A stretch of DNA of 33,179 nucleotides, from contig JALONO010000005.1 in NCBI GenBank assembly GCA_025454895.1, forward strand, positions 1 through 33,179, written 5' to 3'. Positions 1-33,179 of this stretch are shown one piece after another. Position numbers and translations under genes: made by a program. Position 1 is the first letter of the stretch; each line of letters opens with the position of its first letter. This stretch comes from Bernardetiaceae bacterium (GTDB lineage Bacteria; Bacteroidota; Bacteroidia; Cytophagales; Thermoflexibacteraceae). The notes under the pieces are model-generated. The model was given only the letters and a program-made list of their open reading frames with translations, was not told where the DNA came from and did no database searches.

Positions 1-668
1 TGGTGTTGGTCTAGTACCACCACTTCGCTGGTAAAACCGGTTGCTGGGCCGTGGTGGCAGCCCAGCACCACGACGTGGGCGGTTTCTTGGTAGTCCACCG
101 GGCCGTGGATGATCACGCCCAGGCGTTGGGCCATAAACTGCTGCACGGTTTCGTGTTCGGGGCTGCCGGGCAGGTAGCAGGCCGGGCCGGGGGCCGGGGC
201 GGTCGACACTTGCTCGGCCGGGGGGGCGCAGGTTAGCCCGGTAGCGGCGGCCAGCCACTGCGGTTGCTTGCCTGCTGGCCCAAAGCCGTAGGCTAATACG
301 TGGGCGGGGAGGGCGGTTTCCAGGTACAGGTCAGGTTGTTCCCATAGCCAGGTTGGGGTGGCCACATCCACCGCCACGATGCCGCGCGGGTCAGGGTGGG
401 TGCTATTGGCCAGGCGGTGCAAAAACAGCCGGCCGCCCGCCAGGGCCGAAAGGCCGCAGAACCAAGGTTCGTCGATCCCCAGGTTGTTCACGAGCAGTTG
501 GGCGGCGGGTTGGCCAGGGTAGGGGAGGGCCAGTACCGAAAACGACACCTCCCGTTGGGCGGCTTGGCGGGTTTCCCAGGCCAGCCAAGCGCGTTGGGCA
601 TCGGCCACCAAACGGAATACCTGGCCGGGGGTTTCGGTATCAAACACGCGCAGCAAAGCAGACGGCAT
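1..668 (-). CDS. DUF4905-like protein, 5' part (runs off left edge)
   Basis: An open frame runs from an ATG at 668 to the window edge with no stop, giving about 222 residues of an incomplete protein. It begins MPSALLRVFDTE and contains the stretch WFCGLSALAGGRLFLHRL followed by a GIVAVDVAT segment and a Trp-rich turn. This resembles the DUF4905 family of Bacteroidota, whose role is unknown; the family assignment rests on recalled pattern and is moderate. No signal peptide or membrane segment is visible, so it is probably cytoplasmic. It is divergent from tex. A perfect -7 box (TACATTTG, minus strand, 679-672) lies only 3 bases before the ATG, so the message would be almost leaderless unless another promoter is used. 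The C-terminus is outside the window. Confidence 0.6.
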   Translation of the reverse strand, partial: MPSALLRVFDTETPGQVFRLVADAQRAWLAWETRQAAQREVSFSVLALPYPGQPAAQLLVNNLGIDEPWFCGLSALAGGRLFLHRLANSTHPDPRGIVAVDVATPTWLWEQPDLYLETALPAHVLAYGFGPAGKQPQWLAAATGLTCAPPAEQVSTAPAPGPACYLPGSPEHETVQQFMAQRLGVIIHGPVDYQETAHVVVLGCHHGPATGFTSEVVVLDQH

Positions 669-671
669 GGG

Positions 672-679
672 CAAATGTA
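672..679 (-). promoter_or_regulatory. -7 promoter box upstream of the DUF4905-like gene
   Basis: Minus strand reads TACATTTG, an exact match to the Bacteroidota TAnnTTTG -7 element. No TTG is found at the usual 17-21 bp upstream. The predicted transcription start falls at about the ATG, implying a leaderless or very short leader. Confidence 0.4.
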
Positions 680-769
680 GCCTAAAGGTGAAACTTGTTG
701 GCGAAAAACCCCGCCTGGCACCCCCTGCCTTTTTTTGCCCGGCCGCCCGCAATTGGCGGTTAAACCCAC

Positions 770-777
770 TATCTTTG
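770..777 (+). promoter_or_regulatory. -7 promoter box for tex
   Basis: TATCTTTG matches TAnnTTTG exactly. The nearest upstream TTG (753-755) is 14 bp away, shorter than the usual 17-21 bp, so the -33 part is doubtful. It would give a leader of about 65 bases before the tex ATG at 848. Confidence 0.45.
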
Positions 778-847
778 CTGCCCGTTTTGCGCGAGGGCAG
801 GCGGGCATTTCACCTTATTAATCAATCACCAACTGTCCTTTACCATC

Positions 848-3163
848 ATGGACAAGAATCTGCTTACCATCGCTGGCGAGTTAAACATCGGCCCCCGCCA
901 AGTGGCCGCCACGGTTGAGCTACTGGACGGCGGGGCCACCGTGCCGTTCATTTCCCGTTACCGCAAGGAAGTTACGGGCAGTTTGGACGAAGTACAAGTG
1001 GCCACTATCCGCGACCGGGTGGGCCAACTGCGCGAACTGGACAAGCGCCGCGAGGCAATTCTGGCCTCGCTCACCGAGTTGGGCAAACTCACCCCAGAGT
1101 TGGAGGCCCAAATCCGGGCGGCGGAAACCATGAGCCGCTTGGAGGACATTTACCTGCCCTACAAACCCAAACGCCGCACCCGGGCCACCATTGCCCGCGA
1201 AAAAGGGCTGGAACCCTTGGCCGATGTGCTGCAAGCCCAGGACGAAAGTGTGGACTTGTTGATGGAGATATTAAAGTTTATCAACGAAGAGAAAGACGTA
1301 AAAACCATTGAGGAAGCCCTGGCCGGTGCGCGCGACATCATTGCCGAGCGCATCAACGAAGACCAGGAAGTACGGGCGCAAATGCGGGAGTTGTTCGAGA
1401 AAGAAGGCGTGTTTACCGCCAAGGTAATCAATGGTAAAGAAGAAGCCGGGCAGAAGTACAAAGACTATTTTGACTGGGAAGAACAGATTGCCACTGCGCC
1501 TTCGCACCGGGTTTTGGCCCTGCGCCGGGCCGAGAAGGAGGAGATCATCTCGCTAGTGTCGATGCCCGACGAGGAAGGAACCTTGTACCGCCTCACCCAA
1601 CGGTTTGTAAAAAGCGACGGCCCGCTTGGCGAGCAAGTGCGCCTGGCCGTCCGCGACAGCTACAAACGCCTGCTCGGCCCCAGCATGGAAACCGAAATTA
1701 GGCAGGCCTCCAAAGAACGGGCCGATGCCGAAGCCATCAAAGTATTTGCCGATAACCTGCGCCAACTGTTGCTGGCCGCCCCGCTGGGCCAAAAGCGGGT
1801 GCTGGCCATCGATCCGGGCTTCCGCACGGGTTGCAAGCTGGTGGCCCTGGATGCCCAGGGCAAGCTGCTGGCCAACGACGTGATCTATCCACACGAGCGC
1901 AACCGCCTGGCCGAATCGGGCATGACGGTGCGCACCCTGTGCGAGCAGCACCAAATCGAGGCCGTAGCCATTGGCAACGGCACGGCCGGCCGCGAAACCG
2001 AGCAGTTTGTGCGCAACCTGCATTTGCCCAAAGCCATCCAGATCGTGATGGTGAACGAAAGCGGGGCCTCGGTGTACTCGGCCTCGGAGGTGGCCCGCCG
2101 CGAGTTCCCCGACCACGACCTGACCGTGCGCGGGGCGGTGTCCATCGGGCGGCGCCTCATGGACCCCCTGGCCGAACTGGTGAAAATCGACCCTAAGTCG
2201 ATTGGTGTTGGCCAGTACCAGCACGATGTGGACCAAACCATGCTCAAAAATTCGCTGGACGACGTGGTGATCAGTTGCGTAAACGCCGTGGGCGTGGAAG
2301 TGAACACCGCCAGCAAGGAACTCCTCACCTACGTGTCGGGCTTGGGGCCGAGCCTGGCCCAGAACATAGTGGACTACCGCAATTTGCACGGGGCTTTTAA
2401 AAACCGGCAGGCCCTGCGCCAAGTGCCCCGCCTGGGCGAAAAGGCGTTTGAACAAGCGGCGGGCTTCCTGCGCATCCGCGAAGGCGAGAACCCGCTCGAC
2501 GCCAGTGCCGTCCACCCGGAAAGTTACCCCGTGGTAGAGCGCATGGCCCAGGACCTCCAATGCTCCGTACAAGACCTGATGACTAAGGCCGACCTACGTA
2601 AACTCATTGACCTCAAAAAATACGTAACCGAAAGCGTGGGCCTGCCCACCTTGCAAGACATTGTGAAGGAACTGGCCAAGCCCGGCCGCGACCCCCGTGC
2701 CCAATTCGAGGCTTTCTCGTTTACCGAAGGCGTGAACCAGATGGAAGACCTCAAAGTGGGGATGAAACTGCCCGGCATTGTTACCAACATTACCGCTTTT
2801 GGGGCTTTTGTAGATGTGGGCGTGCACCAAGATGGTTTGGTACACCTGAGCCAGATGGCCGATCGCTACATCGAGAACCCTAACGAGGTGGTGAAAGTGC
2901 AGCAAAAAGTGATGGTAACCGTGGTGGAAGTGGACATCCCTCGTAAGCGCATTGCCCTGAGCATGAAGGCCGAGCCGTTTGCGGGTGCGGGTAAACCTGC
3001 CGCCAAGGCCCCCGAAAAGAAGAACGGGGCCGACAAAAAACCGTACGAAAAGCCGAAGGAATTTACCAAAACTCCGGAGCGCAACCACCGCCGCGAGCAA
3101 GCCGAGGCCCCAGAAGAGGATATGGCCACCATGTTAGCTAAGTTGAAATCAAAATTTAGGTGA
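848..3163 (+). CDS. tex: Tex family RNA-binding transcription accessory protein
   Basis: 771 residues, the usual length for Tex, a cytoplasmic nucleic-acid-binding protein linked to transcription and related to eukaryotic Spt6. The domain order is classical. A helical N-terminal region (about 1-310) is followed by a YqgF/RNase H-like domain starting at the motif VLAIDPGFRTG (about residue 317). Helix-hairpin-helix segments follow (about 489-560, with YVSGLGPSLAQNIVDYR). An S1 RNA-binding domain (about 637-705, GIVTNITAFGAFVDVG) is next. The tail after about residue 705 is rich in Lys, Glu and Pro and is probably disordered. The ATG at 848 gives the canonical N-terminus (MDKNLLTIAGELN). It is divergent from the DUF4905-like gene and has its own -7 box. 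There is no sign of damage. Confidence 0.96.
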   Translation: MDKNLLTIAGELNIGPRQVAATVELLDGGATVPFISRYRKEVTGSLDEVQVATIRDRVGQLRELDKRREAILASLTELGKLTPELEAQIRAAETMSRLEDIYLPYKPKRRTRATIAREKGLEPLADVLQAQDESVDLLMEILKFINEEKDVKTIEEALAGARDIIAERINEDQEVRAQMRELFEKEGVFTAKVINGKEEAGQKYKDYFDWEEQIATAPSHRVLALRRAEKEEIISLVSMPDEEGTLYRLTQRFVKSDGPLGEQVRLAVRDSYKRLLGPSMETEIRQASKERADAEAIKVFADNLRQLLLAAPLGQKRVLAIDPGFRTGCKLVALDAQGKLLANDVIYPHERNRLAESGMTVRTLCEQHQIEAVAIGNGTAGRETEQFVRNLHLPKAIQIVMVNESGASVYSASEVARREFPDHDLTVRGAVSIGRRLMDPLAELVKIDPKSIGVGQYQHDVDQTMLKNSLDDVVISCVNAVGVEVNTASKELLTYVSGLGPSLAQNIVDYRNLHGAFKNRQALRQVPRLGEKAFEQAAGFLRIREGENPLDASAVHPESYPVVERMAQDLQCSVQDLMTKADLRKLIDLKKYVTESVGLPTLQDIVKELAKPGRDPRAQFEAFSFTEGVNQMEDLKVGMKLPGIVTNITAFGAFVDVGVHQDGLVHLSQMADRYIENPNEVVKVQQKVMVTVVEVDIPRKRIALSMKAEPFAGAGKPAAKAPEKKNGADKKPYEKPKEFTKTPERNHRREQAEAPEEDMATMLAKLKSKFR

Positions 3164-3464
3164 AAAAGTGGGGTTTTGCCGCAACACACCCTAATTTAGG
3201 GCTTGGTTTGTCGACCTCTTTTTCAATGGGCACGCTCCCAGTATTGCCACTACAACCCTAACAACATTTCTCTGCCGCCTACCAGTTGGGGCTTGTCATT
3301 GATTTGGTAATTTATTTTTACATTTGTCGTTAGATGCCAAGCTAAACACCGCTCGACTCGACCCTTTAACCAGGCCGCAGATCGTCTGTTTTGAGAATTG
3401 TCGAACTAACACGAAGCTGGTTGCCATATTTAATTCCCTTTAGCATAAACTAGCCGTTGGCTTT
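3164..3464. other. Intergenic region tex to PBP, 301 bp
   Basis: No coding potential is seen. Just after tex there is a short perfect dyad (CCCTAATTTAGGG, 3189-3201) without a clear T-run. It may be a weak termination signal or a protein site. The second half holds the promoter of the penicillin-binding protein gene (TTG at 3299-3301 and TACATTTG at 3319-3326), leaving a leader of about 130 bases with no recognisable structure. Confidence 0.5.
3299..3326 (+). promoter_or_regulatory. Bacteroidota-type promoter for the class A PBP gene
   Basis: TTG at 3299-3301, a 17 bp gap, then TACATTTG at 3319-3326, which matches TTG-N17-21-TAnnTTTG. Predicted start is near 3333, giving a leader of about 130 bases to the ATG at 3465. 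Confidence 0.6.
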
Positions 3465-5945
3465 ATGAATTCTAAGTTTACCCAGGCGCGTCAGGTATTG
3501 AGCCAGATTGGGCAGTTACTGCTCCAAATCGGACGGTATCTCGCTGATTTGTGGTCCGATTTCTGGACCGTATTTTGGCCTTGGTTTCGGCAATCGGAGT
3601 TCGTGCGTTTTTTTAAACCCCGCTTAGGCGACTCGCTGGTCATGCACGTGATCCGGGGCTGCTGGTATGTGTTTTTTGCGAGTTGCCTGGCCTGTGTGCT
3701 GTATTTTAAGTCGGTGGAATACAACTGGTTTGGCTGGTACGGGGCCATGCCCGATGTAAAGCTGCTCGAGAACCCTAAAATGCCCACCCCGTCCGAGCTT
3801 TACACCGCCGACGGGGTGCTCATTGGCCGGTTTTATAAAGAAAACCGCATCCCGGTCGAGTACCGGGAACTTTCGCCCAATTTGATCAACGCCCTAGAGG
3901 CCACCGAAGACATCCGTTTCCGGGACCATGCGGGTATCGACTTGCCAGCCACCCTCTCTATTTTATGGTACACCCTGCGCGGCGACCGCCGGGGCGGCAG
4001 CACCATTTCCCAACAGTTGGCCAAAAACCTTTATCGAACCCGCCGCAAAGACGCCAAAGGCAGCCTGTCGGTCAAATATCCCCAACTTACCACTCCCATC
4101 TACAAAACCAAGGAATGGATTACGGCGGTGGACCTCGAGAAAACCTACACCAAGGAGGAGATCATCACCCTCTACTTTAACACGGTGGAGTTTGGGGGCG
4201 GGGCTTTTGGGGTAAAAACAGCCGCGAAGGTGTTTTTTAGCACTACTCCTGACCAACTCACCATCCCCCAAGCCGCGATGTTGGTGGGGATGCTGAAAAA
4301 TCCGACCACGTTTAGCCCCATCCGCCGCCCTGAACGCACCTTGGAACGCCGCAACGTGGTGTTTAACCAGATGCTCAAGTACAATTTCATCACCCGCGAG
4401 CAGTACGATGCCTTTTGCAAGACCCCGCTGGGCCTGCAAAAAAGCGTGGAGCGAGAGGAAGAAAACGGGGCCGCCACCTACTTCCGGGGCGTAATGAACC
4501 AGTATTTGGAAAATTGGTGCGAGGAAAACGACCTGGACCTCTACGCCGACGGCCTGAAAATTTACACCACCATCGACTCGCGGGTGCAGGCCCACGCCGA
4601 GGCGGCCGTGGCCAAAAAAATGAAGGAGTTCCAAAAGATATTCGACCGCCACTGGGGCAACCAATACCCTTGGCGGTACAAATCGGGGGCGGTAATTCCC
4701 AATTACGTGGAAAACATCGCCATCAGGCAATACCGCCGCGAGTTTGATCGAGTGGGCCGCGATACCGCCATTTTCCTGGCCTTGATGAGCAACAAAAAGA
4801 AAATGTCGCTTTTTTCTTGGGACAAGGGCGAGTTTACCGATTCGCTGAGCGTACTCGACTCCATTGAGTATTGCAAACGTTTTTTGCATACCGGCCTCAT
4901 GGCCATGAACCCTCACTCGGGCTACATCCGGGCTTGGGTGGGCGGCATTAATTATAAGTATTTTAAGTTCGATCACGTAAAACGTTCCTTCCGCCAGCCG
5001 GGGTCCACTTTCAAGCCATTTATTTACGCGGCCGCGATCGACTCGTTTGGGTATTCACCCTGCGCCACCTTTCTGGACGCGCCCGTAACCATCAAATACC
5101 AGGAGCGCAACAGCCGCCGGGGCCATTACTCCTTCTGGACCCCGCACAACGCCAGCCAGTCGGCCAGTTATGCCCGCGTAACCATGCGCTATGGCCTAGG
5201 CCGTAGCCTCAATACCGTGGCCGCCCGGGTTACCGAGGCGGTAGGCTGGGGGTCAGTGATCAACTATGCCCGTAAGCTGGGCATCACCACCCGCATGGAC
5301 AGTGTGCCTTCGGTGGGCCTGGGCTCTAGCGAGGTAACTTTGTACGACATGGTGGGAGCCTATGGCACCTTCTTGAACGAGGGCATCTGGACCGAGCCGC
5401 AGTTCATCACCCGCGTGGAAGACCGTAGCGGGCGGATCATCCACCGGTTTAGGCCCAAAACCCGACGGGCCCTCAAACCTGAAAGTGCCTACTTGATGGT
5501 TCACATGCTGCGCGGGGGCCTGCAAGAAAGCGGCGGTACCTCCCGGCGATTGTTTTCTTACCCTAAAGTGGTGAGTAATAACGAGTTGGCCGGTAAAACC
5601 GGATCTTCATCCAACTACGTGGACGCTTGGTACATGGGCCTCACCCGCGACCTGGTAACTGGCGTTTGGGTGGGCGGCGACGACAGCAGTATCCACTTCC
5701 GCACTGGCCAATACGGGGAAGGCTCCAAAACCGCCCTGCCCATTTTCGCCACGTTCATGGAAAACGTGTACAGCGACAGCACCAACCTGGGCATTACCAA
5801 AGGCCGTTTTCCCACCGAGCAAGAACTGCGGCTTACGCTCAACAAGAACCTCATCTGCCCAAGTGTAACCTACACGGGCTATCGGCCCCGCTCCGACTCG
5901 ACGGCCAACCGTTCTGGTGCTGACTCAACAAGCGGGGGGCAGTAA
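3465..5945 (+). CDS. mrcA: Class A penicillin-binding protein (PBP1A-type transglycosylase/transpeptidase)
   Basis: 826 residues. It polymerises and cross-links peptidoglycan outside the inner membrane. A cytoplasmic N-terminus of about 60 residues precedes one membrane segment (about 64-84, around WYVFFASCLACVLYF). The glycosyltransferase (family 51) domain carries the catalytic motif EDIRFRDHAG (about 147) and GGSTISQQLAKNL. The transpeptidase domain has the acylation motif STFK (Ser514/Lys517), an SLN motif (GRSLNTV) and KTG at 711-713. All catalytic motifs are intact. A short insertion (RRKDAKGSLSVKYP) sits inside the transglycosylase domain. The tail after KTG is Ser/Thr-rich. It has its own promoter, and the next gene starts 54 bp after its stop in the same direction with no separate promoter seen, so the two may be co-transcribed. 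Confidence 0.95.
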   Translation: MNSKFTQARQVLSQIGQLLLQIGRYLADLWSDFWTVFWPWFRQSEFVRFFKPRLGDSLVMHVIRGCWYVFFASCLACVLYFKSVEYNWFGWYGAMPDVKLLENPKMPTPSELYTADGVLIGRFYKENRIPVEYRELSPNLINALEATEDIRFRDHAGIDLPATLSILWYTLRGDRRGGSTISQQLAKNLYRTRRKDAKGSLSVKYPQLTTPIYKTKEWITAVDLEKTYTKEEIITLYFNTVEFGGGAFGVKTAAKVFFSTTPDQLTIPQAAMLVGMLKNPTTFSPIRRPERTLERRNVVFNQMLKYNFITREQYDAFCKTPLGLQKSVEREEENGAATYFRGVMNQYLENWCEENDLDLYADGLKIYTTIDSRVQAHAEAAVAKKMKEFQKIFDRHWGNQYPWRYKSGAVIPNYVENIAIRQYRREFDRVGRDTAIFLALMSNKKKMSLFSWDKGEFTDSLSVLDSIEYCKRFLHTGLMAMNPHSGYIRAWVGGINYKYFKFDHVKRSFRQPGSTFKPFIYAAAIDSFGYSPCATFLDAPVTIKYQERNSRRGHYSFWTPHNASQSASYARVTMRYGLGRSLNTVAARVTEAVGWGSVINYARKLGITTRMDSVPSVGLGSSEVTLYDMVGAYGTFLNEGIWTEPQFITRVEDRSGRIIHRFRPKTRRALKPESAYLMVHMLRGGLQESGGTSRRLFSYPKVVSNNELAGKTGSSSNYVDAWYMGLTRDLVTGVWVGGDDSSIHFRTGQYGEGSKTALPIFATFMENVYSDSTNLGITKGRFPTEQELRLTLNKNLICPSVTYTGYRPRSDSTANRSGADSTSGGQ

Positions 5946-5999
5946 ATCGGTGGGTTTTGTGGGTAAAGGCGGTATTTTTCCGGCCGTAATGCCACCCAT

Positions 6000-6839
6000 A
6001 TGAAAATTTACCGCACCGCCGAGGGCAATGTTATCGAGCACGAAGGTCAGTGTTACCTTTCCCTCCAGCCTCACTGGGAGGGCTTTGTCAACCGGGAAAA
6101 CCTAGCGCAGCGTTTACACGAAGAATTGCGCAGCCTAGCCCCCACGGGAGGGAGCGATTGGCTGGCCCGGCAAACGTTACTAGCCCCCATCGCCACCCGG
6201 CAAGAGCTTTGGGCGGCGGGCGTTACCTACCTGCGCAGCCGCGATGCGCGCATGGAAGAAGCCGAGCAGGCCGGGGGCGGCAGTTTCTACGACCGGGTGT
6301 ATGAAGCCCCGCGTCCCGAACTGTTTTTTAAAGCTACCCCGCCCCGTATTGTGGCCCCAGGCGCGCCGGTGCGCATCCGCCGGGATAGCACTTGGAACGT
6401 GCCGGAGCCGGAGTTGGTGCTGGTACTTAACGCCAAGGCCGAACTAGTGGGCTACACCGTGGGCAACGACATGAGTTCGCGCAGTATCGAGGGCGAAAAC
6501 CCTTTGTATTTGCCCCAAGCCAAAACTTACGATGGCTGCGCCTCGCTCGGGCCTGGCATTTTGGTGGCCGAGGAGCCGCTGCCGCCCACCACGCTAATTA
6601 CCCTGACAATTAGCCGGCAGGGGCAGGTGGCGTTTAAAGGCGAGGTGGAAGTAGGACGGCTAAAACGCAGCTTTGCCGAATTGGCGGGCTACTTGTTCCG
6701 CGAGTGTAGTTTCCCGCACGGGGTGCTGCTCATGACGGGCACTGGCATTGTACCCTCAACCGAGTTTACCCTCCACCCCGGCGACGTGGTAAGCATCCAC
6801 ATTGCGGGCATTGGGACTTTGACTAACCCAGTAGCATAA
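6000..6839 (+). CDS. Fumarylacetoacetate hydrolase-fold enzyme (possible sugar-acid dehydratase/hydrolase)
   Basis: 279 residues of the FAH superfamily, metal-dependent enzymes acting on 2-oxo acids. The metal-binding pattern is present: Glu136 and Glu138 in [10 protein letters not shown], Asp157 in [10 protein letters not shown], and Lys175 in LPQAKTYDG. The run [18 protein letters not shown] recalls the subgroup that includes 2-dehydro-3-deoxy-D-arabinonate dehydratase rather than true fumarylacetoacetase; that refinement is from memory and only moderate. An N-terminal domain of about 60 residues precedes the catalytic domain. The enzyme should be soluble and cytoplasmic. No sugar-acid pathway genes lie next to it, so the substrate cannot be settled from context. 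It converges on the SCP2 gene. Confidence 0.88.
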
Positions 6840-6887
6840 GTCGTTATCAGTCAATATCTTGATTTTAGCTAGCTGGTTAGTTGCAGG

Positions 6888-7187
6888 CTATTGGGAAATC
6901 AACTGGGCCACCTTCATCGCCGTGTTCATGTCGCCGCTGATTTTGAGCTTGCCAGTCATCATGGCCATCATCACGTTCAGGTCGCCGGTGAGCAGGCCGC
7001 TCAGAGTGGCCAGCGTGGTTTTGATGGTACAACCCGCCTCCCGCATTTCGTTGTTGACCACGGGCGGCTGGGCCGAGGTATCCACAAATACGTGACCGCC
7101 ATCGAGTTGTAGCTGTAAGGTACCTGGCAGGGTGGCCCCGCCATCCACTAAGCCTTTGATTTTGTCGGTGATTTCTAAAATATTCAT
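6888..7187 (-). CDS. SCP2 sterol-binding domain protein
   Basis: 99 residues forming one SCP2 domain, a small lipid/acyl-CoA-binding fold. The typical C-terminal half is present (GDLNVMMAMMTGKLKISGDM followed by a short helix). No signal peptide or membrane segment is seen. It starts 30 bases after the stop of the enoyl-CoA hydratase gene on the same strand, so the two are probably one operon. The pairing suggests that it binds or presents a hydrophobic acyl substrate, which is an inference. ATG at 7187 is the only sensible start. Confidence 0.88.
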   Translation of the reverse strand: MNILEITDKIKGLVDGGATLPGTLQLQLDGGHVFVDTSAQPPVVNNEMREAGCTIKTTLATLSGLLTGDLNVMMAMMTGKLKISGDMNTAMKVAQLISQ

Positions 7188-7217
7188 TGACAGTGAGTTA
7201 ATATAAAGGTTGAATGC

Positions 7218-7967
7218 TTATTTTTTGAAATTGCGCAAGGTTTCTGTGCGGTCGGTGATGGCCAGGTGGTTGTCCAGTTCGGCGGCCAGGCCCTCCTTGA
7301 GGGTGAGCAAGGCCCCCTGGTAGTACAATTGCTTCATGCCCGCAATGGTCTGCGGGCTGTTACCGACGATTTGCTTGCAGATATTCTCCACCTCGGTATC
7401 CAAATTGGCCAAGGGCACCGCGCGGTTGACCAGGCCAATCCGGGCGGCTTCAGTGCCACCAATGGGTTGGGCCGTAAACGAGAGTTCCATCGCTTTATTG
7501 ATCCCCACTTTTTGGGGCAGCCGCTGGGTCATGCCCCATTTGGGGGCCAGGCCCCACTTGGTATGGGTGTCGCCGATCTGGGCTTCCTCGGCCGCAATGG
7601 CCAGGTCAAAGGCCAGCATCAGCTCGGTGGCCCCGGTGTAGCAGTAGCCGTTTACGGCCGCAATGGTCACCTGGGGCATGGTTTGGATGATGTTGATAAA
7701 GTCCAGGCCATAGTGCAAAAAGTCTTCGCTGGTGAACTGGCCGCCCACTATTTGCTCGTTGAGGTTTTTTAGATCCACTCCGGCCGAAAAGGCCCGCCCC
7801 GTGCCCGTGAGCACCAGCACCCGCACGTTGGGGTCGTTAGCGATTTGCTGGGCGGCATCGCGTAGCTCGTGCATCATATTGGGCGTGAGGGCATTAAGTA
7901 CCTGCGGGCGGTTCATGACTAGCCGGGCTATCCCATCCCGTTGGCTCACGATGATTTCTTGATACAT
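7218..7967 (-). CDS. Enoyl-CoA hydratase/isomerase family protein
   Basis: 249 residues, usual length for the crotonase superfamily. The oxyanion-hole segment RAFSAGVDLKNL (about 58-69) and the second loop NGYCYTGATELMLAFD (about 106-121) are typical. Compared with rat mitochondrial crotonase, the first catalytic Glu is kept (Glu115 in ATELM). The position of the second one is occupied by His135 (IGDTHTKWG in place of FGQPEILLG). Loss of the second acid is seen in isomerases and other crotonase relatives, so plain hydratase activity is uncertain. It is likely co-transcribed with the downstream SCP2 gene and divergent from the TM2-domain gene. Confidence 0.92.
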   Translation of the reverse strand: MYQEIIVSQRDGIARLVMNRPQVLNALTPNMMHELRDAAQQIANDPNVRVLVLTGTGRAFSAGVDLKNLNEQIVGGQFTSEDFLHYGLDFINIIQTMPQVTIAAVNGYCYTGATELMLAFDLAIAAEEAQIGDTHTKWGLAPKWGMTQRLPQKVGINKAMELSFTAQPIGGTEAARIGLVNRAVPLANLDTEVENICKQIVGNSPQTIAGMKQLYYQGALLTLKEGLAAELDNHLAITDRTETLRNFKK

Positions 7968-8021
7968 GTTATTGTTTTTGTAATTGTCAACGAAATTAGC
8001 CTAGATTCTCCGATCGGGCTT

Positions 8022-8051
8022 TTGATTTTGCTCACGAGTGCCCTAATATTG
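8022..8051 (+). promoter_or_regulatory. Probable promoter for the TM2-domain gene
   Basis: TTG at 8022-8024, 19 bp gap, then TAATATTG at 8044-8051, one mismatch to TAnnTTTG. Predicted start near 8058, about 40 bases before the ATG at 8099. Confidence 0.4.
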
Positions 8052-8098
8052 CAAACATTTATTTCACGTCAAATTTCACACATTACGAACAAAACGTT

Positions 8099-8536
8099 AT
8101 GAAGAATCTCTTTTTCCTACTCACTTTTGCCCTGGGTATCTTTGTGTCATTTGCGGCGGCTCCTCCCAGCAAAGCCCCTGCTGAATTGACTCGGGTCGAA
8201 CTCAAAGCCGCTAAAGAAGTGGCCAAGGCCCAAAAGAAAGCCCTCAAAGCCGAGGCAAAGGCTCAGAAAAAAGCCGCTCGTCAAGCCAAGTACCTAGCCT
8301 GGGTAAAACGGATGGCTAGTGATGCAAACTGGGGCGCCGTGGTGGTTTGTTTCTTCCTAGGTTGGTTGGGCATTCACCGGGTAATGATGGGCGGTACCGG
8401 CTTACTCATCCTGGGTTACATCGTAACCTTCGGCGGGTTCTTCGGGATTTTGCCCCTTGTTGACTTTATCCGCCTCATCATCGATTCGTCGCACTACCAA
8501 GACAACGATGCCCTGTTCCGCGGTTTCCAAAACTAA
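8099..8536 (+). CDS. Exported/membrane TM2-domain protein
   Basis: 145 residues. An N-terminal signal peptide (about 1-21, MKNLFFLLTFALGIFVSFAA) is followed by a Lys/Ala-rich segment (about 35-68) that is probably a charged helix. A TM2 domain follows (about 78-130): two membrane helices joined by the conserved turn, with FFLGWLGIHRVMMGG and GILPLVDFIRLII. Such proteins are common in Bacteroidota and have no assigned function. The gene stands alone, with its own promoter and a strong terminator 36 bases after the stop. ATG at 8099 gives a clean signal peptide. Confidence 0.88.
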   Translation: MKNLFFLLTFALGIFVSFAAAPPSKAPAELTRVELKAAKEVAKAQKKALKAEAKAQKKAARQAKYLAWVKRMASDANWGAVVVCFFLGWLGIHRVMMGGTGLLILGYIVTFGGFFGILPLVDFIRLIIDSSHYQDNDALFRGFQN

Positions 8537-8571
8537 TTGCAGCTTTTTCGCTTAAACCCATTCAATGTATG

Positions 8572-8603
8572 GCGGCCCTTTCGTTTGGAAGGGCCGCTTT
8601 TTT
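8572..8603 (+). terminator. Intrinsic terminator after the TM2-domain gene
   Basis: A perfect 9 bp GC-rich stem, GCGGCCCTT (8572-8580) with AAGGGCCGC (8589-8597), an 8-base loop and TTTTTT (8598-8603). Confidence 0.9.
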
Positions 8604-8694
8604 GTGGAAAACTGAAAGCGCAAATACAACAAGTAGGGTAGGGGAGGTTGCGGCAAATTACATCCGCCCTCTAAATTTTGATTGGTTTTTCGCT

Positions 8695-8702
8695 TAGGTT
8701 TG
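8695..8702 (+). promoter_or_regulatory. -7 promoter box for the alpha-amylase gene
   Basis: TAGGTTTG matches TAnnTTTG exactly. The nearest TTG (8678-8680) is 14 bp upstream, so the -33 part is weak. Predicted start near 8709 lies downstream of an in-frame ATG at 8682, which supports initiation at 8757. Confidence 0.45.
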
Positions 8703-8756
8703 GTGAACCAAGGTGGGTTGTCCACCTCCACGCCCGTTTTTAACCGTGCCTTTCCT

Positions 8757-10604
8757 ATGCGTAAGCCCCTGTTATTGCTCATGAGCCTATTGTCGTTTTT
8801 GCACTTGGCGGCGGCTCCGCCCCAAGTTACCCGCCTGGAACCGCCCCATTGGTGGGTGGGAATGAAGAACCCCGAACTGCAAATCCTGGTTTACGGCCCC
8901 GGCTTGGCCAAAACCGAGGTGAGCCTCACCTACCCCGGCGTTACCCTGGCCGAAGTAACCAAGGTCGAAAGCCCTAACTATCTGTTTCTCACCCTCCAAC
9001 TTGCCCCAGACGTGCCTCCGGGCGAAATCCCGATCGTGTTCAAGCAAGGCTCGGCCAGTACCACCATCAAGTACCCGCTCAAAGCGAAAAATACCGCCGC
9101 CAACCGCATCCAGGGCTTTGGGCCGCAGGATGCCGTTTACCTGCTCATGCCCGACCGGTTTGCTAACGGCAACCCCGCCAACGACCAGTTGCCCGGCTTG
9201 GTGGACAAGGCGGACCGCCAGGCCCCGTTTGGCCGCCACGGAGGCGACTTGGACGGGGTGCTCCAGCACTTGGATCACATCGTTGACCTGGGCATGACGG
9301 CCCTGTGGCTCAACCCGGTGCTGGAAACCAACTTGCCCGCCCCGCACTCGTACCACGGTTATGCCATTACCGATTTTTATCGGGTAGATGCGCGCTTGGG
9401 CGGTAACGAAAAGTACCTCCAACTGGTGGACGAATGCCACCGCCGGGGCCTGAAAGTGATCAAAGACCTGGTGCATAACCACTGTGCCAGCACCCACTGG
9501 TGGATGGCCGACCTGCCCACCCGCGACTGGGTACACCAGTTCCCGAGTTTCACCCGCAGTAACTACCGGCTGGCCGCCGTCTCCGACCCTCATTCGGCCC
9601 GGGGCGACAGCCTGCTGATGACTAACGGCTGGTTTGACAACGTAATGCCCGATTTGAACCAGCGCAATCACTTGCTGGCCCAGTACCTGATCCAAAACAC
9701 GCTGTGGTGGATCGAGTATGCGGGCATCGACGGCATCCGCATGGATACCTACCCCTACCCAGATAAGGAATTTATGGCCCGCTGGGTAGCCGAGGTACTG
9801 GCCGAGTACCCCCGGTTCAACATTGTGGGCGAGGTGTGGATCCACTCGCCCGCCATGACGGCCTACTGGCTGCGGGGCACCCCCAACCGCGACGGCTACC
9901 GCTCCACTTTGCCCAGTGCCACTGATTTTCCGTTGTGGGAGGCCGCTAACCGGGCCTTTACCGAACCCACCGGCTGGGCCGAGGGCCTGAGCCGCCTCTA
10001 CCACGTGCTGGCCGAGGACTTTTTATATCAAAAACCGGAGGAGAACTTGATTTTTCTCGATAATCACGATGTTACCCGCTACTTTACCGCAGTAAAGGAA
10101 GACGCAGCCAAGGTAAAAATGGGCCTGGCCCTCTTGTTCACCATGCGCGGGGTGCCCCAGGTGTACTATGGTACCGAAATCCTCATGGCGGGCGACGGTG
10201 GGTTCCACCCTAGCGTGCGCCGCGACTTCCCCGGGGGCTGGCCCGGCGACCCGACCAATGCCTTTACCCCGGCCGGACGCACCCCCGCGCAAAACGAGGT
10301 GTACGACTACTTGAAAAAACTGGCCCAGTGGCGCAAAGCCCAACCCGTGATCCACCACGGCAAGCTCACCCATTTTATCCCCGCCGAAGATACCTACGTG
10401 TACTTCCGGCACGATGCCACCCATTGCGTGATGGTGGCCTTCAACAGCGGCCAGAAAGACAAAAAGCTGGCAACCAGCCGCTTTGCTGAATTTGTGAGCC
10501 GTTACCGCCGTGCCCGCAACGTGCTCACGGGCGAGCAGCTTACCGATTTGTCGCAATTGGCCCTGCCCGCGCAGTCGGCCCAAGTGTGGGAGTTGGAGAA
10601 ATAG
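8757..10604 (+). CDS. Exported alpha-amylase, cyclomaltodextrinase/neopullulanase type (GH13)
   Basis: 615 residues from ATG 8757, chosen because it starts a proper signal peptide (MRKPLLLLMSLLSFLHLAAA). An in-frame ATG at 8682 would add 25 residues and bury it. An N-terminal beta domain (about 22-120) is followed by the GH13 barrel and a C-terminal beta domain of about 80 residues. The four GH13 regions are intact: KDLVHNH; GIRMDTY with nucleophile Asp330; VGEVW with acid/base Glu359; and FLDNHD with Asp435. It should hydrolyse cyclodextrins or malto-oligosaccharides in the periplasm or outside the cell. No susCD pair or regulator is adjacent. There is no obvious type IX C-terminal sorting domain. 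A bidirectional terminator separates it from gldM, which converges on it. Confidence 0.94.
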   Translation: MRKPLLLLMSLLSFLHLAAAPPQVTRLEPPHWWVGMKNPELQILVYGPGLAKTEVSLTYPGVTLAEVTKVESPNYLFLTLQLAPDVPPGEIPIVFKQGSASTTIKYPLKAKNTAANRIQGFGPQDAVYLLMPDRFANGNPANDQLPGLVDKADRQAPFGRHGGDLDGVLQHLDHIVDLGMTALWLNPVLETNLPAPHSYHGYAITDFYRVDARLGGNEKYLQLVDECHRRGLKVIKDLVHNHCASTHWWMADLPTRDWVHQFPSFTRSNYRLAAVSDPHSARGDSLLMTNGWFDNVMPDLNQRNHLLAQYLIQNTLWWIEYAGIDGIRMDTYPYPDKEFMARWVAEVLAEYPRFNIVGEVWIHSPAMTAYWLRGTPNRDGYRSTLPSATDFPLWEAANRAFTEPTGWAEGLSRLYHVLAEDFLYQKPEENLIFLDNHDVTRYFTAVKEDAAKVKMGLALLFTMRGVPQVYYGTEILMAGDGGFHPSVRRDFPGGWPGDPTNAFTPAGRTPAQNEVYDYLKKLAQWRKAQPVIHHGKLTHFIPAEDTYVYFRHDATHCVMVAFNSGQKDKKLATSRFAEFVSRYRRARNVLTGEQLTDLSQLALPAQSAQVWELEK

Positions 10605-10612
10605 TAACCAAA

Positions 10613-10652
10613 CAAAAAATCCCGGCCACTATGGCCGGGATTTAAATTTTTG
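10613..10652. terminator. Bidirectional intrinsic terminator between amylase and gldM
   Basis: An 11 bp perfect stem, AAATCCCGGCC (10617-10627) and GGCCGGGATTT (10633-10643), with a 5-base loop. It has an A-run on the left and T-rich sequence on the right, so it can stop transcription from both converging genes. Confidence 0.88.
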
Positions 10653-10663
10653 TCAGACAAAAC

Positions 10664-12274
10664 TTATTGGGTGATGTTGTAAGTGAACAAGCCAGCATCG
10701 CCAGGCATGGCCACTTCTTCAATACCACCACGGAAGTTTTTCCGCTGTACTTTCTTGATCTCGATAATAATCCGGTCGCCTTCTTTAGCGTTAGCGCGGA
10801 TGTTGTTCAAATTAGCTTCGCTACCACTTACGCGCATGGGAGGGCCAACAGGGCGACGACCCCGAGCGTGGGTGATCTCCATTTCCGCTACCCGGTAGTT
10901 GGCATCATCAGGAATGATTTGCTTGATGCTCTCGTCAGCCGTAGCCGTAGCTGTAATGGAAGGCGGTACTGATCCCCCCACTTTCAAGTCCAACGGACGG
11001 CCACCAGACCTAACCCCCAAAGTAGGCTTAGGCAACAGGCGCACGTTGAAATCTTGATCGCCGATGTAGTTGCCACCACTCGATACCTTCAGTTTCACCT
11101 TAGCGGCTGAGGGTACTACTACCACTTCGCCTTTCTTAGAGCCGCGCAGGGTTTCGGCCCCGTCAGCCGAGAAAGCAGGATCGTAAGCCACGCCCAGGGC
11201 CGGCACTTGCACGTTCAGCTTGTTGCCGCAGTTGCGGTACAGAGCGGCCACGCTAGCCGACTGGATTTGGATCACCGGCTTGGCCACAATGTAGTCAGCC
11301 TTTACCGTGAAGCTAGTATCATTACCGCTAGCGGTTTTGATGCGGATAGTGCCTTCCCAAGTTTTCTTGGCGTTACCATCGGCATCGTAAGCTCCGCCGG
11401 TGGCGGTAAACTCCAGCGTACCTACCCCGTTGGCATCCACTTTCACCGGGCCAGCCGAAGAGCTCATGCTAGGCTGGGCCGAAGTAGAAGAGGCACCAAT
11501 GAACATTTGGGCGCGGTACTTGGTGCCGGCGGCCACCACCTTAGATTCGGCGTTGTACATGGCTTGGATTTTGTCCAGGCGCACAGCCACGCTACCGATT
11601 TCTTTGGTCAACTCGCTCACCACTTGGGCCTCAGCGCGCACCACTTTGGTCTTCATCTCGCTCAATACGGCCAAAGAGGCTACTAGCGGGGTGTTTTCAA
11701 AGTTCAACCGGGCGAAATCCTTGCTCTTTTGGTCATCGTTTTTGGCAAACGCTGGGATTTCTTTGGCATCTTTGGCAATCGGCTCAACCGTAACCGTCTT
11801 GGTGTACTTACTCATGCTAGCAGCATAAGCGTTCAGCTTCTCCTTTAACTCGTAAGCCTTGCCTTTGGCCCCGCCTTCGGGACCAATCAAGAAATTCATC
11901 GAGTTATCGTAGTTTTTACCGTCCACTGGCTCGCCGGTTTCTTTGTCAACCCCGCCCGTGAATTTGATCAACTCTGACCGCAGGTCATCCATGTATTTAA
12001 GCATGGCGCGCGATTCGGCCTGAGCTTTCTGGGCTTGGGCGTAAATCTGCTGATCTTTCGGCGTGCTACCTTTTTTAAGCTGTTCAGCTACCCCAGACAT
12101 CAGGTCGTCGGTGGCTTTGGTGCCAACGCCAACGGAATACTGGAGACTATCGTCAATAAATTTAAATTTCTCCAAAACAGCGTTACTTACTTGGAGCGCC
12201 AAAAGCGCAGTAAGCACCAGGTACATGAACCCGATCATTCGCTGCCGGGGAGTTTCTTTAGCTCCACCTGCCAT
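10664..12274 (-). CDS. gldM: Type IX secretion/gliding motor protein GldM (PorM)
   Basis: 536 residues, usual length. GldM is anchored in the inner membrane by one N-terminal helix and spans the periplasm, transmitting GldL-driven motion to the GldK/N ring. The N-terminus has the hallmark MAGGAKETPRQRMIGFMYLV (1-20) running into one membrane helix (about 13-31). Arg10 corresponds to the conserved Arg just before the helix of Flavobacterium GldM. The rest is a long periplasmic region, helical to about residue 230 and then beta-rich Ig-like domains, ending LFTYNITQ. It lies 66 bp after gldL on the same strand. A terminator follows directly and gldN does not. Confidence 0.96.
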   Translation of the reverse strand: MAGGAKETPRQRMIGFMYLVLTALLALQVSNAVLEKFKFIDDSLQYSVGVGTKATDDLMSGVAEQLKKGSTPKDQQIYAQAQKAQAESRAMLKYMDDLRSELIKFTGGVDKETGEPVDGKNYDNSMNFLIGPEGGAKGKAYELKEKLNAYAASMSKYTKTVTVEPIAKDAKEIPAFAKNDDQKSKDFARLNFENTPLVASLAVLSEMKTKVVRAEAQVVSELTKEIGSVAVRLDKIQAMYNAESKVVAAGTKYRAQMFIGASSTSAQPSMSSSAGPVKVDANGVGTLEFTATGGAYDADGNAKKTWEGTIRIKTASGNDTSFTVKADYIVAKPVIQIQSASVAALYRNCGNKLNVQVPALGVAYDPAFSADGAETLRGSKKGEVVVVPSAAKVKLKVSSGGNYIGDQDFNVRLLPKPTLGVRSGGRPLDLKVGGSVPPSITATATADESIKQIIPDDANYRVAEMEITHARGRRPVGPPMRVSGSEANLNNIRANAKEGDRIIIEIKKVQRKNFRGGIEEVAMPGDAGLFTYNITQ

Positions 12275-12340
12275 TGTTTAGGAAGTTAAATGGGTTAGAA
12301 TAATGATGTTGAAAACTTCGTTTGACCTGTTTGGCAGGAA

Positions 12341-13168
12341 TTAGCCCTTCATGGCGGTCAACATGTTGCCGTACACGCGGTTCAGGGTGGTCAGGTTACC
12401 GGTCAGCTTGGTCATTTGCTCTTTGAACACCTGCGACTCTTTGCTGGCTTCGGCCATGCTCTCCATTGCCAAGGTCAAGTTGCTGTAGAACTTGTTCATG
12501 GCCTTCAGGTGGCTGTTGGCATCCTTCAACTCCATTTCGTAAACGGCGTTCAACGAACCCAAGTTCTTCGTGATCAACTGCACTTGTACGTGGTAGTCTT
12601 TGGCATCTTTAGCAGCGTTGGCCATCGATGACATAGCTTCTACCGTACCAGCGTAAGCCTTGTTCAAGGTAACCAAAGCCCCAGAAGCCGACTTCAGGTT
12701 AGTAGCATAGTCGCTAGATGCGTTGGCGGCATCGCTCATGTCGCGCATTTTCAACGCCGAGTCGTTCAAGGTTTTGATGCCTTGGCCAAAGCTCTTGAAG
12801 GAATCGGTGGACAGGTTGGCTTCGGCCAGCATTTGATCCAGACCTACCAGGGCACCAGTAGAGGCCAGCTTGGTGGTCAGGCCGCTATCATGCTTGGCAG
12901 GCAGGGCCTCGGCATTTTCGTCGGCAAGTTCAGGGTACACACGCTCCCACTCGTAGTGAGCCTCGGGGGGCGGGGCAGGCTGGAAAGCACCCAGCAAGAA
13001 GATGAAAGCTTCGGTCAACAGACCAACGGTCAGCATCTCGCCAGCGAATTTCCAGTGCATGATTTTGAAGAGGGCACCTACGATTACTACCGAAGCACCT
13101 ACGCTGGTGATTTTCGGCACGGCCACACGGTAGAACCATTCGGCCCCAGATTCACGTTTTTTGCTCAT
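12341..13168 (-). CDS. gldL: Type IX secretion/gliding motor protein GldL (PorL)
   Basis: 275 residues. GldL is the cytoplasmic-membrane proton-channel subunit of the type IX motor. Two membrane helices lie near the N-terminus (about 17-35 and 43-62), joined by KIMHWKFAGE. Glu53 lies in the second helix (GLLTEAFIFLLG), at the position of the motor-essential acidic residue of the family. The remaining 200 residues are a cytoplasmic, Ala/Ser/Met-rich, largely helical domain typical of GldL. A 321 bp gap separates it from gldK upstream, unusually long inside this operon, and it contains a perfect -7 box. gldL may therefore have its own promoter. Confidence 0.95.
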   Translation of the reverse strand: MSKKRESGAEWFYRVAVPKITSVGASVVIVGALFKIMHWKFAGEMLTVGLLTEAFIFLLGAFQPAPPPEAHYEWERVYPELADENAEALPAKHDSGLTTKLASTGALVGLDQMLAEANLSTDSFKSFGQGIKTLNDSALKMRDMSDAANASSDYATNLKSASGALVTLNKAYAGTVEAMSSMANAAKDAKDYHVQVQLITKNLGSLNAVYEMELKDANSHLKAMNKFYSNLTLAMESMAEASKESQVFKEQMTKLTGNLTTLNRVYGNMLTAMKG

Positions 13169-13311
13169 TGTTAATGAACTAGTTTTGAGTTAGAAAATGG
13201 TTTAGAAAATTTATTGCGAATGAGGATCGCCTTTACAAAACTTTACTCTTGCAATTAGCTTGCCATTATCCACTTCACTACCGAGCTATTTGCTTGAGCC
13301 TTACTGTTTAA

Positions 13312-13367
13312 CGCAAAGATTGCGGGCAGATTATCTTAGTCGAATAACCACACCTGCAATCTTTGTG
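13312..13367. repeat. Inverted repeat in the gldK-gldL gap
   Basis: Arms CGCAAAGATTGCGGG (13312-13326) and CCTGCAATCTTTGTG (13353-13367). The core CAAAGATTGC/GCAATCTTTG is perfect. As plus-strand RNA all 15 positions pair (two G-U). As minus-strand RNA two positions become A-C mismatches. The 26-base spacer is AT-rich and no T-run follows on either side, so a simple terminator is unlikely. Confidence 0.6.
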
Positions 13368-13382
13368 AGTACTTCAATTATT

Positions 13383-13398
13383 GTGCAAAACTATGCAC
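13383..13398 (-). promoter_or_regulatory. Putative gldL promoter -7 box within a dyad
   Basis: Minus strand GTGCATAGTTTTGCAC: a 5 bp dyad (GTGCA/TGCAC) enclosing most of the exact -7 box TAGTTTTG (13393-13386). No TTG is found at the expected -33 distance, so the promoter may need an activator. It would give a leader of about 210 bases. Confidence 0.4.
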
Positions 13399-13489
13399 TT
13401 ACCTGAAAATTTGTTAAAACCACGGATACCACTACAAAGTCCAACCACGTAATAAAGCTCCGTTTGAGTAAATTTTTGATGCCGTGCGC

Positions 13490-14575
13490 TTAGAATTCAA
13501 AGCCTGAGGAGCGGCCGAGGTAAGTCATGGCGCAACGGAAACCGATGAAAGAGCGGGCGGTGTCTTGGTACTCAAACGAGCGGGTACCGGTCTCGATCAA
13601 GAAGGCAATATCTTTCCAAGAACCACCGCGGATTACCTTACGAGGCTCATTTTCATCGTAATAAGTGGGGTTCAAGTCCCATACCAACGGAACACTGGCA
13701 GGGTTATAAGCATCTTCGCACCACTCGGCGGCGTTGCCAGCCATATCATACAAACCGTAGTCGTTAGCAAAATAAGCCGCTACCGGTCCTGTGTAAGAAA
13801 AACCATCGTCGTAATAATTACCACGGCCGGGCTTAAAGTTGGCCAGGGCGCAGCCTTTGGCGTTACGTACATAGGGACCGCCCCAAGGATACTTGGCCAG
13901 GTCGCGGCCGCCGCGGGCAGCGTACTCCCATTCGGCCTCGGAGGGCAGGCGGAAGTTAGGCAGCGGGAATTTACCGTCTTCTTCGCGGGCAGTGTTAATC
14001 TTCTTGGTGCGCCACTCGCAAAAGATGAGGGCCGATTTCCAGGTAACCCCTACCACCGGGTAGTCGTCAAATGCGGGGTGGGCAAAATAGTACTGGGTGA
14101 GCGGGTCGCCCATGTGGTAGCTGAAGTCGTTCATCCAGGTGGTAGTGTCGGGTTGCAGCAGGTCTTGCACGTCTTGCTGCTCCTCGATTTTGGGCAACAC
14201 CTTGCGGTAGCGGATAAACATGCTGCTATCGCCCGCGATGGGCAACATTTCCGGCACTTCCACCAAAAACTGACGGTATTCGTTGTTGGTGATCTCGGTA
14301 TCGTCCATGTAGAACCCGCTGATGGTGATCTGCTTGTTCATGTTGATCTTGGACGACGCAATGTCTTCGTCGGCTTGGCCCATGTGGAAGGTGCCGGGTG
14401 GTACGGATACCATGCCGAGCGGGAGTTCCTGCTTCCAGCCTTCGCGGCCGAGAACGCCCGTGAGCTGGCCGTCGTCCCCCTTCTTGCCGCCGAAGATACA
14501 ACCTTGCAGTACTGCCGCTGAGGATAGCACTACGCAGGTGCTCTTTATGCCTTGTAATAAGCGCGGTTTCATCAT
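13490..14575 (-). CDS. gldK: Type IX secretion/gliding lipoprotein GldK (PorK)
   Basis: 361 residues. GldK is an outer-membrane lipoprotein that forms the periplasmic ring of the type IX system with GldN. A lipoprotein signal peptide ends at Cys26 (SSAAVLQGC). The mature part is a formylglycine-generating-enzyme (SUMF1) fold, with PPGTFHMGQADED near the start, FRLPSEAEWEYAARGG in the middle and VIRGGSWKD near the end. In GldK this fold is structural. It lies 157 bp downstream of porP on the same strand. That gap contains a small inverted repeat (GGTTGTTG at 14634-14641, CAACAACC at 14666-14673) and no exact -7 box, so read-through from porP is likely. Confidence 0.95.
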   Translation of the reverse strand: MMKPRLLQGIKSTCVVLSSAAVLQGCIFGGKKGDDGQLTGVLGREGWKQELPLGMVSVPPGTFHMGQADEDIASSKINMNKQITISGFYMDDTEITNNEYRQFLVEVPEMLPIAGDSSMFIRYRKVLPKIEEQQDVQDLLQPDTTTWMNDFSYHMGDPLTQYYFAHPAFDDYPVVGVTWKSALIFCEWRTKKINTAREEDGKFPLPNFRLPSEAEWEYAARGGRDLAKYPWGGPYVRNAKGCALANFKPGRGNYYDDGFSYTGPVAAYFANDYGLYDMAGNAAEWCEDAYNPASVPLVWDLNPTYYDENEPRKVIRGGSWKDIAFLIETGTRSFEYQDTARSFIGFRCAMTYLGRSSGFEF

Positions 14576-14732
14576 TATTGATATTTTGGACTTTGCAAAA
14601 ACGTAAATCGTTTGATATAACTTTTAAAATGTCGGTTGTTGTTTTTCTTGGTTTGAAGGGGTAGTCAACAACCCTGCCTTACTTCCTTTATGTTTTGCAG
14701 TCAACTATACGCAAAAATGAAACCAAACTTTG

Positions 14733-15719
14733 TTACTCAAATCTGAATCTCGGTGTGCGTATAATGTACCGTCTGGGCTTTGCTGCGGCAGGAATTCGGT
14801 AAGCTAACCGTAATTCGTGCGAGGTGGTTGCTAGAGCCGCCTGGCTGTTCAGCCGCAGGTCGCCGGCATATCCGATGCTCAGTGAGTTATCCTTCAACAA
14901 GTTAAGCCCTAACAACAAAATGGCGTCGTTAACGCCGCTGTTCGTGCCGCTGGGGGCAATGTCGCGAAACGACAACCCCACCACGAACTTTTGCTGGTAA
15001 CTTAACACCGCGCTACCTTCAAACGAGGTAACGTTGCGTAAGTTGGTTTTCACGATCCCGGAAGGGGAGAGCGTTAAACTGGGCGACAAGTCAAAGTTCA
15101 ATCCACCTAACAACGTATAATTGCCTTCTAGTCGATTGGAAACAATCTCTGTGCCATAGTTGAGGGTAGGCTGCAAAAGGTGGTTGTTACTTAACCCTAA
15201 AAAGAATTTTTTGGACGAATAATAGACACCAAGGCCAAAATCCGGGGTCCATTGGCTCTCGCGCCCGCGCCCGGAAATGAGCGGATCGTTGGGGTCGTTG
15301 GCCCTAAAACGGTTAAAATCAATGGTGCTGTTGTAAAAACCGCCGCTTACGCCCAGCGAAAAACGTCCCCGCTTGGTGGGGATGTGGTAGGCGTAAGAAA
15401 ATTTCAAATCATTAATGCTGGTGGGACCTAGCACGTCGTTCAAAAAGTGGAGGCCGATGCCGCTATTGACCGAGTTGAGCGGCATGCTGTAAGAAAACAC
15501 CGTGCTCACGGGCGCGCCCCCGTCGTCGAAGGTGGGGGTGTAACCAACCCACTGCCGCCGGTAAAGCAGGTTAAACTGGGTAAACCGTGGGTCCACGCCA
15601 GCCGTGGCCGGGTTAAGGTACAGTTGGTTGAACATGTACTGGCTAAATTGGGCATCTTGCTGAGCCAGCGCAACTAAACTGCTGATTGTGAGTAACGTAG
15701 TAGCAAAAAGTCGTTTCAT
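14733..15719 (-). CDS. porP: PorP/SprF family type IX secretion outer-membrane protein
   Basis: 328 residues with a signal peptide (MKRLFATTLLTISSLVALAQ). The mature N-terminus QDAQFSQYMFNQLYLNPATAG is the family hallmark. The rest alternates short beta-strands typical of a small outer-membrane barrel and ends in an aromatic C-terminus (RTPRFRFE). PorP/SprF proteins partner the GldK/N ring or assist secretion of particular substrates such as adhesins. The gene heads the gldK-L-M block and is downstream of hemD by 218 bp. The paralogue family is large, so whether this is the core PorP or an SprF-like accessory cannot be told from sequence alone; its position favours the core one. Confidence 0.93.
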   Translation of the reverse strand: MKRLFATTLLTISSLVALAQQDAQFSQYMFNQLYLNPATAGVDPRFTQFNLLYRRQWVGYTPTFDDGGAPVSTVFSYSMPLNSVNSGIGLHFLNDVLGPTSINDLKFSYAYHIPTKRGRFSLGVSGGFYNSTIDFNRFRANDPNDPLISGRGRESQWTPDFGLGVYYSSKKFFLGLSNNHLLQPTLNYGTEIVSNRLEGNYTLLGGLNFDLSPSLTLSPSGIVKTNLRNVTSFEGSAVLSYQQKFVVGLSFRDIAPSGTNSGVNDAILLLGLNLLKDNSLSIGYAGDLRLNSQAALATTSHELRLAYRIPAAAKPRRYIIRTPRFRFE

Positions 15720-15937
15720 TGTTGAGCGAGTTGTTTGTCCAAAAAGAACGTTTGGCGGGCACTTACCGTTGCAATTACGATTAATTAACCAGCGCGGGGC
15801 ATAATCGTTTACTCAATCGGCTGAAAATCAGCGTCCAAGCAAAACACTAGCACTGAGCCAGTTTAATTTGGCCGTAAAAACCAAGGGCAATTTACACCGC
15901 CAAGGGTAAAACTCAACTTTCTGGTAATAGACGCAGC

Positions 15938-16729
15938 TTATTTGTTAGCTTCTTTGATGTACACCTCAATAGCCCCGGTCATGGAGGGCGCGTCGGGGTG
16001 GGGGGCCTGGATGTCCAACAATAGGTGGTGATCAGTTACCGCTTTAGCCGTAGTGGGACCAAAAGCAGCAATGCGGATGTCTCCCTGTTGGAATTCCGGG
16101 AAGTTGTGGAACAACGAAGTAACGCCCGAAGGACTGAAAAAAGCCAACATATCGTAACCAGCCACGTCCAGGTCAGACAATTGGCTGGGCACGGTTTGGT
16201 AAATCACGGCCTCGGAGCATTTGATGCCACTCTTTTCTAAGAACGCCGGGATGTCGTCTTTTCGTACTTCCGAACAAGGGTAGAGGTACTTTTCGGTCTT
16301 GTGTTTTTTGAACAAGTCGAACATGTCGGAGGCCACGCGCTTACCGGTAAAAATTTTGCGCTTGCGGATCACGATATACTTCTGGAGGTAATTGGCGGTT
16401 TGCTCAGAGATGCAGAAGTACTTCATGTCGGCAGGCATCTCAATTTTACTTTCCTCGCAGAGCTTGAAAAAATGATCAACCGAATTACGGCTAGTGAAAA
16501 TCACCGCCGTATGATCCAAAATATTGATCTTTTGCTTCCTAAACTCGTTTTTACCTACGGCTTCTACTTGAATGAACGGCCGGAAGTCGATGCGGAGATT
16601 GTATTTTTTGGCAAGTTCGCTGTAAGGGTTTTTGTCGTTTTCGGGCTGAGGCTGTGAGATGAGTATGGTGTTTACTTGCTTAAGCCTTTCGCGGTGTTGA
16701 ATGATTGACGACAGTTTTTGTTCGGTCAT
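15938..16729 (-). CDS. hemD: Uroporphyrinogen-III synthase
   Basis: 263 residues. The enzyme closes hydroxymethylbilane with inversion of ring D to give uroporphyrinogen III for haem. Two Rossmann-like halves are visible: ILISQPQPENDKNPY near the start, HTAVIFTSRNSVDHFF at about 73-88, and LAFFSPSGVTSLFHNF with IAAFGPTTAKAV in the C-terminal part. These SPSG and FGPTTA motifs are typical of HemD. An N-terminal extension of about 20 residues is common in Bacteroidota. It starts 3 bases after the stop of the DUF4271 gene, so the two are translated from one message. Other haem genes are not in the window. Confidence 0.92.
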   Translation of the reverse strand: MTEQKLSSIIQHRERLKQVNTILISQPQPENDKNPYSELAKKYNLRIDFRPFIQVEAVGKNEFRKQKINILDHTAVIFTSRNSVDHFFKLCEESKIEMPADMKYFCISEQTANYLQKYIVIRKRKIFTGKRVASDMFDLFKKHKTEKYLYPCSEVRKDDIPAFLEKSGIKCSEAVIYQTVPSQLSDLDVAGYDMLAFFSPSGVTSLFHNFPEFQQGDIRIAAFGPTTAKAVTDHHLLLDIQAPHPDAPSMTGAIEVYIKEANK

Positions 16730-16732
16730 AAA

Positions 16733-17992
16733 TCAAAATGTTACAAATAATTTCAGCGCGGCCAAAATGGGCAAAATTTCGCCGGTGCAAAGGTATGCAA
16801 ATAAATAAATATCGCGGTGGTTGCTGGCTTTATTTATCCGGTAGCACACCAGAAGGGTTTTGAGCAGCCAACCGCCCATGACCAAATAAAACAGGTAAAT
16901 GGCCTGGGTATCAACGAACCAGGGCGGGCTGGCGGCCAAGCCTAAGGCTAGCAACAGCACCACGCTGATAAATAGGCGGGAGATATTCATGAAGTCGTAG
17001 AGGTGCAGCACGGGCAGTTGGCGGTCGTTGTAAAGCCCGCCCAAGAAGTTGAGCCATAGGTATTTAGCTCCCAGGGCGGCCAAAATACCTACCGCCAGGC
17101 CACCAAAGGAGCCTAGCCAGCCCCATAAATTTGGAGCTGGCCGCAAAAAGTCAGGTAGTTGCAGGCGGGTGGTGTAGTGGTCTAGCAACAATAAAGTGAA
17201 GGCCAGGGCCAAGCTGTAATACAAAGTGAAGATGATGTACGGCCCGGCCTCAAAGCGTTTGGGCGGTTCCCGCTCGCGGCTAAACACGGCCTTAATGGCC
17301 TGGCTCAAATAGCGGGGGCTGAACAACGAGTTGCCCGTGGCGGAAATGAGGGCCACGGCGGCCAGCAGCCCCAGCCAAAGCACCGTAAAATAGTTACGGG
17401 CGGCATGGGCCGGGCGCGGGGCCGGGGGTTGGGCCTTGGTGGTGGTTACTACCAGGGTGCGTACAGCGCTGTCGCGGGCCATTACCGGGGGCAGCGGGGG
17501 GAGCGTATCGGGCGGGGCGGTAAAAAAGGCGGCCGGGGGCGGCCCCACATTGCCAACGGGCCAATAGTAGCCCAGGGCCAGTGGCACAGTGTCGCGGCGG
17601 GCCATTAAACGCCGCAAACTGTCAAGTCGGAAGTGTTTCCAATGGGCGGTTTCCCACTTGCTCACTAGTTGGTGGTTGGCAAACAGGTAAGCCCCCGGTT
17701 GGCCGGCCAGGCTGAGCCATCGGCCCGCAAAATTGGCAGTATCGAGCCGGAGGTAAACTTGCTGCCGACCAGTGTGGATTTTCCATAGAAAAGGTTCATA
17801 TACCTTGGTTTCCCGGTCATAGGTAGACCAGCTAGCCTGGAGTGAGACCAAGCCGCGGTGGCTGGGCGGCAGGGCTTGCCCCCACCCCGCACCACTTATT
17901 AGCAGCCAACAGGCCCAGAATAAGCTTGCTCGCCCGCCTTGCCCAGGCAAGTGAGCGCACGAAACTAACCAACGGGGGGCCGGAAACTTCAC
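16733..17992 (-). CDS. DUF4271 membrane protein
   Basis: 419 residues from a GTG at 17992. No ATG gives the complete signal peptide, and the GTG sits about 11 bases after the start predicted from the -7 box at 18016-18009. A signal peptide (around FWACWLLISGAGWGQA) leads into a periplasmic region of about 160 residues, followed by about six to seven membrane helices (from about 205 to the end) matching the DUF4271 domain. The function is unknown. In Bacteroidota this gene regularly sits just before hemD, as here (3-base gap), which hints at a role tied to haem synthesis or at simple co-transcription. Confidence 0.88.
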   Translation of the reverse strand: MKFPAPRWLVSCAHLPGQGGRASLFWACWLLISGAGWGQALPPSHRGLVSLQASWSTYDRETKVYEPFLWKIHTGRQQVYLRLDTANFAGRWLSLAGQPGAYLFANHQLVSKWETAHWKHFRLDSLRRLMARRDTVPLALGYYWPVGNVGPPPAAFFTAPPDTLPPLPPVMARDSAVRTLVVTTTKAQPPAPRPAHAARNYFTVLWLGLLAAVALISATGNSLFSPRYLSQAIKAVFSREREPPKRFEAGPYIIFTLYYSLALAFTLLLLDHYTTRLQLPDFLRPAPNLWGWLGSFGGLAVGILAALGAKYLWLNFLGGLYNDRQLPVLHLYDFMNISRLFISVVLLLALGLAASPPWFVDTQAIYLFYLVMGGWLLKTLLVCYRINKASNHRDIYLFAYLCTGEILPILAALKLFVTF

Positions 17993-18008
17993 ACCAACAG
18001 TTTTGGGG

Positions 18009-18016
18009 CAAATCTA
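18009..18016 (-). promoter_or_regulatory. -7 promoter box for DUF4271-hemD
   Basis: Minus strand TAGATTTG, an exact TAnnTTTG. A TTG 12 bp upstream (18031-18029) is too close to be a standard -33 element. Predicted start is near 18003. Confidence 0.4.
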
Positions 18017-18049
18017 CACCTTTGGCGGCAACTGGGCTTGGCCCGGAGC

Positions 18050-18472
18050 TTATTGGGCGGGTTGGGCCACCTGGGCCAGCCACGCCGCAGCAGCTTCGGG
18101 GTCGGGAAACTCTTGCACCTCTACCCCCGCCTCGGCACTTTTAGCCAAAATATATTTGGCACTCATGCGCCCGTAAAAGTCTGTGGGGGGCACGGTGGCC
18201 AGGTGCTTGATGCCCGCTTGGCGCATTTGCGGAATAAATTCCTGGGTGATCCAACCCAGGTTGGTGGCCGTGCTCACCGGGAAATGCCGGAGATCGTACA
18301 GTGCCCGCTGGGCTTGGTGCACTTGGGCCTCTTGGATTTGCCGCTGACCGCCCTCGTAGAAATTATCGCCTACGAACACCCCCTTATACACCACTCGCAA
18401 GTAACCGAAGCGTTGGTTCCAATACACGCTGGTGTAAGAGTTTTCGTAACAAAGCAGTTCGTCTGGTGGCAT
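18050..18472 (-). CDS. SpoIIAA/STAS-like small protein
   Basis: 140 residues from ATG 18472. A TTG at 18508 could extend it by 12 residues, but an exact -7 box (TACATTTG, 18504-18497) lies between the two, so the ATG is preferred. The layout resembles the SpoIIAA-like (STAS/SEC14-like) proteins of Bacteroidota: an N-terminal beta part (SVYWNQRFGYLRVVYKG), a helix-rich middle with LGWITQEFIPQMRQAGIKH, and a C-terminal FPDPEAAAAWLAQ helix. No catalytic motif or membrane segment is visible. It may be a small regulatory or ligand-binding protein; the role is unknown. A second protein of the same size and plan is encoded at 23325-22894. Confidence 0.75.
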   Translation of the reverse strand: MPPDELLCYENSYTSVYWNQRFGYLRVVYKGVFVGDNFYEGGQRQIQEAQVHQAQRALYDLRHFPVSTATNLGWITQEFIPQMRQAGIKHLATVPPTDFYGRMSAKYILAKSAEAGVEVQEFPDPEAAAAWLAQVAQPAQ

Positions 18473-18900
18473 GGCGGGGCTACAGATCGGTCTGGACAAA
18501 TGTAACACCCAGCCACCGACGAATCAAGACCTGGGGTTGCCGATTGGTTGTTTTTGAGGGATAAATTAGCAGCCCTGGGCCATTGCTGAGGATTTGGGGT
18601 CAAGTTCTGCCTGGTTTTTTGCCAAGTCATTACCAACCCAACCCCGCCAAGGAATAACTGGCCCGCCCAGCACCGCCCGCCCGGTCTAGGTAACTGGTGA
18701 GAATCTCAGGCGCCCCATGTTTTAAAAACAGGTAGTTACCGGCTAAAGCCTTGATTAGCCGCTCGGTTTTGATTAATATTGCGCCCCATTTTGCTAGGTG
18801 GGGCGCGATCTCACGCCAAAAAGGCGCAGCCAGACAGCCTACGCCACCGCAATGGAAAATTATTTTGCCCACTCATTTAACGTTGCCGTAAGTATCCACC
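18473..18900. other. Gene-free region before queA, 428 bp
   Basis: No convincing gene. Besides the -7 box for the minus-strand gene, it has two hairpin-capable repeats: GGCTAA/TTAGCC (18741-18760) and GCGCCCCA/TGGGGCGC (18781-18806, 8 bp perfect stem, 10-base loop). No strong T-run follows either. The promoter of queA is not clear; TAACGTTG at 18878-18885 has one mismatch to TAnnTTTG. An 80-codon minus-strand frame here looks like chance. Confidence 0.45.
18497..18504 (-). promoter_or_regulatory. -7 promoter box for the first SpoIIAA-like gene
   Basis: Minus strand TACATTTG, exact TAnnTTTG. The predicted start near 18491 leaves about 19 bases before ATG 18472. No TTG at standard spacing. Confidence 0.4.
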
Positions 18901-19947
18901 ATGAAATTATCCGCCTTTGTTTACGATTTGCCCGACGATGCCATTGCCAAGTACCCGCTAGACAACCGCGACGACTCGCGGCTGATGGTGGTACACCGCG
19001 CCACCGGCAAAATGGAACACCGGGCCTTCAAAGACATTTTGGATTACTTCGGGGAAGGTGATGTAATGGTGATGAACGACACACAAGTGTTTCCGGCCCG
19101 GCTCTATGGCAACAAGGAAAAGACTGGGGCCAAAATAGAAGTGTTTTTGCTGCGCGAGTTGAACAGCACGGCCCACCTTTGGGACGTACTTGTGGACCCC
19201 GCCCGGAAAATCCGCGTGGGCAATAAGCTTTATTTCGGCGACGGGGAACTGGTGGCCGAAGTGATTGATAATACTACTTCACGGGGGCGTACTATCCGGT
19301 TTTTGTTCGATGGGGACGACGAGGCTTTTTATAAAACCATCAACACCCTGGGCGAGACCCCCGTGCCCCGTGAAATTGGCCGCGGCACCGAAGACCTGGA
19401 TCGCGAACGCTACCAAACCATTTTTGCCAAGCACGTAGGAGCAGTGGCCGTGCCCATGGCGGGTATGCATTTTACCCCCCAATTGGTAAAACGGCTTCAG
19501 TTGCAGGGGGTAAACCTCGGCGCCATTACGTTGCACCTGGGCCTAGGCTCGTTGCGCGAGGTGGATGTGGAGGACTTGACCAAGCACAAAACCGAGTCGG
19601 AAAGCTTCGAGGTGCCCCAGGCCACTACTAACCTGGTCAATGCTGCCTTGGATGCCAAGAAAAAAGTATGCGCCATTGGCGTTACCCCGCTGCGGGCCTT
19701 GGAAACTTCGGTTTCGGCCGGGGGCCGGGTAAAGCCCGCCAAAGGCTGGACGGATAAGTTCATCTTCCCGCCCTACGAGTTTAAAATCTGCAACGCCTTG
19801 ATCAGCAACTTCCATCCGCCTAAGTCCACCCTGTTAATGTCGGCCTCGGCGTTTGGCGGCTACCACCTGATTAGGGAGGCTTACGAAGTGGCCATTAAAG
19901 AAAATTACCGGTTCCACGTTTATGGCGATGCCATGTTGATCCTCTAA
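18901..19947 (+). CDS. queA: S-adenosylmethionine:tRNA ribosyltransferase-isomerase
   Basis: 348 residues, usual length. QueA transfers and rearranges the ribosyl part of SAM onto 7-aminomethyl-7-deazaguanine at position 34 of tRNAs with GUN anticodons, making epoxyqueuosine. Family motifs are present: YDLPDDAIAKYPLDNRDDSRLMV at the start (split across residues 8-30), VMNDTQVFPARLYG (about 57-70), HVGAVAVPMAGMHFTPQL in the middle, ITLHLGLGSLREV, and the C-terminal ISNFHPPKSTLLMSASAFGG. ATG 18901 gives the canonical MKLSAFVYDLP start. The next feature is a YtxH gene with its own -7 box. A substrate-type tRNA, tRNA-Asn(GTT), is encoded 0.5 kb downstream. Confidence 0.96.
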   Translation: MKLSAFVYDLPDDAIAKYPLDNRDDSRLMVVHRATGKMEHRAFKDILDYFGEGDVMVMNDTQVFPARLYGNKEKTGAKIEVFLLRELNSTAHLWDVLVDPARKIRVGNKLYFGDGELVAEVIDNTTSRGRTIRFLFDGDDEAFYKTINTLGETPVPREIGRGTEDLDRERYQTIFAKHVGAVAVPMAGMHFTPQLVKRLQLQGVNLGAITLHLGLGSLREVDVEDLTKHKTESESFEVPQATTNLVNAALDAKKKVCAIGVTPLRALETSVSAGGRVKPAKGWTDKFIFPPYEFKICNALISNFHPPKSTLLMSASAFGGYHLIREAYEVAIKENYRFHVYGDAMLIL

Positions 19948-19981
19948 CCAGTACGAGCAGCCACCTTTGCGCGATAATGGG

Positions 19982-19989
19982 TAACTTTG
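19982..19989 (+). promoter_or_regulatory. -7 promoter box for the YtxH gene
   Basis: TAACTTTG, exact TAnnTTTG, 35 bases after the queA stop and about 75 bases before the predicted leader ends at ATG 20070. The nearest TTG (19967-19969) is only 12 bp upstream. Confidence 0.45.
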
Positions 19990-20069
19990 GCACTAACTTG
20001 TCCTTAAAATCGTTATCAATTCAGGGAAGTCATTTTTTCTCACCTTTTCTCTAAAAATCCATAATCGTT

Positions 20070-20399
20070 ATGCGTAAGTTAGAAAGCAATTTGTTGGCGT
20101 TGATGGCCGGGGTAGCCATTGGCGCATTAGCGGGCGTGCTATTGGCCCCCGATAAAGGTGAAGCAACCCGCGGCCGGATCGCCACCCGTTCCCGCAGGTT
20201 CGCCAAAGATATCGAGGAGAAGTCGGGCGAGATCAAGCGCGACATCCAGCGCAAATCGGCCGAATTGAAAAAAGAATTGGAGGACCAAGTGGAAGTGGGC
20301 AAGACTAAGCTCACTAAATTGGCCGATAACCTGGCCGCCAGTGCCAAAGAAGCCTTTGACAAGAACGGAAAAAAAGCCTCGGAGATCGAGAAAGCCTAA
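20070..20399 (+). CDS. YtxH domain protein
   Basis: 109 residues. One N-terminal membrane helix (about 7-27, LLALMAGVAIGALAGVLLAP) carries the YtxH hallmark GVLLAPDKGEATRGRI. A long, highly charged helix rich in Lys, Glu and Asp follows (about 40-109), probably forming a coiled coil. Small YtxH proteins are often general-stress-associated; the molecular role is unknown. It has its own -7 box, and its likely terminator overlaps the promoter of the following tRNA gene. Confidence 0.9.
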   Translation: MRKLESNLLALMAGVAIGALAGVLLAPDKGEATRGRIATRSRRFAKDIEEKSGEIKRDIQRKSAELKKELEDQVEVGKTKLTKLADNLAASAKEAFDKNGKKASEIEKA

Positions 20400-20420
20400 C
20401 CGCTTTTTTCACAAAAAACT

Positions 20421-20474
20421 AAGTGGGGTATTGGACGGGAAATCGCAAACCCTTAATTTTGCCCCACTTTTTAC
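20421..20474 (+). terminator. Possible YtxH terminator enclosing the tRNA-Asn promoter
   Basis: AAGTGGGG (20421-20428) pairs with CCCCACTT (20462-20469), which runs into TTT (20470-20472). The loop of 33 bases is long for an intrinsic terminator and contains the whole TTG-N20-TAATTTTG promoter of the tRNA gene. Confidence 0.4.
20431..20461 (+). promoter_or_regulatory. Promoter of tRNA-Asn
   Basis: TTG at 20431-20433, 20 bp gap, TAATTTTG at 20454-20461. Full match to the Bacteroidota consensus; the predicted start near 20468 is about 12 bases before the mature tRNA. Confidence 0.65.
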
Positions 20475-20479
20475 AATAG

Positions 20480-20556
20480 TCCTCCTTAGCTCAGCCGGTT
20501 AGAGCACATGACTGTTAATCATGGGGTCCAAGGTTCAAGTCCTTGAGGGGGAGCCA
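20480..20556 (+). tRNA. tRNA-Asn (anticodon GTT)
   Basis: 77 bases including an encoded CCA (20554-20556). Acceptor stem TCCTCCT/AGGGGGA with one G-U pair, D-arm TAGCTCAGCCGGTTAGAGC, anticodon loop CTGTTAA with GTT at 20514-20516, and T-arm GGTTCAAGTCC. All arms pair. GTT is a queuosine-type (GUN) anticodon and therefore a substrate of the pathway of the nearby queA. Confidence 0.97.
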
Positions 20557-20558
20557 AG

Positions 20559-20603
20559 AAAATCGCCAAACACTTTCACTAGGTGTTTGGCGATTTTGTT
20601 TTG
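20559..20603 (+). terminator. Intrinsic terminator after tRNA-Asn
   Basis: A 15 bp perfect stem (20559-20573 with 20583-20597), a 9-base loop and a T-rich tail (TTTTGTTTT) immediately after the tRNA. Confidence 0.9.
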
Positions 20604-20643
20604 GCTGAACTTGCTACCCTTGGCGGCTAAAAAGGGCTTTATC

Positions 20644-21453
20644 TCAAAACATCTTTACCCGTCCTTTACGCAGTTTGGTTCTGAAGGCCCAAAAACTGTC
20701 GGTGCCCCGGATGTCGATGCGGGGCATGGCAAACGGCTGGGGCGGGGGCCACGGGGCCACCCGGTTGCCGATGCGCAGGCCCAGCCGCAGCCCGGTTTGC
20801 GGGAGGGCCGCCGCCCAGGCCCGGTAACTGGTTGTGTCTTTAGGGTAGCCGCCGTAAGGATAGGCCAGCACCGGCACGGTGGGCAACCCCGTTTCGGTGA
20901 GGGTGGTTTGGCATTGCTGCAAGTCGGCGAGGGCTTGGGCCAGGGGTAGGTGGCGGTAATTTTGGTGCTGGTGCGAGTGCCAGCCAAATTCCACGTGCGC
21001 GGGCGGGGCGGCTCGCAAAGTGGCCACGTTCATGAGGGCCTCCGAGCCACCGTCCCAATCGTTGCGCCCGCCCAAGTAGTGGGTGGGTAAAAAAATGGTC
21101 GCTTTGAACTGGTATTTTTCCAGAAGTGGGAACAGGTAATCGGCGTTGTTTTGGTACCCGTCGTCGAAGGTGAGCAGCACCGGCCGGGGCGGCAACCCCG
21201 GGCCTTGGCCGTCCCAGTGGGCCAACAGTTCCCGGAAAAAAATGGGCTGGTAGCCCTGCTGTTGCATGTAAGCGAAATGCTGCTCCAGTTGCGCTACGGT
21301 AACTGTTAATAGGTCGGCCCGGCTGGGGTGTACCTGGTGGTACATGAGAATGGGCAGGCCGCGCGAGGGGGGAGTAAACCAATTATAGCGGAGCTGCAAC
21401 CAGGCGGCCACGGCCAGCAAGGCCCCCAAAAAAGCCCAGGCGTAGTCGGTCAT
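20644..21453 (-). CDS. Polysaccharide deacetylase (NodB/CE4 family), membrane-anchored
   Basis: 269 residues from ATG 21453. A TTG two codons upstream overlaps the preceding stop and is less likely. An N-terminal membrane helix (about 5-22) places the catalytic domain outside the inner membrane. CE4 motifs: TFDDGY (catalytic Asp97 and metal ligand Asp98), HSHQH (His159 and His163 as metal ligands), and AYPYGGY. The enzyme would remove acetyl groups from an N-acetylated polysaccharide; the substrate is not evident. It is the third gene of the def/omega-amidase/deacetylase operon, and its ATG is 2 bases after the previous stop. Confidence 0.92.
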   Translation of the reverse strand: MTDYAWAFLGALLAVAAWLQLRYNWFTPPSRGLPILMYHQVHPSRADLLTVTVAQLEQHFAYMQQQGYQPIFFRELLAHWDGQGPGLPPRPVLLTFDDGYQNNADYLFPLLEKYQFKATIFLPTHYLGGRNDWDGGSEALMNVATLRAAPPAHVEFGWHSHQHQNYRHLPLAQALADLQQCQTTLTETGLPTVPVLAYPYGGYPKDTTSYRAWAAALPQTGLRLGLRIGNRVAPWPPPQPFAMPRIDIRGTDSFWAFRTKLRKGRVKMF

Positions 21454-21455
21454 GG

Positions 21456-22229
21456 TCAATGGAGGGTAAACGAGTCGGCGTCTTGCTCGAAGGGGAACTG
21501 CCGCCGGAACTCACGGAGGGCCTCCAGGTCCAGGGAACGAGTGGCTACGGTAGGCGAGCCAGCCTGGTGCCACAGGGCCTCGCCCTTGAAGTCGATAATG
21601 GCCGAGTCGCCGGTGTAGGCTTTGCCCGTGCCGTCGGTGCCAGTGCGATTCACGCCCACGCAGTAGGCTTGGTTCTCGACCGCGCGGGCGCGCAGCAGCA
21701 CGCTCCAGGCGTGTACGCGGGGCTGCGGCCAGTTGGCTAAATAAACCAGCAGGTCGTAGTCGAGGGCGGCGGTGCGGCGGCTCCACACCGGGAACCGCAG
21801 GTCGTAGCAAATGAGCGGGCAGATGCGCCAGCCCCGCCATTGCACCACCAGCGGGGCCTGCCCGGCGGTGTAAGTTTGGTGTTCGCCTGCCAGCCGGAAC
21901 AAATGGCGTTTGTCGTAATGGAAGTACTGGCCATCGGGTTGCATCCACACCAACCGGTTGAAATACTGGCCGTTTACCTGCACCATGTAGCTGCCCGCCA
22001 CGGCCGCGCCGGTCTGTTGGGCCTGTTGTTTCAGCCATTTAAAGGTGTGGAGGTTCATCGGCTCGGCCAGGGCGGGGGCGTTCATGCTAAAGCCCGTGGT
22101 AAACATTTCGGGCAGCAAAATCACGTCGGTAGGTTGGCCAATCTGCCAAATCTGTTCTTCCAGCATGGCCAGGTTAGCCGCAGGCTGTTCCCAGTGCAGG
22201 TCGGTTTGCAGGAGGCTAACGGTGAGCAT
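21456..22229 (-). CDS. Nitrilase-superfamily omega-amidase (YafV type)
   Basis: 257 residues of the carbon-nitrogen hydrolase fold. The catalytic triad is clear: Glu41 (ILLPEMFTTGFSM), Lys107 (FHYDKRHLF) and Cys141 (LICYDLRFP). FTTGFSMN together with YDKRHLFRLAGEH is typical of the omega-amidase branch that hydrolyses 2-oxoglutaramate or 2-oxosuccinamate in methionine salvage and repair. The exact substrate is inferred from subfamily likeness. The enzyme is soluble and cytoplasmic. It starts 5 bases after the def stop, so it is co-transcribed with def. Confidence 0.92.
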   Translation of the reverse strand: MLTVSLLQTDLHWEQPAANLAMLEEQIWQIGQPTDVILLPEMFTTGFSMNAPALAEPMNLHTFKWLKQQAQQTGAAVAGSYMVQVNGQYFNRLVWMQPDGQYFHYDKRHLFRLAGEHQTYTAGQAPLVVQWRGWRICPLICYDLRFPVWSRRTAALDYDLLVYLANWPQPRVHAWSVLLRARAVENQAYCVGVNRTGTDGTGKAYTGDSAIIDFKGEALWHQAGSPTVATRSLDLEALREFRRQFPFEQDADSFTLH

Positions 22230-22234
22230 GGCGG

Positions 22235-22789
22235 TTAGCGTTTGGCCGAGCTGTAGCGCAGCCGGTAATCGGCCTTGGCCTTGCCCTTCAAAATGTCGTT
22301 GAGCTTGCCGTTGAGTAGCCGCCGCCGCAGCGGCGACAGGTGGTCGATGAACAATTTCCCCTCAATGTGGTCGTACTCGTGCTGGATCACCCGAGCGCGC
22401 AGGCCGTCGAACTCGGCTTCGTATTCTTGCCAATGCTCATCAAAAAACCGGATGCGGAGTTTGGCCTGGCGCTTTACTTCCTCCCGGATACCGGGCAGGC
22501 TGAGGCAACCTTCCTCATAACCCCACGGATCGCCAGCTTGATCCAAAATCTGGGGGTTAACAAATACCTGTTTGAACGGTTTGAGCACTTCGTCTTCGGT
22601 GCCGGAGCCGTCCACCACAAACAGGCGCAGGTCTAGCCCGATTTGGGGGGCCGCTAAGCCTACCCCGTCGGCGTTGTGCATGGTCTCGAGCATATTGGCC
22701 ACTAACTCGGTCAAATCGGTGCCTTTTTCCACTGGCCGGGCCATTTTGCGCAGCACGGGGTCGCCGTAAGCCACAATGGGGTAAATCAT
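22235..22789 (-). CDS. def: Peptide deformylase
   Basis: 184 residues. The enzyme removes the N-formyl group from nascent proteins using a bound metal. The three motifs are intact: GVGLAAPQ (42-49), EGCLSLP with metal ligand Cys95, and HEYDH with His137, Glu138 and His141. The spacing and the acidic insert before EGCLSLP fit the Bacteroidota form. The ATG at 22789 gives the usual start (MIYPIVAYGDPVLR). A full promoter lies 70-100 bp upstream. It is the first gene of a three-gene operon with the omega-amidase and the deacetylase. Confidence 0.97.
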   Translation of the reverse strand: MIYPIVAYGDPVLRKMARPVEKGTDLTELVANMLETMHNADGVGLAAPQIGLDLRLFVVDGSGTEDEVLKPFKQVFVNPQILDQAGDPWGYEEGCLSLPGIREEVKRQAKLRIRFFDEHWQEYEAEFDGLRARVIQHEYDHIEGKLFIDHLSPLRRRLLNGKLNDILKGKAKADYRLRYSSAKR

Positions 22790-22860
22790 GCTTTTGTATC
22801 TAAATGATAGCCAATTAGCCTCACTATATTCCAGTAGCGAGCGCCCGGCTAAAGTTTAGG

Positions 22861-22891
22861 CAAAGTTAACCGGCTTTGGGGCATTGGCCAA
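22861..22891 (-). promoter_or_regulatory. Promoter of the def operon
   Basis: Minus strand: TTG (22891-22889), 20 bp gap, TAACTTTG (22868-22861). Full consensus match. The predicted start near 22855 leaves a leader of about 65 bases. Confidence 0.65.
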
Positions 22892-22893
22892 GT

Positions 22894-23325
22894 TTAGGGG
22901 GTTTTCAACCAATGGCGGGCTTGGGCATCATCGTCAAAAAGGTGCACCAGGCCCTTTTGACTAAAACTGGTCAGGCCCCCGAAGTCGGGCGAAAGCAGCA
23001 CCGCGTATTTACGCACGCCGGGCACGGTGCATAAGTCCGAAAAAAAATCGCGGATGTTGGGCAGGGGAACTGCGGCCAGCGGGCGCAAATGCAAAGCATT
23101 TACCAGCACCCAGTTGATTTTGGCGGAGGCATACCCCTTGGTAGATAGCACATAAGTGAGCTTCTCGCGCACAAAATCGTCGCTGGGTAGCTCCAGATTG
23201 GAGGCGAACCAGGTAACATCGATCCAAAACTCGGCCTGCAAAAAACTGACCTTCATCCAATCGCTTTGGTAAACGATTAAGTCGTTAGCCTGGTCCCGAT
23301 TTACAAATACTTTGGAGTTAATCAT
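22894..23325 (-). CDS. Second SpoIIAA/STAS-like small protein
   Basis: 143 residues from ATG 23325; a TTG at 23340 would add five residues with no support. The plan matches the protein at 18472-18050: N-terminal beta strands, a central helical region (PSDDFVREKLTYVLSTKGY), a strand INWVLVNALHLRP, then PGVRKYAVLLSPDFGG and a C-terminal LFDDDAQARHWL helix. Sequence identity with the first copy looks low, so this is a fold-level likeness. No enzyme motif, signal peptide or membrane helix is present. It ends just upstream of the def promoter. Function unknown. Confidence 0.65.
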   Translation of the reverse strand: MINSKVFVNRDQANDLIVYQSDWMKVSFLQAEFWIDVTWFASNLELPSDDFVREKLTYVLSTKGYASAKINWVLVNALHLRPLAAVPLPNIRDFFSDLCTVPGVRKYAVLLSPDFGGLTSFSQKGLVHLFDDDAQARHWLKTP

Positions 23326-23539
23326 GACGCAACCGCACAAGTGATGCTTCTATAAATCATTTTCAACCTGAATTGTTTCAAAAAATCTGGGCCAAGCGGG
23401 CGTTACAGACGCAAGAAGGCCAGTTGGGGGGCCTATCCACCGCCCTAAAACGACATTGTAGTCGCCTGATTCCCGGTTTTTGTAAGATGATCAATCATTT
23501 GTAGGGAGCGCATCTTGCTCGAGTTTGATGACCAGAGGC

Positions 23540-23580
23540 AAAAAAGGCGTTGACGACTCGGCACTCCAAGCCGCCAACGC
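23540..23580 (-). terminator. Intrinsic terminator after the acyltransferase gene
   Basis: On the minus strand the arms 23580-23566 (GCGTTGGCGGCTTGG) and 23561-23547 (CCGAGTCGTCAACGC) pair at all 15 positions (three G-U), with a 4-base loop and six Ts (23545-23540) one base beyond the stem. It lies 30 bases after the stop codon of the upstream gene. Confidence 0.9.
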
Positions 23581-23609
23581 AAAGCCTTTGGCGAGGCACT
23601 GCTGGTTAT

Positions 23610-24842
23610 TTAGGAAGATTTACCTGCTTCAGGTACCAGCGCGGGGGACATTTCCCGTGAGGGAGGGTCAGTGGCTTTCATCCCAAACAGTAACCGGGTG
23701 AGCAAGGTGCGGCGCAGCAGTTCGTATAAAATCCAGGTAATCAGGAACATCCCTGCGGCAATGAGCCAAAATTTGGCTTGGGGGCTCCCATCGAGTTTAA
23801 TGACCCAATAGCCCAAGGGCAGCATAACGCTCTGGTGAAGAATGTAAAACGGATAAACGGCCTGGTTGGCGTACCGCAAAAACGGGTTAGTGAAATTGAG
23901 GTAGCGCAAGGCGTACCCGCAAATGGCTAATATCCAGCACCAGGCGTTCAGGGCTTTGATAGTGCGGAAAATGAAAAACGCCCAGCCGTAATGCGGGCTT
24001 TTCGAGGTTTTGGGCATCCAGCCAAAACCGGGGATGTCGTTATTGGGTAGCCAAAAGAATACATACAGGGCCGTTACTAGACCCAAACCGAGCCAGAGGG
24101 CGGTGCGCCGCTGCCGTTGCAGGTGCGCCAGCATTTGCGGCTCAGAGGTGAGCAGGAACCCAATGATGAAAATAGATAGATAAGTGGCGTGGTTATGCCA
24201 GTCGGCCACCAGGCCGTGATTACTCTCAAAGTGGGGCTGCAACCCCACTAACGACAACCAGGCTGGCAGGCAAAGCAAATAAATTCGAGGGCCTTGACTG
24301 AGCCAGTTGGCCCACTTTGCGCGCAGGGCGGGCCGCCGTTGCCAATAACGAAACAAGGGCAGGGCTACCATCGAGTAAACCAGCAAATATAGGATAAACC
24401 ACAGGTGATGCCAGCTCAGGCTGCCGCCCTCTGGGTAAGGCACCCGCTCGAACACCGATGGGTACCAGTCCCAATAACTGCCCGTGAATTGGCCTTTGAA
24501 CAGTCGCTCGGCATAAATCTGAGGCGGCACCACCACCAACATCCCAAATATGAGCGGGACGAACAGCCGCAACCACCGCTCTTTGGCAAACTGGCCGGGG
24601 GTGCGCCGTTGCAGGGCTAACCACGTGCCCGCGCCCGCCACAAAAAATAGCAACGACAGCCGCCACTGGTTCATAAAAAGCATCCAAAAGGAAAAATAAG
24701 GGCTGGTTTCCGGGTTTTTGAAATGGAAATTCCAGGGCACAAAAAACATCCCGGTGTGATAGAAGATGAGCAGGCCAAAAGCCAAGACCCGCACCCAGTC
24801 GAGGCCGTAATAGCGCGAAGGGGAATTTTGAAGCGTATGCAT
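23610..24842 (-). CDS. Acyltransferase-3 family membrane protein (OpgC/MdoC-like)
   Basis: 410 residues with about ten membrane helices. The N-terminal segment YYGLDWVRVLAFGLLIFYHTGMF holds the Asp-x-x-Arg and His pattern of acyltransferase-3 proteins, which move acyl groups to extracytoplasmic sugars or glycans. A charged RERW-like loop (FAKERWLRLFVPLIFG) and the C-terminal YPFYILHQSVMLPLGY segment are also typical. The tail of about 25 residues is polar. The substrate is unknown; OpgC/MdoC likeness is a guess from general pattern. An exact -7 box is 46 bases upstream of the ATG and a strong terminator follows the stop. The gene upstream is a membrane-bound AraC regulator on the same strand, a possible regulator. 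Confidence 0.88.
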   Translation of the reverse strand: MHTLQNSPSRYYGLDWVRVLAFGLLIFYHTGMFFVPWNFHFKNPETSPYFSFWMLFMNQWRLSLLFFVAGAGTWLALQRRTPGQFAKERWLRLFVPLIFGMLVVVPPQIYAERLFKGQFTGSYWDWYPSVFERVPYPEGGSLSWHHLWFILYLLVYSMVALPLFRYWQRRPALRAKWANWLSQGPRIYLLCLPAWLSLVGLQPHFESNHGLVADWHNHATYLSIFIIGFLLTSEPQMLAHLQRQRRTALWLGLGLVTALYVFFWLPNNDIPGFGWMPKTSKSPHYGWAFFIFRTIKALNAWCWILAICGYALRYLNFTNPFLRYANQAVYPFYILHQSVMLPLGYWVIKLDGSPQAKFWLIAAGMFLITWILYELLRRTLLTRLLFGMKATDPPSREMSPALVPEAGKSS

Positions 24843-24887
24843 GGGAGTAGAAAGCTACTGGCGGGCCACCGTGGCCAACCACGGGCA

Positions 24888-24895
24888 CAAACCTA
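24888..24895 (-). promoter_or_regulatory. -7 promoter box for the acyltransferase gene
   Basis: Minus strand TAGGTTTG, exact TAnnTTTG; predicted start near 24883, about 40 bases before the ATG. No TTG at standard spacing, so an activator may be needed. Confidence 0.45.
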
Positions 24896-24996
24896 AAAAT
24901 CAGCCTTCGGCCACCTGGCCTAGCCGTTAAATCCGGCGTTCGGGTTTATCGGGCCGCACTTTTGGGGCTTATTGGGGCGGGTTCTGGGCCAGTTGG

Positions 24997-26172
24997 CTAT
25001 ACGTTGAGCAACTGCTTGCGGAACTGGGAGGGCGTTTGCCCCGTCAGCTTTTTAAATACCGTGTTATACACCGACTTGGAGTTGAACCCGCTATTGTAGG
25101 CCAGTTCCTCGATTTTGAGGTGGGCCAGCGAGGCATCGGCCAGTTGGCGTTTCAACTCGGCGGTGCGGTACTCGTTCAAAAAATCCGCAAAACTTTTTTG
25201 CAGCGGGCCGTTGAGCAACTGCGACAAATGGTGGGGCGACACGCGCAGCCGGGCCGCCAGGTCGGGGAGGGCCAGTTCGCCGTCGAGGTAGGGTTTTTCG
25301 TTCTCCATCAGGGCCAACAGCCGCGTGGTGAGGGCAGTGGCTTGCTCCTCGGCCAAGCCCGATTTCTCGTATTTTTTGCGGGCAGGCTCCGGCGGGCCAG
25401 CCACGTGGGCCAGCACCGCCGACTGACGGACCAGCAGCCCCACCAGCCCCATGATCACCAAACTGAACGTGGTGGCGATGTAGATATCGCCCGTGTCGGC
25501 CTTTTGGGTGGTGGAAAACACCACCGCCAGGGCGATTAGCCCGGTGTGCCAGGCGGCTAAGCGGACCAACCAGCGAACGGCCCAGTTGCGGCTGCTCCAC
25601 AACGACTCGTTGTTTTGGCGGCAAAACCGGTAAATCAACCTAATACTCGCCACCAGATAGGCCACAATGTGCGGGAACTCCATGGCGTTCATAAACGCGC
25701 CGCCGAAGTGGAAGTCTTGGAACCACAAAATCGGCTCGGAAGGCACCAAATCAGCCACCGGCCGGTGGTAACACAAATCCACGTCCTGGATTTTGAACGC
25801 GCTGCTTTGCAAAAAATAGGGCAAGCGCAAAATGGTGAAAACCAGGCCGGGCAAAAAATGCGGCCACTGCTGCGGCCATTGCACGCTGGCGGGTTTCACT
25901 AGCAACCGGGCATAAAAGTAGATCAGTGGCCCCACCAGAAAGTCCAGCGGCTCGGTGAGGTTGATGAGCCAGGGCGTGTAACGGATCAGATTGGCGTAAC
26001 AGCCCAGGATTTCGGCCATAATGAGGGTAATGACCAGCATGAGCGCGCTCAGCACCCGGTTGGCGGGGCGGTTGCCCTGCTTGGTGAACCAAAAAGCCAG
26101 GCTGAGGATGGCCCCCAAGGCCACCCCTACTAAATTGACCGAAACGAGCACTTGGGAGATGCCCTGGAACAT
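24997..26172 (-). CDS. Membrane-anchored AraC-family transcriptional regulator
   Basis: 391 residues from ATG 26172. This start is preferred over an upstream in-frame one at 26268 because an exact -7 box (26231-26224) lies between them and MFQGISQVLVSVNLVG begins the first helix. The N-terminal half (about 1-255) has about seven membrane helices and should act as a membrane sensor. The C-terminal part (about 290-391) is an AraC DNA-binding domain with two helix-turn-helix units: LPDLAARLRVSPHHLSQLLN and IEELAYNSGFNSKSVYNTVF, followed by TGQTPSQFRK. Regulators of this build are common in Bacteroidota; ligands are mostly unknown. The nearest likely target is the acyltransferase gene 155 bp downstream. 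Confidence 0.92.
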   Translation of the reverse strand: MFQGISQVLVSVNLVGVALGAILSLAFWFTKQGNRPANRVLSALMLVITLIMAEILGCYANLIRYTPWLINLTEPLDFLVGPLIYFYARLLVKPASVQWPQQWPHFLPGLVFTILRLPYFLQSSAFKIQDVDLCYHRPVADLVPSEPILWFQDFHFGGAFMNAMEFPHIVAYLVASIRLIYRFCRQNNESLWSSRNWAVRWLVRLAAWHTGLIALAVVFSTTQKADTGDIYIATTFSLVIMGLVGLLVRQSAVLAHVAGPPEPARKKYEKSGLAEEQATALTTRLLALMENEKPYLDGELALPDLAARLRVSPHHLSQLLNGPLQKSFADFLNEYRTAELKRQLADASLAHLKIEELAYNSGFNSKSVYNTVFKKLTGQTPSQFRKQLLNV

Positions 26173-26223
26173 GGGAAGATGATAACAGTGAAAACGTTCG
26201 CCAAGCGAATAAATGCCGTAAGG

Positions 26224-26231
26224 CAAAGTTA
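26224..26231 (-). promoter_or_regulatory. -7 promoter box for the AraC-type gene
   Basis: Minus strand TAACTTTG, exact TAnnTTTG; predicted start near 26217 leaves about 45 bases before ATG 26172. No TTG at the standard distance. Confidence 0.45.
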
Positions 26232-26403
26232 GGCATGGTAAGCTTAAGCTGGGTACCCAGGTGGCCAAATGGGCAGATCAATGCCAATCATGCAGCCTGC
26301 TTGGCCGGGGGCTGATACCTAAGTCCAATTCAGATTGCTTTCTATCTGCCTTGTAAATGGTGGATAACCAGAGGTATCCAATCCAGGCAATCACGAAGTC
26401 ATT

Positions 26404-28548
26404 CTATTTGGTTTGAAAGGTGGCGGCCCAAGGTTCGCCAGTTTGGCGGGTGGGTACCACTTTGGGGTCGGCGGCTTGGCGGCCCTTGAGTACCCACTGG
26501 CCATTGCCGCTGTAAAACAAGTCGGTGGCCAGCAAGGTGTTGCGCGAGTTATAGGGCACGTACTCGGTAATTTGGCCCTGCGCATTGAGCCGCACCAGCA
26601 CTACATTGGTGCCATTTACCCTAAAAGCGTCGCTCTCGTTAAGGCGGCCCATTTGGTCGGCGTACTCTATGTAGTTGGCTACCAGGCAGTAACCGGGGCC
26701 ATCGGGCACGGCGGCTATTACCTGGCCTTTTAGGTCCAGGGTAAGTTCGTGCAGGGTTTGCCCGGCTGCGTTGCTGAGCTTGACCCGGGGCTTGGGCGTG
26801 TCGTGGGCGGTTAAAAAGGTGGCCGACTGAGCGTTGTGGGCCAAGGCAGCTACTTGGGGCAAGCCCTTGCCCAGGATGGTTTGGCCGTTAGGCGCAATGA
26901 GCAACGCCTGGGGCTTGGCCTGAGGGTTTTTGAGCCAAACGGTGAGGCAGGCCCAACCTTGCCCGTCCAGTACCAGGCGCAGGTCGGCTAGGCCGTGGGG
27001 CGGCTCGCCGGGGGCTAGGTTTACCCAGCGAGCTTGTTTTTGCGTGTCCACCCGGGCCACAAAGGCCATGCGGTCTTGTTCGGAACCAGGAGGCAGATAA
27101 TAGCCTGCGGCCATCAGTTCGCCGTTGGGCAGTGGGTGGGTGTATAGGCTCACCAAGTTGCCACCTCGTAGCAATGCCTCAAACTCGGCGGGCTGGTGGT
27201 AAAGCACAATGCGCTGCTTGCCATAGGTGGCAAAGCGGCTTTGGAGGGCCAACTGTTGGTCAGTGGCGGCTTGTTTTACCCGCCAGCCGTCCAGCAGCCC
27301 TTGCAACGACTGCCGCTCCAGGATGATAAATTGCTCGATGCCCGTGCGGCCTTGGTAACGCTGGCCCACCAAGTCGGCGTATTTTTCCAGATAATCGGGC
27401 TGTAAATTAATGTTGCGCAGCAGGCTGTCGCATTTGGCCAGGCGGGTAACAATGCGGGCTTCGGCCTGGCTCTGCTCGGGCAGGTTTTGGGTAAGTGGCG
27501 TAGGGCGGCCCCGCTGCCGGTACAAGTAAACCGCGTGCAGGGCCTCCAACTTAGCGATTTTATAGTGGATCAGGGTAGCGGCCAGCGACTGCGGGTCGAA
27601 CACGCGCAACGTATCGGCAATTTGCCGTTCCCGTTCGCTGTTGTAGGCAAAAAGGTCTTTACGCTGGGCGGAAGCCGGGGCGTAGTAGCGCTCCAGGGCT
27701 TGGCTCAGGGCTTGGTCAGCCACGGCAAACCCGCTTTTGAGCGCGGGCACTTGCACGTAAATTTTGTAACGGATATGCTCCACGGCTTGCCTAAAGTCGA
27801 GATACACCATTTCCGAAGGGCTGAGGGTCACCGGTTGGCAGTCGGCCCCTACGCCCAGCAGGTCGCCTTTGTAGGGCAAAAATCTGAGGCGGGTTTTTTG
27901 GGCCGCCCACATCGGGCCTTGCCCCAGGGCTTGGTAACTGGCCCGGAGGCGGTCCACCTGGGCAAAGTTTTGCCGCAGGCTATCCAGCAAGTCCAGCCGG
28001 TTGCGGTCGGGGCGCAAAAAAAGGCCGGTTTCCTGTTTGGCCCCTTTAACGAAGCGGTCGTAAAGCTGGCAGTTGCGGGCATAGAGCTGCCGCACCTGTT
28101 GTAGGTAGCCCATGAGCCGGCGGGCGGTGTCTTCGTAGGCGCGTAGGCGGGCCGATTGGCCGCGGATGGCCGCCGAAGCCGCCGCCTCATTGGTCAGGTT
28201 GGCGGCCAGCAGTCGCTCATATTCGGTGCGGTGCCGTTGAAAGCCGCGCCGGGTTAATTCATTTAGGCTGCGTGCATAGTAATAATGCGTAGAGTCGTCG
28301 GCTTGCCGCCACTGGGCAGGTTGACTAAGTGGCACCTGGCGCAACTGGGCCTGGTGGGTTTGGGCTAAAAGTAAACAATAAATGCCCCGCTCACGCTCGC
28401 GGCTCAAAAGGCGATGGGCTTGGCCAATGGCCCCGGCTTGGCTGGGCTGGGCCACCAAGGCATCCCAACCCGGGCCGGGTTGGGCGCAAAGGCCATCCGC
28501 CAGTAAACACCATGCCCCAAGAGCAGCAATTTTGAGAAATCTATCCAT
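26404..28548 (-). CDS. Exported protein of unknown function, helical N-part and beta-rich C-part
   Basis: 714 residues from ATG 28548, chosen because it starts a clean signal peptide (MDRFLKIAALGAWCLLADGLCAQ). I do not recognise the family. Residues about 25-440 are strongly helical, rich in Arg, Gln, Leu and Tyr, with coiled-coil-like stretches (around ARRLMGYLQQVRQLYARN). From about 450 to the end it alternates short strands with Gly/Asn turns (VRLNAQGQITEYVPYN, LAPNGQ-type repeats), which suggests a beta-propeller or similar sheet domain. There is no lipobox, no transmembrane segment after the signal, and no evident type IX C-terminal sorting signal. The end is a plain TGEPWAATFQTK. A full promoter lies about 150-185 bp upstream. 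Function cannot be inferred from the neighbours. Confidence 0.8.
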   Translation of the reverse strand: MDRFLKIAALGAWCLLADGLCAQPGPGWDALVAQPSQAGAIGQAHRLLSRERERGIYCLLLAQTHQAQLRQVPLSQPAQWRQADDSTHYYYARSLNELTRRGFQRHRTEYERLLAANLTNEAAASAAIRGQSARLRAYEDTARRLMGYLQQVRQLYARNCQLYDRFVKGAKQETGLFLRPDRNRLDLLDSLRQNFAQVDRLRASYQALGQGPMWAAQKTRLRFLPYKGDLLGVGADCQPVTLSPSEMVYLDFRQAVEHIRYKIYVQVPALKSGFAVADQALSQALERYYAPASAQRKDLFAYNSERERQIADTLRVFDPQSLAATLIHYKIAKLEALHAVYLYRQRGRPTPLTQNLPEQSQAEARIVTRLAKCDSLLRNINLQPDYLEKYADLVGQRYQGRTGIEQFIILERQSLQGLLDGWRVKQAATDQQLALQSRFATYGKQRIVLYHQPAEFEALLRGGNLVSLYTHPLPNGELMAAGYYLPPGSEQDRMAFVARVDTQKQARWVNLAPGEPPHGLADLRLVLDGQGWACLTVWLKNPQAKPQALLIAPNGQTILGKGLPQVAALAHNAQSATFLTAHDTPKPRVKLSNAAGQTLHELTLDLKGQVIAAVPDGPGYCLVANYIEYADQMGRLNESDAFRVNGTNVVLVRLNAQGQITEYVPYNSRNTLLATDLFYSGNGQWVLKGRQAADPKVVPTRQTGEPWAATFQTK

Positions 28549-28702
28549 AAAATAAGGACGTGGTGAACCTGGTTGATTATTTAGCAAGAAAAGGCAGTTT
28601 AAATTAGATGTTTTTTACTAAAGTCAATTTAAAATTATGTTATTCAAAAGGTGTTAGAGGTTATTTATCAATCAATTAGGATGATTGTTAGCTCGAGAAG
28701 GC

Positions 28703-28732
28703 CAAAGTTAAATTCAATAATTAATTAACCAA
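28703..28732 (-). promoter_or_regulatory. Promoter of the 714-residue exported protein gene
   Basis: Minus strand: TTG (28732-28730), 19 bp gap, TAACTTTG (28710-28703). Full consensus. The predicted start near 28697 gives an AT-rich leader of about 150 bases before ATG 28548. Confidence 0.6.
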
Positions 28733-28793
28733 ACCTGTAATTGATTAGTTCCCGCTTTTGACAATAATTTAAACCAGATGGTAGGCTCCAAGG

Positions 28794-29126
28794 TTAGCGG
28801 CAACAAGCCGGGCGGGCCGTAGCGGGCCGGGCCGGGTCGTTGGCAAATCCGCCTCCGCTGAGCAATTGGTAGAGCCGCTGGGTCCTAAACTGGGCCGTGT
28901 CGTACTTGATCAAGAAAGTACTGTCGTTGAGCGGTTGGGCCAGATGCACGCCGGGCAAGGCCAACAGGCTATCTTGCAATAAACGAGCGCAACCAGCGCA
29001 ACGTGCATCGAACTCCAACTTTTTTTCTTTCAGCTTTAGGCAAGCAGTGGTGCCGAGCAGCAAGGCTCCAGCCAAACCCCAGTAAAAAAAGCGACGACCG
29101 GGCGTAAAAAAAGACGGACTAGCCAT
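28794..29126 (-). CDS. Putative lipoprotein with heavy-metal-associated-like domain
   Basis: 110 residues from ATG 29126. A GTG at 29159 falls inside the -7 box (29166-29159) and is rejected. The N-terminus (FFYWGLAGALLLGTTAC) looks like a lipoprotein signal with Cys at about residue 29, though the lipobox is not ideal. The rest fits an HMA-like ferredoxin fold: FDARCAGCARLL with a Cys-x-x-Cys pair, LPGVHLAQPL, FLIKYDTAQFRTQRLYQLLSGGGF. It ends with two further cysteines (PACCR). It may bind copper or another soft metal in the cell envelope; this is inference from the fold pattern. It is divergent from purQ with close promoters. No metal-transport ATPase is adjacent. Confidence 0.7.
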   Translation of the reverse strand: MASPSFFTPGRRFFYWGLAGALLLGTTACLKLKEKKLEFDARCAGCARLLQDSLLALPGVHLAQPLNDSTFLIKYDTAQFRTQRLYQLLSGGGFANDPARPATARPACCR

Positions 29127-29158
29127 AAGGCGCACGGCAAATGTGCGGAATTGAGGCA

Positions 29159-29166
29159 CAAAGTTA
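29159..29166 (-). promoter_or_regulatory. -7 promoter box for the HMA-like lipoprotein gene
   Basis: Minus strand TAACTTTG, exact TAnnTTTG; predicted start near 29154, about 28 bases before ATG 29126. No TTG at standard spacing. Confidence 0.45.
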
Positions 29167-29214
29167 GCGAAAAAACCCGTTTGCCCGCCCAGCGGCTACG
29201 CGGGTGGACCACTT

Positions 29215-29246
29215 TTGGCGAAGCCGACGAAAACCACCTATTTTTG
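29215..29246 (+). promoter_or_regulatory. Promoter of purQ
   Basis: TTG at 29215-29217, 21 bp gap, TATTTTTG at 29239-29246. Full consensus; the predicted start near 29253 puts the leader at about 50 bases and supports ATG 29304. Confidence 0.65.
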
Positions 29247-29303
29247 TCCTTGGATACATTTACAACAGGTAAAACCAAACCGGATCGCGCTGATCTACCT
29301 CCC

Positions 29304-30005
29304 ATGAAATTTGGCATTGTGGTTTTCCCCGGCTCTAATTGCGACGACGACATGGTGTACACCCTGGGCCAATTGATGGGCCAGCCCACCGTGAAATTGT
29401 GGCACAAAGACACCCACCTCCAAGGGTGCGATTGGGTAGTGCTGCCCGGCGGTTTTTCTTATGGAGACTACTTGCGCTCGGGGGCGATCGCCCGTTTCTC
29501 GCCCATTATGGAGGCCGTGGTGGCCCACGCGCAGGCGGGCGGGCCGGTACTGGGCATTTGTAACGGGTTCCAAATATTGACCGAGGCCGGTCTGCTGCCC
29601 GGGGCTTTGCTCCGCAACCTCAACCGCAAGTACGTGTGCCGCAACGTTTACCTCAAGCCCGTTTCGGGCAGGGCGGCCCTCACCGCCCCGCTGGACCACC
29701 AACGGGCTTACCAGATACCCATCGCCCACGGCGACGGCCGTTATTACGCCCCGCCCAAAACGCTGGCCCAGTTGAACCATAACGACCAGATTTTGTTTAA
29801 GTACTGTGATGCCCAGGGGCAAATTACCCCGGAGGCTAACCCCAACGGCTCGGCCGAGAACATTGCCGGGGTGTGTAACGCGGCCAAAAACGTGTTTGGC
29901 ATGATGCCCCACCCGGAACGCGCCGCTTCGCCCCTGTTAGGCAACGCCGATGGGCGGCCCTTGCTGGATGCCTTGTTGCGCTTGCAGCCCGCTTTGGTGG
30001 GCTAG
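29304..30005 (+). CDS. purQ: Phosphoribosylformylglycinamidine synthase, glutaminase subunit
   Basis: 233 residues from ATG 29304, giving the canonical MKFGIVVFPGSNCD start. An in-frame ATG at 29151 lies upstream of the promoter and is rejected. PurQ is the class I glutamine amidotransferase subunit that feeds ammonia to PurL in step four of purine synthesis. The catalytic triad is complete: Cys86 in GICNGFQ, with His203 and Glu205 in MMPHPER. The separate PurQ form implies a small PurL and PurS elsewhere in the genome; neither is in this window. It is divergent from the HMA-like lipoprotein gene. Confidence 0.95.
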   Translation: MKFGIVVFPGSNCDDDMVYTLGQLMGQPTVKLWHKDTHLQGCDWVVLPGGFSYGDYLRSGAIARFSPIMEAVVAHAQAGGPVLGICNGFQILTEAGLLPGALLRNLNRKYVCRNVYLKPVSGRAALTAPLDHQRAYQIPIAHGDGRYYAPPKTLAQLNHNDQILFKYCDAQGQITPEANPNGSAENIAGVCNAAKNVFGMMPHPERAASPLLGNADGRPLLDALLRLQPALVG

Positions 30006-30058
30006 TTATCTTTTCAGGCTTCATTTTTAACCAAAAAAGAAAGACTACTTGTTACTTT

Positions 30059-30089
30059 TTGCCAGGATGGGCCGTTATGCCCTTGGCAA
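30059..30089 (+). other. Hairpin just upstream of the AlbA_2 gene
   Basis: TTGCCA (30059-30064) pairs with TGGCAA (30084-30089), enclosing GGGC/GCCC (30069-30072 and 30079-30082) with a 6-base loop. No T-run follows. It lies between purQ and the next ATG and could be a weak terminator or a leader structure. Confidence 0.4.
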
Positions 30090-30096
30090 CCAGTAA

Positions 30097-30537
30097 ATGA
30101 GCGGGGCTTTCACCACTGCCATGAAGATCAACCTGCCCGATGAGGTGCGTGCGCTTATTAAAGAAGGCGAGTCGCAAACCTTGGACTTTAAGCTCAAGCT
30201 CACCGATGCGCCCAAGGTGGCCCGCACGCTGGCGGCTTTTGCTAACACCCAGGGCGGGCGGCTGCTGGTGGGCGTGAGCGATCAAGGCCAGGTAACCGGG
30301 GTGGACCCCGAAGAGGAAAAGCACATGCTGCAACTGGCCGCCGACCGATATTGCCAGCCCCCGGTGAGCCTCCAGTTTATGGAACTGCAAACCGACGGAC
30401 GGGTGGTATTATTGGCCCAAGTAGCCGAAAGCCAGGTCAAGCCGCATTTTGCCTTAGATTTTGAAGGGCGACATTACCGCTGCCACCGCGAAAAAGACAA
30501 AAATGTGTGCGTGTTAACCGCCAAAAACCAACTTTGA
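30097..30537 (+). CDS. Short AlbA_2 (Schlafen-type) domain protein
   Basis: 146 residues from ATG 30097, or 138 from ATG 30121; the second start fits the family N-terminus better (MKINLPDEVRALIKEGESQ). The AlbA_2 putative nucleic-acid-binding domain is recognisable: LIKEGESQTLDFKLKL, then ARTLAAFANTQGGRLLVGVSDQGQVTGV, and a C-terminal segment KPHFALDFEGRHYRCHREKDKN. Relatives I recall in Bacteroidota run to about 200 residues with a further C-terminal part. This one stops soon after the core domain, so it may be a minimal or shortened form. It is downstream of purQ on the same strand; its function is unknown. Confidence 0.8.
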   Translation: MSGAFTTAMKINLPDEVRALIKEGESQTLDFKLKLTDAPKVARTLAAFANTQGGRLLVGVSDQGQVTGVDPEEEKHMLQLAADRYCQPPVSLQFMELQTDGRVVLLAQVAESQVKPHFALDFEGRHYRCHREKDKNVCVLTAKNQL

Positions 30538-30561
30538 CTTTGCTAAAGTGCAATATATTTG
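30534..30561 (+). promoter_or_regulatory. Promoter overlapping the end of the AlbA_2 gene
   Basis: TTG at 30534-30536, overlapping the stop codon, 17 bp gap, TATATTTG at 30554-30561. Full consensus. The predicted start near 30568 is about 110 bases before tRNA-Ser; a run of eight or nine Ts lies at about 30580-30588. Confidence 0.5.
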
Positions 30562-30624
30562 GGCCAAAGTTTTGCAGATCGTTTTTTTTCTTGATTTATT
30601 TGCCAGGTGTTAAAAATAGCCCCC

Positions 30625-30655
30625 TTGCAAGGAAACCCAGACTGAAGTACGTTTG
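30625..30655 (+). promoter_or_regulatory. Proximal promoter of tRNA-Ser
   Basis: TTG at 30625-30627, 20 bp gap, TACGTTTG at 30648-30655. Full consensus; the predicted start near 30662 is about 18 bases before the mature tRNA. Confidence 0.65.
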
Positions 30656-30679
30656 TGAAACTTATTTCATGAGTAAATT

Positions 30680-30770
30680 GGAGAGATGGCCGAGTGGTCG
30701 ATGGCGCTCGCCTGGAAAGCGGGTATGCCCCCAAAGGGCATCAAGGGTTCGAATCCCTTTCTCTCCGCCA
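30680..30770 (+). tRNA. tRNA-Ser (anticodon GGA)
   Basis: 91 bases with encoded CCA (30768-30770). Acceptor stem GGAGAGA/TCTCTCC is perfect. The anticodon loop CTGGAAA has GGA at 30714-30716, the long variable arm (TATGCCCCCAAAGGGCATC) is characteristic of tRNA-Ser, and the T-arm is GGGTTCGAATCCC. Confidence 0.97.
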
Positions 30771-30849
30771 CCGATCCAACCAGGTCGGCGAAGATAAAAA
30801 AACCTAAAAACCAATCTATTAATCACCAAACCCAAATCTGTCAAGTTTT

Positions 30850-31653
30850 ATGAAGAACCTGTTCAAACACATTATGCTTGTAGCGGCAATTGCAATGGCC
30901 AGTACCTTTGCCGGTTATGCCCAGGAGCCAACCCCCGCCGATAGCACTCCCAAAGTTGATAGCGTACCTGCCCCCGCTCCGGCCCCAATCATTACCGAAC
31001 CCCAAGAAGCCAAACCCGAATCTTCTTTTCACCAAGTAATGAAAGAAAAGTTTATTGAAGGTGATGTGGTGTGGATGACCCCGGTACTGCTGTGTCTGAT
31101 TATTGGTTTGGCGGTGGCCATCGAGCGGGTAATCACGCTCAACTTGGCTACTACTAACACCAAAAAGCTGTTGGGCCAAGTAGAAGAGTCGCTCAACTCC
31201 GGTGGTGTGGACTCTGCCATTAGCCTTACCGCCGCCAGCAAAGGCCCGGTGGCGTCCATCTTTACCCAGGGCCTCATGCGCCACACCGAAGGGGTGGAAA
31301 TGGTTGAGAAATCGGTAGTAGCTTACGGCTCGGTGGAAATGAGCAAACTGGAGCGCGGCCTGGTGTGGATTTCGCTGTTCATCGCCCTGGCCCCTATGCT
31401 TGGTTTCTTGGGTACGGTAATCGGGATGATCCAAGCCTTTGACATGATCGAGGCGGCTGGTGACATTTCGCCTACCCTGGTGGCAGGTGGTATCAAAGTG
31501 GCCCTTTTGACCACGGTATTTGGTCTGATTGTGGCCATTGTGCTACAGGTATTGTACAACTACTGCATCTCTAAAATCGACTCGATCGTGGGCCAGATGG
31601 AAGATGCTTCCATTTCGCTGGTGGATATGTTGGTAAAATACAAGGCTAAGTAA
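30850..31653 (+). CDS. exbB: ExbB/TolQ/MotA-family proton-channel protein
   Basis: 267 residues. ExbB forms the inner-membrane channel that, with ExbD, energises TonB. The first 25 residues form a cleavable-looking signal (MKNLFKHIMLVAAIAMASTF then AGYAQ) followed by a Pro/Ala-rich linker (about 28-58). This Bacteroidota variant is not found in the E. coli protein. Three membrane helices follow: about 75-93 (TPVLLCLIIGLAVAIERV), about 172-192 (LVWISLFIALAPMLGFLGTVIGM, in part) and about 212-235. The conserved MotA/ExbB block LGFLGTVIGMIQAFDMI is intact. No exact -7 box is seen before it, so read-through from the tRNA-Ser promoter is possible. It is the first gene of a four-gene set. Confidence 0.93.
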   Translation: MKNLFKHIMLVAAIAMASTFAGYAQEPTPADSTPKVDSVPAPAPAPIITEPQEAKPESSFHQVMKEKFIEGDVVWMTPVLLCLIIGLAVAIERVITLNLATTNTKKLLGQVEESLNSGGVDSAISLTAASKGPVASIFTQGLMRHTEGVEMVEKSVVAYGSVEMSKLERGLVWISLFIALAPMLGFLGTVIGMIQAFDMIEAAGDISPTLVAGGIKVALLTTVFGLIVAIVLQVLYNYCISKIDSIVGQMEDASISLVDMLVKYKAK

Positions 31654-31702
31654 GGTTTGCCTTGTTAAACCTTATTCATTCACTTTAAAGCCAAACACAA
31701 AA

Positions 31703-32041
31703 ATGGATTGGATCGACATCGGCATTTATTTGTCTTATCTCATGATTGGAGTAGCCTTGGTGGCTGCCATCGTAATGCCCCTCATTAAGTCGCTGGACAA
31801 CCCGGCCGGCTTGCTCAAGTCGGCCTTGGGCGTGGTGGGATTACTCGTATTGTTTGCAATTTGTTATTTTATGTCCGACTCTACTATTCACGCGGCTTTT
31901 ATTGAAAAAGCCCAGAAGATGGGGGTCAGCACTGGCACTTACCAGTTGGTGGGCGGAAGTATTGTCATGATCTACGTTGTGTGTATCGTGGCGGCAGCCG
32001 CTATCGTGTACGGGGAAATTAGGAGTTTCTTCTTTAATTAA
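31703..32041 (+). CDS. Small three-helix membrane protein of the exbB-exbD locus
   Basis: 112 residues with three hydrophobic helices (about 7-27, 41-60 and 83-106) joined by short polar loops. No motif identifies a function. A similar-sized gene between exbB and exbD is common in Bacteroidota, so it is likely an accessory or structural part of the motor complex (inference from position). It starts 49 bases after exbB and ends 8 bases before exbD, so co-transcription is very likely. Confidence 0.85.
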   Translation: MDWIDIGIYLSYLMIGVALVAAIVMPLIKSLDNPAGLLKSALGVVGLLVLFAICYFMSDSTIHAAFIEKAQKMGVSTGTYQLVGGSIVMIYVVCIVAAAAIVYGEIRSFFFN

Positions 32042-32049
32042 GGCTCAAC

Positions 32050-32610
32050 ATGGCTAAAAAATCGCGCACCGCTCCGGAAATCAATGCCAGCTCCATGGCT
32101 GACATTGCGTTCCTGCTGCTCATCTTCTTCCTGGTAACCACCACCATTGCGTCGGACAAAGGTTTGTCCATCCGGTTGCCACCCAAGCAAGACCAACAGC
32201 AGGACATTAAGCTCAAAGAGCGCAACATCTTCAAAGTACTGGTGAACTCCAACAACCAACTGCTGGTAGAAGGCGAGTACATGGGGATTGATAACTTGAA
32301 GGACGAGGCCAAAAAGTTCATCATGAACAACGGCCAAGACCCCGAGTCGTCGGAAAGCCCAGAGAAAGCGGTGATCTCGCTGAAAACCGACCGGGGTACC
32401 CGCTACGACGTGTACGTGAAAGTGATGGACGAACTAAAAAAAGCGTATAACGAGCTACGGGCCGAGCGCATGGGGATCACGGTGGTTCAATTACTGGCCA
32501 TTGAGAACGACCCTAAGCAAAATGACAAAAATGAACGCCTGAAACAGGTACGGATCGAAATTCCCTACCAATTATCGGAGGCTGAACCTTCGGATACTGG
32601 CGGTAATTAA
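32050..32610 (+). CDS. exbD: ExbD/TolR family protein, first copy
   Basis: 186 residues. A short cytoplasmic N-terminus (KSRTAPEINASSMADIAFLL) leads into one membrane helix carrying the conserved channel Asp (SMADIAFLLLIFFLVTT), then a periplasmic domain (about 45-186) longer than in E. coli ExbD. The C-terminus is acidic (SEAEPSDTGGN). It works with ExbB to couple proton flow to TonB. It starts 8 bases after the small membrane protein. Confidence 0.94.
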   Translation: MAKKSRTAPEINASSMADIAFLLLIFFLVTTTIASDKGLSIRLPPKQDQQQDIKLKERNIFKVLVNSNNQLLVEGEYMGIDNLKDEAKKFIMNNGQDPESSESPEKAVISLKTDRGTRYDVYVKVMDELKKAYNELRAERMGITVVQLLAIENDPKQNDKNERLKQVRIEIPYQLSEAEPSDTGGN

Positions 32611-32613
32611 TTG

Positions 32614-32621
32614 TAACTTTG
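32614..32621 (+). promoter_or_regulatory. -7 box between the two exbD genes
   Basis: TAACTTTG, exact TAnnTTTG, right after the first exbD stop; no TTG at standard spacing. It may give extra transcription of the second exbD. Confidence 0.3.
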
Positions 32622-32675
32622 ACAGTTTAGTTTGTCTTTAACGTAGTGTAAACCACTCATTCATTATTAAGACTT

Positions 32676-33128
32676 ATGGCAAAATTTGCAAAAAAGCCAA
32701 AAGCCCTACCCGCGATTTCCACGGCCTCGCTGCCGGACATTGTGTTCATGCTCTTGTTCTTTTTCATGGTAACCACGGTGTTGCGGGAAACTGATCTGTT
32801 GATTATGAACCGCTTGCCTGCGGCTACCCAACTCCAAAAGCTGGAGAAGAAATCGCTGGTGAGCTATATCTACGTAGGTAAGCCCAGGGACACTGGTAAG
32901 TATGGCACCGAACCGCGCATTCAGTTAAATGATGTGCTAGCCCTACCCCGCGATATCGTGAACTTCGTATTCAACGAAAAAGCGGATCGGGCGGAGGGCG
33001 AACGAGACATGCTCACCATGTCGCTTAAAGTGGACCGCGAGGCCAAAATGGGCATCGTATCCGACGTAAAGCAACAACTCCGCGAGGCCAACGCCCTCAA
33101 GGTGAACTACTCTACCACGGGTAGGTAA
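32676..33128 (+). CDS. exbD: ExbD/TolR family protein, second copy
   Basis: 150 residues. Lys-rich N-terminus, then a helix with the channel Asp (TASLPDIVFMLLFFFMVTTVL), then a periplasmic domain that differs from the first copy (LIMNRLPAATQLQKLEKKSL, ALKVNYSTTGR at the end). Paired, divergent ExbD proteins behind one ExbB are usual in Bacteroidota and suggest a heteromeric ExbD pair. It is 65 bases after the first copy and is followed by a terminator, so any tonB would be outside this transcription unit. Confidence 0.93.
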   Translation: MAKFAKKPKALPAISTASLPDIVFMLLFFFMVTTVLRETDLLIMNRLPAATQLQKLEKKSLVSYIYVGKPRDTGKYGTEPRIQLNDVLALPRDIVNFVFNEKADRAEGERDMLTMSLKVDREAKMGIVSDVKQQLREANALKVNYSTTGR

Positions 33129-33148
33129 TCGAATTGGAATTTTTGTTC

Positions 33149-33179
33149 AACGGCACCTGGTAACGGGTGCCGTTTTTTT
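33149..33179 (+). terminator. Intrinsic terminator closing the exbBD operon
   Basis: Stem AACGGCACC/GGTGCCGTT with an 8-base loop (33158-33165) and a run of seven Ts at the window edge. Confidence 0.9.

Follow-up and report, generated by a model that had tools for sequence, protein, structure and literature searches.

A gldK-gldL-gldM motor block without gldN behind gldM, and a detached gldN on another contig, in a Bernardetiaceae draft genome

The closest described counterparts of this locus are porPKLMN of Porphyromonas gingivalis and gldKLMN of Flavobacterium johnsoniae. The P. gingivalis genes stand in the order porPKLMN, and porK-N are co-transcribed (PMC5790014, PMC7323717). In P. gingivalis, GldK/PorK and GldN/PorN build a ring at a ratio of 1:1 (PMC4980022, PMC12635249), and PorK, PorL and PorM were not detected in a porN mutant of this species (PMC4980022). 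F. johnsoniae shows two neighbouring, partly redundant paralogues, gldN and gldO (PMC9127263). Co-localisation rules for the genes of the type IX secretion system (T9SS), with four loners, were given in PMC4793230.

The block analyzed here contains the same families in the same porP-to-gldM order, and the GldN of its organism is recognized by the same family models and has a predicted PorN fold; however, gldN lies outside the operon, a terminator follows gldM, and gldN has an upstream region of its own. With its detached gldN, the locus shows a known machine in a new layout, and no report of a detached gldN was found in the titles or abstract openings among the literature matches listed.

Gene order and 3' boundary of the motor block

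The window, which is the whole stretch of DNA analyzed (33,179 nucleotides), is the entire contig C59 of a 4.58-Mb draft genome in 389 contigs. Annotation with Pfam and NCBIfam profiles shows the order DUF4271-hemD-porP-gldK-gldL-gldM on the minus strand, with gldM as the last gene (Table 1). A first-pass annotation made from the sequence alone had read porP-gldK-gldL-gldM, and the profiles TIGR03525, TIGR03513, TIGR03517 and PF11751 bear this order out. It had also stated that the block stops at gldM with no gldN in the usual place, and the PF19841 and six-frame searches of the window agree. PF19841 had no match on the whole contig at an E-value of 0.001, and no six-frame piece of at least 50 amino acids scored above 60 bits with the GldN profile, although neither search would necessarily pick up a remnant that is shorter or heavily decayed. 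The window lacks the arrangement that defines a gldKLMN operon, in which gldN stands right behind gldM in one transcription unit. On this side, a cyclomaltodextrinase-type alpha-amylase gene, whose start codon is uncertain (TTG at 8682, or 8757), converges on gldM with a 59-bp gap in between.

Table 1. Features of the motor block and its 3' side, in window coordinates.
Feature	Position	Strand	Evidence
cyclomaltodextrinase-type alpha-amylase gene, on the usual gldN side of gldM	8682..10604	+	PF00128, PF09087, PF10438
two-way intrinsic terminator in the gap between the gldM and amylase genes	10617..10643	.	stem of 12 pairs (7 GC) with a T-rich tail on each strand
gldM/porM, last gene of the block	10664..12274	-	TIGR03517, 409.5 bits (cut-off 180); four GldM Pfam domains
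gldL/porL	12341..13168	-	TIGR03513, 256.5 bits (cut-off 68.3)
gldK/porK, ring partner of GldN	13490..14575	-	TIGR03525, 459.6 bits (cut-off 350)
porP/sprF-type membrane protein gene	14733..15719	-	PF11751, E-value 1e-63
hemD, upstream block	15938..16729	-	PF02602; order common to linked relatives
DUF4271 gene, upstream block	16733..17992	-	PF14093; order common to linked relatives

The genome of the window encodes the components by which a T9SS was recognized: GldK, GldL, GldM, SprA, PorU and proteins with type-A secretion tails, for which all 37 matches lie over the cut-off. SprA is found as two contig-end pieces, the gene being broken across the ends of G000:C42 and C383 in this draft.

The first-pass annotation described a strong bidirectional terminator and a converging amylase gene after gldM, and the stem, the tails and a shuffle test confirmed them. 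The RNA of the gap folds with −22.3 and −23.4 kcal/mol (z-scores of −5.69 and −5.10) on the two strands, and none of 200 shuffles folded as well on either strand.

The same annotation had raised an assembly join in the gap. If the window joined unrelated stretches at 10605-10663, gldN could truly lie behind gldM; the fragmentation of the draft and the representation of the window's genus by one genome leave room for such an error. However, gldM and gldN are each kilobases inside their contigs, the two genes at the junction converge cleanly on a common terminator, and GC content in 1-kb windows shows no sharp step across it. Furthermore, the separation of gldM from gldN recurs in ten other genomes from the window's family (f1) and a related family (f2), two of which (G032 and G047) carry both genes on one multi-megabase contig. 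With the genes off the contig ends and other assemblies equally split, a join at the gldM-amylase junction is unlikely, and we regard misassembly as an extremely improbable account of the locus.

The stand-alone gldN gene and its upstream element

From the empty position behind gldM, it had been concluded that gldN must be encoded elsewhere, replaced or lost, and a whole-genome search for GldN/PorN homologues had been suggested. This search found an intact gldN on contig C53 (G000:C53:6082-6951, minus strand, 289 amino acid residues); the first option stands and the other two fall. PF19841 matches at G000:C53:6088-6840 over 228 of 228 positions (E-value 2.9e-61, 207.9 bits, cut-off 23) with no stops, and the protein also lies above the TIGR03523 cut-off (132.4 versus 85.9 bits). 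It is the single full-length gldN of the genome, the second PF19841 match being weak (20.4 bits, below the cut-off) and belonging to a repeat protein on C19. As an ordinary GldN is present on C53, no replacement protein is needed, and the C19 protein was set aside in this role: GldN is neither lost nor replaced in this organism.

The contig ends set a minimum distance of about 14 kb between gldM and gldN (10.7 kb from the 3' end of gldM to the nearer contig end, plus 3.5 kb). The C53 gldN has, as same-strand neighbors, genes for a family-9 glycosyltransferase and a Mur-ligase-like protein, and a terminator-like repeat, read by eye and unscored, lies 3' of it. A short array of 8-base repeats of the GCATGATT type was also observed downstream (L003:5970-6020).

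A sequence-profile search of PDB with the C53 GldN gave no match at an E-value of 0.01. Its AF2 model has moderate confidence (mean pLDDT of 67.4) and predicts an N-terminal hydrophobic helix at residues 2-21. In a structure search with this model, all five PDB matches with E-values of 0.001 or less were PorN or PorKN entries, the top one being 9ots_D (E-value 5.2e-8, probability 1.00, TM 0.51/0.56); the model thus predicts a PorN fold.

The C19 protein (L004:8728-10170, minus strand) has 480 amino acid residues with repeated weak GldN-like segments. In its low-confidence model (pLDDT of 54.7), three similar strand-strand-strand-helix modules can be made out by eye, and the best matches in PDB are to PorN (7pvh_A, E-value 1.2e-5). 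Two separate GldN matches within one long open frame were also seen in G006, G009, G011, G032 and G047. Proteins of the C19 type form a multi-GldN protein family.

Upstream of the C53 gldN, a 15-base element, GGCATATTTATTGTT, spans −53 to −39 from the start codon. It is identical in two genomes of g5, the sister genus (G004 and G008), where it is placed after the terminator that follows gldM; in the other two g5 genomes it is found at 13 of 15 positions (G012), or at 12 of 15 and further upstream (G010). The pattern GGCATATTTNTTG occurs in 11 of 263 loci, each one a record of the gldN of the window's own genome or of the gldM-gldN junction of three of the four g5 genomes, and the exact GGCATATTTATTG site appears once in the 4.58-Mb own genome. 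An element common to all split genomes was rejected, as it is absent before the gldN of other genera: matches before their detached gldN are at chance level, except for a weak one of 12 of 15 (G007, contig C63).

The form GGCATR-N4-TTGTW resembles a sigma-54 site, and 11 of the 13 f1 genomes, the window's included, encode an RpoN domain. In the window, the plain element had no match at up to two mismatches; a wider sigma-54-like form had one match, inside porP (0.48 expected by chance), and the stretch before porP, also read by eye, showed no sigma-54-like site. The element before the C53 gldN is a candidate promoter, and its control by sigma-54 a putative idea.

Linkage of gldM and gldN among relatives

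The named loci sample consists of the best 80 of 575 confirmed loci of the GldM search. In these, gldN adjoins gldM in 74, is apart in five (L140, L141, L145, L190 and L204) and is cut off in one. L140 and L141 correspond to G013 and G007, respectively, L204 corresponds to a second gldM of G042, a genome that also has a linked set, and the GldM of L145 groups with f2 GldM (99/94).

The genome sample contains 59 genomes around the window, its own included: 13 belong to f1, three to f2 and 43 to other families. Linkage counts took only GldN rows of at least about 130 bits and GldM rows of at least about 89 bits. In f1, eight genomes are split, four are linked and one is undecidable; the linked genomes all belong to g5, the only f1 genus seen with gldN beside gldM. 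All three f2 genomes are split. In the other families, 37 genomes are linked by coordinates and five are undecidable; one more, G028, is split by coordinates but linked across a contig break, which its gldM spans, with gldN after the 3' piece. The linkage state of G001 is undecidable. The ten genomes that have the same split as the window are joined by one named MAG. The first-pass annotation had taken the sharp terminator as a sign of an old, settled rearrangement; the age holds at the level of the clade, in which 8 of the 12 decidable f1 genomes and 3 of the 3 f2 genomes are split, while the terminator fails as evidence for it.

This failure follows from the gldM 3' boundary in close relatives, whose comparison had been proposed as a check. 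All 12 primary split loci have a terminator within 120 nt downstream of gldM, as do three of four g5 loci and one of 81 distinct other linked loci; in single-base shuffles, the average was 0.10, 0.05 and 0.95 loci, respectively. The primary split set excludes five second gldM copies (L098, L103, L106, L190 and L204) as well as the records L140 and L141; in an earlier scan, all of these except L098 had a terminator. That scan, in which linked loci were searched only up to gldN, gave 18 of 19 uncut split loci, three of four g5 loci and two of 82 other linked loci; the 19 include second gldM copies and two duplicate records, and the miss is the second gldM of G005. In the three g5 genomes, the terminator sits between gldM and gldN; in the fourth (G012), the scan after gldM was without match and a hairpin-like repeat is visible by eye. 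Since the terminator also follows gldM in g5 genomes that have gldN there, it is no evidence of rearrangement. It is probably a clade trait and not the scar of the move of gldN.

PF19841 has GldN matches in 55 of the 59 genomes, which contradicts the absence of PorN from Cytophagia as stated in PMC7323717, where this class acquired the T9SS components examined, PorN excepted. That study used BLASTP with e-value and 60% coverage filters, which may explain the miss. Named Cytophagales with gldN beside gldM include Hymenobacter, Pontibacter and Dyadobacter. The linked operons of these and other genera have the same upstream block as the window, and in many of them converging uvrC and mrcA genes stand behind gldM-gldN (uvrC assigned by eye from the N-terminus); in contrast, the window has the amylase gene past gldM, and its mrcA-like gene belongs to a different paralogue class. 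Tools that expect gldN within the cluster may miss it in split genomes.

As with gldN/gldO of F. johnsoniae, extra gldN copies are common in the split clade; however, most are scattered and not beside gldKLM. At least two gldN matches above 130 bits were found in 10 of the 11 split genomes, the sole single-copy one being the window's genome, in six of the 37 linked genomes of other families, and in two of the four g5 genomes, one copy there being interrupted by a stop.

The hemD-DUF4271 pair sits upstream of porP-gldK in the window and in many relatives. In G005, a detached gldN (L071, region of G005:C46:288521) adjoins such a pair; gldM lies on that contig as well, at a distance of 62 kb, and this neighborhood suggests a rearrangement of the old block.

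Descent and possible routes of gldN

The C53 GldN is sister to the g5 GldN in two GldN trees (100/98 and 98/97), the second of which drops five rows of the first one's set. The window GldM is likewise sister to the g5 GldM (100/99) in a tree that drops 7 of 49 rows (second copies, a duplicate and L145), serves as a stand-in for the species tree and had a bootstrap that had not quite settled. As both proteins are sister to their g5 counterparts, vertical descent is likely, and gldN most likely moved within the lineage, to judge by these trees. A single clade of all detached GldN of f1 and f2 without g5 was rejected (p-AU 0.00014) in a topology test on 45 of 63 rows, the 18 dropped being chiefly long branches and near-duplicates. 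When linked and split states are placed on the GldM tree, at least two changes are needed; without rejoining, the number rises to four (3-6 across 1000 bootstraps).

We are confident that the window holds an intact T9SS motor block whose gldN was uncoupled and relocated, and now stands alone on C53. In the proposed course of events, gldM would have gained its terminator in the ancestor of f1 and f2, and gldN would then have needed a promoter of its own. A separately transcribed gldN would be free for copying and relocation; it would now be dispersed in all sampled decidable members except g5, where it would be still, or again, behind the terminator. Probably, gldN is uncoupled from gldKLM transcription throughout the f1/f2 clade, and GldK and GldN, presumably needed in equal amounts, no longer come from one message. 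The C53 GldN would still pair with the GldK of the window block in a GldK-GldN ring, or track. A clade with a separate, often multiplied gldN would offer a natural experiment on the break-up of operons and on the balancing of ring parts that share no message.

The order of these events can be read in several ways. The terminator may have uncoupled gldN while it was still beside gldM, followed by repeated exits, with g5 keeping the intermediate stage. This order agrees with gldM-terminator-gldN in g5 and with the second gldN elsewhere in two of its four genomes, which branches inside g5 and is a plausible intermediate, with the caveat that the copy of G004 holds the stop. Detached gldN of different genera have few neighbor clusters in common, by eye, and duplicates mostly branch within one genus or genus group. 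Against repeated exits stands their cost of four on the best GldM tree, versus two changes with rejoining, and we hold this order of events as evenly balanced between right and wrong.

Those two changes, the fewest on the GldM tree, would correspond to one departure of gldN in the common ancestor and its re-insertion behind gldM in g5. The g5 gldN is nested among detached gldN, as the rejected all-detached clade indicates, and the terminator precedes it. However, this nesting is expected under repeated departure too, and re-insertion some 90-210 bp behind gldM in the same orientation would be improbable in the absence of selection. The uvrC-mrcA pair found behind gldN in many linked genomes did not turn up in g5, but it is likewise missing beside gldN in the three linked genomes examined from family f18. 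A return of gldN in g5 is conceivable, and we would sooner doubt it than accept it. Its fuller form, in which gldN was taken from the operon transcriptionally by the terminator and its own promoter, scattered, and then rejoined in one genus with the terminator kept and GGCATR-N4-TTGTW as control point, is speculative and rather unlikely. If true, an operon would have been dismantled and then physically rejoined, with two subunits of a 1:1 ring under separate control.

The f18 genomes also bear on the loss of the operonic gldN and its replacement by an older dispersed paralogue, as all three sampled carry an operonic and a dispersed gldN. Forcing the f18 second copies (two of three used) to group with the two split families has a cost of 6.5 log units (p-AU 0.052), and the cost for the operonic copies is 4.3 (p-AU 0.21); the protein trees do not separate an operonic origin of the dispersed genes from an older dispersed one. 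We consider a take-over by such a paralogue improbable.

The mrcA-like gene of the window (3465-5945) was considered as a retained ancestral neighbor of gldN; it clustered at first with the mrcA found past gldN-uvrC in linked genomes. In the mrcA tree it belongs to a separate paralogue class, and therefore this idea was dropped. The mrcA-like gene on C188 of the same genome groups with the gldN-linked mrcA in the tree, and the best UvrC match of this genome is on C26. Finally, the f2 genomes G032 and G047 (L086 and L089) show two gldN-like genes in tandem, one of each pair being highly diverged, and the branch of the diverged gene in the GldN tree has a length of 2.68.
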